In this document: positions 1 through 62,896 of the stretch, one piece after another
How positions within the stretch are numbered: position 1 is the first letter of the stretch
Layout of the letters: every line of letters begins with the position of its first letter
From: an uncultured Ruminococcus sp.
GTDB lineage: Bacteria; Bacillota; Clostridia; Oscillospirales; Ruminococcaceae
DNA: 62,896 bases
Direction: 5' to 3'
Assembly (NCBI GenBank): GCA_902786975.1
Contig: CADAES010000016.1
Span: forward strand, 1 to 62,896
Position numbers and translations under genes: made by a program
Notes under the pieces: model-generated
What the model saw: only the letters and a program-made list of their open reading frames with translations
What the model was told of the DNA's origin: nothing
Database searches by the model: none

Positions 1-92
1 ACACCTGTTCCCATGCCGAACACAGAAGTTAAGCTCATCATCGCTGAAAATACTCGGCTGGCAACGGCCCGGAAACATAGGTCGTCGCCGAC
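1..92 (+). rRNA. rrf: 5S ribosomal RNA, 3' part
   Basis: The window opens inside a 5S rRNA: the stretch with CCATGCCGAACACAGAAGTT is the conserved 5S loop, followed by the helix ending in GTCGCCGAC. The 5' end lies outside the window. A tRNA follows 11 bases later, so this is the end of an rRNA operon. The exact 3' end is set by eye and may be a few bases off. Confidence 0.93.
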
Positions 93-103
93 ATAATACA
101 TAT

Positions 104-179
104 TCCTCTATAGCTCAGTTGGTAGAGCATGCGGCTGTTAACCGCAGGGTCGTTGGTTCGAGTCCAACTGGGGGAGCCA
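104..179 (+). tRNA. tRNA-Asn (anticodon GTT)
   Basis: A full cloverleaf can be folded. The acceptor stem TCCTCTA pairs with TGGGGGA, followed by discriminator G and an encoded CCA. The D arm is TAGCTCAGTTGGTAGAGC. The anticodon stem TGCGG/CCGCA encloses loop CTGTTAA with anticodon GTT. The T arm holds GGTTCGAGTCC. It delivers asparagine at AAC/AAU codons and is probably co-transcribed with the 5S rRNA just upstream. Confidence 0.97.
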
Positions 180-184
180 TAACT

Positions 185-216
185 AAACCCGCAAGCAAAT
201 GCTTGCGGGTTTTTTA
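185..216 (+). terminator. Intrinsic terminator of the rRNA/tRNA operon
   Basis: An 11-bp perfect stem (ACCCGCAAGCA with TGCTTGCGGGT) and a two-base loop is followed by a run of T, just after the tRNA CCA end. Confidence 0.93.
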
Positions 217-324
217 CGTTTATAAGTATTTACAATTCTGCGCTGAGGTGTAGCTTTGTTTACAGATTGCCCCGAGGGTGTAGTTTAAGCTACATCCCGT
301 GATGATATTGACTGTTGAAAATTG

Positions 325-504
325 CGCAAATACGTGGTATATTGTATACAGAGAAAAGAAAACAACAAAAACAAAAGAAAACAAAAAATCTGAATGAAAG
401 GAGAAAAATAAAAGAACAAAAGAAAGGTTAAAAACAAAGAAAGATAAAAAAACAGAACAAAAGAAAGGAAAACAAAAAAATCTACAAGGAAAGGAGAAAA
501 CGGT
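325..504 (+). promoter_or_regulatory. Possible promoter and T-poor, purine-rich leader
   Basis: From about 350 to 500 the plus strand is almost all A, G and C, with repeated AACAA/AAAGAAA words and two Shine-Dalgarno-like sites (AAAGGAG near 399 and 491). Just upstream, TGGTATATTGTATACAG resembles the segment in front of the leaders at 61934 and 62598. This suggests an unstructured mRNA leader feeding the tiny ORF at 505. An ORF on the opposite strand here is low-complexity and not a gene. Promoter position is not certain. Confidence 0.45.
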
Positions 505-582
505 TTGAAGCTTGCAGCTTTTGTATTCGGAACAACTTATGCGATAATTGTAACACACGCAGCCATAAGCCGTGTGAAGTGA
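505..582 (+). CDS. Possible 25-residue hydrophobic membrane peptide
   Basis: A short frame opens with TTG eight bases after a strong AAAGGAG site and runs 25 codons to TGA. The product starts MKLAAFVFGTTYAIIVTHAA and ends in a basic ISRVK tail. That gives one lysine, a hydrophobic segment of about 20 residues and a positive end, as in single-span membrane peptides (for example type I toxins or regulatory peptides). It sits at the end of the T-poor leader and resembles in layout the tiny genes at 62683 and 62816. No homologue is recognised. Function is unknown, and a non-coding leader remnant is the alternative. Confidence 0.4.
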   Translation: MKLAAFVFGTTYAIIVTHAAISRVK

Positions 583-617
583 TAATGAAAAATACGAAGG
601 GCGTTTTTTCGTTGGCA

Positions 618-647
618 TAATAAAGCCTCCGCTTCAATACGGAGGCT
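618..647 (-). terminator. Terminator of the thiamine operon
   Basis: Read on the minus strand, AGCCTCCG pairs with CGGAGGCT around an 8-base loop, followed by TTTATTATG. It lies eight bases after the thiC stop codon. Confidence 0.85.
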
Positions 648-654
648 CAGTATA

Positions 655-1959
655 TCACAGTATGTCGATGTATTCGCCGGCGAGTGCCTTGTTCATGCTC
701 CTCACTGCGCAGAATTTTCCGCACATTGAGCAGGTGTCGTCGTGCTCGGGCGCACGGCTGTCACGGATCGCCTTTGCGGTCTCGGGGTCGATGGAGAACT
801 CCCACTGTTTCTCCCAGTCAAACGTTCTTCTTGCGTCTGCCATCTGATCGTCGATGTCTCGGGCGTGGGGTATCTTCTTAGCGATGTCCGCAGCGTGTGC
901 TGCGATGCGGGAAGCGATTATGCCCTGCTTTACGTCGTCAACATTCGGGAGCGCAAGGTGCTCTGCGGGGGTGACGTAGCAAAGGAAAGCTGCGCCGGCC
1001 GAGGCTGCGATAGCACCGCCGATAGCTGAGGTGATGTGGTCGTAGCCGGGTGCGATGTCGGTAACAAGCGGTCCGAGAACGTAGAACGGCGCACCCATGC
1101 ATATAGTCTGCTGTATCTTCATATTTGCCTCTATCTGGTCAAGCGGAACGTGTCCCGGTCCCTCGACCATGACCTGAACGTCCTTTGCCCACGCTCTTTT
1201 TGTCAGCTCGCCAAGACGCACAAGCTCCTCTATCTGGCAAACATCGCTTGCGTCAGCAAGACAGCCCGGACGGCAGGCGTCGCCCAGCGAGATAGTCACA
1301 TCGTACTCACAGCAGATGTCAAGTATCTCGTCAAAGTACTCATAGAACGGGTTTTCCTCGCCCGTCATGCTCATCCAAGCAAACACCAGCGAGCCGCCTC
1401 GGGAAACGATATTCATTTTACGCTTGTGCTTTTTTATCTGCTCGATAGTCTTTCTTGTAATTCCGCAGTGCAGTGTTACAAAGTCAACGCCGTCCTGTGC
1501 GTGAAGCCTTACCACGTCGATAAAGTCCTTTGCGCTGAGCGTTGCAAGGTCACGCTGATAGTGGATAACGCTGTCGTAAACGGGTACAGTGCCTATCATA
1601 GCCTTGCACTCGCTGGTCAGTTTGCGGCGGAACGGCTGTGTGTTGCCGTGAGAGGAAAGGTCCATTATCGCCTCTGCGCCCATATCGATCGCAGCCTGCA
1701 CCTTTTTCATCTCAACGTCGTAGTCCTTGCAGTCACGGGAAACGCCGAGGTTGACATTTATCTTTGTGCGAAGCATCGAGCCTACGCCCTCAGGGTCAAT
1801 GCAGGTGTGCAGCTTGTTTGCGCAGATAGCGACCTGCCCCTTTGCTACAAGCTCTCTTATCTCCTCCTCGGTGCGGTACTCCTTCTTTGCAACTATCTTC
1901 ATCTCGGGCGTGATGATGCCCTGCTTTGCAGCGTCCATCTGCGTTGTGTAATTTCTCAT
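655..1959 (-). CDS. thiC: Phosphomethylpyrimidine synthase ThiC
   Basis: ThiC is the cytoplasmic radical-SAM enzyme that rearranges aminoimidazole ribotide into hydroxymethylpyrimidine phosphate, the pyrimidine half of thiamine. The start at 1959 ([15 protein letters not shown]) is chosen because AAAGGAAG lies seven bases before it; an in-frame start at 1980 would include that site. The protein is 434 residues, the short clostridial form. The C-terminal cluster-binding motif CSMCGKFC (C410, C413, C417) has spacing CxxCx3C, one residue less than the CxxCx4C of E. coli ThiC. It is the last gene of the thi operon, 14 bases after thiD, and is followed by a terminator. No thiG, thiS or thiH is seen. 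Confidence 0.97.
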
Positions 1960-1973
1960 TTTACATCTTCCTT

Positions 1974-2780
1974 TCAGCAATTTTCATCGGCAAATTTTGA
2001 AACAAGGTCGAAATTGTGAGCCATAGGTCCCGAGCCTTTTCCAAGGTCGAGCTGTGCGGCAAGCGCACCCGAAATGTACTCCTTTGCACGCCTTACCGAC
2101 TCGCACAGGTCAAACCCTTTGGCAAGATTTGAAGCTATCGCACTTGAAAGCGTGCAGCCCGTGCCGTGGGTGTTGGGGTTGTCGATCCGCTTGCCTTCAA
2201 ACCATTCAAAGCCGTTTTCACGGTACAGCAGGTCGCTTGCATCGCTTACGCTGTGACCGCCCTTAACGAGCACCGCACAGCCGTACTGCGACTGTATCAT
2301 CTCTGCGGCTTTTTGCATATCGTCCCTGTTTTTTATTTCAATACCCGAAAGCACCTCGGCTTCGGGGATATTGGGCGTTGCCAGTGAGCAAAGCGGAAGA
2401 AGCTCCTGCTTGAGCGTCGTTACCGCATCGCTGTTTATAAGCGCCGAACCGCTGGTTGCGACCATAACGGGGTCAGCGACGATGTTCCTTGCGCCGTACT
2501 GCCTGAGTTTTGAGGCAATAACTCTGATAAGATCGCTTGAAGCGACCATACCGATCTTCACGGCGTCGGGGAAGATGTCCTCGAAAACAGCGTCGAGCTG
2601 TGCGGCGAGGAACTCAGGCGAAGCCTCCATAATGGCACGCACGCCTGTCGTGTTCTGCGCAGTCAGGGCGGTCACCGCACTCATGGCGTAAACGCCGTTC
2701 ATTGTCATAGTTTTGATATCAGCTTGTATTCCTGCTCCTCCGCAGGAATCGCTGCCCGCTATCGTCAACGCTGTTTTCAT
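1974..2780 (-). CDS. thiD: Hydroxymethylpyrimidine/phosphomethylpyrimidine kinase ThiD
   Basis: ThiD phosphorylates HMP and HMP-phosphate to HMP-pyrophosphate, the partner for ThiE. The 268-residue protein opens with [20 protein letters not shown], the ribokinase-fold ThiD signature. It carries the late [14 protein letters not shown] motif with the anion-hole GTGC and usual catalytic region. Length fits the family. A good AGGAGG site precedes the ATG. It precedes thiC and is separated from thiE by a 500-base gap holding repeat copy A, so it may depend on read-through or a local promoter. Confidence 0.97.
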
Positions 2781-2934
2781 AGGTTAATCCTCCTGTATAT
2801 CAGAATTTGCCGTTCGAGTCACTAAGGCTTAGTAGCAGCTCCGCTGCTAAGGGGTTTCGTCTAAGGGGGAAACCTAAGGGAAGACAAGGAAGCCCTGCCT
2901 TACGGCGCCGGTACACGGACTTTTCTCCCCTTAG

Positions 2935-3265
2935 TATCCCCTTTCCCTTCACCTATCTTTTGCCGTACCCGCTCAATTATTTTGAGACAGCGGCAAACAT
3001 CAAGCAACACGCCGAGCGTGCGAGCCCGGCTACACCACTTGTGAGAATACATAGTTGTTTGCTTGATAGGTCAGGACTTATCGTTGTACACTCGGTGAAT
3101 AGTTGGGATAATTCTTCTGAAAAGAATCTTCCTGAACTCTCTCGGGTATCTCTCAGTTATTTTTGTAGAATAGGGCTTGAAAGCCCTATTCTACAAAAAT
3201 CATTAAAAGGTTTCTGAAAGGGGTTTGGGGAAAACTCTTCTCCAAAAGAGTTTTCTCCAATTAAT
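2935..3265 (+). repeat. Dispersed structured repeat, copy A
   Basis: This fills most of the 513-base gap between thiD and thiE, antisense to the operon. From the 5' end it has a block CCCTTTCCCTTCACC..ATCTTTTGC shared with copy B. Next comes TTCTTCTGAAAAGAAT, then TGAACTCTCTCGGG. A 19-bp perfect palindrome with a 2-base loop follows at about 3169-3209, then ATCATTAAAAGGTTTCTGAA. A second hairpin (GGGGAAAACTCTT with AAGAGTTTTCTCC) ends it. Copies B (19180-19665, minus) and C (37815-37995, plus) have the same order. The stretch 2807-2934 before it holds only small hairpins (for example around TAGCAGCTCCGCTGCTA) and no gene. Confidence 0.7.
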
Positions 3266-3293
3266 TACCGAATATACTGCTATAAATTCCGAT

Positions 3294-3929
3294 TTATAAC
3301 CCGAGCTTGTCCTTTACTGCCTGCGAAAGCTCCTTGACAGCTTTCTCGGGGTCGGGGGCTTTCATTATTGCTGATACTGCGCAGACACCTTTTATTCCGA
3401 TACCTTTGAGCACGTCGATATTATCCTTGTTCAGTCCGCCGATAGCGTTGACCGGGATAGACACAGCTTTGCATATACTATCGAGCATCTCCGTCGAGGT
3501 CAGCACGGTCTTTACCTTTGTGGTGGTGGGGTAGATAGCGCCCACGCCGAGGTAGTCCGCACCCTGTTCGTATGCTTCGAGCGCCTGCTCGACGGTCTTT
3601 GCGGTAGCGCCGATGATGAAGTCATCACCGAGTATCTCCCTTGCGGTCTTTATCGGCATATCGCTCTGTCCGAGGTGAACGCCCTCGGTCTTAGCCGCAA
3701 GCGCAACATCAATTCTGTCGTCGATGATCAGCGGTACGCCGAAGCGCTTTGCAAGCTCGTGTACCTTCTGCGCAAGGGCGATGTACTCCCTTGTCGTGCG
3801 CTCCTTTTCACGAAGCTGGATAAGACTTACCCCGCCTTTGAGCGCACTTTCCACACGCCCGAGGAACTCGTCCTCCGAATACGGCGTGCTGTCGGTTATG
3901 AAATATATCCTTGTGTCCAAGCTTTTCAC
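3294..3929 (-). CDS. thiE: Thiamine-phosphate synthase ThiE
   Basis: ThiE joins HMP-pyrophosphate and thiazole phosphate to make thiamine phosphate. The 211-residue TIM-barrel protein contains IQLREK near the N terminus (pyrophosphate-binding), a HLGQSDMP motif and the C-terminal VNAIGGLNKDNI phosphate loop, as expected. The start is GTG at 3929, set by GGAGGAAAAACA just before it. It lies 15 bases after the unknown gene at 3945 and is co-transcribed from the TPP-riboswitch promoter. Confidence 0.96.
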   Translation of the reverse strand: MKSLDTRIYFITDSTPYSEDEFLGRVESALKGGVSLIQLREKERTTREYIALAQKVHELAKRFGVPLIIDDRIDVALAAKTEGVHLGQSDMPIKTAREILGDDFIIGATAKTVEQALEAYEQGADYLGVGAIYPTTTKVKTVLTSTEMLDSICKAVSIPVNAIGGLNKDNIDVLKGIGIKGVCAVSAIMKAPDPEKAVKELSQAVKDKLGL

Positions 3930-3944
3930 TGTTTTTCCTCCGCT

Positions 3945-4646
3945 TTAGTTTTTGCCCTTGAAGAGCTTGTGGGTCTTAGCCTTTTCGAGAAAATCTGCGA
4001 GCCTGCCGTTTTCGATAAGCTCTTTGTGCAGGCTTTTGCCGAACATATCGGCGATGTCCTCGGCGGACTTATGCAGGAAAAATTCTCTGTCGAGCTCGTG
4101 ATAGAAAGTGCCGCCGAAGCAATGGCTCGCTGACGAGCCGGGTGAGGAGACGGATTCCTCTATCCTTGCAGAGCCGTCACGGTCAAACTGCAATGTGAGC
4201 GAGGTGGTCTCGTGTGCGGGTGCGAACTCATAGCTTGCGAGGAACATATCCCTGTGTCTGAAATTCAGCCCGTTATCTGCGGCGAATTTCTCGGAAAATG
4301 AATCGAAACTGCCACGGATCAGCACGCTGTTGCCTTTGAGAAGTTTTTCAAGCTTCGGTGTCATCTTTATCTCGGTTATCGAGTCGGGCAGGATAAGCTC
4401 TTTAAGGGTATCCAGCTTTTCGAGAAAGGCGGGATCTATCGAGGTGAAGCCGTAATCGTAGCCGTAAGCGAGGGTATCCTCGATGAAAAGCGAGATGTCG
4501 ATGGGGTATCCGCCTTTTTCTTCGGCGTACTCGGCAAATATCTCGTCCAGCGATATTTCGAGCGCTTTTTCGGATATCTCGCCCCTGCCCCAGGCTGTGA
4601 GTTCGAGAGCATAGCTGCGGTCAAAGTAGTGATGAAAAAGGCTCAT
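3945..4646 (-). CDS. Unknown 233-residue protein inside the thiamine operon
   Basis: Not recognised. The protein is acidic and soluble, with no signal peptide or membrane segment. The middle (about residues 75-105) has a leucine-spaced stretch, LKELILPDSITEIKMTP, that recalls a BspA-type leucine-rich repeat. The C-terminal third is rich in charged helices (FYHELDREFFLHKSAEDIAD). It is tightly placed between thiM (12 bases) and thiE (15 bases) in one transcription unit and would be under TPP control. A role linked to thiamine is only a guess from position. It could be an accessory gene carried along. Confidence 0.85.
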   Translation of the reverse strand: MSLFHHYFDRSYALELTAWGRGEISEKALEISLDEIFAEYAEEKGGYPIDISLFIEDTLAYGYDYGFTSIDPAFLEKLDTLKELILPDSITEIKMTPKLEKLLKGNSVLIRGSFDSFSEKFAADNGLNFRHRDMFLASYEFAPAHETTSLTLQFDRDGSARIEESVSSPGSSASHCFGGTFYHELDREFFLHKSAEDIADMFGKSLHKELIENGRLADFLEKAKTHKLFKGKN

Positions 4647-4658
4647 GGCGATACCTCC

Positions 4659-5453
4659 TTAAAGTGTCTGTATTTTAGAAAACTCGTTTATCTGCTCGTC
4701 GGTGACGGTAGAAAGTGCATCGAGCAGGTTCACCATAAAGCTGCCCGAGCCTTTGTCGGTCTGTGCGAGCTGTCCGCAGATGCCAAACACCGCACAAGCC
4801 GTTACCGCCGCATCAAAGCCGTTTGCCTCGCTGAGATACGCCGCACACAGCGCCCCCTGCATACAGCCCGTCCCTGTGACGGTTCCGAGCTGTGGTGTGC
4901 CGTTTCGCACAAAAAGCGTGGTCTTTGCGTCGGTTACGATGTCCGTTTCTCCGCTTGCGAGAATGACAGTACCCAGCTTTGCGGCAAGCTCCATTGCGGT
5001 CCTGGTGACGGCTTGGGGCGTCAGCGCCTTGTCCGCATCGACCCCAGACGAGGTGTAGCCCCCGTCCGCAAGCGCCGTTATCTCCGAGTAATTTCCCTTT
5101 ATGACCGACGGCAGGGAAGTGCCGATAAGGTCAAGCGCATACTGCCTTCTTGTCGGCAGGCAGGCTGCACCGCAGGCGTCCAGCAGAAACGGTATGCCAT
5201 TTTGCTTTGCACTCCGGGCGCTTATAAGCATCGACAGCTTTCTGACGTCGGTGAGGTTGCCCATATTGAGCATCACCGCACCTGCGCCCGAGGTCATCAC
5301 GGCGGCTTCCTCGGGGTGCTCAGCCATCATCGGTCTTGCACCCGCCGAAAGTACCGTGTTTGCGCACTGGTTTATTGAAATGGGATTTGTTATGCAGTGT
5401 ATCAGCGGGGCATTTTTCTTTACCGCCGCCCTTATTTCATTTATCGGCTGCAA
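4659..5453 (-). CDS. thiM: Hydroxyethylthiazole kinase ThiM
   Basis: ThiM phosphorylates salvaged 4-methyl-5-hydroxyethylthiazole. The 264-residue protein has the N-terminal PLIHCITNPISINQCANTVL signature, with NPI/ANT substrate residues, GARPMMAEHPEE, and the ribokinase-type TGTGCMQGA anion hole with the catalytic cysteine near residue 195. Its first codons overlap the end of thiW by 17 bases, so translation is probably coupled. With no thiazole synthesis genes in the operon, this enzyme fits a salvage route. Confidence 0.97.
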   Translation of the reverse strand: MQPINEIRAAVKKNAPLIHCITNPISINQCANTVLSAGARPMMAEHPEEAAVMTSGAGAVMLNMGNLTDVRKLSMLISARSAKQNGIPFLLDACGAACLPTRRQYALDLIGTSLPSVIKGNYSEITALADGGYTSSGVDADKALTPQAVTRTAMELAAKLGTVILASGETDIVTDAKTTLFVRNGTPQLGTVTGTGCMQGALCAAYLSEANGFDAAVTACAVFGICGQLAQTDKGSGSFMVNLLDALSTVTDEQINEFSKIQTL

Positions 5454-6168
5454 CCTTTTTCCCTCCGAGCTTTTTGATAATAAAGTAGATGAGCGCTATG
5501 GCTATGAAAGCTGCCAGCGAACCGTATGCGGCGTACTGTGTGGGCTTAGCGCCGAGCTTGAACAGCCCTGCGGCGACCTCGACGACCACGAACGATATCG
5601 CACCGAACGCAGCTATCGTCAGCGCATTTGAAAGCACACTGCTGTTGTCCGCAAACGCAGGTGAGCCGAGCTTTTTCTGCATTCTTGAAAGCATACCGTT
5701 ATCTGCGAGCCTGCGCAGGAAAAAGTATGCGATGCTTCCGCCGATAAGAGTTGCGGGAACGAACAGCGGGATGTAGAAGAAAAGGCTTATGCCCTGCTTT
5801 TCGGTAAATATCTTCATAACGGGGTAGGACACTATTGCGCCTATTATACCCGTGCCGATGACCTCGCCGAGCACCGCAAAGATAAGCTTGCCCTTTGAGA
5901 ATCTGTAAAATACACCCGATATGAACGCACCGAACACCGCACCCGTGAGCGCAAGCGGGGGTATGCCCATAAGGGTCATTCTGATAATGCCGATGAGCGT
6001 GGCGCAGAGAAGCGAGTACCACGGTCCCAGCAGTACCGAGCATACTATGTTTATAAGATGAGCCATAGGGCACATGCCCTCTACTCTGAGTATAGGTGAG
6101 ATAACGACACCTAAGGCTATGAGCATAGAGAGCACGACCATTTTGATAATATCAGTCGAACGTTTCAC
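5437..6168 (-). CDS. thiW: ThiW-type S component of an ECF transporter, with C-terminal extension
   Basis: A 243-residue membrane protein with about six hydrophobic segments. Residues 1-160 match the ThiW family (predicted thiazole-precursor S component): VLSMLIALGVVISPILRVEGMCPMAHLINI, then LLGPWYSLLCATLIGIIR and GIPPLALTGAVFGAFISG. It would use the shared EcfA1/A2/T module, which is encoded at 31.6-34.2 kb. The last 75 residues add two further predicted spans (VLSNALTIAAFGAISFVVVE and YGSLAAFIAIALIYFIIKK), beyond the usual ThiW length. It is the first gene of the operon, controlled by the TPP riboswitch. Confidence 0.88.
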   Translation of the reverse strand: MKRSTDIIKMVVLSMLIALGVVISPILRVEGMCPMAHLINIVCSVLLGPWYSLLCATLIGIIRMTLMGIPPLALTGAVFGAFISGVFYRFSKGKLIFAVLGEVIGTGIIGAIVSYPVMKIFTEKQGISLFFYIPLFVPATLIGGSIAYFFLRRLADNGMLSRMQKKLGSPAFADNSSVLSNALTIAAFGAISFVVVEVAAGLFKLGAKPTQYAAYGSLAAFIAIALIYFIIKKLGGKKVAADK

Positions 6169-6326
6169 TTAAAATACCTTCTTTTCGCAAATTTTTTCGG
6201 TCGCAGATCAATTTCTGCCTCTCACCCCGAAACACGGGTTCCCATCGCAAAAATACAAGATACAAGGCGCTCCCCTTCTATCTGCCCGAAGCCGTCGGGA
6301 AAAATGCCGTTATCACCGTCCTTTTT

Positions 6327-6373
6327 AGAAGTAAGATATAAGAGGTAAGAAGTAAGAAATTAGATGTAAGAGT
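6327..6373 (+). repeat. TAAGANN heptamer repeat in the thiW leader
   Basis: Seven-base units AGTAAGA, TATAAGA, GGTAAGA, AGTAAGA, AATTAGA, TGTAAGA run head to tail. The array lies in the transcribed leader between the riboswitch terminator and thiW; the remaining leader (6169-6326) shows nothing else. Related arrays occur at ten or so other intergenic places in the window. Confidence 0.8.
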
Positions 6374-6400
6374 TTTTACCTCTTTTGGTTTGCAGCAAAC

Positions 6401-6428
6401 AAAAAGAGCTGCTCCGAAATGGGCAGCC
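6401..6428 (-). terminator. Riboswitch expression platform: intrinsic terminator
   Basis: On the minus strand GGGCTGCCC..GGAGCAGC folds into a hairpin followed by TCTTTTTG, directly after the TPP aptamer. This implies transcriptional attenuation when TPP is bound. Confidence 0.85.
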
Positions 6429-6435
6429 CCGTAAC

Positions 6436-6531
6436 GCTTGTATAACTCCAAGTTCCTACGCTGGCATTACCCAAATCAGGTCTACGGTCAAAGGTGACAC
6501 CTTTTTCTCAGCCTGTCCGCACAAGCTCCCG
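6436..6531 (-). promoter_or_regulatory. TPP riboswitch aptamer
   Basis: The minus strand carries the conserved THI elements GGCTGAGA, ACCTGATTTGGGTAATGCC and AGCGTAGG in order, enclosed by a P1 stem GCTTGT/ACAAGC. It lies 230 bases upstream of thiW and is followed by an intrinsic terminator. It senses thiamine pyrophosphate and should switch off the whole thi operon when TPP is plentiful. Confidence 0.95.
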
Positions 6532-6742
6532 TTCAGATGTTAAGGAGCAAGGGGTAAGATGCAAGAGCCCTACCGTTCTCACTCTGATAGATATTATACA
6601 CCCGCTGAGCACAAATTGCAAGTACATTTGATGAACTTTTCGAAGCGGGGGGATAAAGACGCAATATGATCTGCAGTAATGCCTGCGATGTATCAAACTT
6701 TAAATGTTTGTCCCTTCCGGGCACAAAACTGTATTTGTTCTG

Positions 6743-7471
6743 TCAGAACTTCGGTTCAAACGACGGCATAAGCTGGAGCTTAAACAGATTCATCTCGTGC
6801 TTGCGGTCGATGAGCGCTTTGGTCGCCTCGTCCTCGCATACGCCCGTTCTGATGTACTTGTCAAGTACATCGTAGGTGAACCCGAGATTGTCCTCGTCGG
6901 TCTTGCCCGAAAGTCCGTCGCTCGGCGCTTTGTCCACCAGCTCGTCGGGCAGCCCGAGCTCTCTGCCTATCTGCTTGACCTCTGTGACCGTCAGGTGCGA
7001 AAGCGGACTGAAATCACCCACCGAGTCGCCGTACCTCGTTGAGTAGCCCACCCAGTCCTCGGACAGGTTGCAGGTGTTCACCACACGTCCGTTGCAGCAC
7101 TGGCTGACAGCGTAGAGCGTTGACATTCTGAGCCTCGGTGCAAGGTTGACCCGAGCCTGTTCAGTAAGGGCAAGCTCCTCTGGGATAGCGCTGACGATCC
7201 CGTCGAAGGCGTCCTTTATGTTGACTGTGTAATTTCTGATACCGAGATGCTCAACGAGCTTTTGGGCGTCGGCGATATCGCTCTGAACGCCGTTTGGCAT
7301 AAGCACTCCGACAACTCTGTCCCTGCCCAGCGCCTTAACGCACAGCGCCGCAGCAACAGATGAGTCCTTGCCGCCCGAGATCCCTAAAACGGCGTTGCAG
7401 CCCTTGCCGTTGTGCTCGAAGAAATCGACTATCCATTCGCACGCCTGCTCGATTATTTTTTTTGTATCCAT
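6743..7471 (-). CDS. nadE: NAD+ synthetase, ammonia-dependent
   Basis: NadE performs the last step of NAD synthesis, amidating deamido-NAD with ATP and ammonia. At 242 residues it has only the synthetase domain and no glutaminase. The PP-loop GISGGKDSSVAAAL lies near residues 29-42. STRYGDSVGDFSPL and LPDELVDKAPSDGLSGKTDE match the family. AAAGGAG precedes the ATG. It is a single gene on the minus strand, separated from the thi riboswitch by 210 bases without a gene. Confidence 0.96.
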   Translation of the reverse strand: MDTKKIIEQACEWIVDFFEHNGKGCNAVLGISGGKDSSVAAALCVKALGRDRVVGVLMPNGVQSDIADAQKLVEHLGIRNYTVNIKDAFDGIVSAIPEELALTEQARVNLAPRLRMSTLYAVSQCCNGRVVNTCNLSEDWVGYSTRYGDSVGDFSPLSHLTVTEVKQIGRELGLPDELVDKAPSDGLSGKTDEDNLGFTYDVLDKYIRTGVCEDEATKALIDRKHEMNLFKLQLMPSFEPKF

Positions 7472-7679
7472 TGTACATTACTCCTTTTTTATTATTGCAG
7501 AGCCTGTACACGCTTTGGCACAAGCCCAAAAAAGCCGGTATCAACAGTTTTTTGTTCGTGTGAATTATTTTTTTAAAAATATCCTGCGGGATACATTTTG
7601 GACACAAGTTCCCCTTATTATGTGTTCAAGGTAAGACGAAGAACACTTACCAAATACAGAAAAAGAGGGGTACAATACT

Positions 7680-9104
7680 ATGAAAAAACAGTTTACTTCA
7701 GCTATCGTTTCTATTCTTGCAGCAGCCTTTATGATGACAGGCTGCGGAAGCTCGGCAGACAGCGTTAAGGACACAGGCGCTGCGGCTGACTCACAGGCTC
7801 AGGTTACAACGGTATCCACAGCGGAAAGCTCACAGGCTGAAACTACCACAGCAGCCGAAGAAAGCTCGCAGGCTGAAACGACCACAGCAGCCGAGGAAAG
7901 CTCGCAGGCTGAAACGACCACAGCAGCCGAAGAAAGCTCACAGGCTGAAACGACCACAAAATCAGAAGAAAGCCCGCAGGCTGAAACAACTACAACAGCC
8001 AAGCAGCCTGCACAGACAGAGACAACTACGCAGGCACAGCAAAAGTCCGCACAGACCACTGCACAGACAACGACTGCTGCCACAGCTAAAAAGGCAGAAA
8101 ACAAAGCCGCACCCGCAAAGACCGGAAGGATATCCGACAGCTACAAGAAATACAAGGAGCTGAAGCTCAGCGGAAAAGAGAAGGACAAGATCACCACGAC
8201 CGATTTCTGCTACATCGAGTCGGACAAGTATGTTCTGTTTATGGAAAAGGATCTTGTGATCCCGGGAGATTTCAAAAAGAATTTCGACGCTATAATCAAC
8301 AGCCTTGAAAAGTACACCGGACTTTCTTACTGCCCCGACAGCTATGACTACACGGAAACTATCGACTTTGCACGGAGCAAGTACGGCTTCAACCCGTGGG
8401 AGGGAATGGACTACGGCAAGAAGATACCTATCGAGCTTATCGTTGACAGAAAGGACGAGGGGCTTATCTCCTGTGCGTGCAGCCAGTTCGTTACGCTGGA
8501 GCTGAATGCGATGTACACCGACGAGCTGTGGAACTCCGTTCCGTCTTACAGGGACAACACCAGCTGGAAGCGCTACAGCTTCATCGACTACCACAGCGTA
8601 GCTCACGAGCTCACCCACGCTATCACAGAAAGAAGCGCCTCGCTGACCAAGATAATGGCAGAGGGCAGCGCCGATTACTATGCAAAGAAGGTCCTCGGGG
8701 ATCTCATAAAGGTAAAGGGAATGACCAAGGATATGAAAAGATCTCTCGAAGTAAGTCAGATGCTGAAATGGGACCTTCCCGAGAAGATAACGGCTGCCAA
8801 TGCCGAAAAGGTATTCCTCAGGGACTATTCCGAGATATCGTCCGCAGACAGGGGAGCTGAATACAGGCTCGGCAGCGAGTTCTGCGACTATCTTGCCAAA
8901 ACACAGGGCAAGGACTTTATGAAGAGGTATATGGATGCGATAAAGGCTGACCCTCAGCTCAGAAACGAGAGCAGACCCAACGAGGGCTACAGAAAAGAGA
9001 TAATGCAAAAGCACATCGGGCTGTTCAAGAAACTCTTTGGCAAGGACGTTTTCACAAAGTTCGGCAGAGATTACAGCAAGTATGAATTGAAAGTCAAGTT
9101 ATGA
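7680..9104 (+). CDS. Putative zinc-metalloprotease lipoprotein with Ser/Gln/Thr repeat linker
   Basis: Residues 1-22 are a lipoprotein signal (basic MKKQ, hydrophobic core, lipobox MTGC with C22). Residues about 45-150 form a low-complexity spacer with a 12-residue unit (SSQAETTTAAEE) repeated about four times, probably spanning the cell wall. The rest is a soluble domain with HELTH at residues 309-313 followed by AEGSADYY (E328), consistent with a zinc-binding HExxH...E metallopeptidase. No family is recognised with confidence. It would be anchored to the outer face of the membrane. It stands alone and ends at a terminator; the substrate is unknown. Confidence 0.85.
   Translation: MKKQFTSAIVSILAAAFMMTGCGSSADSVKDTGAAADSQAQVTTVSTAESSQAETTTAAEESSQAETTTAAEESSQAETTTAAEESSQAETTTKSEESPQAETTTTAKQPAQTETTTQAQQKSAQTTAQTTTAATAKKAENKAAPAKTGRISDSYKKYKELKLSGKEKDKITTTDFCYIESDKYVLFMEKDLVIPGDFKKNFDAIINSLEKYTGLSYCPDSYDYTETIDFARSKYGFNPWEGMDYGKKIPIELIVDRKDEGLISCACSQFVTLELNAMYTDELWNSVPSYRDNTSWKRYSFIDYHSVAHELTHAITERSASLTKIMAEGSADYYAKKVLGDLIKVKGMTKDMKRSLEVSQMLKWDLPEKITAANAEKVFLRDYSEISSADRGAEYRLGSEFCDYLAKTQGKDFMKRYMDAIKADPQLRNESRPNEGYRKEIMQKHIGLFKKLFGKDVFTKFGRDYSKYELKVKL
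7838..7960 (+). repeat. In-frame 36-bp tandem repeat in the lipoprotein linker
   Basis: Near-identical 36-base units starting at AAAGCTCACAGGCTGAAAC encode the S-Q-A-E-T-T-T linker. Their sequence similarity would permit copy-number slippage. Confidence 0.85.
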
Positions 9105-9135
9105 TCTGATCTCAGCTAAACTGTATATGTTTTAT

Positions 9136-9166
9136 CGGGGGCTGTCGTAAAGCCCCCGTTTTTTTA
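9136..9166 (+). terminator. Terminator after the lipoprotein gene
   Basis: CGGGGGCT pairs with AGCCCCCG around a 7-base loop, followed by seven T. It lies between convergent genes. Confidence 0.92.
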
Positions 9167-9185
9167 TCAGCCGTCAGCGGCTGCG

Positions 9186-9950
9186 TTACTGCTTGAAGCG
9201 TGAGAGGAACTGCTTTGTGCGCTCGTTGTGCGTGTTGCCGAACACCTCGTCGGGTGTGCCTTCCTCCACGATAACGCCTTCGTCCATAAAGATAACGTGG
9301 TTCGCTACATCCCTTGCAAACGCCATCTCGTGCGTTACGATGACCATAGTCATCTTTTCCTTTGCAAGCTCTTTTATTACCTTCAGTATCTCTCCCGTAA
9401 GCTCGGGGTCGAGAGCCGACGTCGGCTCGTCAAAAAACAGTATTTTCGGCTTCAGCGCAAGTGCCCTTGCTATCGACACTCTCTGCTGCTGTCCGCCCGA
9501 AAGCTCGCAGGGGTAAGCCTTCTCCTTGCCTTCAAGACCCATTTTCGCAAGAAGCTCCCTCGCCTCGTTCTCAGCCTCCTGTTTCGGCTTTTTGAGAACG
9601 TGTACGGGCGCTTCGGTTATGTTGTGCAAAACGTTGAAGTGCGGGAAAAGGTTAAAGTTCTGGAAAACCAGACCTATCTTCATTCTGATATCACGAAGCT
9701 CCTGCTTTGAGGCGTAGACGATCTTGTTCTTAGCCTCGTCGGTGTGAAACATCTTCGTTCCGTCCACCGTCATTTCACCGCCGTCAGCTTTCTCAAGCTG
9801 GTTTATACAGCGCAGCAGCGTTGATTTTCCGCTTCCTGACGGACCTATGACCGCAACGACCTGTCCCTGTTCGACGTCAAAGGATATGTCCCTGAGGACC
9901 TGGTTGCCGTCAAAGCTCTTAGCGATATTCCTGATCTCTAAAATAGCCAA
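9186..9950 (-). CDS. glnQ: Polar amino-acid ABC transporter, ATP-binding protein
   Basis: This ATPase powers uptake of a polar amino acid with the permease encoded just upstream. Walker A GPSGSGKST, Q-loop FQNFNLFPHFNVLHNI, signature LSGGQQQR and Walker B ILFFDEPTSALDPE are all present in 255 residues. The TTG at 9950 (MAILEIRN) is preferred because AAGGAGG lies eight bases before it; another in-frame TTG at 9956 is too close to that site. It lies 13 bases after the permease gene. No periplasmic binding protein gene is present here, so ligand (glutamine, cystine or other) cannot be named; glnQ is a family label. Confidence 0.92.
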   Translation of the reverse strand: MAILEIRNIAKSFDGNQVLRDISFDVEQGQVVAVIGPSGSGKSTLLRCINQLEKADGGEMTVDGTKMFHTDEAKNKIVYASKQELRDIRMKIGLVFQNFNLFPHFNVLHNITEAPVHVLKKPKQEAENEARELLAKMGLEGKEKAYPCELSGGQQQRVSIARALALKPKILFFDEPTSALDPELTGEILKVIKELAKEKMTMVIVTHEMAFARDVANHVIFMDEGVIVEEGTPDEVFGNTHNERTKQFLSRFKQ

Positions 9951-9963
9951 CTGCAAGTCCTCC

Positions 9964-10680
9964 TTACGTTTTGTAATAGTTGAATTTCTTTTCGATGACC
10001 GAGAAAAGGATCGTTACTATGGCGTTGAGCACAAAGTAGAACAAGCCTGCGATGAACAGCGGGATTATCGAGCTGTAGGTGTTCATCTGCTGTTTTGCCT
10101 TCATGGTTATCTCGGCGTAGGCGATCACGTTTGCAAGCGATGTGTCCTTGACGAGTGTGATGACCTCGTTGGCAGTAGCAGGGATGACCCGCTTTGTGAC
10201 CTGCGGGAGAATGATGCGCAAAAACGTCTGCATCTTTGTCATACCGAGCATTGAAGCCGCTTCGTACTGACCTCTGGGGATAGAGTCAACACCGCCTCTG
10301 AATATCTCCGCAAAGTACGCCGCATAGTTGAGCACGAAAGCAACGCACAGCGCCGTGAACATATAGCTGTCGCTTCGTGTGTCGATGTTGTTGATAAAGC
10401 TTGCGAACAAGCCTGTCGTGCCGTCGTTTGCGAAATTGGCTTTGAGCATAGGCACAGCGTAGTAGATAGCGATTATCTGGAGCATCAGCGGAGTGCCCCT
10501 CATTACGAGTATGTAGAAATTCGTCAGCCACGCAACGGGCTTGAAACGGCACTTTTTGAGCATCGTAACGAGCATGCCCGCAGGTATGGCGAACAGCAGA
10601 GTCACAGCAAACAGCTTCAGAGTATTAGGCAGGTAGTCCAACAGGATACCTGTCACTTTTTTTACAGCTTCCAAATCCAT
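9964..10680 (-). CDS. Polar amino-acid ABC transporter, permease
   Basis: A His/Glu/Gln/Arg/opine-family inner-membrane permease of 238 residues with about five hydrophobic spans. Hallmarks are VMRGTPLMLQ and the EAA loop near the C terminus (YAAYFAEIFRGGVDSIPRGQYEAASMLG). The start at 10680 (MDLEAVKK) follows a GGTGGTG site by five bases; a longer frame to 10710 has no site. A strong promoter lies 36 bases upstream. With the ATPase gene it forms a two-gene unit missing its solute-binding protein, which may be encoded elsewhere. Confidence 0.92.
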   Translation of the reverse strand: MDLEAVKKVTGILLDYLPNTLKLFAVTLLFAIPAGMLVTMLKKCRFKPVAWLTNFYILVMRGTPLMLQIIAIYYAVPMLKANFANDGTTGLFASFINNIDTRSDSYMFTALCVAFVLNYAAYFAEIFRGGVDSIPRGQYEAASMLGMTKMQTFLRIILPQVTKRVIPATANEVITLVKDTSLANVIAYAEITMKAKQQMNTYSSIIPLFIAGLFYFVLNAIVTILFSVIEKKFNYYKT

Positions 10681-10715
10681 TTTTACACCACCGGGTTTTA
10701 TTTTAAACAATTAGT

Positions 10716-10744
10716 ATTATACTATATTAATGTGATAATGTCAA
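10716..10744 (-). promoter_or_regulatory. Sigma-A promoter of the amino-acid ABC operon
   Basis: Minus-strand TTGACA and TATAAT are separated by 17 bases, a consensus match, just upstream of the permease gene. Confidence 0.9.
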
Positions 10745-10749
10745 TCCGC

Positions 10750-10915
10750 TGATAGAGGTAAGAACGCTTCGCTTTCAGAAGCAAGAGCATTCTTTTGGGG
10801 GCTTTCCGGTCGCCCCCAAACCCCTTCGGACAGATACTTATAATATGATAGGAACAAAAACATAACGGTCAAGCTTGCCGCCCGGGCATCTTACCTCTTA
10901 CATCTTATCTCTTGC
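10750..10915. repeat. Compound intergenic repeat
   Basis: Contains GAGGTAAGAACGCTTCGCTT followed by TCAGAAGCAAGAG, also found at 14009-14051 and three times at 50140-50300. Next is a hairpin TTTGGGGGC/GCCCCCAAA with CCCCTTCGGAC, which is the reverse complement of 45811-45850. It ends with a minus-strand TAAGANN array (CTTACCTCTTACATCTTATC). No gene is seen between the permease promoter and the rpsT terminator. Confidence 0.75.
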
Positions 10916-10917
10916 CA

Positions 10918-10948
10918 CTAAAAAAGCCGCCCGAAACGGACGGCTTTG
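10918..10948 (-). terminator. Terminator of rpsT
   Basis: On the minus strand AAGCCGTCCG pairs with CGGGCGGCTT, followed by TTTTT, 12 bases after the rpsT stop. Confidence 0.92.
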
Positions 10949-10960
10949 CGGTTATTCTTT

Positions 10961-11212
10961 TCAACCAAGCTTCTTAGCGAGCTGTGACTTCTTTCTTGCT
11001 GCCTTGTTCTTGTGCATGATGCCCTTAGAGCAAGCCATGTCTACCTTCTTGATAGCAGTTCTTACGACCTCAGCCTTGTTCTCGGCATTGTCGTTTACTG
11101 CTGCGTCAGCCTTCTTGAGAGCTGTCTTGAGGTCAGACTTGATAGCCTTGTTTCTAGCTGTTCTTGTAGCGATGACCTTAACTCTCTTCTTAGCAGATTT
11201 GATGTTTGGCAT
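10961..11212 (-). CDS. rpsT: 30S ribosomal protein S20
   Basis: An 83-residue, very basic, alanine/lysine-rich helical protein starting [17 protein letters not shown] and containing [15 protein letters not shown], the S20 pattern; it binds 16S rRNA in the small subunit. An AGGAGGTGTCGGT site precedes the ATG. It is monocistronic, between its own promoter and terminator, and divergent from gpr. The rpsT-gpr neighbourhood is common in Firmicutes. Confidence 0.97.
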
Positions 11213-11312
11213 ACCGACACCTCCTGAATGTATAAATTCGCACTTATTTGGATAAGTTAGCTACAGACTGAGAGGAGATGCAGCTACCCTTAATAAACAA
11301 GCCTTGCATTAT

Positions 11313-11341
11313 ATTTTAGCACATCTGACGCAGGATTGCAA
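11313..11341 (-). promoter_or_regulatory. Promoter of rpsT
   Basis: Minus-strand TTGCAA and TAAAAT with a 17-base spacer, about 100 bases upstream of rpsT. A second TATAAT-like box overlaps it. Confidence 0.7.
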
Positions 11342-11445
11342 GCTTTTTCTCAAAAAAAATCAACGAATTTTACAATTACATTTTTCTGCCTTATGGACAG
11401 TATGCACTAAAATACATACAAAATACCGAAAAAGGGGAAATTTCT

Positions 11446-12276
11446 ATGACTATTCGCACCGATCTCGCCGCCGAGGTCATATCCGGGGCAGACATATCCG
11501 ACGAAAGCGGGGTAAGCTCGCAGACGGTCGTGAACGACCGTGCAAGACTTGAGATACAAAGGGTCAGCATTCTTTCCGAAAACGCAGCCCGTGAGCTTGG
11601 CAAGCCCGTCGGGAGATATGTCACTGTGAGAATGACTGACAGCGGGATAGACAGCTACAGCGATGTTATGCAGCTTCGCACAGAGCTTATCGCCGACGAG
11701 ATACGCTCGCTCGCAGGCGGTGCAGGGAGCATACTTGTTGCCGGGCTTGGAAATCCCGCTATCACGCCCGATGCCGTCGGACCTCTTTGCGCTGACAGGG
11801 TGTTTGCCACACGCCACATAAGACAGCTTGCAGCCGAGCTTGACACGGGGGAGCTGACCGAGGTGAGCGTTATCCGCCCCGGGGTACTCGGGCAGACGGG
11901 CATCGAAGCGAGCGACCTTGTCAAAGCCGTTTGCAGCCGTGTCGGTGCGGACACCGTCATCGCAGTCGATGCGCTTGCCTGCGGTGAAACGGAAAATCTC
12001 GGGCGCACCGTTCAGCTGACCGATACAGGCATCTCACCCGGAAGCGGCGTTGCAAATTCACGCAAGGAGCTTTCGCAAAGGACACTCGGGGCACGGTGTA
12101 TCGCCGTGGGGATACCGACGGTCATCGACTACGGCACGGGCGGGGAAGCGATGATGGTGACGCCAAGGAGCGTTGACAAACTCGTCAGCAATGGCGCAGA
12201 GTATATCGCTATGGCGGTAAATCTCGCCTTTCAGCCGTCGCTGAGCTTCGAGGATCTGCGCTCGCTGGTCGATTAG
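11446..12276 (+). CDS. gpr: GPR endopeptidase, spore germination protease
   Basis: GPR (peptidase family A25) degrades small acid-soluble spore proteins when a spore germinates. The 276-residue protein starts MTIRTDLAAEV, containing the RTDLA processing-type motif. It has VAGLGNPAITPDAVGP near residue 100, RPGVLGQTGIEASDLV and AVDALACGETENLGRTVQLT with the conserved acidic residues. It is slightly shorter than Bacillus GPR (about 370), as in other Clostridia. AAAGGGG precedes the ATG. No sigma-G promoter could be assigned with confidence. Its presence suggests at least a vestigial sporulation programme. Confidence 0.93.
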   Translation: MTIRTDLAAEVISGADISDESGVSSQTVVNDRARLEIQRVSILSENAARELGKPVGRYVTVRMTDSGIDSYSDVMQLRTELIADEIRSLAGGAGSILVAGLGNPAITPDAVGPLCADRVFATRHIRQLAAELDTGELTEVSVIRPGVLGQTGIEASDLVKAVCSRVGADTVIAVDALACGETENLGRTVQLTDTGISPGSGVANSRKELSQRTLGARCIAVGIPTVIDYGTGGEAMMVTPRSVDKLVSNGAEYIAMAVNLAFQPSLSFEDLRSLVD

Positions 12277-12425
12277 AGGCCAGGGAAAAAGAGCAGACGT
12301 GGAGTTTTGTGAATGAACGACTCCCGCAAATTACATTAAACGTTGCTTTGACTATCATATAATTATCACATTCGGCGGTATAATAAAGATATGTTGAAAA
12401 TCAATCGAACTGGAGGATTTCTATT

Positions 12426-13859
12426 ATGAATGATTTTAATAACAACTACTACGACGTTAACAACCCCAACCGCACCGCCGGCAGGAATTATCCGGCTTCC
12501 GATATGCAGTCGGGATATAAAAGCTATTACGACAACAGAGGTTATACGAGCTACAGACAAAGCGACAGCTCCAGCGAGTTCTACTATTCCCCGAAAAAGC
12601 CAAAGTCCTCAAAGGGCAAGAAGGTGCTCACCGGTATCGTTGCTATCCTCAGCGTTATCGCTATCGGTACGACCTCTATCGTCGGCTATACGCTCATTAC
12701 CGGAAGCAATCCCGTAAGCACCAACGCTTCTGCTTCAAAAAGCGACAAGTCCGACAGCTCTGAGGACTCTAAGGACAGCGACAGCTCTGAGGCTGTTGAC
12801 AGGTCTAATCTTCCGACGATCGCTCAGCTCTCCACCCCGAAGGACGCTATGTCTATCCCGGACATCGTTGACAAGGTGTCTCCGTCGGTGGTCGGCATCT
12901 CCTGCATCCTCTCACAGGGCACTGCAACGGGAAGCGGTATCGTTATGAGCAAGGACGGCTACATCATCACCAACGCTCACGTTGTTGACGGTGCAAAGTC
13001 GGTGTCGGTGCTTCTGCCAAAGACCTACGCAAAGGATAAGAATACCAAGGAGGAAGACCTCACATACAAGGCAACTATCGTCGGTAAGGATACTCAGACG
13101 GATATCGCCGTGCTGAAGATAGACGCTAAGGACCTTGTAGCCTGCGAGTTCGGCAAGTCCTCCGAGGTCAAGGTCGGAGAGGTGTCGATAGTTATCGGCA
13201 ACCCGCTCGGATTCTCGCTTGCAAACTCCGTAACATCGGGCATCATCTCGGCTAAGGACAGAGTTCTCACCGTGCAGGACAGAACGATGAACCTTATCCA
13301 GACGGACGCTTCCATAAACAACGGTAACTCGGGCGGACCGCTTATCAACGCCTACGGACAGGTAATAGGCATCACCTCCGCAAAGGTTTCCTCGACATAC
13401 GGCGAGGGTCTGGGATTTGCTATCCCTATCGACGAGGCTATGCCGATAATCAAGTCGCTTATGGAAAACGGCTTTGTAAAGAGACCGAGCCTCGGCGTTA
13501 CCGGCAGGAACATTTCCGCTACTTATTCAGAGTATTACAACGTTCCGAGAGGATACCAGGTAGTGAGCGTCATCAAGGGAAGCGGTGCAGAGAAAGCAGG
13601 CGTGCAGAAGAACGATATCATAATCGGTATCAACGATACGTCGATAAGCACGCTTTCGGAACTCAACGCAATCAAGAACAAGTGCAAGGTCGGCGACACA
13701 GTCAAGCTCACAGTATACAGAGACGGCAAGATGATAGACCTGCAGGTCAAGCTCGACGAGGCTTCAAACGCCGAGAGCGACGACTCACAGCAGGAGGATT
13801 ACAGCCAGAGGTACAAGAGCTACAGCGACCTGTTCAGAGATTATATGAACAACTTTTGA
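12426..13859 (+). CDS. htrA: HtrA/DegP-like serine protease with PDZ domain
   Basis: Membrane-anchored quality-control protease acting outside the cell. Residues 1-60 are a Tyr/Asn/Ser-rich cytoplasmic tail, about 64-90 a single transmembrane helix, then a Ser/Asp linker. The trypsin-like domain has H185 (TNAHVV), D226 (TDIAVL) and S302 (GNSGGP). A PDZ domain occupies about 360-450 (GYQVVSVIKGSGAEKAGVQK). A short acidic Tyr/Gln-rich tail follows. The start is set by GGAGGATTTCTATT. It is monocistronic and followed by a terminator. A CssRS-like stress control is typical of the family but no site is seen. Confidence 0.96.
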   Translation: MNDFNNNYYDVNNPNRTAGRNYPASDMQSGYKSYYDNRGYTSYRQSDSSSEFYYSPKKPKSSKGKKVLTGIVAILSVIAIGTTSIVGYTLITGSNPVSTNASASKSDKSDSSEDSKDSDSSEAVDRSNLPTIAQLSTPKDAMSIPDIVDKVSPSVVGISCILSQGTATGSGIVMSKDGYIITNAHVVDGAKSVSVLLPKTYAKDKNTKEEDLTYKATIVGKDTQTDIAVLKIDAKDLVACEFGKSSEVKVGEVSIVIGNPLGFSLANSVTSGIISAKDRVLTVQDRTMNLIQTDASINNGNSGGPLINAYGQVIGITSAKVSSTYGEGLGFAIPIDEAMPIIKSLMENGFVKRPSLGVTGRNISATYSEYYNVPRGYQVVSVIKGSGAEKAGVQKNDIIIGINDTSISTLSELNAIKNKCKVGDTVKLTVYRDGKMIDLQVKLDEASNAESDDSQQEDYSQRYKSYSDLFRDYMNNF

Positions 13860-13881
13860 TACTATACTATATTAAAGAGAA

Positions 13882-13917
13882 AAGAGCCGTGCAGAAATGT
13901 ACGGCTCTTAACTTTTC
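13882..13917 (+). terminator. Terminator after htrA
   Basis: AGAGCCGT pairs with ACGGCTCT around a GCAGAAATGT loop, followed by TAACTTTTC. Confidence 0.85.
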
Positions 13918-13920
13918 AGA

Positions 13921-14116
13921 TATTGAAAATAAGAGGCAAGAGATAAGAACCAGAGGCAAAAAGCAAGATACTGTTAAGGCTGGTTTGTCGTGTGATAACA
14001 CATTTTCTTGTCTCTTGCTTCTAGAAGCGAAGCGTTCTTGCTTCCAGCGGCGCACCGCAATTATTCACTATTCACTTTTCACTATTCTTTATTCATTGAG
14101 CCGATGTAATCGGCGT
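13921..14116. repeat. Compound heptamer/hairpin repeat between htrA and the desulfurase gene
   Basis: From left: a TAAGANN/GGCAAGA array (13926-13968), then minus-strand GCAAGAACGCTTCGCTTC (14009-14051). Last is a minus-strand NNGAATA array (14058-14100) with its head hairpin CGCCGATTACATCGGC. Read on the minus strand, this head begins directly after the TAA of the gene at 14117. Confidence 0.8.
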
Positions 14117-15235
14117 TTATAGCTCTCTTATCGCATTTGTGAGGGCTTGGACCTGCTGCGGGGTGTTGAACGCTGACGGTGAGAAGCGCACGACGCCTCT
14201 GTCAGTTGTGCCGAGCGTCCGATGTGCAAGCGCTGCGCACTGCAGTCCGCCCCTTAACGCAAAGCCCATTTGCGACAGCCTTTGTGCGGCTTCTTCCGAG
14301 TGCAGCTCCCCGACGTTGAACGCCGTCAGCGGTACCCGCTGCACGCCCTGCTCGTAGATCACCACATTCTTCATTTGCGAGAGCGCCTGCTCAAACTGCG
14401 CACACAGGCGCTTTTCGTGGCGCAGTATCCTCTCGGGAGATGTCTTTTTCACAAAGCGCAGTCCCTCGCCGAGCCCGATTATCCCGACGGTGTTGAGCGT
14501 TCCGCTCTCAAGGCGCTCGGGCAGAAAACCTGTCTGCTCCAGCTCGTTAGACGTCGCACCCGTTCCGCCCTCGATTATCGTGGAGAGTGCGTATCTCCCG
14601 CTGCTGACAAGCAAGCCCGTGCCCGTAGGTCCGTAAAGCGACTTGTGCCCGGCGGCGCAGATAAAGTCCATTCCGTCGTCGAGCGTGATATCCACAAGCC
14701 CCGCAGCCTGCGCAGCATCGACGATAAAACAGATACCGTGCTTTTTGCACATCTGCGCAAGCTCCCTGTACGGCATTATCCTGCCCGTGACGTTTGAAGC
14801 GGCGGTGCAGACGACTGCCCTCGTGTCCTTCCGGATAAGGCTTTCAAAGCCTGCGACAGTCGCTTCGGGGTCGTTGCCCGACTTTGCAACGGAAAAATCC
14901 ACGCCACGCATCTTCCACAAAGCGTAAACAGGCCTTGCGGCGGCGTTGTGCTCGTAGTCCGAAATGATAACGTGCCCGCCAAACTGCGCTACACCCTTTA
15001 TCGCCATGTTCAGCGCATAGGTGCAATTCGGCGTGAATGCGACGTTTTCGACCTGTGCGTGAAAAAAGTCCGCAGCAAGCTGCCTTACATCAAAGACCTT
15101 TGCCGCAGCCTCCCGGGAAAGTCTGTGCCCGCTTCGTCCGGGGTTCCCGCCGAAACGTGTCACCGCAGCAGAGACCGCCTTTGCAACACCCGGGGGCTTG
15201 GGGAAGCTTGTCGCAGAGTTGTCAAAGTTTATCAT
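14117..15235 (-). CDS. Cysteine desulfurase-like class V aminotransferase
   Basis: A PLP enzyme of 372 residues with MINFDNSATSFPKP at the start, VDAAQAAGLVDI, and the Schiff-base lysine in AAGHKSLYGPTG (about residue 195). The C-terminal LRGGLQCAALAH holds the likely persulfide cysteine. The pattern matches the EF2568/TIGR01977 type rather than IscS or SufS. It would remove sulfur (or selenium) from cysteine (selenocysteine) and pass it to an acceptor. Its ATG overlaps the stop of the DUF3343 gene by four bases (ATGA), so the two are coupled and DUF3343 is the natural carrier candidate. The true substrate is uncertain. Confidence 0.88.
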   Translation of the reverse strand: MINFDNSATSFPKPPGVAKAVSAAVTRFGGNPGRSGHRLSREAAAKVFDVRQLAADFFHAQVENVAFTPNCTYALNMAIKGVAQFGGHVIISDYEHNAAARPVYALWKMRGVDFSVAKSGNDPEATVAGFESLIRKDTRAVVCTAASNVTGRIMPYRELAQMCKKHGICFIVDAAQAAGLVDITLDDGMDFICAAGHKSLYGPTGTGLLVSSGRYALSTIIEGGTGATSNELEQTGFLPERLESGTLNTVGIIGLGEGLRFVKKTSPERILRHEKRLCAQFEQALSQMKNVVIYEQGVQRVPLTAFNVGELHSEEAAQRLSQMGFALRGGLQCAALAHRTLGTTDRGVVRFSPSAFNTPQQVQALTNAIREL

Positions 15236-15465
15236 AGCCGTTTCTCCCGCTGGACCTGCGACACGCTTTTATAAGGTATGCTCAGTTCGTCGAGCAGGGC
15301 AGTCAGCCTCTGCGGCGGTTCCTTTGCCCGGATCGAGTACCCGCACCCGGAGCCGGAGTTCTTATCGGTCTTTTCTATCTCACAGTAGATACCCCGTGCG
15401 TTGAGCAGCTTTTTGGCTTTCATCGCATAGGTTATCGAGGTCATTGATACAAGAGTAAATTTCAA
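15232..15465 (-). CDS. DUF3343 family protein, putative sulfur/selenium carrier
   Basis: A small soluble protein (77 residues) beginning MKFTLVSMTSITYAMKAKKL with a central SGCGYSIRA motif. That pattern, a lone cysteine followed by GY, is typical of DUF3343. TTG at 15465 is chosen as start because AAAGGAG ends eight bases before it; the in-frame TTG at 15483 would contain that site. Translation is coupled to the downstream desulfurase. In other Clostridia DUF3343 proteins occur with desulfurases and selenium genes, hence a carrier role is proposed by association only. Confidence 0.8.
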   Translation of the reverse strand: MKFTLVSMTSITYAMKAKKLLNARGIYCEIEKTDKNSGSGCGYSIRAKEPPQRLTALLDELSIPYKSVSQVQREKRL

Positions 15466-15483
15466 TATCGCTGCTCCTTTCAA

Positions 15484-15930
15484 ATAAAATAATCATATGC
15501 GCCTGTTGTATAGTATGCACAAGACGAGTGAATAGTGAATAACGCCTCCGGCCATCTTGCTTCAAAACGCTGAAGTTTGTTTGTACAAATCGCCCTAAAC
15601 AGAGTAATGATACTTGCACGGATATACGTTTTTAAATGGATACCGTGTAAACAAATTGTGTACAATGTGCCATTGGGCACGTCCCGAAGGCGATTTTTTA
15701 TGCTATTTTCAACAAATTTGGTCAAACCTATTGACAAATTGATTATTATGGAGTATACTATCCATTGTTGACAGCATAATTGTTGTTAATTGTATCTCAA
15801 AATCTGATTTTTAATGGTTTTTCTTTTGTCAAATGTTCAATTAGTAAAATAAGTTAAACATTTTGGCTAAAATATCCGAATGGAAGCTCTGTTTTTAGCA
15901 GAATGCACAAACTTCAAAAAACTTTGCAAA
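15484..15930 (+). other. AT-rich gene-free stretch with an orphan promoter
   Basis: No convincing gene. A consensus promoter lies at 15731-15759 (TTGACA, 17 bases, TATACT) and would start a transcript near 15766. It has no ORF behind it: either a small RNA or a second, 330-base leader for the pilin gene. A GTGCC-ATT-GGGCAC hairpin lies upstream near 15668. A short NNGAATA remnant (GTGAATAGTGAATAA) is at 15526-15541. Confidence 0.6.
15731..15759 (+). promoter_or_regulatory. Orphan consensus promoter
   Basis: TTGACA (15731) and TATACT (15754) are separated by 17 bases; the element begins TTGACAAATTGA, similar to the pilin promoter 206 bases downstream. Confidence 0.7.
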
Positions 15931-15936
15931 AAACTA

Positions 15937-15964
15937 TTGACAAATCGAATATTTTGAGTATAAT
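15937..15964 (+). promoter_or_regulatory. Promoter of the first pilin gene
   Basis: TTGACA and TATAAT separated by 16 bases; the start TTGACAAATCGA resembles the promoters at 15731 and 17372. Confidence 0.88.
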
Positions 15965-15969
15965 AAGAA

Positions 15970-16066
15970 TCAAGCTAAGGAACACAAAACAACTTAGCTG
16001 CTGACATGGGGGTCAGCACTGATCTACGGAAAGTTCATTGCATATTGGGGTGCAATGCTTTTAATA
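15970..16066 (+). promoter_or_regulatory. Structured leader of the first pilin gene
   Basis: Three consecutive hairpins can be folded: AGCTAAG/CTTAGCT, then GCTGAC-ATGGGG-GTCAGC, then CATTGCA-TATTGGGG-TGCAATG. G-rich apical loops recur, and ATTGGGG plus TACGG also occur in the leader of the second pilin gene. It does not match the c-di-GMP riboswitch consensus. A regulatory role is inferred from structure only. Confidence 0.55.
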
Positions 16067-16094
16067 ATTAAATTTTATTATGGAGGGATTTTCT

Positions 16095-16571
16095 ATGAGA
16101 AAGTCAAACAAGAAGGGCTTCACACTCGTTGAGCTCGTAGTAGTAATCGCAATCATCGGTGTTCTGGCAGCTATCCTTATTCCTACAATGATGAACTATG
16201 TTAAGAAGTCCAGACTGAAGACAGCTAACTCTAACGCTAAGCTCGTTTTCACAACCGTTAACAACAAGTGCGCAGACATCGTTTCTGACGGTGACTCTTG
16301 CGACGGTCTGACATGTGGCATTACACAGGTTTCTACATTCGATGGTGACAGCGACAAGGTTAAGGCAGCTGTTTGGGAAGCTCTGAAGGACAACGGTAAA
16401 GATGGCGCTGGCTACATCGTAGTTTCGTACAGCACAAAGGATGGCGCTAAGGACAACTTCGCTCAGTGGCAGACAAATAAGGAGCCATCAGACCAGATCA
16501 CAGGTCAGTTCCCTGACGCTAAGAAGGAAGTTAAGGACGCTGAGGGTCTCACATTCGGTACTAAGGGCTAA
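16095..16571 (+). CDS. Type IV pilin-like protein 1
   Basis: Major-pilin-like protein of 158 residues. The class III signal is short (MRKSNKKG), with cleavage expected before F in GFTLVELVVVIAIIGVLAAI; E5 of the mature form is present. The long hydrophobic helix is followed by a globular domain with three or four cysteines (residues about 55-75). The start at 16095 follows GGAGGG by seven bases; the upstream in-frame ATG at 16080 overlaps that site. No assembly ATPase, PilC or prepilin peptidase is nearby. It is monocistronic with its own promoter and terminator and is paralogous to the next gene. Confidence 0.93.
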   Translation: MRKSNKKGFTLVELVVVIAIIGVLAAILIPTMMNYVKKSRLKTANSNAKLVFTTVNNKCADIVSDGDSCDGLTCGITQVSTFDGDSDKVKAAVWEALKDNGKDGAGYIVVSYSTKDGAKDNFAQWQTNKEPSDQITGQFPDAKKEVKDAEGLTFGTKG

Positions 16572-16605
16572 TCCTTACGAGTTGAAATTACTTCAATAAC
16601 TCCAG

Positions 16606-16638
16606 AGAACGGTTACTTCGGTAGCCGTTCTTTTTTTT
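16606..16638 (+). terminator. Terminator of the first pilin gene
   Basis: AGAACGG and CCGTTCT pair around a TTA-CTTCGG-TAG apex, followed by eight T. Confidence 0.93.
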
Positions 16639-16688
16639 GCGTGTTTTCGGCTATTTTGTAAACATTAATCGTTATCGTAAAAATCCTA

Positions 16689-16716
16689 TTGACAATTTTT
16701 GATTATCTGCTATAAT
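16689..16716 (+). promoter_or_regulatory. Promoter of the second pilin gene
   Basis: TTGACA and TATAAT with a 16-base spacer. The 70-base leader that follows has GAATTA-TGGGAG-TAATTC and ATTGGGG-ACGC-TTTAT-GCG, echoing the leader of the first pilin gene. Confidence 0.88.
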
Positions 16717-16788
16717 GTAAGTGGAATTATGGGAGTAATTCGTAACTATTGGGGACGCTTTATGCGTTAGTTTACGGAGGAAATTATT

Positions 16789-17289
16789 ATGAAAACTAAA
16801 AACCGCAAAGGGTTCACCCTTGTAGAGCTCGTGGTAGTTATTGCCATTATCGGTGTGCTTGCTGCGATTCTTATCCCTACAATGATGAGCTACGTCAAAA
16901 AGTCAAGGATGAGAACTGCCAATGCAAATGCAAAGGTGCTTTTCAACACTGCAAAGACTTCCGCAACAGGCTATGTTGCAGATGGATTTGTTGCTCATGA
17001 CATCTCAACAAGCGGCGATCCTGTTGATCTTCCGAGCAAAGCATCTGATGATTATGAGAAGAAGGTTTATGAGGACATTGCCAAGGTCATGAAGCAGAAC
17101 GGCAGCGGAACCGGAAAGGTTGCTCTTTATGTTGATGAGCAGACTTACATCGGTTATGCTCAGTGGACTTCGATTAAAAATGCTTCGGAGGGTGATTCCG
17201 GTTTGATAATCGGTCAGTATCCTGATCCGCCGAAGACGGTCGACGAGTCCGAGTCTGTTGTATTTGGCACAAAGTTCGGTCCGGCTTAA
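16789..17289 (+). CDS. Type IV pilin-like protein 2
   Basis: A 166-residue paralogue of the preceding pilin. It has MKTKNRKG before the cleavage site and the same helix (FTLVELVVVIAIIGVLAAIL). The globular part diverges: no disulfide pair and more Asp/Ser/Lys. The shared ends (SYVKKSR..TANANAK, a central AQW, and a late GQYPD..ESVVFGTK) show a common fold. The start follows CGGAGGAAATTATT. Tandem, separately transcribed pilins suggest alternative pilus subunits or a pseudopilus. Confidence 0.93.
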   Translation: MKTKNRKGFTLVELVVVIAIIGVLAAILIPTMMSYVKKSRMRTANANAKVLFNTAKTSATGYVADGFVAHDISTSGDPVDLPSKASDDYEKKVYEDIAKVMKQNGSGTGKVALYVDEQTYIGYAQWTSIKNASEGDSGLIIGQYPDPPKTVDESESVVFGTKFGPA

Positions 17290-17304
17290 ACAAAATCGAG
17301 AAGT

Positions 17305-17335
17305 AAAACCTGCGCTGATGCGTGGGTTTTCTTTT
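17305..17335 (+). terminator. Terminator of the second pilin gene
   Basis: AAAACC-T-GCGC pairs with GCGT-G-GGTTTT, followed by CTTTTTG. Confidence 0.75.
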
Positions 17336-17371
17336 TGTCCAAATATATGTACCCAAATCGAACAAATGTTC

Positions 17372-17400
17372 TTGACAAATGAAAATTTTGGCTGTATAAT
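17372..17400 (+). promoter_or_regulatory. Promoter of the gene at 17498
   Basis: TTGACA and TATAAT with a 17-base spacer; begins TTGACAAATGAA like the pilin promoters. The leader contains a GGGCAG..CTGCCC hairpin. Confidence 0.88.
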
Positions 17401-17497
17401 ATAGTCACAAAGCAGGGCAGAGTGTGGACTGCCCGAGCTTTCAGCTGTTGCCCCGACAGCGCAGAAGCGACGTTTTCAGACCAACAGGAGGACAAAA

Positions 17498-18004
17498 ATG
17501 AGTGCAAGAGATTTTTTTACAGCAATAGATATGCTCGAAACATATAATAAGATAATGAACATTCCAGGGAACGACGAGCATTTTGCCGTCACCGACCTCG
17601 ACACAAGGGAGCTCGGGCGCTACCGCAGCTACGTTTACAGAGAAAAAATGCTCAAACGTGAGATACTTGAGCTTACTCAGCGCAGGCTCAGAGTCGAAAA
17701 GCTTATGCGGGAAAGGGGAGTCTGCCCCGAGCTTGTGCAAAATGACTACAAGCGTGGGCGTTCGAGAATGATAGAACTCTGGCTGGAGCTTTCAAAGGTA
17801 ATGCTCAAAAAACGTGAGCTTGAACGCTCGCTCGAACAGATACCCAGCCCGTTTGTCAGAAAAGTTGTGAAACACCGGTATTTCGGTGACTGTGGAGAGC
17901 GTCTGCACAGCTGGGCGCAGACCGCAAGCGAGCTGGAGCTGCCGATGACCGGCGTTCAGCTTCGGTGCATTATCACCAAAGCGCTTCAAACGGGAAATTT
18001 TTAG
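17498..18004 (+). CDS. Unknown 168-residue helical protein with a sigma-region-4-like end
   Basis: Not recognised. Residues 45-125 are strongly charged and helical (YREKMLKREILELTQRRLR), likely a coiled coil. The C terminus (about 118-165) has VRKVVKHRYFGDCGERLHSW followed by a helix-turn-helix-like ASELELPMTGVQLRCIITKA. This is the layout of small phage ArpU/DUF1492-type regulators. AGGAGG precedes the ATG. It is alone behind a consensus promoter of the pilin type, so it could be a DNA-binding regulator linked to the pilins; that is inference. Confidence 0.82.
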   Translation: MSARDFFTAIDMLETYNKIMNIPGNDEHFAVTDLDTRELGRYRSYVYREKMLKREILELTQRRLRVEKLMRERGVCPELVQNDYKRGRSRMIELWLELSKVMLKKRELERSLEQIPSPFVRKVVKHRYFGDCGERLHSWAQTASELELPMTGVQLRCIITKALQTGNF

Positions 18005-18033
18005 TTGCAAAAAAAGCTGAAATGTGTTACAAT
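18005..18033 (+). promoter_or_regulatory. Probable promoter of cysK
   Basis: TTGCAA and TACAAT with a 17-base spacer. It now lies 200 bases upstream of the gene because of the insertion at 18039-18218. Confidence 0.7.
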
Positions 18034-18038
18034 ATACC

Positions 18039-18218
18039 TATAGGCAACTCCGCACAACCACCGGCTAACGCCTTTGCACGCCATCTGCTTGCATATTTTC
18101 CGTCATAGTACAAAAATATTCCTTGCCGGGCGCCAGCCCGCCTGCGTCAAATTTATGCATTCTGACGAAAAACTTGACTGTGCATCTGACGCACAATGGT
18201 CGTGTGGTATTGCCTATA
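18039..18218. mobile_element. MITE-like insertion in the cysK leader
   Basis: A 180-base element without a gene is bounded by imperfect inverted repeats of about 22 bases (TATAGGCAA..CC..ACAACCA versus TATAGGCAATACCACACGACCA). The ends fall on TA, as for elements mobilised by IS630/mariner-type transposases. Only one copy is in this window. Its right end is 10 bases from the cysK ribosome site. Confidence 0.65.
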
Positions 18219-18239
18219 TAATTTTTCGGAGGTAAAGTG

Positions 18240-19169
18240 ATGATCTACAATAATATCCTTGAATATGTCGGGCACACTCCGCTTGTCCGCCTTAACAGAA
18301 TGGTCGGGGAGGACAGCGCTGATGTTCTCGTCAAGTTCGAGGGACTCAACGTCGGCGGCTCGATAAAGACAAGGACCGCTTACAATATGATACTCGACGC
18401 CGAGGCTAAGGGGCTTATCAGCAAGGACACCGTGATAGTTGAGCCGACCTCGGGCAACCAGGGCATCGGGCTTGCGCTTATCGGTGCGGTAAGAGGCTAC
18501 AAGACAGTTATAATCATGCCTGACTCGGTCAGCGAGGAGCGCAGAAAGCTGGTCAGCCACTACGGCGCAGAGGTTATCCTCGTTCACGACGAGGGCAACA
18601 TCGGCAAGTGCATGGACGAGTGCGTTAAAATGGCTGAGGAAATGGCTGCGAAGGACAAGAACGTTTTTGTTCCGCAGCAGTTCTCAAACCCCGCAAACCC
18701 GCTTGCTCACAAGTACCACACGGGCGTTGAGATACTTGAACAAGCAGGCTGCAGGATCGACGGATTTTGCTCGGGCATCGGTACGGGCGGCACGATAAGC
18801 GGAATCGGGCAGGTGCTCAAAGCGCAGTACCCGAACATCGAGATATGGGCTGTCGAGCCGGAAAATGCAGCGATCCTTGCAGGCGGAACTGTTGGAACGC
18901 ACCTGCAAATGGGCATCGGCGACGGGCTTATCCCCGACAATCTCGATCTGAATATTTACAGCGATATCTATATCGTCACCGACGACGAGGCGATAAATAC
19001 CGCCAAGGATCTCGCAAGGCTCGAGGGCATAATGTGCGGTATCTCCAGCGGTACAAATGTCGCCGCAGCTATGAAACTCGCAAAAAAACTCGGTAAAGGT
19101 AAGGTCGTAGTCACTGTCCTTCCCGATACCGCAGAACGCTATTTCTCCACCCCGCTTTTTGAGGACTGA
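18240..19169 (+). CDS. cysK: Cysteine synthase family protein (O-acetylserine sulfhydrylase)
   Basis: A PLP-dependent beta-replacement enzyme of 309 residues that makes cysteine from O-acetylserine and sulfide. Present are TPLVRLNR, GGSIKTRTAYNMI with the PLP lysine (about residue 44), the substrate loop PTSGNQG and the phosphate-binding GIGTGGTISGIG. ATG at 18240 is seven bases from GGAGG; a GTG one codon earlier is possible. The active-site neighbourhood reads SIKTR rather than the usual SVKDR, so another beta-replacement substrate is possible. No serine acetyltransferase gene is adjacent. Confidence 0.88.
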   Translation: MIYNNILEYVGHTPLVRLNRMVGEDSADVLVKFEGLNVGGSIKTRTAYNMILDAEAKGLISKDTVIVEPTSGNQGIGLALIGAVRGYKTVIIMPDSVSEERRKLVSHYGAEVILVHDEGNIGKCMDECVKMAEEMAAKDKNVFVPQQFSNPANPLAHKYHTGVEILEQAGCRIDGFCSGIGTGGTISGIGQVLKAQYPNIEIWAVEPENAAILAGGTVGTHLQMGIGDGLIPDNLDLNIYSDIYIVTDDEAINTAKDLARLEGIMCGISSGTNVAAAMKLAKKLGKGKVVVTVLPDTAERYFSTPLFED

Positions 19170-19179
19170 CGAATTATTG

Positions 19180-19665
19180 GGGACAACTCTTTTGGAAGAA
19201 GCGTAACACGCAGTGGCGGTTACTCTGTTCCCCCCCGAGGATACCCGTTGGGTATCCTCGCAAGCGACCACAGGTCGCTTAACCCCATTTCAGAAACCTT
19301 TTAATGATTTTTCGTTATTGGGGTCTGCGACCCCAATAACGAAAAATGACTAGGAGTCCTGAGAGAGTTCAGAGAATAATCTTTTCAGAAGGATTGTTCT
19401 CAATAGCTCATCAATACTCAATAAGCGCAAAATGCACAAACTTATAGCTTTATGCTGAACAAGCTTGGAGGCGCCGTTTAAGTTCTGACAACGAAACAAC
19501 TGAAAAGATCGAACGGCAGTAATAGCAATATGAAATGGCGCAGCAACGAGCCCGGTCGAGCTGCGTCTTGCAGTAAGTCTGCCTCTTGTACAGAATATAG
19601 AGCAGTGCAGCTAACCCGGCTGCACTGCCTCAGCAAAAGATGGGTGAAGGGAAAGGGATAAATCT
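19180..19665 (-). repeat. Dispersed structured repeat, copy B
   Basis: Read on the minus strand it starts with CCCTTTCCCTTCACCCATC and TTTTGCTG, as copy A. It contains AGTTGTTT..GTCAG.ACTTA. Then come CTTCTGAAAAGAT, TGAACTCTCTC and AGTCATTTTT. A 19-bp palindrome of unrelated sequence follows (stem with TTATTGGGGTC), then AATCATTAAAAGGTTTCTGAA. Two further perfect hairpins (AAGCGACC/GGTCGCTT and GAGGATACCC/GGGTATCCTC) are inserted before the end CCAAAAGAGTTGTCCCC. It fills the gap between cysK and walJ; no gene is seen. A short TAAGANN run (minus) lies at 19703-19735. Confidence 0.7.
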
Positions 19666-19744
19666 TGATTCGCAAAATTTAAAAGGGAAACCAACCATCT
19701 TCGCTTCTTACATCTTATTTCTTATATCTAAAAAAGGAGAACCT

Positions 19745-20530
19745 ATGGCACGCATTTACCCACTTTTTTCTTCAAGCAGCGGAAACTGCACATATATCGG
19801 CAACGGCAGGCACGGTGTCCTAATCGACGCAGGCGTGTCAAACAAGCGTATCTGCGAGGCTCTCGACCTTAACGGGATAGACCCCAAAGGCATAAGCGGG
19901 CTGTTCATCACTCACACTCACTCCGACCACATCAACGGTCTGAAGGTGTTTGTAAAAAAATTCGGCGTACCGGTTTACGCCACGAGGAAAAATATCTCTA
20001 TACTGCTTGAGGGCGGCTATGTCCCAGAAAACGCCGAGCTTTACGAGCTTGACGGGGACAGCGTCTGCTGCGGCGACTACGAGCTTACGCCGTTTGAGAC
20101 TCCGCACGACACTCCGTCAAACTGCGGCTACGTCATAAACTGCCCCGACGGCAAGACTGCGGCTGTTTGCACCGACCTCGGCTGTGTGACACAGACGGTG
20201 TGGGAGAGTATACGTGGCTGCGACCTTGTGCTTCTGGAGTCAAACTACGATCCGTACATGCTCGCTCATGGCTCGTATCCGTATATGCTTCGCCAGCGCA
20301 TTTCTTCCGACCACGGGCACCTTTCAAACATCGACTGTGCGGACACTCTCGCACGGCTTGTGCAAAACGGCTGTGACAAGTTTATCCTCGGGCATCTTTC
20401 CCGTGAGAACAACACCCCGCAGACTGCCGAAAATACGGCGGTCGGGACTATGCAATCAATGGTTCGCAACAGGGATTATCTTCTGCACGTTGCAAGCCCC
20501 GACGGAAACGGATTGGCGGTGGCGTTTTGA
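19745..20530 (+). CDS. walJ: WalJ/YycJ-type metallo-beta-lactamase-fold hydrolase
   Basis: A 261-residue MBL-fold protein. The metal motif THTHSDHI (HxHxDH) lies near residue 54, and later ligands in PHDTPSNCGY, CTDLGCVT, LLESNYD and LGHLSREN match YycJ/WalJ, a likely 5'-3' exonuclease tied to cell-wall and DNA maintenance in Firmicutes. The ATG at 19745 follows AAAAAAGGAGAACCT; a longer frame from 19640 runs into repeat DNA and is rejected. Its stop overlaps the TTG start of rlmH, the usual pairing, though the walRK genes are not here. Confidence 0.93.
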   Translation: MARIYPLFSSSSGNCTYIGNGRHGVLIDAGVSNKRICEALDLNGIDPKGISGLFITHTHSDHINGLKVFVKKFGVPVYATRKNISILLEGGYVPENAELYELDGDSVCCGDYELTPFETPHDTPSNCGYVINCPDGKTAAVCTDLGCVTQTVWESIRGCDLVLLESNYDPYMLAHGSYPYMLRQRISSDHGHLSNIDCADTLARLVQNGCDKFILGHLSRENNTPQTAENTAVGTMQSMVRNRDYLLHVASPDGNGLAVAF

Positions 20531-21012
20531 TAAAAATAAACATCGTAACGGTCGGGAAGCTCAAAGAGAAATACTGGCGTGATGCAGTAGCTGAGTACGT
20601 CAAGCGGCTCGGTGCGCACTGCAAGCCCGAGATAGTCGAGCTGAACGAGAGCAGGCTGCCCGATGACCCCTCGCAGAAGCAGAAGCTTGCGGCGCTCGAA
20701 TCCGAGGCAAAGGCTATGCAGCCGTACCTTGACATAAAAGGCTCGTTCACCTTTGCGATGTGCGTTGAGGGCAAACAGCTCACAAGCGAGCAACTGTCCA
20801 AGAAATTGGACGATTGCGGAACAAACGGCATATCCACAGTAAATTTCATTATCGGCTCATCGTTCGGGATCGCCGACAGCATCAAAGCGCAGGCTGATTT
20901 CAGGCTTTCGATGTCCGAGATGACATTCCCGCATCAGCTTGCAAGGGTGATGCTTGCCGAGCAGATCTATCGGGCATTTCAGATAAGCGCAAACACAAAA
21001 TATCACAAGTAG
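20527..21012 (+). CDS. rlmH: 23S rRNA pseudouridine-1915 N3-methyltransferase RlmH
   Basis: A SPOUT methyltransferase of 161 residues, the usual length, that methylates pseudouridine 1915 of helix 69 using SAM. The N terminus INIVTVGKLKEKYWRDAVAE, the SAM knot FIIGSSFGIADSIK and the C-terminal QLARVMLAEQIYRAFQISAN motif are diagnostic. It starts with TTG overlapping the walJ stop by three bases, so translation is coupled. Confidence 0.97.
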   Translation: MIKINIVTVGKLKEKYWRDAVAEYVKRLGAHCKPEIVELNESRLPDDPSQKQKLAALESEAKAMQPYLDIKGSFTFAMCVEGKQLTSEQLSKKLDDCGTNGISTVNFIIGSSFGIADSIKAQADFRLSMSEMTFPHQLARVMLAEQIYRAFQISANTKYHK

Positions 21013-21021
21013 GCGGTCGAA

Positions 21022-21441
21022 ATGGTAGATCATCTTTTGTACAGGAGCATAGACAAATACAAAAAGATGCTTGAAACGTGCCGGGGCATGCCGGAGCGCC
21101 CCGCAACACCCGAGAGCTTTCTTGTGTTTTACTGCAAGGGCAGAAAGCACAAGGGGGATTACGTTGTGAGCAAGCATCTGCGGGCGTGGCGGTACATCGA
21201 CGGTGAGGTGTACGAGGTACCTGTCGATGCCAAGCCTGTAAAGCGTCCCGAGGGGGAGCTGTTTTACCGTGAGGCATATGGCGAGTTCGGGATATGCAGG
21301 CTGACGAAGCGTGCGTTTATCAACGTGTATTTCGGGGAGAGCTTTGTGGTGGGTTTCGAGTACCGCATAGACGTACACGGCACGGATTTTATGGTCTACG
21401 ACGAGCACGCAGTGCGCAAGAAAACAAGTATAAAAGAATAA
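21022..21441 (+). CDS. Unknown 139-residue protein
   Basis: Not recognised. A soluble, mixed-charge protein without signal or membrane segment. It contains VFYCKGRKHKGDYVVSKHLR and GELFYREAYGEFGICRLTKR. The many beta-prone aromatic stretches suggest a small beta-rich fold. It begins 10 bases after rlmH and is followed by a terminator, so it belongs to the walJ-rlmH unit. The weak ribosome site (GTAGGCGGTCGAA) may mean coupled translation. Confidence 0.82.
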   Translation: MVDHLLYRSIDKYKKMLETCRGMPERPATPESFLVFYCKGRKHKGDYVVSKHLRAWRYIDGEVYEVPVDAKPVKRPEGELFYREAYGEFGICRLTKRAFINVYFGESFVVGFEYRIDVHGTDFMVYDEHAVRKKTSIKE

Positions 21442-21443
21442 AA

Positions 21444-21474
21444 AGGGAGCTGCTGCTTTGTGCAACAACTCCCT
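21444..21474 (+). terminator. Hairpin between convergent genes
   Basis: AGGGAG pairs with CTCCCT, followed by CATTGTTTTTGTT on the plus strand; it ends the walJ unit and may serve murA on the other strand. Confidence 0.7.
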
Positions 21475-21507
21475 CATTGTTTTTGTTGGATATTTCGTTT
21501 GTGGTGC

Positions 21508-22794
21508 TTAGCCGCTCATTGCTACGCTCTCGGCGTCGGGCTGATAAACTCTTCTGATATCTGCGCCCAGACCCCTGAATTTCTCGTCTATCTTCTCGTA
21601 TCCACGCTCGATGTACACGATGTTGTCGACCTCGGTAACGCCGTCAGCTGCAAGCCCTGCGATGACCATTGCTGCGCCGGCTCTGAGGTCGGTGGCTACG
21701 ACCGGTGCGCCGTGAAGCTTGCCGACGCCCTGTATTACGGCTACCTTGCCGTCAACGGATATATCTGCGCCCATTCTTCTGAGCTCGCCGACGTATCTGA
21801 AACGGTTGTCGAAGATATCGTCGGTAACGATGCTCGTTCCGTCAGCCATTGTAAGCAGTGTTGAGAACTGAGGCTGCATATCAGTCGGGAAGCCCGGGTG
21901 AGGCATCGTTTTGAGCGAGGTCTTCAATATCGGACCGTCCACCCATACGTGAACGCTCTCATCGCTTTCCTCAACGTGAACGCCGCATTTGCGCAGCTTT
22001 GCAGTTATAGATTCAAGGTGCTTTGGGATAACGTTGCAGATATGCACATCTCCGCCGGTTGCGGCAGCGGCAACCATATAGGTACCTGCCTCGATCTGGT
22101 CGGGGATAGTCGCATAGGTAACGCCCTTTAAGTAGTCAACGCCTCTGATCTTGATAACGTCGGTACCTGCGCCTCTGATATCCGCACCCATAGAGTTGAG
22201 GAAATTAGCAAGGTCAACGATGTGCGGTTCCTTAGCAGCGTTCTCGATTATCGTGAGACCGCTTGCCTTGACCGATGCAAATATCGCATTCATCGTTGCG
22301 CCGACGGTTACAAAGTCAAAATATATCTGGTTGCCCTGCAGGCTCTCTGCACGGACGTGATTGTTTCCGTTTACGATATCGTCCGTTGCGCCGAGGCATC
22401 TGAAAGCCTTTAAATGCTGGTCGATCGGTCTGTCGCCAAGGTCACAGCCGCCCGGCATAGGAACGTATGCCTCGTGGAATCTGCCCAGCAGAGTGCCGAG
22501 AAAATAGCACGACGCTCTCATCGTTCTTGCCAGCTCGTACGGAACAACGGGCTTGGTTATGCCCTTTGTGTCGATATAAATGGTGTGCCTGTCCTTCAGT
22601 TCGACGTAGGCGCCCATTTCACGCAGTATTTTAAGACATTTGGTAATGTCGCTTATTTCGGGTACATTTTCAAGGATACAAGGCTCGTCACACAGGATCG
22701 TTGCGGCAACGAGCGCAACAGCGGCATTTTTAGCACCGCTTATGAACACTTTACCATGAAGCGGCTTGCCGCCTCTGATAACAAATTTCTCCAA
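21508..22794 (-). CDS. murA: UDP-N-acetylglucosamine 1-carboxyvinyltransferase MurA
   Basis: MurA adds enolpyruvate from PEP to UDP-GlcNAc, the first committed step of peptidoglycan synthesis. The 428-residue protein has SGAKNAAVALVAATIL near the N terminus, the catalytic-loop PGGCDLGDRPIDQHLKAF with the PEP-reactive (fosfomycin-target) cysteine, and the C-terminal TDLRAGAAMVIAGL. The TTG at 22794 (MEKFVIRGG) is chosen because AAGGGAG lies eight bases upstream; the in-frame ATG at 22815 precedes that site. A TATAAT box on the minus strand at 22855-22860 probably marks the promoter. Confidence 0.96.
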   Translation of the reverse strand: MEKFVIRGGKPLHGKVFISGAKNAAVALVAATILCDEPCILENVPEISDITKCLKILREMGAYVELKDRHTIYIDTKGITKPVVPYELARTMRASCYFLGTLLGRFHEAYVPMPGGCDLGDRPIDQHLKAFRCLGATDDIVNGNNHVRAESLQGNQIYFDFVTVGATMNAIFASVKASGLTIIENAAKEPHIVDLANFLNSMGADIRGAGTDVIKIRGVDYLKGVTYATIPDQIEAGTYMVAAAATGGDVHICNVIPKHLESITAKLRKCGVHVEESDESVHVWVDGPILKTSLKTMPHPGFPTDMQPQFSTLLTMADGTSIVTDDIFDNRFRYVGELRRMGADISVDGKVAVIQGVGKLHGAPVVATDLRAGAAMVIAGLAADGVTEVDNIVYIERGYEKIDEKFRGLGADIRRVYQPDAESVAMSG

Positions 22795-22815
22795 AACACA
22801 CAACTCCCTTACCAT

Positions 22816-23229
22816 AGCATCGGTGTTTACGCATATTTCAGATGCCAGGTAGTAATTATACCACGATTTGCCGCAGATTTAAAGCTTTTCGGGAAAATTT
22901 CAACGTTTTATTTAATTTTTATCTGTTCGGTTTGAAACTTTCATAGAAAATGACGGCTTGTCGTGGCATGAGGCACAGGGCATATTTTTTATAGAGACCC
23001 CATGAAAAGTAAAAGGTAACAAAACGATTATTGCCATTTCCGGCAACAGTTATATTCTACCACACATGCTCGGGAAAATCAATAGGGAAACGACATTTTT
23101 CTTTGAATTTTTAAAATTTTTTTCTGAATATATTACAGAATGGTTACAGAGGTACAATTATTCGGACAGTTTGTTTAACTTTTGTAACACAAGTGTCCAA
23201 TATATTACACGCAAAAAGAGCCTGCCTGC
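22816..23229. other. AT-rich divergent intergenic region
   Basis: No gene is seen. The minus strand has TATAAT at 22855-22860 (TTTAAA 17 bases upstream) as a likely murA promoter. The rest is AT-rich with no repeat-family member. Several TATATTAC words (around 23135 and 23203) recur without an obvious meaning. Confidence 0.55.
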
Positions 23230-23258
23230 TTGACTGTTATGGGGGTATGTGCTATAAT
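23230..23258 (+). promoter_or_regulatory. Promoter of the NusG-II/Gx pair
   Basis: TTGACT and TATAAT with a 17-base spacer, 36 bases upstream of the GTG start at 23294. Confidence 0.88.
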
Positions 23259-23293
23259 CGTGATGTAAAGCGCAAAAGAGGGAGGCGGCAGTC

Positions 23294-23665
23294 GTGAGCA
23301 AAAATTTAAAATGGGCAGTGATATTTCTTGCGGCGATGCTCCTCAGCCTTGGTGTGATAATTTTTGGACAGTTCTCACACGGCACGGTCTCTGCCGAAAT
23401 TTACGTTGACGGGAAGCTTTACAGCGTCGTAAACGACCTTGACAGGCAGGAAATGCGCACGTTCACAGTGCAGACCGAGTACGGGAGCAACACCGTCTGT
23501 TACAAGGCGGGGAAGATATGGGTGAGCGAGGCGGACTGCGAGAACCACACCTGCGAAAAATACGGAAAAGCGTCACTTGCGGGCGAGACGATAGTGTGTG
23601 CGCCGCACAGGCTGGTTATTAGGATCGTCAGCACGAGTTATAAAAAGGCCGATGTGACGGTTTAG
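23294..23665 (+). CDS. NusG domain II-containing membrane protein
   Basis: A 123-residue protein starting with GTG eight bases after GGAGG. One N-terminal transmembrane helix (about residues 6-26) is followed by an extracellular NusG-II-like beta domain. Typical motifs are AEIYVDGKL, and the cysteine-containing VSEADCENHTCEKYGK and IVCAPHRLVIRI. This is the standard partner of Gx-transporter genes in Clostridia, whose joint role (possibly linked to flavin or quinone chemistry) is not established. The gene is followed 8 bases later by the Gx gene. Confidence 0.88.
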   Translation: MSKNLKWAVIFLAAMLLSLGVIIFGQFSHGTVSAEIYVDGKLYSVVNDLDRQEMRTFTVQTEYGSNTVCYKAGKIWVSEADCENHTCEKYGKASLAGETIVCAPHRLVIRIVSTSYKKADVTV

Positions 23666-23673
23666 GTGATAAA

Positions 23674-24219
23674 ATGAAAAATAGGCTAACTGTACAAAAA
23701 ATTGCCCTAATAGGTCTGCTCGCAGCGCTGTCACTGGGCATATATGCTGTAGAAGCGCTTGTGCCGGTGTCGAACATCGGCGGGGTGAAGCTTGGACTTG
23801 CGAACGTTGTGACGCTGACGGCGATGACGCTTGTAGGACGGGTCGAGGCCGGCTTCGTGCTGGGCGTTAGGATAGTTCTCGCAGCGGCGTTTTACGGGAC
23901 TTTCATCAGCTTTGCGTTCTCGCTGTGCGGGGGAGCGCTTGCGTACGTGGTGATGTGCGTGACGGTGAACAGGCTTGACAAAAAGCAGCTGTGGGTAGTT
24001 TCGGTTTTTGCGGCGCTTGCGCACAATGCGGGACAGCTGTGCGTGGCGGCGGCGGTGTCGGGGACGGCGGCGGTTTTCGGGCTTGCGCCGTACCTTGTGA
24101 TAAGCGGTATCGCAACGGGGGTGCTGACGGGCCTGACGGCGCAAAGGCTGTATTTTTCGCCGCTGAAAAGGGCTTTTAGAAAGAAAAACGCAGGCTCAAT
24201 GAAAAGTGAAAGTGAATAA
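23674..24219 (+). CDS. Gx transporter family membrane protein
   Basis: A 181-residue protein with about five hydrophobic spans: KIALIGLLAALSLGIYAVEA, then NVVTLTAMTLVGRVEAGFVLG, YVVMCVTV and a long C-terminal pair. It belongs to the Gx/HepS1-like family. It is co-transcribed with the NusG-II gene. The last codons (AGSMKSESE) are read from a partial NNGAATA heptamer element (CTCAATGAAAAGTGAAAGTG), which supplies the TAA stop, so the native C terminus has probably been replaced. Confidence 0.85.
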   Translation: MKNRLTVQKIALIGLLAALSLGIYAVEALVPVSNIGGVKLGLANVVTLTAMTLVGRVEAGFVLGVRIVLAAAFYGTFISFAFSLCGGALAYVVMCVTVNRLDKKQLWVVSVFAALAHNAGQLCVAAAVSGTAAVFGLAPYLVISGIATGVLTGLTAQRLYFSPLKRAFRKKNAGSMKSESE

Positions 24220-24483
24220 TATCGGAGGCATTCAGAGATAAGGATCAAGAAGCTTGGGAGACCGGGCTTCTTTTTTGCGCACAGGCCTGCAAAAGCAAGT
24301 ATCAGCGGGACTTTTCCCGGGGAGTTTTTCTTGTGAAAAAGGCTTGCGGGTCGTTAAAGGGCGGACTCGCTTCTGCCCGAGAGGCTGGATAGGGATTGAA
24401 ACTGCGGTGGGAACGGACTTTGCGCTGATGCTCGGGACTTGACGGCGCAGTGCCGATTTTTTTGCGGGAACGCCCTAATTTGC
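24220..24483 (+). other. Gene-free stretch before ruvC
   Basis: A terminator hairpin AGAAGC/GCTTCT with a T run lies at 24248-24276. The remainder is GC-richer (GGACTTTTCCCGGGGAG and similar short stems), without a convincing gene or known RNA. Confidence 0.5.
24248..24276 (+). terminator. Terminator of the NusG-II/Gx unit
   Basis: AGAAGC pairs with GCTTCT around a 12-base loop, followed by six T. Confidence 0.78.
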
Positions 24484-24512
24484 TTGCAATCGGCGGGGAA
24501 ATATGTTATAAT
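24484..24512 (+). promoter_or_regulatory. Promoter of ruvC
   Basis: TTGCAA and TATAAT with a 17-base spacer. Confidence 0.82.
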
Positions 24513-24589
24513 ATCTATATATTATGTCCCGAGACGGAAAACAACGATCCATATGGGCTTTTGGCTGCAAAAGAGTGAGGTGTGCGCAA

Positions 24590-25090
24590 ATGAGGATACT
24601 GGGTATCGACCCCGGGTACGCTATAATCGGCTTTGGCGTGATAGACTTTTCGTCGGGGCATTACTCACTTGCGGATATGGGCGCAATAACCACCGAAGCG
24701 GATATGTCGTTTGAGGCACGCATAAAGGCTATCTACCTCGATATGTGCGAGCTGATAAAAACCTACAAGCCCAATGAGATGAGCATAGAAAAACTGTTTT
24801 TCAACACAAACCAGAAAACTGCGATAGACGTTGCGCAGGCAAGGGGCGTGACGATATTGCCTGCGATAATGCAGGGTATCCCGATCTTTGAGTACACGCC
24901 TTTGCAGGTGAAGTCTTCGATAGTCGGCTACGGGCGGGCGGAGAAGAAGCAGGTGCAGGAAATGGTGCGCACGATGCTGCATCTCAAAGAGGTGCCCAAG
25001 CCCGACGACACGGCGGACGCAGTAGCACTTGCGATAACGCACGCTCTGTCACTTACAGGCAGGAAGCAGCTGGAGAAATTTAACGGTTGA
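24590..25090 (+). CDS. ruvC: Crossover junction endodeoxyribonuclease RuvC
   Basis: Resolves Holliday junctions with RuvAB. The 166-residue protein begins MRILGIDPGYAIIGFGVI with catalytic D7. It contains SIEKLFFNTNQKTAIDVAQARG with the catalytic Glu, and ends with PKPDDTADAVALAITHA (two catalytic Asp). The start at 24590 gives the family length; the longer frame from 24524 includes leader DNA. The ribosome site (GTGAGG) is weak. ruvA and ruvB follow at 25.8 and 27.7 kb, separated by unrelated genes. Confidence 0.95.
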   Translation: MRILGIDPGYAIIGFGVIDFSSGHYSLADMGAITTEADMSFEARIKAIYLDMCELIKTYKPNEMSIEKLFFNTNQKTAIDVAQARGVTILPAIMQGIPIFEYTPLQVKSSIVGYGRAEKKQVQEMVRTMLHLKEVPKPDDTADAVALAITHALSLTGRKQLEKFNG

Positions 25091-25103
25091 TGGGGGTTTT
25101 GAT

Positions 25104-25667
25104 ATGAAAGAATTACAGGAAATCATAGACAGGATAAATTCAGACGACCGGATAAAACGCTATCTTTCGGTCGAGTGCGATTTTGATATCGAGGACAAGT
25201 ATCAGCTTGCGGACGATCTTGAATTTCTGCTTGAAGGCGGAAGATGTGAGCTGAAGCTGACACCGTTCGGCTGCGACGGAAGCGGCGGCGTTTATGTGCT
25301 CGCCGAGGACGGAAGGGCAGGCTATATAGATTCCGAGGGCAGAGCAGGGTTTGCTGCGATGAGTGCAAAGGACCTTTTCAGTATTCTGCTGTGCTGCGGC
25401 TGTCTTAGCGATTGGGCAGACGCGAGCGAAGACGGCTGCTTTGACAGCCCGGAGAACTTCAAGGAGTTTCTGGAGGAGAACAAGTCAACGCCGAGCGAGC
25501 ATTACAAGCAGCGCATCGGTGAGTTTACTGCCGAATTCGGACTTGAAAGCGACCCGGAAAAGGTTTATGAGCTGTTCAGAAACGGCGTTCGTTCGCAGCC
25601 GCCGCTTGAAATAAAGGCGACTGACGAGGATTATGAGGACTATGAGCCGTTGTTTGATTTGAGCTGA
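25104..25667 (+). CDS. Unknown acidic 187-residue protein
   Basis: Not recognised. The protein is strongly acidic, soluble and cysteine-containing. The middle (VYVLAEDGRAGYIDSEGRAG) looks like a beta-hairpin of the SMI1/KNR4 or immunity-protein type, and the C terminus ends in DEDYEDYEPLFDLS. GATGGGGGTTTTGAT precedes the ATG. It lies 13 bases after ruvC and before ruvA, so is probably co-transcribed with DNA-repair genes, but no repair motif is seen. An immunity-like role is speculation. Confidence 0.82.
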   Translation: MKELQEIIDRINSDDRIKRYLSVECDFDIEDKYQLADDLEFLLEGGRCELKLTPFGCDGSGGVYVLAEDGRAGYIDSEGRAGFAAMSAKDLFSILLCCGCLSDWADASEDGCFDSPENFKEFLEENKSTPSEHYKQRIGEFTAEFGLESDPEKVYELFRNGVRSQPPLEIKATDEDYEDYEPLFDLS

Positions 25668-25846
25668 GAGCGCAAAACGGCCGTTTTTAACAGCGGATAA
25701 TTATTATCAGATAGGCAGTGCCAATTTCCTTCGCTTGTTCTTTTCAACGGTGACTTATGACCCTAAAGGCGGGCGATGGCAGAGCTGCAAAGAATGCGGC
25801 ACAATGTAAAGGCTGCAAGGTAATTTGAGATACAAGGAGAGGTCTT

Positions 25847-26443
25847 ATGATATACTCGGTAAGAGGCAAGGTCATCGCAACCGAGGCGGACACGGTCGTT
25901 GTCGAGTGCGCAGGCGTGGGATACGGCTGCCGCACCTCTTTCAACACGCTTCAGCAGATAGCGGGCAAGGACGAGGTGCTTTTGTACACCCACCTAGCTG
26001 TGCGTGAAAACGACGTTGAGCTGTTCGGCTTTGCCACAAAGGAAGAGCTTGCGAGCTTTCGTATGCTGATAGGCGTTTCAAGCGTCGGTCCGAAGGTCGC
26101 TGCGTCGATACTGTCGGCGTGTACGCCGTCGCAGTTCGCTCTTGCGGTCGCTACGGGCGACTACAAGGCATTCACCAAGATAAAGGGCGTAGGTGCCAAA
26201 ACTGCTCAGAGGATAGTTCTGGAACTCAAGGACAAGGTCGCAAAGGACAACGCTATCTCAATGAGGGGCGAGAGCACTCAGCTGAATATCCCTGCGGGAA
26301 GTGCGGTCGATGAGGCTGTTACGGCACTTGTGGTGCTGGGCTACACCGAGGGCGAGGCACTGTCGGTGATTTCAAAACTTGACCCGAGCCTGCCCGTTGA
26401 GGAGCTTATCAAAAAGGCGCTTATCGGTTTAGCAAAGTTTTAA
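25847..26443 (+). CDS. ruvA: Holliday junction branch migration protein RuvA
   Basis: RuvA binds four-way junctions and loads the RuvB motor. The 198-residue protein has the N-terminal OB domain (MIYSVRGKVIATEADTVVVE), the helix-hairpin-helix LIGVSSVGPKVAASIL and FTKIKGVGAKTAQRIVLELK, and a C-terminal UBA-like RuvB-binding domain (AVTALVVLGYTEGEA). GGAGAGGTCTT precedes the ATG. About 180 gene-free bases separate it from the preceding gene, so a local promoter is possible. Confidence 0.97.
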   Translation: MIYSVRGKVIATEADTVVVECAGVGYGCRTSFNTLQQIAGKDEVLLYTHLAVRENDVELFGFATKEELASFRMLIGVSSVGPKVAASILSACTPSQFALAVATGDYKAFTKIKGVGAKTAQRIVLELKDKVAKDNAISMRGESTQLNIPAGSAVDEAVTALVVLGYTEGEALSVISKLDPSLPVEELIKKALIGLAKF

Positions 26444-26450
26444 GCATTTA

Positions 26451-26535
26451 GAGGTAAGAGATAAGAAGTAAGAGGTAAGAATCCGGGCGGAAAGTTCGTC
26501 CGCTGCAAACACATCTCCGGCTTCTTGCTTCTGAA
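26451..26535 (+). repeat. TAAGANN heptamer repeat after ruvA
   Basis: Units AGGTAAGA, GATAAGA, AGTAAGA, GGTAAGA follow the ruvA stop by seven bases, then CGGGCGGAAAGTTCGTCCGC, a short hairpin, as in the element at 31165. Confidence 0.78.
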
Positions 26536-26574
26536 AGTTGCTGAACCGTAAATCCGATGAAAGAGAGAACGATA

Positions 26575-27246
26575 ATGGACAACACTACGCCGTTCAAGGT
26601 GAACGCATACGACGAGAACGTGCCCAAGGTAATACCCTTTTACAGCGAGCTGTCAGAGCAGGTGATAAGCGTGATAAGGGCGTTTTTTCCCGACAAGAGG
26701 CTCGCTTTGCTGGATACCGGCTGCGGCACGGGGACGTTTGCGCTCAAGGCGCTGGAAAGGCTGGATATCCAACGGCTGACGCTTTGCGACCCGTCGGAGA
26801 ATATGCTGAACGATGCAAGAGCGAAGCTTGCGGGGAGAAACTGCGAGTTGCTTGACATCGGCAGCGAGAAAATGATGTTTGTCAACGAATTTGACGTTGT
26901 TACGGCGATACAGTCGCACCACTATTTCGACCCGCTGACGAGGGAGAGGGCTGTCGCAAACTGTTTCAGAGCGCTGAAAAAAGGCGGCATCTTCATTTAC
27001 TTTGAGAACACCGCACCGCTGACTGATACGGGCAGAGAGATACTTCTCAAACGCCTCGGCGAGTATCAGCTGAGTTCCGGCAGGACGCAGGAGGAAACAG
27101 ATTCGCACCTTGCACGCTACGGCGTGGAGTATTTCCCGATAAACATCAAGGAGCATCTGGAAATGCTTGAACAGACGGGCTTTGAGGTATGCGAGCTTTT
27201 CTGGCAGTCGTATATGCAGTGTGGGTTTTACGCAGTGAAAGGATGA
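26575..27246 (+). CDS. Class I SAM-dependent methyltransferase
   Basis: A Rossmann-fold methyltransferase of 223 residues with motif I LLDTGCGTGTFALKAL (about residues 45-58), an acidic end of beta 2 (LTLCDPSENML) and motif IV region DVVTAIQSHHYFDP. The substrate is unknown; the shape resembles UbiE/YcgJ-type small-molecule enzymes. ATG at 26575 is preferred over 26557 because GAAAGAGAG lies just before it. It sits between ruvA and ruvB and is followed four bases later by a small unknown gene. Confidence 0.87.
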   Translation: MDNTTPFKVNAYDENVPKVIPFYSELSEQVISVIRAFFPDKRLALLDTGCGTGTFALKALERLDIQRLTLCDPSENMLNDARAKLAGRNCELLDIGSEKMMFVNEFDVVTAIQSHHYFDPLTRERAVANCFRALKKGGIFIYFENTAPLTDTGREILLKRLGEYQLSSGRTQEETDSHLARYGVEYFPINIKEHLEMLEQTGFEVCELFWQSYMQCGFYAVKG

Positions 27247-27250
27247 GACT

Positions 27251-27607
27251 ATGCAGATCAAAGAGGGACTTGGCTGGAAAGCCTGCTATGACGAGGAAAA
27301 GAACCTGTATACCGCAAAGGACTGGGACAGAGGCGATTTTTACCTCTTTGAGATCGACAAGGAGACATTTGATAAGCTCGATGACCCGCCGCAGGGCGAA
27401 TTTCCATGCGAGATGATACACAAGGGCAGGGTGCTTTATGAGAGTCACGACAACGGGTATGGTTCGCCGTATGACATCGTTCACGATGAAAATTATGAGC
27501 AAATGTGTTCGTGGGTGAAGATACAGCATTCGGGTCACCAATGGTCAAAGGAACTGACACAGGCGGCGGACGAGATCTTTGGCGTGAACAAGGACAAGCA
27601 GGAGTGA
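27251..27607 (+). CDS. Unknown 118-residue protein
   Basis: Not recognised. A soluble acidic protein rich in aromatic residues (LGWKACYDEEKNLYTAKDWD; YEQMCSWVKIQHSGHQW). It has no signal or membrane segment. It starts four bases after the methyltransferase with AAAGGATGAGACT as ribosome site, so the two may be functionally linked; nothing in the sequence tells how. Confidence 0.8.
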   Translation: MQIKEGLGWKACYDEEKNLYTAKDWDRGDFYLFEIDKETFDKLDDPPQGEFPCEMIHKGRVLYESHDNGYGSPYDIVHDENYEQMCSWVKIQHSGHQWSKELTQAADEIFGVNKDKQE

Positions 27608-27672
27608 GAAGCTGCATTGCTGATAATAGTTTGATTTGGTGAAAAAGAGATTCTGAAAAAGCTGGTGAGAAC

Positions 27673-28722
27673 TTGATAGAAAAAGGCGGATTTGAAATAG
27701 AAAACGACTATGCCGGCAGGATAGTCGCTCCGCAGGTGACCAAGGACGAGACCGACGACTTCGAGGTTAGTCTGCGCCCCAAGACCCTTGCCGAATACAT
27801 CGGTCAGGACAAGGTAAAGGACAACCTTTCGATATACATTCAGGCGGCAAAAAAGCGAGGCGACAGTCTTGACCACGTTCTGCTGTACGGTCCCCCGGGA
27901 TTGGGCAAGACCACTCTTTCGACCATTATCGCTCACGAAATGGGCGTGAATATCCGCATAACCTCGGGACCCGCTATCGAGAAGCCGGGCGACCTTGCGG
28001 CGCTTCTGACAAACCTTGAAAAGGGCGATGTGCTGTTCATCGACGAGATACACCGCCTTTCACGGCAGGTCGAGGAGGTGCTTTACCCGGCGCTGGAGGA
28101 CTACGCTCTGGATATAATCATGGGCAAGGGACCTGCTGCAAGGAGCATCAGGATAGACCTCAACCGCTTCACGCTTATCGGTGCGACAACGAGGGCGGGG
28201 CAGCTCACCTCGCCGCTGCGTGACCGATTCGGCGTTATACAAAGGCTGGAGCTTTACTCGGTGGAGCAGCTTTGCGACATCGTTCAGAGGAGTGCGCTTA
28301 TACTCGGTGTGCCGTGCGACAAGGACGGTGCGCTGGAGATAGCCAAGCGCTCAAGGGGCACTCCGAGAATTGCAAACAGGCTTTTGAAGCGTGTGCGTGA
28401 TTTTGCCGACGTTATGGGCAACGGCAGGATAACGCAGGAGATAGCAAAGATAGCGCTCAATCAGATGGACGTTGACCCGCTGGGGCTTGACGGGCTGGAC
28501 AGGCGTATGCTGAATATGATAATCAACGGATACGGGGGAGGTCCCGTCGGGCTGGAGACGCTTGCCTCGGCGATAGGCGAGGAGGCGGTGACGCTGGAGG
28601 ACGTCTGCGAGCCGTATCTGATGCAGCTCGGGTTTATTTCACGAACGCCCAGAGGCAGATGCGCCACGGAGCTTGCGTACAAACATCTGGGTATCCTCAA
28701 AGACGGACAAACGATGCTGTAA
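27673..28722 (+). CDS. ruvB: Holliday junction branch migration ATPase RuvB
   Basis: A AAA+ helicase motor of 349 residues. It has [18 protein letters not shown], Walker [13 protein letters not shown], Walker [16 protein letters not shown], sensor [19 protein letters not shown], and a C-terminal winged-helix domain ([15 protein letters not shown]). The only suitable start is TTG at 27673 behind a weak GGTGAG. It is the last member of the dispersed ruvC-ruvA-ruvB set. A heptamer element begins directly at its TAA stop. Confidence 0.96.
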
Positions 28723-28802
28723 CGCCGATTTCATCGGCTCAATGAATAGAGAATAAAGAATAGTGAACAGTGAATAATAGCGGTGTCGGCTGAAGCCGAC
28801 AT
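28723..28802 (+). repeat. NNGAATA heptamer element after ruvB
   Basis: Directly after the stop codon: head hairpin CGCCGATTTCATCGGC, then TCAATGAATAGAGAATAAAG and further NNGAATA/NNGAACA units, then tail hairpin GTCGGCTGAAGCCGAC. Confidence 0.85.
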
Positions 28803-28894
28803 ATGCCCATTCGGGCAGAGCCGAGCAGCTATTTGCACAGAGTGAAAGCCCTGTGATTTTCAGCCGGGTTTATCGGCGTAACGAAAAGGAGGAA

Positions 28895-28954
28895 ATGCCG
28901 TATTGCACGGCAGCGAGATGCTATGGACAGATTCTTCGGTACCGACGGCATTAG
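28895..28954 (+). CDS. Possible 19-residue upstream ORF overlapping the GlmM-homologue start
   Basis: The only strong ribosome site here, AAAAGGAGGAA, is followed by ATG at 28895. That frame runs MPYCTAARCYGQILRYRRH to TAG at 28954, overlapping the start at 28923 in another frame. TGCCGT-ATTGC-ACGGCA forms a hairpin inside it. It may be a coupling leader, or the hairpin may bring the ribosome site nearer to 28923. Confidence 0.3.
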   Translation: MPYCTAARCYGQILRYRRH

Positions 28955-30284
28955 AGGTATTGCCATAACTGAATTTACCTGCGAGACTGCTATGCAGCTC
29001 GGCAGGGCTGTTGCTGCGTGTATGTGCCGTGACAGCAAAAAGCCCAGAATAGTCGTTGGCGTCGATACGAGAGTTTCGGGCGACGTTATACAGGCTGCGC
29101 TTGTCAGCGGGATATGCTCTATGGGCGCAGATGCGATCATAACAGGCGTTGTCCCGACACCGGCGGTCGCTGTGCTCGTGTGCAAGAACAACGCTGATGC
29201 GGGCATTATGATAACCGCAGGTATCAGCAGCTTTGAATACAACGGCGTCAAGATATTCGGCGCAGACGGCTTCAAGATAGACAAGCAGACCGAGGCTGAG
29301 CTTGAAGAGCTTATGTGCAAGCCTAACTGTGGCTCGGAGCTGAAAGACGGCGAGGACATCGGGCACATCTACTACGACAAGGACGGGCTTTGGGACTACA
29401 TAAGGCATATCCTCAAAAAGGTCGACACCGACTACCACGGGCTCAAAGTTGCAATAGACTGTGCAAACGGTGCGGCGAGCGAATGCGGTGCAAAGATATT
29501 CAAGGGGCTGGGCGCTTCGGTGGTGCTTATCAACGATCTGCCCGACGGTGTGAACATAAACCGCAAGTGCGGTACTCTCGACCTTGACGGGCTTGTGCGG
29601 ACGGTCATTTCCGAGCATTGTGACCTCGGGCTTGCTTTTGACGGCGACGGTGCGAGGTGTATTGCCGTTGACGAGGCGGGCAGGGAGATAGACGGCGACA
29701 AGCTTATCGGCATTTTTGCGGCGTATATGCAGTTCAACAAGACCCTGCGCAACAACAGCTGTGTCGTTACGAAAATGTCCAACTCGGGATTTTACAAGTT
29801 CGCAAGGCAGGCAGGCGTGATGATATCCACCTCCAAGGTCGGCGGGCACAACGTTATTGCGGAGATGCGCAAAAGCGGCTGCAACCTCGGCGGCGAAAAA
29901 TCGGGAAACATCTTTTTCCTCGACGATTCCACGACAAGCGACGGCTTGCTGACGGGAACAAAGATAATGAGCGTAATGAAGAAAACGGGAAGCAAGATGA
30001 GCGAGCTTGGAAAAATGGTACAGCTCAATCCCCAGGTGCTCATCAACGCCAGGGTCGCAAGGCAGAATCGCACAAAGTGGCGTGACAACAGCGAGATAAC
30101 TCAGCTTATTATGGATTACAGTGCCAAGCTCGGAACAGAGGGCAGGCTGTATGTGCGTGAGTCGGGCACAGAGCCTCTGGTAAGGATAATGATAGAGGGC
30201 AAGCGCACGGGGCTGATAACCGAGTACGCTAAAAACATAGCCTCTGCGATAGAGCGGATATACGGCGAAAACGCACAGGTGTAA
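28923..30284 (+). CDS. Phosphoglucosamine mutase (GlmM) homologue with degenerate active site
   Basis: GlmM interconverts glucosamine-6- and glucosamine-1-phosphate for cell-wall precursors. This 453-residue protein has all four alpha-D-phosphohexomutase domains, begins RFFGTDGIRGIA, and keeps the sugar loop GGEKSG and phosphate loop RESGTEPLVRIMIEG. The serine loop, normally ASHNP, reads A99-G-I-S-S: the phospho-accepting serine is G100. The metal loop DGDADR reads D240-G-D-G-A244-R, losing the third aspartate. Neighbouring sequence aligns without a gap, so this is not a frameshift. It may be a catalytically altered or regulatory homologue; the true glmM would be elsewhere. Start at 28923 lacks its own strong ribosome site. 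Confidence 0.85.
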   Translation: MDRFFGTDGIRGIAITEFTCETAMQLGRAVAACMCRDSKKPRIVVGVDTRVSGDVIQAALVSGICSMGADAIITGVVPTPAVAVLVCKNNADAGIMITAGISSFEYNGVKIFGADGFKIDKQTEAELEELMCKPNCGSELKDGEDIGHIYYDKDGLWDYIRHILKKVDTDYHGLKVAIDCANGAASECGAKIFKGLGASVVLINDLPDGVNINRKCGTLDLDGLVRTVISEHCDLGLAFDGDGARCIAVDEAGREIDGDKLIGIFAAYMQFNKTLRNNSCVVTKMSNSGFYKFARQAGVMISTSKVGGHNVIAEMRKSGCNLGGEKSGNIFFLDDSTTSDGLLTGTKIMSVMKKTGSKMSELGKMVQLNPQVLINARVARQNRTKWRDNSEITQLIMDYSAKLGTEGRLYVRESGTEPLVRIMIEGKRTGLITEYAKNIASAIERIYGENAQV

Positions 30285-30302
30285 AAGGAAGATAAATATT
30301 AT

Positions 30303-31184
30303 ATGCGAATAGCTGACAAATGGAAAGAGTACAGAATATTGGACACCTCCTGCGGTGAGAAGCTGGAAAGCTGGGGCGGGGTAACGCTTGTTCGACCCGA
30401 CCCGCAGATAATCTGGAAGTCGCCGAAGCGTTCGGAAATGTGGGGCAGCGCCGACGGTGTCTACCACCGTTCGGACAAGGGCGGCGGACAGTGGGAGTTC
30501 CGCAGGAAGCTCCCGCAGAGCTGGCAGATAAGCTACGGAGGGCTGAAATTCAACATAAGACCCACGGGTTTCAAGCACACGGGACTTTTCCCCGAGCAGG
30601 CGGTAAACTGGGACTTTATGGCTGATATGATAAGTAATGCGGGGCGGCAGATAAACGTGCTGAACCTGTTTGCGTACACGGGCGGGGCAACGCTTGCCTG
30701 TGCAAATGCAGGTGCGTCGGTCGCTCACGTTGACGCATCAAAGGGAATGGTGCAGTGGGCGAGGGAGAACGCACAGCTTTCGGGGCTTGCGGACAAGCCG
30801 ATACGCTGGCTGGTGGACGACTGCGAGAAGTTCGTTCAGCGTGAGATACGCCGCGGCAGGAGCTACGATGCAATAGTAATGGACCCGCCTTCCTACGGTC
30901 GGGGACCGGGCGGCGAGGTGTGGAAGCTGGAGGACTGCATATACGACCTCGTCAGGACCTGTGCGGGCGTGCTGAGCGACAAGCCACTGTTTTTCCTGCT
31001 CAACAGCTACACGACAGGGCTTTCGCCGTCGGTAATGGCGTATATCCTGAAGGACGTACTGGGCGAAAGGTTCGGCGGGCAAGTCACCGCCGATGAGATA
31101 GGTTTGCCCGTAGAGGCAACAGGCAGCGTTTTGCCGTGTGGTTCAACAGCAATATGGCAATCAGACGTAAGAGATAAGATGTAA
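30303..31184 (+). CDS. RlmI/RlmK-like class I SAM-dependent rRNA methyltransferase
   Basis: A 293-residue methyltransferase with an N-terminal beta-rich part, motif I VLNLFAYTGGATLACANAGA, acidic VDASKGMVQWARENA and motif IV DAIVMDPPSYGRG, the DPPSYG of the RlmI/RlmK group (5-methylcytosine or N2-guanine in 23S rRNA). It lacks a PUA domain. The target base is unknown. The C terminus (SDVRDKM) is encoded by a TAAGANN heptamer array, which also supplies the TAA stop, so the original end has been overwritten. It starts 18 bases after the GlmM homologue. Confidence 0.87.
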   Translation: MRIADKWKEYRILDTSCGEKLESWGGVTLVRPDPQIIWKSPKRSEMWGSADGVYHRSDKGGGQWEFRRKLPQSWQISYGGLKFNIRPTGFKHTGLFPEQAVNWDFMADMISNAGRQINVLNLFAYTGGATLACANAGASVAHVDASKGMVQWARENAQLSGLADKPIRWLVDDCEKFVQREIRRGRSYDAIVMDPPSYGRGPGGEVWKLEDCIYDLVRTCAGVLSDKPLFFLLNSYTTGLSPSVMAYILKDVLGERFGGQVTADEIGLPVEATGSVLPCGSTAIWQSDVRDKM

Positions 31185-31252
31185 GAGGTAAGATGCTTGG
31201 GCGGTGAGTTTGTCCCTTTAGAGGCAAGAATATTAGAGGCAAGAAGCAAGAA
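31165..31252 (+). repeat. TAAGANN/GCAAGANN heptamer repeat overlapping a gene end
   Basis: GTAAGAGATAAGATGTAAGA starts inside the preceding CDS; a GGGCGG..GTCC stretch follows, then GGCAAGA and AGCAAGA units. The remaining bases to 31380 hold short hairpins (for example CCCTCTGGCATCAGGG) and the ribosome site of the next gene. Confidence 0.8.
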
Positions 31253-31380
31253 GATATAACGGAAAGCTTGTCCGCTTCAGATCGGCTTCTGACATCTGCC
31301 CTCTGGCATCAGGGCACTAAAACTAAGTCAGTAAGTGCTTTTGCACTTCAAATATAATTTTCTAACAGGAGGAATTTATT

Positions 31381-31569
31381 ATGGCACTGGACATCGACAA
31401 CATCAAGGACAAGGCAGAGGATCTGCTTGACAAGATACCCGACGAGGTAAAAGACAAGGCTAAGGAGCTTGCTACAAAGGAAAACCTCGAAAAGGCCAAG
31501 GACGCTGTTACAGGCTTCTTCAGCAAGAAAGACGATGACAAGGACGACGAGGAGAAAAAGGACGACTGA
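31381..31569 (+). CDS. Unknown 62-residue charged helical protein
   Basis: A small, soluble, lysine/aspartate-rich protein: MALDIDNIKDKAEDLLDKIP, then a second amphipathic stretch with FFSKK and a tail of alternating D, K and E. A strong AGGAGG site precedes the ATG. It resembles short stress-related helical proteins, but no family can be named. It lies 23 bases before ecfA1 and may be transcribed with it. Confidence 0.8.
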   Translation: MALDIDNIKDKAEDLLDKIPDEVKDKAKELATKENLEKAKDAVTGFFSKKDDDKDDEEKKDD

Positions 31570-31592
31570 GCCTTTTTTGAAGGAAACGTAAA

Positions 31593-32456
31593 ATGAGTTT
31601 TATTCACATCAAAGGTCTTGAATTTTCGTATGTCAACGAGTTCGAGGAACCGCCGGTCAAAAATACCGTGCTCAAGGGGATCGACCTTGACATCGAAAAG
31701 GGCGAGTTCGTGGCAGTTTTAGGTCACAACGGCTCGGGAAAATCGACCCTTGCAAAATGCATCAACGCCATCAACCTCCCCGAAAAAGGGGAGGTCTCGG
31801 TGGCCGGGCTGGACACGATAAACGAGGAAAACCTCCTGCCGATACGCAAGCGTGTGGGCATGGTGTTCCAGAACCCCGACAATCAGATAGTTGCCACTAT
31901 CGTTGAGGAGGACGTAGCGTTTGCGCTGGAGAACCTCGGCGTTGAGCCGTCGGAGATACGCAGGCGTGTTGACGAGGCTCTGAAGACGGTGGGAATGTAC
32001 GAATACCGTATGCACGCACCGCACAAGCTTTCGGGCGGTCAGAAGCAGCGTGTGGCGATAGCGGGAGTGCTCGCTATGGAGCCGGAGTGCATCGTGCTCG
32101 ACGAACCGACAGCTATGCTTGACCCCAAGGGCAGAAGCGAGGTCATGAAGACGATAAAGATGCTCAACAAGGAAAAGGGCGTAACTATCGTACTTATCAC
32201 CCACTACATGGAGGAAGCCGCACAGGCGGACAGGGTAGTGGTGATAGACGGCGGCGAGAAGATAATGGACAATGTGCCCAAGAAGGTCTTTTCGCAGGTG
32301 GACTTGATGCGCAGCCTCGGGCTTGATGTGCCGCAGGTGACGGAGATAGCGGACTTTCTGCACAAGCAGGGGTACGACATATCCAGCGAGATAATCACCG
32401 AGGACGAGTGCGTGCAGGCATTATATGAGCTTTTGAAAGAGCAGACAGGAAAGTAA
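31593..32456 (+). CDS. ecfA1: ECF transporter ATPase A1
   Basis: First of two ATPases of the shared energy-coupling module that powers vitamin S components such as ThiW. The 287-residue protein has Walker [15 protein letters not shown]-loop [20 protein letters not shown] (the EcfA1 form), signature LSGGQKQR and Walker [17 protein letters not shown]. It is followed by ecfA2, ecfT and truA in the order usual for Firmicutes. Confidence 0.95.
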
Positions 32457-32472
32457 AAAGAGGAACGAGAAT

Positions 32473-33330
32473 TTGGCTATTATTAAAACTGAAGACCTGA
32501 CCTATGTTTACGGCGAGAACACCCCCTTTCGCAAGGTGGCTGTCGATAACGTGAACCTGGAGATAGAGTCGGGCGAGATGGTCGGTCTGATAGGTCACAC
32601 CGGCTCGGGTAAATCTACCCTTATACAGCATTTCAACGGGCTTCTGAAGCCGAATTCGGGCAGCGTTTACATCGACGGTGAGAAGCTGTGGGACGACAAG
32701 GCTAAGCTTCGCCCTATCCGCTTCAAGGTCGGACTTGTTTTCCAATACCCCGAATACCAGCTGTTCGAGGAGACCTGCTACAAGGATATAGCTTTCGGTC
32801 CGAAAAATATGGGGCTTGACAACGCCGAGATCGACAGGCGCATAAAAGAGGTCGCTAAAATGGTCGGCATCGGGTCGGATATACTCGACAAGTCGCCGTT
32901 TGAGCTTTCGGGCGGACAGAAGCGGCGTGTTGCGATAGCGGGCGTTATGGCTATGGAGCCGCAGGTGCTTATCCTCGATGAGCCGGCAAGCGGTCTTGAC
33001 CCAAAGGGCAGAGACCAGATACTGGGGCTTATCAAGGAGTATCATCAGCAGAAGAAAAACACTGTGATACTCGTTTCGCATTCAATGGAGGATATCGCAA
33101 AGCACACGACCAAGATACTTGTGATGAACAAGGCTAAGCTTTTCTGCTACGACGACACGGTAAAGGTGTTCCACAGGGCGGCGGAGCTCGAAGAAATGGG
33201 GCTTGCTGTCCCGCAGATCACAAGGGTATTCAACAGGCTCAGGGCTATGGGCATAGGCTTTGACGACGATGTTTACACGACAAAGTATGCCGGCGAGCTG
33301 ATGCTGAGACTGCTTTCAAAACGAAAATGA
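32473..33330 (+). CDS. ecfA2: ECF transporter ATPase A2
   Basis: Second ATPase of the module, 285 residues, starting with TTG after GAGGAACGAGAAT. Walker A is GHTGSGKSTLIQHF, the Q-loop VFQYPEYQLFEETCYKDIAF is the EcfA2 type, with signature LSGGQKRR and Walker B LILDEPASGLDPKGRD. It pairs with EcfA1 and EcfT at the inner face of the membrane. Confidence 0.95.
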   Translation: MAIIKTEDLTYVYGENTPFRKVAVDNVNLEIESGEMVGLIGHTGSGKSTLIQHFNGLLKPNSGSVYIDGEKLWDDKAKLRPIRFKVGLVFQYPEYQLFEETCYKDIAFGPKNMGLDNAEIDRRIKEVAKMVGIGSDILDKSPFELSGGQKRRVAIAGVMAMEPQVLILDEPASGLDPKGRDQILGLIKEYHQQKKNTVILVSHSMEDIAKHTTKILVMNKAKLFCYDDTVKVFHRAAELEEMGLAVPQITRVFNRLRAMGIGFDDDVYTTKYAGELMLRLLSKRK

Positions 33331-33348
33331 CAGAGGATCTGATCTGAT

Positions 33349-34155
33349 TTGATAAAGGATATTACCATCGGGCAGTATTTTCCGGGGAAGTCGCCTGTTC
33401 ACAGGCTCGACGCAAGGCTGAAGATACTGCTGACGATAGCCTTTATCGTCATGCTTTTTATAGCGGACGATATCAAGGGGCTGTGTGTGGGCATAGGCTT
33501 CACATTCATCACTTTTCTTATTTCACGCATACCGCTGAAGATGATGTGGAAAAGCATAAAGCCCATTTTTATAATAATAATCATCACTGCGCTGCTCAAT
33601 CTGTTTTTTGTACACACGGGCACGCCGTACTTTGAGTGGAAGTTCATAAAGATAACCGACAAGGGCGTCGAAACGGCGGTGTTTATGGTCGTGAGGATAA
33701 TCTGCCTTATCGTGGGCACGAGCCTTCTGACCTACACGACGTCGCCTATCGACCTGACAGATGCTATCGAACGTCTTTTGTCTCCGCTTAAAAAGATAAA
33801 AGTCCCCGTTCACGAGCTTGCGATGATGATGACTATCGCACTTCGCTTTATCCCGACGCTTCTTGAAGAAACGGACAAGATAACCTGTGCCCAGAAGGCA
33901 AGGGGTGCGGATATGGAGACAGGCTCGCTGTTCAAGCGGGCAAAGGCGCTTATACCGATACTTATACCGCTGTTCGTTTCGTCTTTCAGACACGCAGAGG
34001 AGCTGGCGCTTGCGATGGAGTGCAGGTGCTATCATGGCGGAGAGGGCAGGACAAGAATGAAGCAGCTTCGCTTCAAGCTGATAGACCTGTGGGGCACGCT
34101 GTACTTAACGTGCTTTTTCGCAGGCGTTATAGTGATAAACCATTTTTGTAAGTGA
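33349..34155 (+). CDS. ecfT: ECF transporter transmembrane protein EcfT
   Basis: The membrane scaffold of the module: 268 residues with about five spans and two cytoplasmic coupling motifs. The first is KARGADMETG (ARG motif) and the second includes EELALAMECRCY. It starts GQYFPGKSPVHRLDARLKIL, the usual EcfT opening. The start is TTG at 33349; GAGGATCTGATCTGAT before it is only a fair ribosome site. Its end overlaps the possible upstream start of truA. Confidence 0.94.
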   Translation: MIKDITIGQYFPGKSPVHRLDARLKILLTIAFIVMLFIADDIKGLCVGIGFTFITFLISRIPLKMMWKSIKPIFIIIIITALLNLFFVHTGTPYFEWKFIKITDKGVETAVFMVVRIICLIVGTSLLTYTTSPIDLTDAIERLLSPLKKIKVPVHELAMMMTIALRFIPTLLEETDKITCAQKARGADMETGSLFKRAKALIPILIPLFVSSFRHAEELALAMECRCYHGGEGRTRMKQLRFKLIDLWGTLYLTCFFAGVIVINHFCK

Positions 34156-34172
34156 AAATACCGGAAAGTAAA

Positions 34173-34955
34173 ATGAGAAATTTCAAGGTAACTATAAGAT
34201 ACAACGGCACAGCCTATCACGGCTGGCAGAGACAGAACAATTCACTTGCCGTTCAGCAGGTATTCGAGCAGGCTTTAAGCAGTCTGCTGGAGCAGGAAAC
34301 AACGGTCAACGGATGTTCACGCACCGACGCAGGCGTTCACGCAAGGCAGTTCGTGCTGAACTTTTCGACGGACTCAACGATAAGCTGCCGTGGCATCGTT
34401 TTCGCTATGAATTCAAGGCTTCCGGACGACATCGGCGTTATCAGCTGCGAGGAGGCACCCGAGGATTTCCACGCAAGATATGACTGCACAGGCAAGGAAT
34501 ACGAATACATCATTCACAACAGCGAATACAAGGACCCGTTCCTCAAGGATACCGCCTACCGAAGCTGGTATCCGATAGACGAGAAAAAGCTCGACAGGGC
34601 GGCGAAGGACTTTATCGGCGAGCACGATTTCAAAGCCTTCTGCTGTACCGACTGCGACAAGGAGAACACCGTGCGGCGGATAGACCGCTTCGATGTGAGA
34701 CGTGAGGGAGAGCTTGTCATATTCACCGTTTCGGGGAACGGCTTTTTATACAATATGGTCAGGATAATGGTCGGGACGCTTTTGTTCATCAACGAGGGAA
34801 AGCTCCCCGAAAATGCGATACCGCAGATACTTCAAAGCCTTGACAGGACAAAGGCGGGCAGGACAGTTCCCCCGCAGGGACTATATCTGAACAAGGTTTT
34901 TTACCCAAGCATCAGTAAGGAGGAATGCTTGCAGCAGCAAGCTGACTTAAAGTGA
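34173..34955 (+). CDS. truA: tRNA pseudouridine(38-40) synthase TruA
   Basis: Converts uridines 38-40 of the anticodon arm to pseudouridine. The 260-residue protein has RYNGTAYHGWQRQ, catalytic Asp in CSRTDAGVHARQF, and C-terminal FLYNMVRIMVGTLL. ATG at 34173 (MRNFKVTIRY) follows GGAAAG by four bases and gives the family length; a GTG at 34152 overlapping ecfT is the alternative. It ends overlapping the next gene. Confidence 0.95.
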   Translation: MRNFKVTIRYNGTAYHGWQRQNNSLAVQQVFEQALSSLLEQETTVNGCSRTDAGVHARQFVLNFSTDSTISCRGIVFAMNSRLPDDIGVISCEEAPEDFHARYDCTGKEYEYIIHNSEYKDPFLKDTAYRSWYPIDEKKLDRAAKDFIGEHDFKAFCCTDCDKENTVRRIDRFDVRREGELVIFTVSGNGFLYNMVRIMVGTLLFINEGKLPENAIPQILQSLDRTKAGRTVPPQGLYLNKVFYPSISKEECLQQQADLK

Positions 34956-36790
34956 AAAACAAAAAAAACCGAAGCAGGAAAGAACAGATATCGGGCAGCG
35001 AGTTTGTAAGGGCAGACGAGTTCAACGAATACAATGTCCCCGTCCCCGACTCGATGAGACGCAGAAAGAAAAAGAAGCCCGAGCGCTTTGAACAGCAGGA
35101 TACCCGAATGCCCGAGCGCCGTGAAGCCGAGCGCCGTCTGCGAAGACAGCGTGAACAGCTCGAGACGCTTGAGTATATCCGCGGCCGGGAGCTTGCACGT
35201 GAGCAGGAGGTTATCCAGCAAAAGCGAATACAGGAGCTTATGCGTGAGCGTGACGAGCAGTCCGGCGGGATGACCGTGACCGAGATAGAGCCGCCCGAAA
35301 AGGACGACGCACAGCAGGATATCCCCGACACCGTTTACTACGAGGACGACAAGCCGTCGTTCACCTACCTTAAAATGCAGGACGGCAGGATAAGCGAGGA
35401 CAGCGGCGAGGATATACAGCAGGAGCTTTCCGACGAACAGATGCGTGAGCGCATAAGGCAGAGTTTCGACGGCGGACGTGACAGCGATGAGAACGAGTTT
35501 TCCGACGAGAGCGAGCTTTACCCCGAGTACGACGGATACGAGGACGACCCCGATCTTGAACAGGGTGAGGCGGGACGCTCCCACCGCAGGATAAAGCACA
35601 AGGTCACGCCCGAAACGGCTACCGTGACCGATATCGCACAGGAACGCAAAAAGGAAAAGACACGCAGACACCTCAAAAGACTTGTGGTGCTTCTGTTCGT
35701 TGCCGCAATAGGACTGACGGTGTTCCTCACGGCGAGCTGGTGGATACCGAAGCTCGAGGGGATACTCGACAAGCCGCACGATACTATCGTCAACGACGGA
35801 AAGACCGAGGGAGGAAATTTCCCGCTGAAGATAAGCCAGTCGGGAATAAGCGACATTACGCAGTGCAACGATATAATGGTGACACTTGACGGAAACAAGG
35901 TCGTGTTCTACAAAAAGGACGGCTCTCAGCTTTCAAGCATTCCGCACAACTACGGTTCGCCCGTGATAGATGTGTGCGCAAAGAAGATAGTTGCCTATGA
36001 CAACGCAGGCAAGAGCTTCCAGGTGCTGAACAAGAAAAACACCGTTTACAGCAAAAAGACCGACCAGCCTATCGTTATGGCTAAGATCGGCTCTAACGGC
36101 TACGTTGCGGTCGTTACGCAGACGGAAAAGTACTCTGCGTTCGTAACTGTCTACGACGAATCGGGTGCTGAGATATACACCTGGGCAAGCAACAGGCGTG
36201 TCGTCGGGATATGCTTCAACGAGGACGGAAAGGGCTGCTGCATAAGTGCGATATCTTCAAGCGGCGGCAAGATAAACTCGGTGATATACTCCGTTAAGTT
36301 CGACAGTAAGGAAGCCGTTATGACCAGCGCTCCGATAGACTGCCTCGTTATACAGGCAAGACTCACGAAGAACAATAAATACTGGGTGGTCGGAGACGAC
36401 AGGTTCATGGTGCTTGACGAAGTCGGAAATACGCTGTATAATTATCAGTACGACACAGACCTTGTGGCTTTTGATATGGACGAAAGATATGCTGCGCTTT
36501 ACAACACGAGCGTTACACAGACGCACGGCAGCGTTACGATGTTTGACTGCGAGGACGACGAGGAAAAGCCCTGTCTGCAAAAGGATATACAGGGCAAGCC
36601 ACGAAAGCTCCAGCTGAACGATGGCAATATAATAGTCTTTACCGATACCAGTGTGGAAAGCTACGACCCCAAGGGTCACCAGCTCGCTACGGCAAGCATC
36701 AGCGGAGGATATGTCGGCATCGTCTACGCCGACGATGCTGTGTACCTTATGGGATACAGAGATATCAACAAGATTAAATTTGAAACATAA
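34952..36790 (+). CDS. DUF5711-like membrane-anchored protein
   Basis: A 612-residue protein. Residues 1-240 are a long, very charged cytoplasmic region with coiled-coil-like RREAERRLRRQREQLE. One transmembrane helix lies near 248-270 (LVVLLFVAAIGLTVFLTA). The C-terminal 340 residues look like a beta-propeller with repeated strands (VAYDNAGKSFQVLNKKNTVY and similar). This layout matches the DUF5711 family of Clostridia, whose role is unknown. It starts with GTG overlapping the truA stop by three bases and is followed by cvpA. Confidence 0.82.
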   Translation: MKNKKNRSRKEQISGSEFVRADEFNEYNVPVPDSMRRRKKKKPERFEQQDTRMPERREAERRLRRQREQLETLEYIRGRELAREQEVIQQKRIQELMRERDEQSGGMTVTEIEPPEKDDAQQDIPDTVYYEDDKPSFTYLKMQDGRISEDSGEDIQQELSDEQMRERIRQSFDGGRDSDENEFSDESELYPEYDGYEDDPDLEQGEAGRSHRRIKHKVTPETATVTDIAQERKKEKTRRHLKRLVVLLFVAAIGLTVFLTASWWIPKLEGILDKPHDTIVNDGKTEGGNFPLKISQSGISDITQCNDIMVTLDGNKVVFYKKDGSQLSSIPHNYGSPVIDVCAKKIVAYDNAGKSFQVLNKKNTVYSKKTDQPIVMAKIGSNGYVAVVTQTEKYSAFVTVYDESGAEIYTWASNRRVVGICFNEDGKGCCISAISSSGGKINSVIYSVKFDSKEAVMTSAPIDCLVIQARLTKNNKYWVVGDDRFMVLDEVGNTLYNYQYDTDLVAFDMDERYAALYNTSVTQTHGSVTMFDCEDDEEKPCLQKDIQGKPRKLQLNDGNIIVFTDTSVESYDPKGHQLATASISGGYVGIVYADDAVYLMGYRDINKIKFET

Positions 36791-36807
36791 AAAGAGGTCA
36801 AGCCAAA

Positions 36808-37695
36808 ATGACATTAATACTTGACGGCGCAGTTGTCGGGATAATCGTACTGACCTGCATAATAGGCTATGTGCTTGGATTTTTCAAGTATGCGGCGCTT
36901 CTTCTCAAATCGGTGGCGGCGATAGTCGCAGCCGCACTCGTTGCGTTCATGTTTGCCGAGTCGCTTTACTGTGCGGTGGCGCAGGACAAGGCTGTAAAGG
37001 TCATCGAGGAGAAGATAGACAAGGTCGATGTGGTCAATATGATGGAAACAGACCTGCGCAAAAAGGGACTTCCGATGAAGGTCACAAACGAGGACCTGCG
37101 GCAGGCTCTGCTCAAAGACGGCGACGTTGTAAAGAATATGCGTGATATGATAGGCTCCAAGGGAGTTGACGGTGCAGTCGCCGACAAGACGATGAAGGAC
37201 TTTGAGGACTACCTTGACAACGAGCTTTTCGGGCGTATACTCAAAGCGGTCAACGACAGCGGAAAAAGCGGCAACATGGGGCTTCTGAATATGGGACTCG
37301 AAAACACCCGTGAGGAGCTTGCGAAGTTCGTGCGTTTCCTGATACCGACGGACAAGCACAAGGCGGCGCAGAACATCGAGGAGCATTACGTCAGACCGTT
37401 CGGGAAGATGATAGCGGGTGCGGTGCTGTTCTTCATAACGGCGATAATTGTTTCAATAGTGCTTATGATAGTGGTGAGGATGCTGGACATACTCAGCAGG
37501 ATAAAGGTGCTTTCTGCGGCAAACAGCTTCGGAGGGCTTGCGCTGGGTGCGGCAAAGGGTATTCTGTACGTGGTGATAGGAGCATATATTGTAAGTACGG
37601 TTGTCAGCTCGTCCAAGGATCAGCTCGACAAGCTGAATACGGATATAATCAATAAGACGTACCTGTTCAAGTATTTCTTCAGGCTATTCTATTAA
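36808..37695 (+). CDS. CvpA family membrane protein
   Basis: A 295-residue protein with two N-terminal spans (AVVGIIVLTCIIGYVLGFFK and SVAAIVAAALVAFMFAESLY). A long soluble insert (about residues 60-195) and two C-terminal spans follow. The N terminus and the ANSFGGLALGAAKGILYVV segment are the CvpA signature. CvpA proteins are linked to colicin V export in E. coli and to envelope homeostasis elsewhere. AAGAGGTCAAGCC precedes the ATG. It ends the ecf-truA-DUF5711 run. Confidence 0.88.
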   Translation: MTLILDGAVVGIIVLTCIIGYVLGFFKYAALLLKSVAAIVAAALVAFMFAESLYCAVAQDKAVKVIEEKIDKVDVVNMMETDLRKKGLPMKVTNEDLRQALLKDGDVVKNMRDMIGSKGVDGAVADKTMKDFEDYLDNELFGRILKAVNDSGKSGNMGLLNMGLENTREELAKFVRFLIPTDKHKAAQNIEEHYVRPFGKMIAGAVLFFITAIIVSIVLMIVVRMLDILSRIKVLSAANSFGGLALGAAKGILYVVIGAYIVSTVVSSSKDQLDKLNTDIINKTYLFKYFFRLFY

Positions 37696-37814
37696 GTGAT
37701 AAAGCTTGTTCCCGAAAAAGGCTTGGCAAAAAAACTGTTAATTCAGACTTAAACTTTATTGTTATACATTATACAGAAATAATAATTGAACAATGCCGTA
37801 TGGGCGCAGGCACT

Positions 37815-37995
37815 CTCTGCGGTGCCTGACGGAGAGTAATTCTTCTAAACAAGATTTTTCTCTGTGCACTCTCTTGGGACTTTCAGTCATTTTCAGGGAA
37901 TAGGGCTTTATGCCCTGTTCACTGAAAATAATTAAGAGGTTTCTCAGGGGGGTACGGGGGGGAGTCTTCTCTAAAAGAGTTCCCCCCCGTTCAGA
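37815..37995 (+). repeat. Dispersed structured repeat, copy C
   Basis: Same 3' half as copies A and B: GAGAGTAATTCTTCTAAA, then ACTCTCTTGGGAC..TCAGTCATTTTC. A stem of 8 + 9 bp with its own sequence (ATTTTCAG/CTGAAAAT; GAATAGGGC/GCCCTGTTC) follows. Then comes AATTAAGAGGTTTCTCAGG and a terminal hairpin with seven G/C pairs. It fills most of the 323-base gap between cvpA and clpE and ends about ten bases before the clpE ribosome site. The bases 37696-37814 show no gene. Confidence 0.7.
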
Positions 37996-38018
37996 CGGCA
38001 CAGAAAGGAGCATTCGTT

Positions 38019-40334
38019 ATGATGATGTGTTCGAGGTGTCATGTAAGGCCTGCGGTGGTCTTTATTTCACAGATAAATCCGAACAAGCCCGAGGAAAAGA
38101 AAAACGAGGGCTTATGTCTGATGTGCGCTAAGGAGCTTGGTCTGCCGCAGGTGGACGAGTACATCAAATCCATGGGCATCAGCGAGGACGAGCTGAATGC
38201 GATGAGCGAGCAGCTTGCAGAGGTCCCCGACGGCGACGATTTTGAAATGGGCGGAAGCGGCACTGTGCCCGACTTCCTGACCAACCTTTTCGGCGAGATG
38301 GGCAAGGCAGGAGGTCTGCTGGGCAACCTCGCAGGAGAGCTTTCAAAGAGTGCCGAGCAGGCAGCCGAGGCGGCTAAGGACAGCGCCAAGGCAGTAAAAG
38401 AAAACAAGGAAAAGAAAAAGGGCAAACTCAAATTTCTCGACAGCTACTGCACCAATCTGACCGAGCGTGCGAGGAACAACGAGCTTGACAGGATAATCGG
38501 CAGGGACAAGGAGATATCCCGTGTCATACACATTCTTTCAAGACGTCAGAAAAACAACCCCTGCCTTATAGGTGAGCCGGGTGTCGGAAAGACCGCTGTT
38601 GCGGAGGGTATCGCCCAGAAGATAGTTGCGGGCGACGTTCCGTTCCATTTGCAGGACAAGGAGGTCTACCTGCTCGACCTGACTGCGCTCGTTGCGGGCA
38701 CACAGTTCAGAGGTCAGTTCGAGAGCCGCTGCAAGGGACTTGTTGAGGAGGTCAAGAAGCAGGGCAATATTATCCTGTTCATTGACGAGGTACACACGCT
38801 TGTCGGAACTGGCGACTCCGAGGGCACGATGAATGCCGCAAATATCCTTAAGCCGTCGCTTTCAAGAGGCGAGATACAGGTCATTGGTGCGACGACTTTC
38901 AAGGAGTACAGAAAGTATATCGAAAAGGACGCTGCGCTTGAAAGGCGTTTCCAGCCGGTCAGCGTAGGTGAGCCGACCGTGGAGGAGACAGTCGAGGTGC
39001 TCAAGGGCATCAAGGGCTACTACGAAAGGTTCCACCGTGTGCATATCTCCGACGATATGCTCAGAAAATGTGCGGTGCTTTCGGAAAGATACATCAACGA
39101 CAGGTTCCTGCCCGACAAGGCTATCGACCTGCTCGACGAGGCGTGCGCATGCACAAGCATAGATACTCCCGAGCTTGCAGAGCTTGACAGGCTCAACGAG
39201 GAGCTTAAAAAGCATCAGGACCTTGTCAGCGACTACGAGCAGAGATCAGACCCCGATTACGAGATACTTGCGACCGAAAAAGCAGAGATATCCCGCATAG
39301 AGAACAGGCTCAAAGAGGTCGAGGAGGTCGTTAAGAACGTACAGGTCACCGACGGCGACATCTCAAAGGTCATAGAACTGTGGACGGGTATCCCCGCAAA
39401 CAAGATATCACAAAGCGAATTTGAAAAGATAAAGAACCTGCGCTCGGAGCTTTCAAAGAGGGTCATCGGACAGGACGAGGCGGTCGAAAAGGTCGCAAAC
39501 GCTATCAGACGCACAAGGGTACAGCTCTCCAAGCGCCGCAGACCCGCATCGTTCATATTCGTAGGACCTACAGGCGTGGGCAAGACCGAGCTTGTCAAGG
39601 TGCTTGGCGAAACGCTGTTCGATGCGACCGAGCCTCTTATCAGAGTAGATATGTCCGAGTATATGGAACGTCACACGGTCAGCAAGCTCATCGGGTCGCC
39701 TCCGGGATATGTTGGCTTTGACGAGGCAGGTCAGCTTACCGAAAAGGTAAGGCGCAGACCTTACAGCGTTGTGCTTTTCGACGAGATAGAAAAGGCGCAC
39801 CCCGACGTTATGAATATCCTGCTGCAGATACTCGACGAGGGCACGATACACGATTCTCAGGGAAGAGATGTCAACTTTGAGAACACGGTTATAGTTATGA
39901 CCTCAAACGCAGGCTCGACGGACAAGGACACGGGCGTTGGCTTCAACAAGACTGACAACGAGATAGCTCACGACAAGGCTATGAAGGCGCTGCGTGAGTT
40001 CCTTCGCCCCGAATTTCTCGGAAGAGTGGACGAGATAGTCGTGTTCAACAGTCTCACACAGGAAGACTTTGCGGGCATCGCACGGCTTATGCTCGGCGAG
40101 ATAGCCCAGCCGCTTGAGGAGCGTGGAATAAAGCTGCGCTACAGCGATGAAGTGCTCGGCGTGATAGCGAAGAAAGCGTATAGCGGAAAGCTCGGCGCAA
40201 GAGATATCCGCCGTGTCATCAGAAACGAGGTAGAGGACAGGATAAGCGAGTATATCGTTGACAAGGGCGACACGGGCATCACGGCGTTTGGCATCACAGC
40301 CGACGGCGAGGAGCTTAATGTGGAATGCCTCTAG
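38019..40334 (+). CDS. clpE: ClpE-type ATP-dependent protease ATPase subunit
   Basis: A class I Hsp100 unfoldase of 771 residues. The N-terminal zinc finger C4-x2-C7...C33-x2-C36 replaces a Clp_N domain, as in ClpE. An Ala/Glu/Lys linker follows. Nucleotide domain 1 has [13 protein letters not shown] and [11 protein letters not shown], a short coiled middle domain comes next, and domain 2 has [12 protein letters not shown] and [14 protein letters not shown] loop (near GVGFNK) can dock on ClpP. AGAAAGGAGCATTCGTT precedes the ATG. No CtsR or CIRCE box is seen. Its TAG stop lies within a heptamer repeat. Confidence 0.93.
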
Positions 40335-40446
40335 AGGCAAGATGATCAGAAGCAAGAGGCAAGAGAGCTGCTTACAGCTGACAAAATGACCGCCGCGCTT
40401 TTTCTCTTTCACAGCAAGAATTAAAGCACCCTTTCGGGTGCTTTTT
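40328..40446 (+). repeat. Direct repeat unit 1 (heptamers plus terminator) after clpE
   Basis: CTCTAGAGGCAAGATGATCA, AGAAGCAAGAGGCAAGAGAG, then GCTGCTTACAGCTGACAAAA, ending with terminator AAAGCACCCTTTCGGGTGCTTT plus T run. The clpE stop TAG is part of it. A near-identical copy begins at 40545. Confidence 0.88.
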
Positions 40447-40461
40447 TTCTTTTTAAAATTT

Positions 40462-40540
40462 GTCGCCGCAGGTGACACATTCTCTATTCACTATTCATTA
40501 TTCGCTATTCTCTATTCACTGAGCCGCTGACAAGCGGCGG
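40462..40540 (-). repeat. NNGAATA heptamer element, reverse orientation
   Basis: On the minus strand: head hairpin GCCGCTTGTCAGCGGC, TCAGTGAATAGAGAATAGCG and more NNGAATA units, then tail GTCACCTGCGGCGAC. It sits between the two direct repeat units. Confidence 0.85.
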
Positions 40541-40544
40541 TTCT

Positions 40545-40667
40545 GCCTCTAGAGGCAAGATGATCAGAAGCAAGAGGCAAGAGAGCTGCTTACAGCTGAC
40601 AAAATGAGCGCCGCGCTTTTTTCTCTCACAGCAAAAATAAAAAAGCACCCTTTCGGGTGCTTTTTGC
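40545..40667 (+). repeat. Direct repeat unit 2 (heptamers plus terminator)
   Basis: Nearly the same 115 bases as unit 1, with a few changes (GAGCGCCGCGC for GACCGCCGCGC) and the same AAAGCACCCTTTCGGGTGCTTT terminator. Confidence 0.88.
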
Positions 40668-40774
40668 ATTTGGTCATCTTGCATATGGGTTGTAACCGAT
40701 TTCCGCCGTTGTCATATAATGTAGCATAAGGCGCAGCACAAACGCCTTAAATAACTGCAAAGGAGACTTTCTTT

Positions 40775-40900
40775 ATGTGCGGAAACAACGGTTGCTGGTG
40801 GATCATCATCCTCATTCTCATCATTTCCTGCTCGGGTAACTGCGGGTGCGGCTGTGGCTGCGGAAATAATAACAACGGCTGCGGCTGTGGCTGCAACTGA
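40775..40900 (+). CDS. 41-residue cysteine/glycine-rich peptide
   Basis: Opens MCGNNGCWWIIILILIISCS, then NCGCGCGCG, four asparagines and GCGCGCN: ten cysteines in 41 residues. Residues 8-17 form a short hydrophobic helix. AAAGGAGACTTTCTTT precedes the ATG, and a perfect terminator follows the TGA, so it is a real small gene. Similar cysteine-glycine peptides are annotated in Clostridia without function (sometimes as chorion-like high-cysteine proteins). A membrane-anchored metal- or redox-binding peptide, or a spore-coat-like component, is possible. Confidence 0.85.
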   Translation: MCGNNGCWWIIILILIISCSGNCGCGCGCGNNNNGCGCGCN

Positions 40901-40906
40901 CACAAA

Positions 40907-40932
40907 AAAGGAGAGCTTTGCGGCTCTCCTTT
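40907..40932. terminator. Bidirectional terminator
   Basis: AAAGGAGAG and CTCTCCTTT form a perfect 9-bp stem with flanking A and T runs, between the convergent peptide gene and the gene at 40945. Confidence 0.9.
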
Positions 40933-40944
40933 ACATATTTCAGA

Positions 40945-41427
40945 TCACTTTTTCTTTCCGTAGAATTCAAGGAAGCGTGCGAAATTTTCCTCCTGGTACG
41001 GCAGCAGCTTCTCGGCGCAGCGCACCTGCCAGTCGTACTGCGGAGCGTTTGCCATCTTCACGATAACGTGCTTAACCGAATTTCCCAGCCCGACCTTCTT
41101 TATCTTCACCTCGGCAAGCTGCTGGTACGGAATGTAGGTGAACTCGTCATACCTCGGCGAAAGGTCGTCTATAAGCACTTTCAGCTTGTGATTGGTGCGG
41201 TCGAGCGGCAGGACGCCAAAGCCGTTTTCGTTGACGTTTATCAGATAGCCTGCCCACGCACGTCCGTTCTGCGCCTGCTCCATTCCCGAAACAAAGCCTC
41301 CCGCAAAACCGCCGAACGGGCTGGTCTGCACTGCGGTAGTTGCAAAGAAAACGCAGTTGTTCTGTCCGACGTAGTTGACCTGCGAGAAGCAAGCCATAGC
41401 TCCCTCAAGTGTTGCAAATTCAAACAT
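40945..41427 (-). CDS. Unknown protein, paralogue 1
   Basis: A 160-residue protein of unknown family. It starts MFEFATLEGAMACFSQVNYV, has GQNNCVFFATTAV, a Gly/Phe-rich hydrophobic stretch (about 35-50), and AWAGYLINVNENGFGVLPL. It continues with strands YDEFTYIPYQQLAEVKIKK and a basic tail. Alternating strands suggest a PH-like or small beta-barrel domain. About half of its residues match the next gene upstream. AAAGGACTAACAAA precedes the ATG. It is the second gene of a two-gene unit; function unknown. Confidence 0.85.
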   Translation of the reverse strand: MFEFATLEGAMACFSQVNYVGQNNCVFFATTAVQTSPFGGFAGGFVSGMEQAQNGRAWAGYLINVNENGFGVLPLDRTNHKLKVLIDDLSPRYDEFTYIPYQQLAEVKIKKVGLGNSVKHVIVKMANAPQYDWQVRCAEKLLPYQEENFARFLEFYGKKK

Positions 41428-41490
41428 TTTGTTAGTCCTTTTTTCTGTATTTTTATTAAAGCAGTATCTCTGCTTTTTAGCTTAAAAGTA

Positions 41491-41970
41491 TTATTTTTGC
41501 CCGTAGAAATCGCAGAACGCCTTGAAGCAGCCCTCCTGATACGGCAGCTTGTTTTCTTTGGGCTGAACGAGCAGGTCGAACTTCGGCGCATTGGCGATCT
41601 CGATGATGACACGCTTTATCTGCGAGCCCAGCGTGTATTTTTTGACCGTAACGGAAACGAGCTGATGATACGGAACGTAGACGAACTGATCGAATCTCGG
41701 TGAGAGGAATTCGAGCTTAACGTTGAAATTCTTTGTGTTTTCAAGCGGGAGGATGCCGAAGCCCATCTCGTTGACATTGAGCAGGTAGCCCGCCCAGTCC
41801 CTGTTGTTGGCAGCTCTTGCGGCACCGGCGGCGAGAGCGCCCACGGCACCGAACATCAGAGATTTGGTCGATACAGCGGTCGTGGCATAGAAGATACAGT
41901 TGTTCTGGCCGACGTAGTTGAGCTGTGCGAAGTAGCTCATCGCACCCTCGTAGGTAGCAAATTCAAACAA
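41491..41970 (-). CDS. Unknown protein, paralogue 2
   Basis: A 159-residue paralogue of the gene at 40945. It has MFEFATYEGAMSYFAQLNYV, GQNNCIFYATTAVSTKSLM, an Ala/Gly hydrophobic stretch AVGALAAGAARAA, and DWAGYLLNVNEMGFGILPL. The shared end is LPYQEGCF..FYGQK. TTG is the only suitable start, eight bases after GGGGG. It is transcribed from the promoter at 42116-42144 through a leader of about 140 bases. The conserved NNC (residue 25) and NVNE..GFG..PL motifs are probably functional. Confidence 0.85.
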   Translation of the reverse strand: MFEFATYEGAMSYFAQLNYVGQNNCIFYATTAVSTKSLMFGAVGALAAGAARAANNRDWAGYLLNVNEMGFGILPLENTKNFNVKLEFLSPRFDQFVYVPYHQLVSVTVKKYTLGSQIKRVIIEIANAPKFDLLVQPKENKLPYQEGCFKAFCDFYGQK

Positions 41971-42110
41971 TCAAGTTACCCCCAATTCTTTATTTTTTTC
42001 AAAGGTCTTAAACCTTGATAAACAGTTTTTCGTCAATCCCCTTCGGGCTTTCGTCGCCCCAGGTGGCATATTTTCTGTACCCCATTCTCCGACGGTTTAT
42101 TACCGTTCGT
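41971..42110 (-). promoter_or_regulatory. Long structured leader of the paralogue pair
   Basis: The transcript from 42108 has about 140 bases before the TTG. These contain AACGG-TAATAAA-CCGT and a GGGGCGACGAAAGCCC-like hairpin and CCGAAGGGG. It matches no known riboswitch class that I recognise. Confidence 0.5.
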
Positions 42111-42115
42111 GAGAA

Positions 42116-42144
42116 ATTCTAACACATTTTTCGCCCGCTGTCAA
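42116..42144 (-). promoter_or_regulatory. Promoter of the paralogue pair
   Basis: Minus-strand TTGACA and TAGAAT with a 17-base spacer. The 150 bases between here and the clpC start show no other clear element. Confidence 0.85.
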
Positions 42145-42310
42145 GCCGTGCCGTGCTCCCGGATAAGCCCGCCGTCCCGCTTTGCTCAATTCCCTCGAAA
42201 GGACTTTTTGTCCCGTGCATAGAATGTGTATGCAAAGCCCATAATCCTATTGAACGCCCGGGCGGCTGCCGCCCCCTGTGCGCTATCATTTCCAAGGGAG
42301 TGATCTACTG

Positions 42311-44662
42311 ATGCAAAACAACAGATTCGATAACGACTGCTTCACCAAGGACGCACAGCGCCTTGTCAGCCTTGCCTGCGAGCTTGCGGGGACGCTGGGG
42401 CACACCTACGTCGGCACGGAGCACCTTCTGCTTGCCTCGGCGAGCCTTGACAGGAGTACAGCAAGTGCGGTGCTTATGCGCTTCGGGGTGCTGCCCTCGG
42501 CGATAGAACGTGAGATCATCCGCAGCATCGGCAAGGGTACGCCCTGCCGTGTGAGCACGGACGACCTTACCGCAAACGCTTCGAGAGCTTTGCAGGACGC
42601 AGTGAGGAGCGCTGAGGCGTGCGGTGTCACAAAGGCGGGGACAGACCGGATACTTGCCTGCTTAGCGGGAAGCGGGTGCAGTGCGGGCCGTATCCTTTCA
42701 AAGTGCGGTGCAAAGCCCGAACTTGTGTGCAGGGAGTGCTGCGCTGCGCAGATATCCCCGATGAAGCCGCAAAGCAGCATCAAGCTCAAAGCGCTGGAGA
42801 AATACGGGCGTGAGCTTACAAGGCAGCAGGTCTGTGCGGGCTTTGACCCTGTGCTGTGCCGTGAGGCGGAAATGCAGCGTGTAATGGAGATACTCTGCCG
42901 ACGCACAAAGAACAACCCCTGCCTTGTCGGCGAGGCGGGTGTGGGCAAGACCGCTGTTGTCGAGGGGCTTGCGGTGAAGATAATGCGGGGCGAGGTGCCT
43001 GCCCAACTGAGCGACAAGCGTATCTTCGCACTGGACATAGCCCTGCTGCTTGCGGGGGCGAAATACAGGGGCGACTTTGAGGAAAGGCTCGGCGACTGTC
43101 TTGCCGAAGCCGAAAAGGCGGGTAACTGCATTCTTTTCATCGACGAGATACACAACATCTGCGGGGCTGGTGCGGCAGAGGGCGCGATAGACGCTGCGAA
43201 TATTCTGAAGCCGCAGCTTGCGAGAAAAGCCGTTCGTCTGATAGGTGCGACGACCTTTGAGGAGTACCGAAAGACGATACAAAAGGACAGCGCTATGGAA
43301 AGGCGCTTGCAGAAAGTGGTGATCCCCGAGCCGAGCGAACAGCAGACGCTGGAGATAGTCAATGGGCTGAAACAGCGCTACGAGAAGCACCACGGGGTCA
43401 GCCTTGCAGAGGGCGTAACGGCGCACTGTGTCTCGCTTGCGGGGCGCTATGTCACGGGCAGGGCGTTCCCCGACAAGGCGATAGATATCCTCGACGAGGC
43501 GTGCTCCTGTGCGGTGCTGCGTGAGAAAAGCTCCCGTGAGGCGGCTGCGGACAGCACGGCGTTTGACGACTACATCAGCGGCAGGATAGACCGAAGCAGG
43601 TATCTCGAGATAGTCACAGGCGCTTCTCACGGCGGCAGGACTATCGTTACAAAGCAGGACGTAGAGGACGTTGTTTCACGCAGGACGGGCATCGACTGCC
43701 ACGGCGTTGCCAAAAGTGACCTGCAAAGGCTGGAGGGGCTTGAAAAGGAGCTTTCCCGCCGTGTCATCGGGCAGGACGAGGCGGTGTCGGCGCTGTGCAG
43801 GGCGGTAAGGCGAAGCAGGGTAGGGCTGAAAAGCAGTACCCGACCGATAGGGAGCTTTGTGTTCCTCGGCTCGACGGGCGTTGGAAAGAGCCTGCTCGCA
43901 AAGGAGCTTGCAAGGTGCTTTTTCTGCCGTGAGGACGCACTTGTGCGGGTGGATATGTCCGAGTTTATGGAGCGCCACAGCCTTTCAAGGCTTATCGGTT
44001 CGCCTCCGGGTTACGTAGGCTTTGACGAGGGCGGACAGCTCACCGAGCAGGTGCGAAGCAAGCCCTACTGTGTCATTCTGCTGGACGAGATAGAAAAGGC
44101 TCACCCCGACGTTTTCAATCTGCTTTTGCAGATACTCGAGGAGGGCAGCCTCACCGACTCCTCGGGAAGAACGGTCAGCTTTGCGAACACTGTGATAATA
44201 ATGACCTCCAACATCGGTGTCAAAAAGCTCTCGGAAAAGCGTGAGGTCGGCTTTGACGCCAAAGACAGCGCTCAGCGCAAAAACTCCGAAAAGCGGGAGC
44301 TTATAAAGGAGTTGAAAGGCTTTATGTCGCCCGAGCTTCTCGGACGTATAGACGAGGTGATAGTCTTTGAAAGGCTGAGCCTGCAAAGCCTCGAGCGCAT
44401 AGCGCAGACCGAGCTCCAGACGCTTGCCGAAAGGGCTGCGGAGCTTGGCTGCGAGCTTCGCTTTTCAAAGCAGACACCCAAGCTTGCCGCACAAAAGGTA
44501 CTTGACAGCGGTGGAAATGCAAGGGATATCAGAAAGCTTGTAAACAGGGACATCGGCGACCTCGTCAGCGAAAGGCTGCTTTGCGGGGAGAAAAAGCTGT
44601 GCGTGCAGTGCAAGGGCAGCGGCTTTGCTGTGCTCCCCGATTACGCCGCAGAGGTCGGCTGA
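42311..44662 (+). CDS. clpC: ClpC-type ATP-dependent protease ATPase subunit
   Basis: A second class I Clp ATPase, 783 residues. Unlike the gene at 38019 it has a Clp_N repeat domain (residues about 10-140: TKDAQRLVSLACELAGTLGH, YVGTEHLLLA). Then come domain 1 (GEAGVGKTAVVEG, LFIDEIHNI), a short middle domain and domain 2 (GSTGVGKSLLAKE, ILLDEIEKAH). A VGF loop (REVGFDAK) suggests ClpP docking. It is rich in cysteine (for example ECC near 140). ATG at 42311 follows AAGGGAG at ten bases. No mcsA/mcsB or ctsR neighbours, so it is not the standard ctsR operon; clpC is a family-level name. Confidence 0.9.
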   Translation: MQNNRFDNDCFTKDAQRLVSLACELAGTLGHTYVGTEHLLLASASLDRSTASAVLMRFGVLPSAIEREIIRSIGKGTPCRVSTDDLTANASRALQDAVRSAEACGVTKAGTDRILACLAGSGCSAGRILSKCGAKPELVCRECCAAQISPMKPQSSIKLKALEKYGRELTRQQVCAGFDPVLCREAEMQRVMEILCRRTKNNPCLVGEAGVGKTAVVEGLAVKIMRGEVPAQLSDKRIFALDIALLLAGAKYRGDFEERLGDCLAEAEKAGNCILFIDEIHNICGAGAAEGAIDAANILKPQLARKAVRLIGATTFEEYRKTIQKDSAMERRLQKVVIPEPSEQQTLEIVNGLKQRYEKHHGVSLAEGVTAHCVSLAGRYVTGRAFPDKAIDILDEACSCAVLREKSSREAAADSTAFDDYISGRIDRSRYLEIVTGASHGGRTIVTKQDVEDVVSRRTGIDCHGVAKSDLQRLEGLEKELSRRVIGQDEAVSALCRAVRRSRVGLKSSTRPIGSFVFLGSTGVGKSLLAKELARCFFCREDALVRVDMSEFMERHSLSRLIGSPPGYVGFDEGGQLTEQVRSKPYCVILLDEIEKAHPDVFNLLLQILEEGSLTDSSGRTVSFANTVIIMTSNIGVKKLSEKREVGFDAKDSAQRKNSEKRELIKELKGFMSPELLGRIDEVIVFERLSLQSLERIAQTELQTLAERAAELGCELRFSKQTPKLAAQKVLDSGGNARDIRKLVNRDIGDLVSERLLCGEKKLCVQCKGSGFAVLPDYAAEVG

Positions 44663-44719
44663 CAAATGGATCTGCGCCATCACGTTAACGGAAAATTTAC
44701 AATTACTCTTGCAAAATAA

Positions 44720-44749
44720 TTGCCAAGCGCACCGCAGGTATGATATAAT
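44720..44749 (+). promoter_or_regulatory. Promoter of degV
   Basis: TTGCCA and TATAAT with an 18-base spacer, about 45 bases upstream of the start. Confidence 0.75.
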
Positions 44750-44793
44750 TAGTCAGAACAAAGAGAAAACTTGGGTGTGGGAGTGTGTAATAA

Positions 44794-45666
44794 ATGGCTG
44801 AAAAAAGACCTTACAAGCTGTATTCGGATTCGACCGCAGACCTTTCGCAGGAGCTGCTGTCGGGTATGGACGTGTCGATAGTCAAGCTGACATTTGAGAT
44901 GAACGGGAAGAATTATGCCGACGGCGAGATTCCTATGGACTCTTTCTATAAAAACCTGCGTGAGGGTGCGGTGTCCAAGACGGCGCAGATAGCGCCCTCT
45001 ACATACGAAGAGATCTTTGAAAAGGAAATAAAGGCGGGCTATGATATCCTGTATCTCGGCTTCTCGTCGGGATTAAGCGGCAGCTACGGAAGTTCCTGCA
45101 TCGCAAGGGACACCCTGCTTGAAAAATACCCCGAGGCTAAGATAATCTGCATCGACTCGCTTTGTGCGTCTACGGGCGAAGGTCTGCTTCTTTACAAGGC
45201 GGACGAGAAAAAGCGCAGCGGAATGGACATCGACGAGCTTGCCAAGTGGCTGGAGGCTACGAAGCTTCACCTGTGCCACGTTTTCACGGTCGATGACCTT
45301 AAATTCCTGCGCAGGGGCGGCAGAGTAAGTGCGACAGCCGCATTTGCGGGAACTCTGTTGGGAATAAAGCCGATCCTGCACGTCGATAACGACGGGCACC
45401 TTATCCCGCTTGGCAAGGTAAGGGGCAGAAAGCACTCGCTTGAAAAGCTTGTCGATATGATGAGCGAGAGGGTAAAGGGCTGGGAGAACCCTGTCGTGAT
45501 GATATGTCACGGCGACGCTATCGCAGATGCGCAGTACGTCGAGAAGCTGGTAAAGGAGCGCCTCGGAAGGCAGACGGACGTAAAGATATGCTACACCGGC
45601 ACAGTTATCGGCTCGCACTCCGGTCCCGGCACGCTCGCACTGTTCTTTATGGGAGAAGAACGGTAA
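44794..45666 (+). CDS. DegV family fatty-acid-binding protein
   Basis: A 290-residue two-domain DegV protein that binds fatty acids, in Firmicutes as FakB supplying the FakA kinase. Marks are YSDSTADLSQELL, FSSGLSGSYGSS (fatty-acyl binding), IDSLCASTGEGLLLY, and FLRRGGRVSATAAFAGTLLGIKPIL. The C-terminal end is GSHSGPGTLALFF. GGGAG lies ten bases before the ATG. Monocistronic; a heptamer element starts one base after its TAA. Confidence 0.94.
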   Translation: MAEKRPYKLYSDSTADLSQELLSGMDVSIVKLTFEMNGKNYADGEIPMDSFYKNLREGAVSKTAQIAPSTYEEIFEKEIKAGYDILYLGFSSGLSGSYGSSCIARDTLLEKYPEAKIICIDSLCASTGEGLLLYKADEKKRSGMDIDELAKWLEATKLHLCHVFTVDDLKFLRRGGRVSATAAFAGTLLGIKPILHVDNDGHLIPLGKVRGRKHSLEKLVDMMSERVKGWENPVVMICHGDAIADAQYVEKLVKERLGRQTDVKICYTGTVIGSHSGPGTLALFFMGEER

Positions 45667-45667
45667 G

Positions 45668-45762
45668 CGCCGATTTCATCGGCTCAGTGAACAGAGAATA
45701 GCGAATAATTGCAGTGTCGGCTTCGCCGGCGAATTTAAAAAGCACCCGAAAGGGTGCTTTCA
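45668..45762 (+). repeat. NNGAATA heptamer element and terminator after degV
   Basis: One base after the stop: head hairpin CGCCGATTTCATCGGC, TCAGTGAACAGAGAATAGCG units, tail hairpin GTCGGCTTCGCCGGC. Then comes AAAGCACCCGAAAGGGTGCTTT, a terminator-like hairpin also found after clpE and at 45922. Confidence 0.85.
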
Positions 45763-45802
45763 GACTGTCGATAAAGTATAATTATTTTGCACTAAACAAT
45801 AA

Positions 45803-45945
45803 AGGTTTGTGTCCGAAGGGGTTTGGGGGCGATCGGAAAGCCCCCAAATATGACTTTCATCTATTTCCCAATTAGTACGCTGAATTGAGTGGTTCAATGA
45901 AAATAGGTTTTGCAACAAGCAGAAGCACCCGAAAGGGTGCTTTAA
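45803..45945 (+). repeat. Fragment of the dispersed structured repeat plus hairpin
   Basis: AAAGGTTTGTGTCCGAAGGG, then GTTTGGGGGCGATCGGAAAG and CCCCCAAA resembles the 3' module of copies A-C and is the reverse complement of 10793-10832. Another AGCACCCGAAAGGGTGCT hairpin lies at 45923-45941. Confidence 0.65.
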
Positions 45946-46026
45946 TTTTTGCTGTGAGAGGGGCTGAAGCGTGACGTTCGGTCTGCCCAGCGCAAGGTTT
46001 TAAAGCTTGTACCCGAATGGGCAATA

Positions 46027-46104
46027 GTCGCCGCAGGCGACACCGCAGTTATTCACTATTCACTTTTCACTATTCTTTATTCATTGAGCCGCTGACAAGC
46101 GGCG
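46027..46104 (-). repeat. NNGAATA heptamer element before lepA, reverse orientation
   Basis: Minus strand: head CGCCGCTTGTCAGCGGC, TCAATGAATAAAGAATAGTG and further units, tail GTCGCCTGCGGCGAC. It ends 11 bases before the lepA promoter. No gene lies in 45667-46190. Confidence 0.85.
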
Positions 46105-46115
46105 TTCCTTTCTGA

Positions 46116-46144
46116 TTGACAATATGCTGTAATTGTGGTATAAT
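46116..46144 (+). promoter_or_regulatory. Promoter of lepA
   Basis: TTGACA and TATAAT with a 17-base spacer. Confidence 0.92.
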
Positions 46145-46190
46145 ATCATACCATGGGAAAATATGCACCGACATCGAAAGGAAATAATAA

Positions 46191-47993
46191 ATGGATCAGA
46201 GTAAGATACGCAATTTCAGCATTATCGCACATATAGACCACGGCAAGTCCACGCTTGCAGACCGTATCCTCGAGCTGACCGATTCGGTCGAGCTGCGTGA
46301 AATGGAGGATCAGCTTCTGGACAACATGGACATCGAGCGTGAAAGAGGCATTACCATAAAGGCTCGTGCCGTGCGTCTCAGATATCATGCCGACGACGGT
46401 GAGGACTATGTTTTCAACCTCATCGACACCCCGGGCCATGTTGACTTCAACTACGAGGTGTCAAGGTCGCTGGTCGCCTGCGAGGGCGCTATCCTCATCG
46501 TTGACGCTTCTCAGGGCATCGAGGCTCAGACACTTGCAAACACCTATCTTGCTATCGAAAACGACCTGGAGGTCGTCCCGGTCATCAACAAGATAGACCT
46601 GCCGAGCGCCGATCCCGACAGGGCTTGCAACGAGGTGGAGAACATCATCGGTATCCCTGCTATGGACGCTCCACGTATCTCGGCAAAAATGGGTACCAAT
46701 ATCAAAGAGGTGCTGGAGCGCATCGTTACGGACATTCCCGCACCTAAGGGCGACGACAGCGCACCGCTGAAAGCGCTGATATTCGACAGCTATTACGACC
46801 AGTACAAGGGTGTTATCATCTACTGCCGTGTAAAGGACGGTCACATCAAGGTCGGCGACACGATAAGGCTAATGGCTACGGGCGCAGAGTTCCAGACAGT
46901 CGAGATAGGCTATATGGGCGCAAAGGATCTTGTGCCAATGGGCGAGCTCCATGCCGGCGACGTCGGCTATATCGCCGCATCGATAAAGGACATCGGTGAT
47001 ACCCGTGTGGGCGACACCGTTACCAACGCAGACAATCCCTGCTCCGAGGCTTTGCCGGGCTATAAAAAGGTCAATCCTATGGTCTACTGCGGAATTTACC
47101 CCGCTGACGGCGCTAAGTACGGCGATCTGCGTGACGCACTCGAAAAGCTGGTGCTCAACGATGCTTCGCTGAGCTTTGAGCCGGAAACGTCGGTTGCGCT
47201 GGGATTTGGCTTCCGCTGCGGATTTCTCGGGCTTTTGCACATGGAGATAATCCAGGAGCGCCTTGAAAGGGAATACAACCTCGACCTTGTCACGACCGCA
47301 CCGAGCGTTACCTACAAGGTCACGCTTACAAGCGGCGAGGAGGTCACGATATACAATCCGACGAACTACCCCGACACGGGGCTTATCTCCTCGGCTGCCG
47401 AGCCTGTTGTAAATGCGCACATCTACACTCCGAGCGACTATGTCGGCAACATTATGGAGCTTTGCCAGGACAGGCGAGGCACGTTCAAGGATATGAAATA
47501 CATCGACACGAACAGGGTAGACCTGCACTATATACTCCCGCTGAACGAGATAGTCTACGACTTTTTCGACGCACTCAAATCAAAGACCAAGGGCTACGCA
47601 TCGTTTGACTACGAGATGAAGGGCTATGAGCCGTCAAAACTGGTGAAGCTGGACGTTCTGCTCAACGGCGAGCCTGTGGACGCACTTTCGTTTATCGTTC
47701 ACGAGGAGAAGGCATACGCAAGGGCAAGGCGGCTTGTGGAGAAGCTCAAGGAGAATATCCCCAGACAGCTGTTCGAGGTGCCCGTGCAGGCGGCGATAGG
47801 CGGGAAGATAATCGCAAGGGAAACGATAAAAGCGCTTCGCAAGGACGTGCTCGCAAAGTGCTACGGCGGCGATATTACCCGAAAGAAGAAGCTGCTTGAA
47901 AAGCAGAAAGAGGGCAAGAAGCGTATGCGCCAGCTCGGCTCGGTAGCGGTGCCGCAGGAGGCGTTTATGTCGGTGCTCAAGTTAGATGATTAG
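46191..47993 (+). CDS. lepA: Elongation factor 4 (LepA)
   Basis: A ribosome-associated GTPase that back-translocates or helps stalled and assembling ribosomes. The 600-residue protein has G1 [13 protein letters not shown] (residues 12-24), switch [10 protein letters not shown] and [12 protein letters not shown]. The LepA-specific C-terminal domain follows ([40 protein letters not shown]). GAAAGGAAATAATAA precedes the ATG. It is upstream of two membrane-protein genes and hemW, a usual lepA neighbour. Confidence 0.97.
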
Positions 47994-48072
47994 CGGCAGG
48001 AAAGATCCCGATATTCCTGCTTGAGGTCTCTTACCTCTGACTCCCTAAATACGAAAACGGAAAGTGATCATT

Positions 48073-48471
48073 ATGGCTGAACAAAAAAGAAATACCGAAT
48101 TTGAAAACTCGATGAAGGAGCTTATGAAGCCAAAGGCTGCGGATATCGTGCTGTGCATAGTTCTGCTGTGCTGTGCTGCGGTGTCTCTGGTGCTGTATTT
48201 CAAAGCCCCGCACGAGCTTGTTATCAGAAAAACATACAACGCTGTTGCTTTGGTGCTGCCGCTGTGCGACATCGTGCTTTCGCTTGCTCTGCTATTCAAG
48301 GGCGGCTTTTTCAGGTGGTTCACCATCACAGCGATAACCGCAAGGCTCAAAGGCATCGAACGCAGCAGGATCTACCCGAGCACTATGTACATTATGTCGA
48401 TAAAGGTCTTTGCACTTCTGATGTGCCTTGTTAATCTGATATTCCTGATACTGGTGATAAAAATGCTGTGA
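48073..48471 (+). CDS. Unknown 132-residue membrane protein
   Basis: Not recognised. After a charged 25-residue N terminus (MAEQKRNTEFENSMKELMKP) there are three or four hydrophobic spans (DIVLCIVLLCCAAVSLVLYF; AVALVLPLCDIVLSLALLF; VFALLMCLVNLIFLILVIK). ATG at 48073 is preferred: GGAAAG lies eight bases upstream, while GTG at 48064 lies within it. Between lepA and hemW, likely one transcript. Confidence 0.82.
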   Translation: MAEQKRNTEFENSMKELMKPKAADIVLCIVLLCCAAVSLVLYFKAPHELVIRKTYNAVALVLPLCDIVLSLALLFKGGFFRWFTITAITARLKGIERSRIYPSTMYIMSIKVFALLMCLVNLIFLILVIKML

Positions 48472-48496
48472 CAGCAGCTTCAAGGGGTATTCTCAA

Positions 48497-48970
48497 ATGG
48501 ACGGTATGAAAAGGTCAATGAAATATTCGCTGATATTCGGCATCTGCGGAAGCGTCGCAATATCCCTGGTGTATGAGCTGTACGCCAACGTTTCAAGGGA
48601 CTTTGCGCTGCTTCTTTTTGCCTGCGGGACTGTTTTTGCGGGAGCGAAATTCTCCTCGCTCAAAGCCAGGGAAGCGATGCTGGGTATGACGGCGACAGTC
48701 GCATACAGCGTAGGTCTGGGATTCCCTGTGTACCTAGTTATCCACCCTGCGGTCAAGAAGATGCTTGAAAAGCGCTCGGTGTATTTTCAGCTGGAGCTTT
48801 CGCAGCAGCTGGCTTTCGTGGTGAAGATACTGCTGATAATGCTTCTTATGTTCGGCGTGTGGTGCGCAAGGGCAGGCTTTCGCAAGGCGGTCGAGAAATT
48901 CCGTTCAAACAGCGAAAAGACGGGCGATTACATAGACAACGCCTTTGACGACGACAAGGAGCAGAAATGA
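48497..48970 (+). CDS. Unknown 157-residue membrane protein
   Basis: Not recognised. Four predicted spans (SLIFGICGSVAISLVYELYA; FALLLFACGTVFAGAKF; MTATVAYSVGLGFPVYLVI; FVVKILLIMLLMFGVWCARA) and a charged, acidic cytoplasmic tail. CAAGGGG precedes the ATG. Its TGA overlaps the hemW ATG (ATGA), indicating translational coupling with hemW. Confidence 0.82.
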   Translation: MDGMKRSMKYSLIFGICGSVAISLVYELYANVSRDFALLLFACGTVFAGAKFSSLKAREAMLGMTATVAYSVGLGFPVYLVIHPAVKKMLEKRSVYFQLELSQQLAFVVKILLIMLLMFGVWCARAGFRKAVEKFRSNSEKTGDYIDNAFDDDKEQK

Positions 48971-50070
48971 CTGGCTTGTATATCCACGTTCCTTTCTGCG
49001 CAAGAAAATGCCCGTACTGCGACTTTTACTCGCTGCGCTTCAGCAGGTCTGCCGTGGACGGTTTTACCGAGGCTGCCGTGCGCAATATCCAAAGCTTTAA
49101 GGGCCGGAACATCGCTGCAGATACGGTGTATTTCGGCGGGGGAACGCCCTCTCTGCTGAGCTGTGAGCAGGTGAGTGCCATTCTTGATGCGGTGCGGGAT
49201 TGCTTTGAACTGAGCGATGCCGAGATAACGCTTGAAGCAAACCCCTGTACAGCGGACTTTGACAAGCTCTGCGGGTACAGGCGTGCGGGCGTGAACAGGC
49301 TCTCGTTCGGCGTCCAGTCGGCTGACGACAGCGAGTTGTTGAAGCTTGGCAGACTGCACAACTCCGAGCGTGCGCAAAGAGCCGTTGAAGATGCCGTAAA
49401 AGCGGGGTTTGAGAATATCTCCTGCGACCTTATGCTCGGCACTCCCGGGCAGACACGGCAAAGCCTTAAAAACAGCGTAGATACGCTGACAAGGCTCCCG
49501 ATACAGCACATCTCGGCGTATATGCTCAGGATAGAGCAGGGCACGCCGTATGATAACGAGAAAATACGAAACGATATTGTCGATGACGAACTTGTTTCGC
49601 AGATGTATCTCGACACGGTCGAAAAGCTCGGAGCTTCTGGCTTTGAGCAGTACGAGATATCGAATTTCGCTAAGGCGGGCTTTGAGTCACGCCACAATAT
49701 GAAATACTGGACGGGCGAGGACTATATCGGTATCGGTCCGTCGGCGCACTCGCTTTTCGGCGCTCGGAGGTATTTTTGCCCGAGCGATCTGGAAAGCTTT
49801 TTGAGCGAGCCTGTACAGCAAAGCGTAACCGAGGACGACGATCCCGACAGGCTTGAGGAGTATGTGATGCTGGGGCTTCGGCTGACAAAGGGGATAAGCC
49901 TGCAAAGGCTTACCGAGCTGGGCGTGAGCGACCTCAGCGGCTTTGATAAAATGACAAGGCTGCTTGAAAAAGCGGGGCTTTGCGTGGCGCAGGGGGACAG
50001 CGTCAGGCTGACCCCACAGGGATTTCTGGTGTCCAACGCAGTCATAGCGGAGCTGATATCGAGCCTGTAA
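48967..50070 (+). CDS. hemW: HemW-type radical SAM protein
   Basis: A 367-residue protein of the HemN/HemW family. The radical-SAM cluster motif is C11-x3-C15-x2-C18 within YIHVPFCARKCPYCDF, with GGGTPSLL after it. The lack of the HemN N-terminal extension and the neighbouring lepA fit HemW, a heme chaperone, rather than coproporphyrinogen oxidase. RLEEYVMLGLRLTKGISL is the HemW C-terminal motif. A heptamer element begins directly at its TAA stop. Confidence 0.93.
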   Translation: MTGLYIHVPFCARKCPYCDFYSLRFSRSAVDGFTEAAVRNIQSFKGRNIAADTVYFGGGTPSLLSCEQVSAILDAVRDCFELSDAEITLEANPCTADFDKLCGYRRAGVNRLSFGVQSADDSELLKLGRLHNSERAQRAVEDAVKAGFENISCDLMLGTPGQTRQSLKNSVDTLTRLPIQHISAYMLRIEQGTPYDNEKIRNDIVDDELVSQMYLDTVEKLGASGFEQYEISNFAKAGFESRHNMKYWTGEDYIGIGPSAHSLFGARRYFCPSDLESFLSEPVQQSVTEDDDPDRLEEYVMLGLRLTKGISLQRLTELGVSDLSGFDKMTRLLEKAGLCVAQGDSVRLTPQGFLVSNAVIAELISSL

Positions 50071-50132
50071 CGCCGCTTGTCAGCGGCTCAGTGAATAGAG
50101 AATAGTGAATAATGAATAGTGAATAGAGAATG
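50071..50132 (+). repeat. NNGAATA heptamer element after hemW
   Basis: Directly at the stop codon: head hairpin CGCCGCTTGTCAGCGGC, then eight or so units such as GTGAATAGAGAATAGTGAAT. The tail hairpin is absent; a different repeat follows. Confidence 0.87.
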
Positions 50133-50139
50133 TGCCCCT

Positions 50140-50345
50140 CTGGAAGCAAGAACGCTTCGCTTTCAGAAGCAAGAGGCAAGATCATTCTTGGGGGCTTTCC
50201 GCCGCTGGAAGCAAGAACGCTTCGCTTTCAGAAGCAAGATTCTTGGGGGCTTTCCGCCGCTGGAAGCAAGAACGCTTCGCTTTCAGAAGCAAGAGACAAG
50301 TGCATTTCTATTCTTCTTACCTCTTATCTCTTACATCTTACCTCT
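50140..50345 (+). repeat. Triplicated 55-65 bp unit plus TAAGANN array
   Basis: CTGGAAGCAAGAACGCTTCG followed by CTTTCAGAAGCAAGA occurs at 50140, 50205 and 50260, separated by TTCTTGGGGGCTTTCCGCCG. It is followed by a minus-strand TAAGANN array (CTTACCTCTTATCTCTTACA). Related units lie at 10757 and 14009. 50346-50482 shows no gene; TAAAAT near 50437 with TTGATT upstream may be a promoter. Confidence 0.85.
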
Positions 50346-50482
50346 AAATGGCTTTTTCAGCCTGCCTGTTTTTGCCTTTTTGCCTTGGCGGAGAATTTTT
50401 TTGCGCCAAAGCCTTGATTTTTTCTTGCAGATAGTATAAAATAGATATGATATATTAACAGATTTCTTGGAGGATCAGCAAA

Positions 50483-51361
50483 ATGAAGGATTTTCTGTCA
50501 AATCCGTGGGTCAAAAGATCGGTCTCGGTCTTTAACCTCGCTTATTTCGCAGTAATATGCATGTTCACAGTCGCAACGTTCCTGTACAAGCTGGAGTTCG
50601 TCGAGGGTAAAGAGGTCACTTTCTTCGTGATCTATTTCATCGCAAGCATTACGTTTATGGGTCTTATGATCTATTCAAGGCGTGAGATCGTCACCAAGCT
50701 GATAAGCGTCTCGCTGCTGCCCGTGTGCTTCTGCCTCGTGCTTTTCAACTGGGGTCAGTGGATACTTATCGTTCCGCCGTTCATCGTTGCGTTGGTAATG
50801 TTCTTTGCCTCGGGCGTTCACGAAACGACCAAGGTCATCCTCGGCACTATCTATCTGCTTCTGTACGTTCTCGGACTTGTTGCATTCCTCGTTCTGAGAA
50901 TGCTTTTCGGCGGTTCGAGCGTTACTACAAAGCTCGATACGACCCTCCCCGGAAGCGCAGACGTGTTCGAGCTTTACAAGGGCGAACAGTTCAACAAGCT
51001 TGTTAATTCCGAAAACGGCGTAGCAAGGGACGAAAACCTTATCTCTCCCGACGGAAAGTACAAGATCGTGCTTTACGATGTGCAGGACAACGACAAGGGC
51101 AGGATCAAGATCTGCGTTGTTCCGTACGGACAGGATATCGAACTGAAATTCTTTACGCTCAAGCAAAAGGGTATCGAAAAGACTATCTCCAACAAGGGCA
51201 CCAGGGGCACTATCCCCGAGACCGGCTGGGAGGTAGACCCCAAGACGGGCAGGTACCGTGTTTACTACGTTCTTAGCCAGGGCGCAGTCAGAAAGTACTC
51301 GACCGTTACCGACAACAATATGCCGAAGAAGAACTATTTTGAGTTCCTGGGCATCAACTGA
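50483..51361 (+). CDS. Unknown 292-residue membrane protein
   Basis: Not recognised. Residues 1-150 hold four hydrophobic spans (for example VFNLAYFAVICMFTVATFLY and IYLLLYVLGLVAFLVLRMLF). Residues 155-292 are a soluble beta-rich domain (SPDGKYKIVLYDVQDNDKGR; GRYRVYYVLSQGAVRKYSTV), probably extracellular. CTTGGAGGATCAGCAAA precedes the ATG. Monocistronic, followed by a terminator. The soluble part resembles domains found beside DUF5711-type proteins only in general character. Confidence 0.85.
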   Translation: MKDFLSNPWVKRSVSVFNLAYFAVICMFTVATFLYKLEFVEGKEVTFFVIYFIASITFMGLMIYSRREIVTKLISVSLLPVCFCLVLFNWGQWILIVPPFIVALVMFFASGVHETTKVILGTIYLLLYVLGLVAFLVLRMLFGGSSVTTKLDTTLPGSADVFELYKGEQFNKLVNSENGVARDENLISPDGKYKIVLYDVQDNDKGRIKICVVPYGQDIELKFFTLKQKGIEKTISNKGTRGTIPETGWEVDPKTGRYRVYYVLSQGAVRKYSTVTDNNMPKKNYFEFLGIN

Positions 51362-51372
51362 CAAAACAATAC

Positions 51373-51402
51373 AAAGCCGTGCAAAAATGCACGGCTTTTT
51401 TA
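51373..51402 (+). terminator. Terminator
   Basis: AAAGCCGTGCA pairs with TGCACGGCTTT around a short loop, followed by a T run. Confidence 0.92.
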
Positions 51403-51537
51403 TGTGCGCATTATTTTTTGCTTTCGGAAATTGCGATAAAAACGGCTTTTGCGTTTTGTGAATATTTTTTCGCAAACGATGCATAATAAGCTTAGTCAAT
51501 CTAAATTGGCAATCCATGACCCGAAAGGAAAATCGTT

Positions 51538-51822
51538 ATGAAAAAACTTACAGCATTTGTCGTCAGCCTGCTCGCTTGCATCACGGCGTTCGTCGGTTGT
51601 GCAAGCAGGGACGATGTCGATTCAAATCCCGCAAAGGACAGCTCCTTTACGAGAGATGACTCCTATTACAGCGGGGAAAGCAGCTATTACCGCTACGACT
51701 CCTCAAAGACTATCGTTGACCGTGCCGAGAGCACCGTTGACGACGTTATCGACGGCGGTAAAAGGGTGGTAGACGACACCGCAAGCACCGCAAAGGACAT
51801 CGTTGACAACGTTACAAGATGA
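51538..51822 (+). CDS. Small lipoprotein of unknown function
   Basis: A 94-residue protein with a lipoprotein signal (MKKLTAFVVSLLACITAFVGC, lipobox cysteine C21), a Ser/Asp/Tyr-rich middle (SYYSGESSYYRYDSS) and an amphipathic C-terminal helix (VDDVIDGGKRVVDDTASTAK). This last part resembles repeats in clostridial envelope and YtxH-like proteins. CCGAAAGGAAAATCGTT precedes the ATG; it ends at a strong terminator. Function unknown. Confidence 0.87.
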   Translation: MKKLTAFVVSLLACITAFVGCASRDDVDSNPAKDSSFTRDDSYYSGESSYYRYDSSKTIVDRAESTVDDVIDGGKRVVDDTASTAKDIVDNVTR

Positions 51823-51834
51823 CAAGGTCTGAAA

Positions 51835-51863
51835 AAGAACGGCGCAAAGCCGTTCTTTTTTTT
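51835..51863 (+). terminator. Terminator after the small lipoprotein gene
   Basis: AAGAACGGC pairs with GCCGTTCTT around GCAAA, followed by a T run. Confidence 0.93.
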
Positions 51864-52018
51864 GTCGCTAAATTTATGTACATAAGATTAACAAGTGGTA
51901 AAATTAGTTTGAAATGTCGGGGCAGATACTTTAAATATCAGCTCGGAAATGGTATAATGATTAAGAATGCGGCGAACGTTTTGTGCGCCGTTTAATCCAG
52001 CGAACGGGGTGGGGCAGC

Positions 52019-52440
52019 GTGCAGACAGAGCATAACGGTTCGGGCCTGCGTGAGCTTGTTGTCAGCCTGCTCGTGCCGATGGCTGCTATGTCGGCTGTGT
52101 GCTGGCTGGTATCGCTGATATGGGGCTTTTCCCTGCCTGCGCTGATAGGCTTCTGCCTCGGCTACGGGTATGTGGTGTTTTGCTGCTTCTATCTTGCTTC
52201 AAGCTGCGAGAAAGCGGTGGAGCTCGATGTCAAGCGGGGAAAGCGTGTGATGCTCACCTGCTACGCTGTGAGATTTGCAGGACTTTTCGCTCTGTGCGCA
52301 TTTTCGATGCTCACGGGATACATAAATGTTTACGGCGTGCTCCTGCCGCAGTTCTTTCCGAGGATAGTGCTGACGGTGACGGAGTTCAGACGCAGTAAGA
52401 AAAAAACGCAAATAAGCGATGAAAGGAAGGACGGTGCCTG

Positions 52441-52441
<1 letters not shown>
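52019..52441 (+). CDS. atpI: ATP synthase subunit I-like protein
   Basis: First gene of the atp operon: a 140-residue protein with four hydrophobic spans (LLVPMAAMSAVCWLVSLIWG; LIGFCLGYGYVVFCCFYLA; FAGLFALCAFSMLTGYI) and a basic tail. These fit the poorly conserved AtpI/UncI group that helps c-ring assembly or cation supply. GTG at 52019 is chosen: it follows GGGGTGGGGCAGC, while GTG at 51983 lies only about 20 bases from the likely start of transcription (TATAAT near 51953). It is a weak family assignment made by position and topology. Its TGA overlaps the atpB ATG. Confidence 0.75.
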
Positions 52442-53492
<1,051 letters not shown>

Positions 53493-53540
53493 GGCAGGAT
53501 CAGCTCTGTTTTGACAACACCAGGAACGGAGGTAAAGCAA

Positions 53541-54056
53541 ATGATATTTGCATCAGGCGATATTACGGACTTTATGTCCATAGACCTGACGACCATAATC
53601 GCCACCTTGCTCAACACGCTGATCTTGTTTTTGATCCTAAAACACTTCCTTTTCGACAAGGTCAATAAGGTCATTGACGACAGACAAAAGGAGATACAGG
53701 ATTCCTACGACAGAGCCGACGAAGCCGAGAAAAACGCTCAGAAGCTCGAAGCGGACTACAATGAGAAGATCGGTCAGGCTAAGGAAGAGTCTGCCGAGAT
53801 CATCAGAGACGCTACAAGAAAAGCTCAGGTGCGTGCCGATGAGATAATCGACGAGGCAAGAGTTGAGGCAAGAGGTATCCGCACTAATGCGGAAAACGAG
53901 ATAGAAAGAGAAAAGAAGATAGCTGTCAACGCTATCAAGGACGAGATCTCGCAGATAGCCTTCTCAGCAGCTGCTGCTGTTGTGGAAAAGGACCTTACCA
54001 GCGAGGATAATGAAAAGCTCATCGAGAAATTCATTGACAATGTGGGTGAAGTGTAA
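53541..54056 (+). CDS. atpF: F-type ATP synthase subunit b
   Basis: Peripheral stalk subunit, 171 residues. One N-terminal membrane helix (IDLTTIIATLLNTLILFLIL) precedes a long charged coiled coil (KVIDDRQKEIQDSYDRADEA onward). ATG at 53541 follows GGAGGTAAAGCAA. Its stop overlaps the first base of atpH (TAATG), so translation is coupled. Confidence 0.95.
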   Translation: MIFASGDITDFMSIDLTTIIATLLNTLILFLILKHFLFDKVNKVIDDRQKEIQDSYDRADEAEKNAQKLEADYNEKIGQAKEESAEIIRDATRKAQVRADEIIDEARVEARGIRTNAENEIEREKKIAVNAIKDEISQIAFSAAAAVVEKDLTSEDNEKLIEKFIDNVGEV

Positions 54057-54604
54057 TGGCAAACAGCGTTGAAAATGTTTACAGCACTGCACTTTTTGAG
54101 CTTTGTGAGGAACAGGACGCCCTCAAAAGCACCTTTGAGGAGCTTGAGCAGGTGTGCGCTATCGTGTTCGACGGCTCGCAGAAGGACTTTGTCGAGATGC
54201 TTTCCTCACCGCTGATATCGTTTGAGGATAAGCAAAAGGCGCTCAGAGCTGTGTTCGGCGGCAGGGTCGGAGATGTCCTGCTGGACTTTCTGTGCGTTGT
54301 GACGCAAAAAGGCAGATTCAAGGCTCTGCCCGGCATCGCTTCACAGTTCAAGGATATGTATTACCAAAAGAAAAATATCCTCGAGGTCACCGCTACGACA
54401 GTGCAGCCGCTTTCGGATAAGCTGAGGAAAAAGCTCGTGGATAAGCTTCAGAGCGTCTCGGGCAAAACAGTTATCCTTCACGAAAAGCTCGATAAGTCTA
54501 TCCTCGGCGGTATTGTGCTGAGGTACGCTAACACCGAGATAGATTCCAGCGTAAAGACTAAGCTGGATAACATAAAGGCTCAGATAGACCGCATCATAGT
54601 CTGA
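54056..54604 (+). CDS. atpH: F-type ATP synthase subunit delta
   Basis: Connects the b dimer to the F1 head. The 182-residue protein has the helical N-terminal domain (VYSTALFELCEEQDALKSTF) and the late signature ILGGIVLRYANTEIDSSVKTKL, typical of the delta/OSCP family. Starts with ATG overlapping the atpF stop. Confidence 0.94.
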   Translation: MANSVENVYSTALFELCEEQDALKSTFEELEQVCAIVFDGSQKDFVEMLSSPLISFEDKQKALRAVFGGRVGDVLLDFLCVVTQKGRFKALPGIASQFKDMYYQKKNILEVTATTVQPLSDKLRKKLVDKLQSVSGKTVILHEKLDKSILGGIVLRYANTEIDSSVKTKLDNIKAQIDRIIV

Positions 54605-54657
54605 TGCAGTGAGCCGACGGTATCAATGCAAATAAATTGAAAGGTTGGGTCTTTGTT

Positions 54658-56172
54658 ATGAAATTACGCCCCGACGAAATAACAGGTCTTATAAAACAGC
54701 AGATAAAGGATTACCGTTCAAAGCTCGTGCTTGACGATGTCGGTGCGGTTTGTACCGTGGGCGACGGCATCTCAAGAGTACACGGCATAGATAAGTGTAT
54801 GTCAGGCGAGCTGCTGGAGTTCTGCAACGGTACATACGGTATGGCTATGAACCTCGAGCAGGATTTTGTGGGCTGCGTGCTCCTCGGCTCGGAGGACGGC
54901 ATCACCGAGGGATCTGCTGTAAAGAGAACGGGCAAGATCGTTTCGGTGCCCGTGGGCGAAGCTATGCTCGGCAGAGTTGTGAACGCTCTGGGTGAGCCTA
55001 TCGACGGAAAGGGAAGTATCCTCACGGATGAGTACAGACCCGTTGAGAGCCCCGCTTTCGGAATCATCACCAGACAGTCGGTAAACAGACCGCTTCAGAC
55101 AGGTATCAAGGCTATCGACTCGATGATACCCATAGGCAGAGGCCAGAGAGAGCTTATCATCGGCGACAGACAGACGGGTAAGACCACTATCGCCCTTGAT
55201 ACGATAATAAACCAGAAGGGCAAGAACGTTATATGTATCTACGTCGCTATCGGTCAGAAGCGATCGACCGTTGCAAACGTTGTGGATACGCTCACCAAGA
55301 ACGGCGCTATGGAGTACAGCGTGGTCGTTTCGGCTACCGCTTCGGAAATGGCTCCGCTTCAGTATATCGCTCCGTATGCGGGCGTGGCTATGGCAGAGTA
55401 CTTTATGCTCCAGGGCAAGGACGTTCTCTGCGTTTACGATGACCTGTCAAAGCACGCTGTTGCTTACAGAACGATGTCGCTTCTGCTCAAAAGACCTACG
55501 GGTCGTGAGGCTTATCCGGGCGACGTTTTCTACCTGCATTCAAGACTGCTCGAAAGAGCCTGCTGTCTTAATGCCGAAAACGGCGGCGGCTCTATAACCG
55601 CACTCCCTATAATCGAAACACAGGCGGGTGACGTTTCGGCGTATATCCCGACAAACGTTATTTCTATTACGGACGGTCAGATATTCCTGGAGACAGAGCT
55701 GTTCTTCTCGGGCGTAAGACCTGCCGTAAACCCCGGAATCTCCGTTTCACGAGTTGGCGGAAGCGCCCAGATAAAGGCAATGAAAAAAGTCTCGGGTCCT
55801 TTGAAGCTTCTGTATTCGCAGTACAGAGAGCTTCAGAACTTCTCACAGTTCGGTTCGGACCTTGACCAGGATACCAAGGACAGACTTGCACAGGGCGAAC
55901 GTATAGTCGAGGTGCTCAAGCAGAGCAAGAACTCGCCTATGGACGTTGAAAAGCAGGTCGTTATGATATATGCCGTGGTAAACAATTACCTGAAGGATAT
56001 CCCGGTTGCGGATATCAGAGAGTTTGAGGACGACCTTTTGAAGGAGATAGAGGAGAGCCACCCCGATATCTATTCGTCCATAACCCAGACAAAGGAGCTT
56101 ACCAAGGAGAACGAGGAAGCTATCAAGGAAGTCCTTAAAGCATTTTCGGAGAAATTCCTCAAATCAAAGTAA
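54658..56172 (+). CDS. atpA: F-type ATP synthase subunit alpha
   Basis: A 504-residue non-catalytic nucleotide-binding subunit of the F1 head. P-loop [13 protein letters not shown] lies near residue 169, and [18 protein letters not shown] with the regulatory arginine is present. The start at 54658 ([10 protein letters not shown]) fits family length; GGTTGGG is a modest ribosome site, and a TTG at 54637 is a less likely alternative. Confidence 0.96.
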
Positions 56173-56185
56173 GGAGCGTTAGCTT

Positions 56186-57055
56186 ATGGCGACTGCCAAT
56201 ATGAAGGACGTAAAGCGCCGTATCAAGAGCGTGGAAAGCACCAAGCAGATAACCAAAGCCATGCAGCTGGTCGCTACCTCGAAAATGAGGCGTGCAAAGG
56301 AAAGAGCCGTTGCGGTGCAGCCGTTCTTTGAAACTCTTTTCAATGCGATGTGCGACATCTCTAAGGACAGCAGCTTTACTTCCGTCTTTACAACAAAGGT
56401 CGAAAAGAAAAAGACGCTGATGATAGTTATCGCAGGCGACAGAGGCCTTGCGGGCGGATTCAACGTAAATGTGCTAAAAAAAGCTGCCGCTAAAGCCGAC
56501 GACCTCAGAAGCAAGGGCAGAACTGTCAGCATCATGGCTATCGGCAAAAAGGCGGTCGAGTATTTCTCAAAGCGTGACTACGACGTTACCGACAGGTTCA
56601 GCGAGATAGCTGAGGGTATGAGTATGTACGGCGCTATGGATATCGCAGAGGACGTTGCCTCACGCTTCAAAAAAGGCGAGTTCGACAGCGTTGACCTTAT
56701 CTATACGACGTTCGTTTCCGCTATAACGCAGGAGCCGTGCGAAATGGCTATACTGCCGGTGGAGAACCTTACCTCGTGGGCTGATACAAGGCACGCTTCG
56801 CCTATATACGACCCCTCGCCCGAGGAGGTCTTTGAGGGAATGATACCCTCGTATCTGTGCGGTCTGCTGTATTCGGCAATAGTCGATTCGTTCGCCTCGG
56901 AGCAGGCGGCAAGGCGTGCGGCTATGGAGTCGGCTTCGGACAACGCAGACGAAATGATAGGAAACCTGTCGCTTATGTACAACAGAGCCCGCCAGGCTCA
57001 GATAACACAGGAGCTGACCGAGATAAGCTCGGCTACGCTCAACGACACGGTCTGA
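56186..57055 (+). CDS. atpG: F-type ATP synthase subunit gamma
   Basis: The central rotor shaft, 289 residues. The coiled N terminus MKDVKRRIKSVESTKQITKA and the C-terminal MESASDNADEMIGNLSLMYN..RQAQITQELTEI are the family ends; VIAGDRGLAGGFN is the conserved middle. AAGGAGCGTTAGCTT precedes the ATG. The next gene in the operon is an unexpected small membrane protein. Confidence 0.96.
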   Translation: MATANMKDVKRRIKSVESTKQITKAMQLVATSKMRRAKERAVAVQPFFETLFNAMCDISKDSSFTSVFTTKVEKKKTLMIVIAGDRGLAGGFNVNVLKKAAAKADDLRSKGRTVSIMAIGKKAVEYFSKRDYDVTDRFSEIAEGMSMYGAMDIAEDVASRFKKGEFDSVDLIYTTFVSAITQEPCEMAILPVENLTSWADTRHASPIYDPSPEEVFEGMIPSYLCGLLYSAIVDSFASEQAARRAAMESASDNADEMIGNLSLMYNRARQAQITQELTEISSATLNDTV

Positions 57056-57161
57056 TATTTACAGATAAAGGGAACGACATAACGGATATAGCTTCTTAAC
57101 ATCGGGCAGTGCAAAAGCATTACCGCTGAAGTTTATCATCAAACGAAAGAAGTGTATCTTT

Positions 57162-57419
57162 ATGGCTAACAAGCATAAGCTCAAATCAGAGAAAAAGAAA
57201 AAAGAAAAGAAGCAAAGGACCCTTAAACAGAGGATAATATGGTGGGCAATAGGTATAGTCGTGTTCGTTATTGCCCTGAACGTTATTATCTTCCTTATTG
57301 ACAAGTTCATAAGACAGGAAAGCTACGATTTTACGGTGAAGTGGGGCATCTTATACCCGATAATGACCTATTTCGTGCTGACGGTCATCTATAAGCTGTA
57401 TAAGTCGTTCAACGATTAG
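57162..57419 (+). CDS. Unknown 85-residue membrane protein inside the atp operon
   Basis: Not recognised. A very basic N terminus (HKLKSEKKKKEKKQRTLKQR) leads into two predicted membrane helices (IIWWAIGIVVFVIALNVIIF and WGILYPIMTYFVLTVIYKLY) with a short loop. The ATG at 57162 has only a weak site (GAAGTGTATCTTT). It lies 106 bases after atpG and 58 before atpD, where other atp operons have no gene. It might be an accessory of the synthase, or an inserted gene; position is the only clue. Confidence 0.82.
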   Translation: MANKHKLKSEKKKKEKKQRTLKQRIIWWAIGIVVFVIALNVIIFLIDKFIRQESYDFTVKWGILYPIMTYFVLTVIYKLYKSFND

Positions 57420-57456
57420 TACGGCGGACCGCAGAAAACTACCTGCTTAAAAATAA

Positions 57457-58884
<1,428 letters not shown>

Positions 58885-58923
58885 CCCCGAAATCATATCT
58901 GTAAAACAGAAAGGTGTTAAAAC

Positions 58924-59325
58924 ATGACTCCGTTCAACTTAAAGATAATCACACCGGAAAAGACTTTCTTCAACGGTACGACAACACAGATGATAGCCAA
59001 GACGACTACGGGAAACGTAGGTATCCTTCACGGACACGTTCCGTACGTGGCAAATCTGGTGTCCTCGCCGATGAAGATAGAGGTGCAGGGTACGCTAAAA
59101 GAGGCTGCCGTTTCGGGTGGATTTATCAAGGTTTCACCCGAGGAGGTCATCGTAGTAACGAATGCTATCGAGTGGGCGGAGGAAATAGACGTTGCAAGAG
59201 CCGAGCGTTCAAAGCTCAACGCCGAGGAAAGAATGAAACGCAACGAGAGCCAAAAAGAGTTCGACAGGGCCGAAAAGAAGCTCAGGCGTGCGCTCAACAG
59301 GCTTATGGTCGCAGGAAAGAAATAG
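58924..59325 (+). CDS. atpC: F-type ATP synthase subunit epsilon
   Basis: Inhibitory/coupling subunit of the rotor, 133 residues: N-terminal beta sandwich (FNLKIITPEKTFFNGTTTQM, GNVGILHGHVPYVANL) and a C-terminal helical hairpin rich in charged residues. GAAAGGTGTTAAAAC precedes the ATG. Last gene of the operon; a terminator follows. Confidence 0.95.
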   Translation: MTPFNLKIITPEKTFFNGTTTQMIAKTTTGNVGILHGHVPYVANLVSSPMKIEVQGTLKEAAVSGGFIKVSPEEVIVVTNAIEWAEEIDVARAERSKLNAEERMKRNESQKEFDRAEKKLRRALNRLMVAGKK

Positions 59326-59333
59326 TATACAGC

Positions 59334-59378
59334 AAGCCAAGCCTTGAAAGTTTTTTCGGGGCTTAGGCTTCGTTTTTT
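59334..59378 (+). terminator. Terminator of the atp operon
   Basis: AAGCCAAGCC pairs with GGCTTAGGCTT (one mismatch), followed by CGTTTTTT. Confidence 0.85.
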
Positions 59379-59401
59379 AGATGTAAGAAATGAGAGATAA
59401 G

Positions 59402-59944
59402 ATGAAAGAGCAGCTGAAAATGAAACACATAAGACGCTTGGTGGCTTTGATATCCATTACTCTGGTCGTTTGCCTGTGCCTTTCAGGCTGCGACGACGAT
59501 TCGTCGAGCCAGGGTGTGCTGGACGTGTTGTTTCAGCAAAATGATTCGGGCGGACAGACAAGCTATGTCACCACCACCATCAGCGACGACGAGCAGGTCA
59601 TGCTTTTGTTCAGGGTCGAACCGAGCATACAAAGCGAAAATGCTAAGGATAAGGTAGTGCCGACTGAGTATAAGGTCTATTTCTCAGGGCGTGTGACTGA
59701 TGAAAAATCCGGCAAGCAAAGCAATATCACGGGTGCTGAACTTGATAAGCTCAAAAAGTATTCGCAGGATATCCTCGACCATAAGATAGAATCAAAATTC
59801 GAGGGCGGAGATCCTGACACCGATACCACCGTTGCGGCTTACGACAAGACAATTAAGAATAATCAGCTCACCGCACAGAGCAAGTGCTGCATCGACAATT
59901 TCGACGAAATGTATAAAATTGTTGCGGATAAATTCAAGGGATAA
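59402..59944 (+). CDS. Unknown lipoprotein
   Basis: A 180-residue lipoprotein: signal KHIRRLVALISITLVVCLCL then lipobox SGC, an Asp/Ser linker, and a soluble domain (EYKVYFSGRVTDEKSGKQSN). The end has CCIDNFDEMYKIVADKFKG. Not recognised as a family. The start lies in a TAAGANN heptamer run (ATGAGAGATAAG), so ATG at 59402, 59390 or 59420 is open; all give a workable signal. It lies between the atp terminator and the Na/Pi transporter. Confidence 0.8.
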   Translation: MKEQLKMKHIRRLVALISITLVVCLCLSGCDDDSSSQGVLDVLFQQNDSGGQTSYVTTTISDDEQVMLLFRVEPSIQSENAKDKVVPTEYKVYFSGRVTDEKSGKQSNITGAELDKLKKYSQDILDHKIESKFEGGDPDTDTTVAAYDKTIKNNQLTAQSKCCIDNFDEMYKIVADKFKG

Positions 59945-59978
59945 AACAAAGTTTGGGAAAGTAAAAGGGGAAAATATT

Positions 59979-61763
59979 TTGAGTGTATTTAACATTTTAG
60001 TCGCTGTCGGCGGACTGGCATTCTTCATGTACGGTATGAACACGCTCAGCAGCGGCCTTGAAAAGGCTTCGGGCGGTCTGCTTGAAAAGGTGCTCGCAAG
60101 AATGTCGGGCAACATCTTCACAAGCATTTTCTTCGGCGCAGTCGTAACTGCCGCTGTGCAATCCTCAACGGCTACGACGGTCATCGTTATCGGTCTTGTA
60201 AACGCAGGTATCCTCAAGCTGCGTGGTGCGGTAGGTATCATAATGGGTGCGAACATCGGTACGACGATGACTGCACAGATACTGCGCCTTGCAAAACTCG
60301 AGGGCAAGTCGGACAGCAATTTCTTTATAGGGCTTATCAAGCCGACGAATTTCTCGGCGATGCTCGCTATCGCAGGCATAATCCTGATAATGTTCTCAAA
60401 GCGTAGCCGCAAGAAGAACATTGGTAAGATACTTATGGGTGTTGCGATACTCTTTACGGGAATGAACACGATGAGAGCCGCTGTTGAGCCGCTTGCTCAG
60501 CTGGAGGTATTCAAGAAGATCTTTGAGGTGCTTCAGAACCCGCTTCTGGGTGTGCTCGCAGGTGCGGTCATAACCGTCTGCACGCAGTCCAGTGCCGCAG
60601 CTGTCGGAATCCTGCAGGCTATCTCCGGCTCCGGTGCGATAGTTTTCGCCTCGGCGTTCCCGATAATTATGGGTACAAACATCGGTACCTGCGTAACTCC
60701 GCTGCTTTCAAGCCTCAATTCTTCAAAGAACGCAAAGCGTGCAGGTCTTTTGCACTTCTATTTCAACCTCATCGGTACGATACTGTTCCTTATCGGAATA
60801 TACACCATTCAAGCCACCGTCGGCTGGTCGTTCTGGAACAAGGAGTTCACAACGGGCGATATCGCAAATTTCCACACGATATTCAACATCGTCGTTACCT
60901 GCATCTTTATTCCGTTCGCAGGTGTGCTTGAAAAGCTTGCCTGCCTGACCGTCAGGGACAAGCCCGGCGAGGACGAGGACGAGCTGGAGGATGACACCCT
61001 CGACGAGAGATTTCTCGTTACGCCAAACGTCGCTATCGCACAGACGAGCGAGGCTGTCGTTTCGATGGGCATGCAGGCACAAAAGAATTTCAGGGCTGTT
61101 GTGAGCATTTACGAGGACCTCGATGCGTTCGAACCCAAGCTTGCAGAGAATATCCGTGAGCGTGAGGACACGATAGACAGGCTCGAGGACAGAGTAGGGC
61201 AGTACCTTATCAAGCTCAACGACTGCAGCTTGAACGAGGACGAGTCACGCAGGGTAACGGCTTATTTCCACCTTATCTCGGAGTTTGAGCGTATCGGAGA
61301 CTATTCTATAAATATCCTCGAGACAGCCGAAGCGCTGTATGACGCCGAGGCAAGCTTCTCGCCCGAGGCGATGAAGGAGCTTCACGTTACTTTCGCCGCA
61401 ATAGACGAGATAATCTCGCTTGCGATAAAGGCGACCGAGAGTATGGAGATAGAGGATATGGTACAGGTCGAGCCTCTTGAGGAGGTCGTAGACCGTATCG
61501 TCGAGGAGTTGAAATCGGTGCATATCGACAGAGCAAAAAGCGGTATTTGCAAGGTCGATGTCGGCGTGCATTTTATAGATATCCTCACCAATGTCGAGAG
61601 AATATCCGACCACTGCTCGAATATTGCAGTTTACCTGCTCTCCAGCAGAAAAGAGTACTCAACCCTCAAAAAGCATGAGTACCTCGACAAACTTCATAAA
61701 AACGGCACAAAGACTTACGAGGAAAAGCTTGTCGACTATACTGCAAAGTACGCTATCCACTGA
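59979..61763 (+). CDS. Na/Pi cotransporter family protein with PhoU-like domain
   Basis: A 594-residue NptA/PF02690-type protein. The membrane part (1-310) has two inverted halves with the QSS motifs AAVQSSTATTVIVIGL and VCTQSSAAAVGIL, and GANIGTT/GTNIGTC repeats. The cytoplasmic C-terminal 230 residues form a PhoU-like helical bundle (SEAVVSMGMQAQKNFRAVV; FERIGDYSINI; VERISDHCSNIA). Expected role: sodium-driven phosphate uptake or efflux. The TTG at 59979 is eight bases from AAAGGGG; a longer frame from 59832 runs over the previous gene. Confidence 0.93.
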   Translation: MSVFNILVAVGGLAFFMYGMNTLSSGLEKASGGLLEKVLARMSGNIFTSIFFGAVVTAAVQSSTATTVIVIGLVNAGILKLRGAVGIIMGANIGTTMTAQILRLAKLEGKSDSNFFIGLIKPTNFSAMLAIAGIILIMFSKRSRKKNIGKILMGVAILFTGMNTMRAAVEPLAQLEVFKKIFEVLQNPLLGVLAGAVITVCTQSSAAAVGILQAISGSGAIVFASAFPIIMGTNIGTCVTPLLSSLNSSKNAKRAGLLHFYFNLIGTILFLIGIYTIQATVGWSFWNKEFTTGDIANFHTIFNIVVTCIFIPFAGVLEKLACLTVRDKPGEDEDELEDDTLDERFLVTPNVAIAQTSEAVVSMGMQAQKNFRAVVSIYEDLDAFEPKLAENIREREDTIDRLEDRVGQYLIKLNDCSLNEDESRRVTAYFHLISEFERIGDYSINILETAEALYDAEASFSPEAMKELHVTFAAIDEIISLAIKATESMEIEDMVQVEPLEEVVDRIVEELKSVHIDRAKSGICKVDVGVHFIDILTNVERISDHCSNIAVYLLSSRKEYSTLKKHEYLDKLHKNGTKTYEEKLVDYTAKYAIH

Positions 61764-61832
61764 ATCGACAGGCAGAGCCTTGTGTGACGAGGACTGCTTA
61801 ATATTAATAATATTAAATAGTATGCTGTTAAG

Positions 61833-61876
61833 GCATCTGCGTTTGTATCAAATATACAAATGCAGGTGCTTTTTTT
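61833..61876 (+). terminator. Terminator after the Na/Pi transporter gene
   Basis: A long stem GCATCTGCGTTTGTAT with ATACAAATGCAGGTGC is followed by seven T. Confidence 0.93.
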
Positions 61877-61933
61877 GTGCAAGGTGCAAAAATCAAATAT
61901 TTTTTCAGATTTTTTTGAAAACCCATGTTTTTT

Positions 61934-62030
61934 GTAAGGAGTTTGTAAGGGGCGGTATGTTATTATGTAATCACAGAAGAGGAAAACAAACAACAAAACA
62001 ACAAATCAAAACTGAAAAGGAGTAATCACT
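61934..62030 (+). promoter_or_regulatory. Duplicated promoter and T-poor leader, copy 1
   Basis: GTAAGGAGTTTGTAAGGGGC followed by GGTATGTTATTATGTAATCA and CAGAAGA matches 62598-62644 at about 40 of 47 positions. It then runs into GAGGAAAACAAACAACAAAA with almost no T until AAAAGGAGTAATCACT before the ATG. TTTGTA and TGTAAT lie 18 bases apart and may be the -35 and -10. Confidence 0.65.
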
Positions 62031-62552
62031 ATGAAAAAAACAAGAATAATCGCAGCAGCTTTTGCAGCAGTAATGACAATGACAACGACCGCAGCTATCA
62101 GCGCATCGGCAGAAAGCACCGAGATCAAGTCCGACGAGTTCGTCTGCACCTGGGACGTCCCGGAGGAAAAAGTGCCTTCGCTCTTTGAGCAGGTACAGAA
62201 GAGGATAGATCAGATCACACAAAATAAAAACGAGCCTCAGAAGAAAAGGCTTGTTGATCTGAGTCAGCGCAAAATAGAACAGCTGATAAAAACAGAATAC
62301 AATATGACATTGAAACAGTTCTATAATGCGGCGTTTTATCTTCGCTCCTGTCAGAGGTATTATTTAACCCTTGAGCAGACAGAGGTCAATATCCGTGACG
62401 GAATGAGAAGAGCATCACGCTTTAACTGTGAACCCACATGGAACGAGGATATGATAAGGTTTCTGAAGGACTACTGGGACGAATTCTCAGAATATGTACG
62501 CACCAGAGATCTGAATCTTGAAAGTATCAATGTTTATGATAACAAAAAGTAA
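62031..62552 (+). CDS. Secreted protein of unknown function
   Basis: A 173-residue protein with a Sec signal (MKKTRIIAAAFAAVMTMTTT, cleavage likely after ASA at residue 27) and a soluble helical, strongly charged mature part (FEQVQKRIDQITQNKNEPQK; RYYLTLEQTEVNIRDGMRRA). A strong AAAAGGAG site precedes the ATG. Not recognised. It shares its promoter/leader type with the tiny genes downstream, suggesting joint regulation. Confidence 0.85.
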   Translation: MKKTRIIAAAFAAVMTMTTTAAISASAESTEIKSDEFVCTWDVPEEKVPSLFEQVQKRIDQITQNKNEPQKKRLVDLSQRKIEQLIKTEYNMTLKQFYNAAFYLRSCQRYYLTLEQTEVNIRDGMRRASRFNCEPTWNEDMIRFLKDYWDEFSEYVRTRDLNLESINVYDNKK

Positions 62553-62597
62553 ACAAAGATAAAAGATAGGAGAAAAAATCCGAAAAACGAAAAAACT

Positions 62598-62682
62598 GTA
62601 AGTAGTTTGTAATAGGCGATATGTTATTATATGATCACAGAAGAAAAACAACAAACAACTTAAACGAAAGGAGGAAAAAACT
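62598..62682 (+). promoter_or_regulatory. Duplicated promoter and T-poor leader, copy 2
   Basis: GTAAGTAGTTTGTAATAGGC, then GATATGTTATTATATGATCA and CAGAAGA, then AAAACAACAAACAAC and AAAGGAGG before the ATG at 62683. Confidence 0.65.
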
Positions 62683-62769
62683 ATGATCATCACATTTTGT
62701 TATGTAATGCTCGGTGTAAGCACAACAGCATATATCGTGGGAGGCATCCTCTCGACGATCTTCGGATAA
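62683..62769 (+). CDS. 28-residue single-span membrane peptide
   Basis: ATG seven bases after a strong AAAGGAGG; 28 codons to TAA. The product begins MIITFCYVMLGVSTTAYIVG and continues GILSTIFG, hydrophobic throughout. It is too small for family assignment. The ribosome site, dedicated leader and a second such gene 46 bases downstream support it as real. Candidate roles are a membrane regulatory peptide, toxin or subunit; none is shown. Confidence 0.6.
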   Translation: MIITFCYVMLGVSTTAYIVGGILSTIFG

Positions 62770-62815
62770 TAAACGACACTAACGATAACCAAGCTTGAAT
62801 GAAAGGAGAAAAAAT

Positions 62816-62896
62816 ATGTTTGCAGGACTTTGTATAGGATTCTTCGTAGTTGGTGAAGTTATCATCAATCTTCCGTGGATAATCAAGATATTCTCA
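62816..62896 (+). CDS. Small membrane peptide, 3' end outside the window
   Basis: ATG seven bases after AAAGGAG (GAATGAAAGGAGAAAAAAT), an initiation region almost the same as GAATGAAAGGAGAAAAATAA near 393-412. The open frame reads MFAGLCIGFFVVGEVIINLP and on to the window end (27 codons, no stop). One membrane span is predicted. Same arrangement as the preceding tiny gene, probably the same transcript. Confidence 0.55.
   Translation, partial: MFAGLCIGFFVVGEVIINLPWIIKIFS

Follow-up and report, generated by a model that had tools for sequence, protein, structure and literature searches.

Palindromic bacterial repeats have long been held to act as folded RNA, and bcr1, one of the dispersed repeats of Firmicutes, is mobile. 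The closest described systems are, as portrayed in the passages cited here, the enterobacterial ERIC/IRU/RU-1 elements, i.e. intergenic palindromic MITEs of 127 bp with terminal inverted repeats of 7 bp (PMC2229807, PMC2267715, PMC10969869), and RUP of Streptococcus pneumoniae, a small element with terminal inverted repeats at TA sites that is proposed to be moved in trans, with IS630-Spn1 as the partner (PMC2229807). In the corresponding passages, bcr1 of the Bacillus cereus group is presented as a repeat with a predicted common secondary structure (PMC2267715), and the REP/BIME sequences with RAYT transposases as extragenic palindromes, the REPs measuring 20-40 bp (PMC2817692, PMC3733652). 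The repeat described below, with matches in 20 of the 29 Ruminococcus genomes sampled, is probably a new family, distinguished by an unusual core that probably folds as RNA and by an exchangeable hairpin.

The window, i.e. the whole stretch of DNA analyzed, comprises 62,896 nucleotides of an uncultured Ruminococcus sp. (contig CADAES010000016.1, assembly GCA_902786975.1); it starts with a cut 5S rRNA gene (1-93, + strand) and a tRNA gene (104-176, +), and a TPP riboswitch is located upstream of thi genes (6435-6542, -). From the outside inwards, the repeat consists of outer inverted arms, which are paired and vary between copies, a small 5' hairpin (P2), a central hairpin of 18 bp (P3), which differs in sequence in most copies and is paired in nearly all, the nearly invariant linker ATTAARAGGTTTCT, and a hairpin (P4) with its loop around CUCCAA. 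With no more than one mismatch, the linker occurs three times in the window (0.09 expected).

The first-pass annotation had recognized three copies of one repeat family, and all three are present where it had placed them; the limits of copy A were wrong, since this element extends from end to end over 2796-3296 (+; 501 bp) and not over 2935-3265, with the inverted ends TATATCAGAATTTGCCG and ...TAAATTCCGATTTA. Copy A lies between thiD (1974-2780, -) and thiE (3294-3929, -), and its right end overlaps the stop codon of thiE. Its parts, all on the + strand, are P2 (3111-3127, ATTCTTCTGAAAAGAAT), the core (3139-3261; match to covariance model R1 with 129.5 bits), P3 (3159-3200; 5' arm 3159-3176, 3' arm 3183-3200), the linker (3202-3215, ATTAAAAGGTTTCT) and P4 (3225-3260; arms 3225-3239 and 3246-3260, loop CTCCAA). 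The left part of copy A contains a second repeat module (2840-3060, +; TTCCCTTCACCTATCTTTTGC ... CTTGATAGG), which is partly common to copy B and contigs C44 and C29 (loci L003, L010, L004 and L011); in the unit with this module on contig C44, P3 is seemingly absent altogether. An ORF of 136 aa with a TTG start (2807-3217, +) runs through most of copy A including P3, and has no Pfam match to E 0.1.

Copy B (19180-19665, -) is flanked by a PALP-family gene (18237-19169, +) and a metallo-beta-lactamase-fold gene (ORF 19640-20530, +), with the core match at 19260-19367 and P3 at 19307-19347 (both -); further hairpins, three by eye, are found in place of the distal P4, which defines a type-B copy. 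Copy C (37815-37995, +) is flanked by a colicin V production-family gene (36808-37695, +) and a Clp-type AAA gene (38019-40334, +); its core match is at 37869-37990, P3 at 37889-37929, the linker at 37931-37944 and P4 at about 37953-37989 (all +). The grouping into one family is borne out by BLASTN against copy A, which matched copy C at E 5.5e-16 and copy B at 8e-14 in the 2.37-Mb genome; the ordered blocks said to be shared are present but not letter-identical (AGTTATTTTT in copy A; AGTCATTTTC, ATTAAGAGG and TTCTTCTAAACAAGAT in copy C). The final 238 nt of copy A give a branched predicted fold (z -8.8), and a 232-bp unit of Ruminococcus sp. FC2018 gives one long predicted hairpin (-106.8 kcal/mol, z -10.0). 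Some loci consist of two units head to head; such pairs seemingly have one common junction sequence on FC2018 contigs C6, C10, C19, C24 and C4, and on contig C4 of the genome of the window (67773-68141).

The three copies recognized initially are part of a larger set in this genome. A query of 2880-3300 gave 29 BLASTN matches across it, and R1 (122 positions with 33 pairs, built from 29 copies) gave 76 matches at E <= 0.01, which were merged to 40 non-overlapping places, weak ones up to E 0.01 included; matches were doubled on opposite strands because the whole element is roughly palindromic. When 61 genomes were searched at E <= 0.001, R1 matched 23, i.e. 20 of the 29 of the genus (that of the window counted) and three of 32 others, and nine genus genomes were without a match at this threshold; counts per genome in this search are among the best 58 scored candidates, with both strands counted. 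The matches outside the genus were weak (G041, G052 and G055; best E 1.2e-6), and one look at that in G052 revealed no resemblance to the family. The recurrence of the repeat in related genomes is thereby established. In a more distant group inside the genus (e.g. G005, G022 and G027) the layout looks the same by eye: P2 and P4 are strong hairpins, and P3 is longer by about 50 nt; in G022, which has five contigs, all 24 matches were on contig C5 (3,685,408 bp). Named genomes, when scanned with a sequence pattern, yielded 29 stretches under the titles uncultured Ruminococcus, Clostridiales or Clostridia, and one of Ruminococcus sp. FC2018; the RUG records are presumably of rumen origin. A chance origin is ruled out by the BLASTN E values, the pairing controls described below, and the linker count relative to expectation.

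As the first-pass annotation had presumed, no known family was matched: neither copies A-C nor the elements of 10 further loci gave an Rfam match at gathering score (4227 families), nor was an insertion sequence matched (PF13358 being the transposase domain searched). The sole Rfam match in the 10 further loci was the S10 leader in L097, outside the element, and matches below threshold, which were rejected, were mostly to microRNA/small-RNA models that fit the hairpin. No published description of the family was found in searches of an open-access library. The earlier view that the stems are not ordinary terminators holds as well, as the T run that follows the G+C-rich hairpin of an intrinsic terminator is absent after P3 and P4 in copies A-C. 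Copy A contains two terminator-like sites (0.5 expected), of which the one on the + strand (3224-3246) is a partial stem inside P4, and the scan of copy C gave none; the terminator reading was thus rejected. Promoter-like sites numbered three in copy A (0.6 expected) and none in copy C, and a conserved promoter was not found in the 5' 100 nt of 81 copies (17 copies with promoter-like sites on the + strand and 12 on the - strand, with 8.45 expected).

A subset of the elements is bounded by the inverted ends TAAATCAGAATTT...AAATTCTGATTTA. Thirty-four spans between end-like inverted repeats (no more than two mismatches at each end) were collected, some of them nested, with lengths of 178-733 bp except for one of 970 bp. 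TA is present at both tips in 29 of these spans, and the exact 13-mer at both ends in 17; no target-site duplication longer than TA was seen in the 34 spans and, since TA is part of the inverted repeat, a TA duplication is compatible with the data and not proven. The exact 17-base end pattern TAAATCAGAATTTRCCG is present in nine of the 29 genus genomes. Many copies are without the TAAATC end, and their outer arms still pair; arms match better within copies than between copies (mean score 11.6 vs 7.2; 0 of 5000 permutations), the own arm being the best partner for only 21 of 81 copies. An element of 571 bp with exact inverted ends in the genome of the window (L144, 3772-4342 on contig C17) has other hairpin-like stretches, and the P3-P4 core was not found in it.

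The longest inner ORF comprises 27-144 aa in 33 of the 34 spans. In the 970-bp span, an FC2018 locus with two end-like repeats of which one is imperfect (L159, 339-1308), it comprises 288 aa, and we take it to be EamA/DMT-like; this span was dismissed as an autonomous unit, as the reading frame does not look like a transposase gene and no transposase-like ORF was seen inside the span. The loci retrieved revealed no autonomous transposon bearing the inverted ends. An IS630-type partner was discarded on the finding that PF13358 was over the cut-off in none of the 29 genus genomes, with two matches below it. BLASTN gave, within its sensitivity, no plasmid or phage match to the element, and viral carriage was dismissed; a first scan gave nothing, and a second gave three stretches with the end pattern, which were single matches without core anchors.

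Filled and empty sites were observed where a lysophospholipase-type gene adjoins the next gene: in FC2018 and G012 a complete insert starts at the stop codon with the inverted end described above, the interiors being different; in G020 and G009 this end is also present, and the contig then breaks off; in the sister species G004, G006 and G016 the spacer measures about 30 nt; a small reading frame without such an end is located here in the genome of the window. At the thiE-thiD junction, an element or end was seen by eye in the genome of the window, G012, G004, G006, G020 and G009, and other sequence in FC2018 and G016, with several contigs breaking nearby; given these differences among species, the junction looks like a variable site. 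In G009 (locus L168), the left end TATATCAGAATTTGCCG is retained beside thiD, and a long coding-like stretch extends up to thiE. In the same genome (RUG13311), exact end matches number 52, of which 26 are no further than 420 bases from the start of a contig, and a recent amplification probably breaks the assembly, as near-identical copies would. The inverted ends together with the filled and empty sites speak for the mobile hairpin element that had been suggested as one option, and the repeat is probably a MITE-like mobile element.

Copies are often retained in place between species. Among 138 copies of nine species (from 212, after removal of unplaced genomes, duplicates and short flanks), 47 pairs involving 60 copies agree in both gene boundary and orientation; when either flank was counted, there were 63 same-orientation and 15 opposite pairs, the latter mostly head-to-head loci. 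In four pairs the cores are 95-99% identical, in comparison to 84-88% for the flank next to them, most of which is coding; in these pairs no paralogue among the copies compared exceeds 79%. Elsewhere the cores differ strongly: core identity of at least 90% was reached in only eight of the 47 pairs, including L094/L287 (with paralogues of 98-99%), and only 10 of the 47 exceed both best paralogues among the copies compared.

The pairing of the core is maintained in spite of sequence change, as had been claimed. Thirty-three copies with a near P4 and enough sequence were kept; 29 were aligned with MAFFT, blind to structure, and L021, L022, L036 and L038 were left out (rearranged 5' arm or type-B P4). 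In this alignment, 97.5% of 957 cells are paired, and two-sided changes are found in 26 of the 33 pairs. The covariation is strong, with a score of 0.606 that is above all 500 shuffles (0.187) and every slid pairing (up to 0.182) run as controls. In a model-fitted alignment of 74 distinct rows, antisense rows included, 95.2% of cells are paired, and when 81 extended copies (from 98, after removal of rows that were long, cut off or contained N) were submitted to RNAalifold, P3 and a portion of P4 were all that was retained; this 81-copy alignment gave no support to the outer and 5' helices. The description of the P3 stems as unrelated applies to most of the inner sequence but not to the TTTT/AAAA base or the GGG near the tip, which are largely conserved, and the stem of copy B, thought to be unlike the others, recurs in further copies and species.

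If both DNA strands had equal weight, G-T mispairs would be expected about as often as A-C mispairs. In the structure-blind 29-row alignment, the G-T:A-C ratio in P3 is 23:2; model-fitted alignments could lean to G-T, which this count cannot. In 98 copies (150 rows minus 41 overlapping and 11 identical), the ratio is 104:6 in P3 and 45:6 in P4 and, with related stems collapsed to clusters, 30:4 (p = 6e-6) and 16:3 (p = 0.004), respectively. The excess recurs in each genome set (genome of the window 24:1, FC2018 32:3, RUG13311 3:0, others 16:2). The outer arms are balanced at 103:93 (34 of 81 arms, with a score of at least 11 and near-duplicates removed). An excess of G-T in P3 and P4 that is absent in the arms indicates a core folding as one strand, always of one polarity, and arms that behave like double-stranded transposon ends. 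The core thus looks like a single strand of one polarity, the simplest such strand being RNA; a single-stranded DNA stage could also generate the excess, and the stem shape may date from the mobile lineage before insertion. For a folded strand, the G-T excess and the strong conservation of a few resident cores are better evidence than the covariation.

The most likely interpretation, and one that we hold with fair confidence, is a MITE-like palindromic family that spread through the genus, with a folded core of one polarity that is most simply RNA; the repeat would probably be a mobile palindromic element of the ERIC/RUP/bcr1 kind in which the folded core is RNA. The outer arms would act as DNA ends; in one large subset they are terminal inverted repeats whose tips both carry TA, and these would probably be cut by a transposase supplied in trans. 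The core of about 120 nt (P3, linker and P4) would fold as one strand of fixed polarity, most simply an RNA that the element itself produces. Many copies, once inserted, would stay at one gene boundary through speciation, and P3 would be renewed by small, mostly compensated changes as well as by exchange of whole hairpins between copies, perhaps via the conserved blocks on either side of P3. A further-reaching proposal, which we put forward tentatively, is a new class of mobile structured noncoding RNA, i.e. a transposable RNA gene with a core transcribed from its own strand, under strong purifying selection at resident sites, and with a hairpin, exchanged by recombination, that tags copies differently in a fixed protein- or RNA-binding frame.

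Part of the difference between the palindromes of the copies is due to exchange of whole hairpins, and part to compensated change. In the 47 orthologous pairs, 521 P3 base pairs are unchanged, 240 are changed on both sides and still paired, and 40 are changed via wobble; 11 are A-C, 16 are broken and 18 are gapped. Identical inner P3 sequences occur on backbones that are only 51-64% identical, in several cases involving type-B copies with replaced P4, and copies whose backbones share 90% identity or more may have 5-10 of 13 inner P3 pairs different; backbone similarity averages 0.75 for copies that share a P3, compared to 0.65. As P3 is transferred whole from one backbone to another, both arms together, exchange can supply part of the covariation, and covariation alone overstates stepwise selection; the earlier conclusion of selection on structure from changed sequence with maintained pairing is to be qualified accordingly. 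This cassette-like behavior is what would be expected of a purely DNA-level MITE, whose palindrome is kept by template switching, gene conversion, hairpin swapping and transposase binding, with no role for RNA. The changes among close stems (48 double changes to Watson-Crick pairs and nine other; single steps 29 via G-T, six via A-C and 13 via other mismatches) fit with it, as do the long hairpin of the 232-bp unit and the resemblance of sites and ends to transposition. We nevertheless regard it as unlikely, since such mechanics favor neither G-T nor A-C per strand, while P3 and P4 favor G-T and the outer arms do not, and since the four resident cores exceed the conservation of their flanks without a close paralogue among the copies compared.

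The surroundings of the copies bear on a cis-acting mRNA element, that is, a stabilizer, RNase site, attenuator or terminator of flanking genes. At 57 loci of the genome of the window and FC2018 (simple ORF calls), the elements are mostly intergenic, although in eight an ORF of 90 aa or more (217 aa in one) spans the core, and their 3' side is often 10-60 nt from the next gene. This placement, the orientation mostly kept at orthologous sites, and the action on mRNA that is attributed to ERIC and Correia/NEMIS repeats in the passage cited (PMC2229807) are in line with such a function. However, the downstream gene is near evenly antisense (31) or sense (25) among 56, with inverted dimers not independent; there is no orientation preference and so no hint of a leader or terminator. 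The strand preference of P3 is likewise the same in copies antisense (24:1) and sense (17:1) to both neighbors, and in mixed ones (20:2), as counted for 49 distinct stems at 53 of the 57 loci (L123, L124, L140 and L142, without a neighbor, left out). Together with the hairpins without a T run, where copy C has no terminator-like site and 3224-3246 of copy A is only a partial P4 stem, this makes a cis-acting element improbable.

At 27 chosen FC2018 sites (a set without inverted dimers, C20 and a few of the weak matches), with the replication strand judged from GC skew over about 20 kb, 11 copies were on the leading and 10 on the lagging strand, and six were set aside for weak skew. A single-strand-DNA element of the IS200/IS605, REP or attC-like kind, with its fold read by a recombinase or HUH transposase, would account for a one-polarity fold independent of neighboring genes but is highly improbable, as a replication-strand bias is absent, which also dismisses the lagging-strand variant, and as the ends are inverted repeats with TA, which the ends of IS200/IS605 do not resemble.

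Returning to the mobile repeat with a folded core, a central hairpin that is swapped or rewritten and yet paired suggests a folded RNA carried along by a mobile DNA element. Selection on RNA and the mechanics of palindromic DNA are hard to separate, and the contrast in wobble between core and arms provides signal and internal control in one element. Many genomes yield dozens of matches, 20 species are represented, and Ruminococcus sp. FC2018 is a named carrier strain, which makes the question testable; exchange of hairpin cassettes between fixed blocks, if real, would be an unusual route to repeat diversity.

As far as the cited passages describe these systems, the Ruminococcus repeat resembles ERIC/IRU/RU-1 in its TA termini, tens to hundreds of copies, and one long predicted stem-loop, and is set apart from ERIC, by description, through its arms with three hairpins, the variable outer and inner helices, and the wobble preference of one strand; it has so far been seen in Ruminococcus, and ERIC/IRU/RU-1 in enterobacteria. 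Like the REP/BIME sequences in the portions cited it is extragenic and palindromic, and also occurs in alternating orientation, but the REPs of 20-40 bp are exceeded by spans of 178-733 bp and one of 970 bp. With RUP, within the cited account, it shares the small size, terminal inverted repeats, TA sites and the proposed mobility in trans, but not the IS630-type partner, whose domain PF13358 was over the cut-off in 0 of 29 Ruminococcus genomes. To bcr1 it can be likened by the published description, not by sequence, as a dispersed repeat of Firmicutes with a predicted structure.
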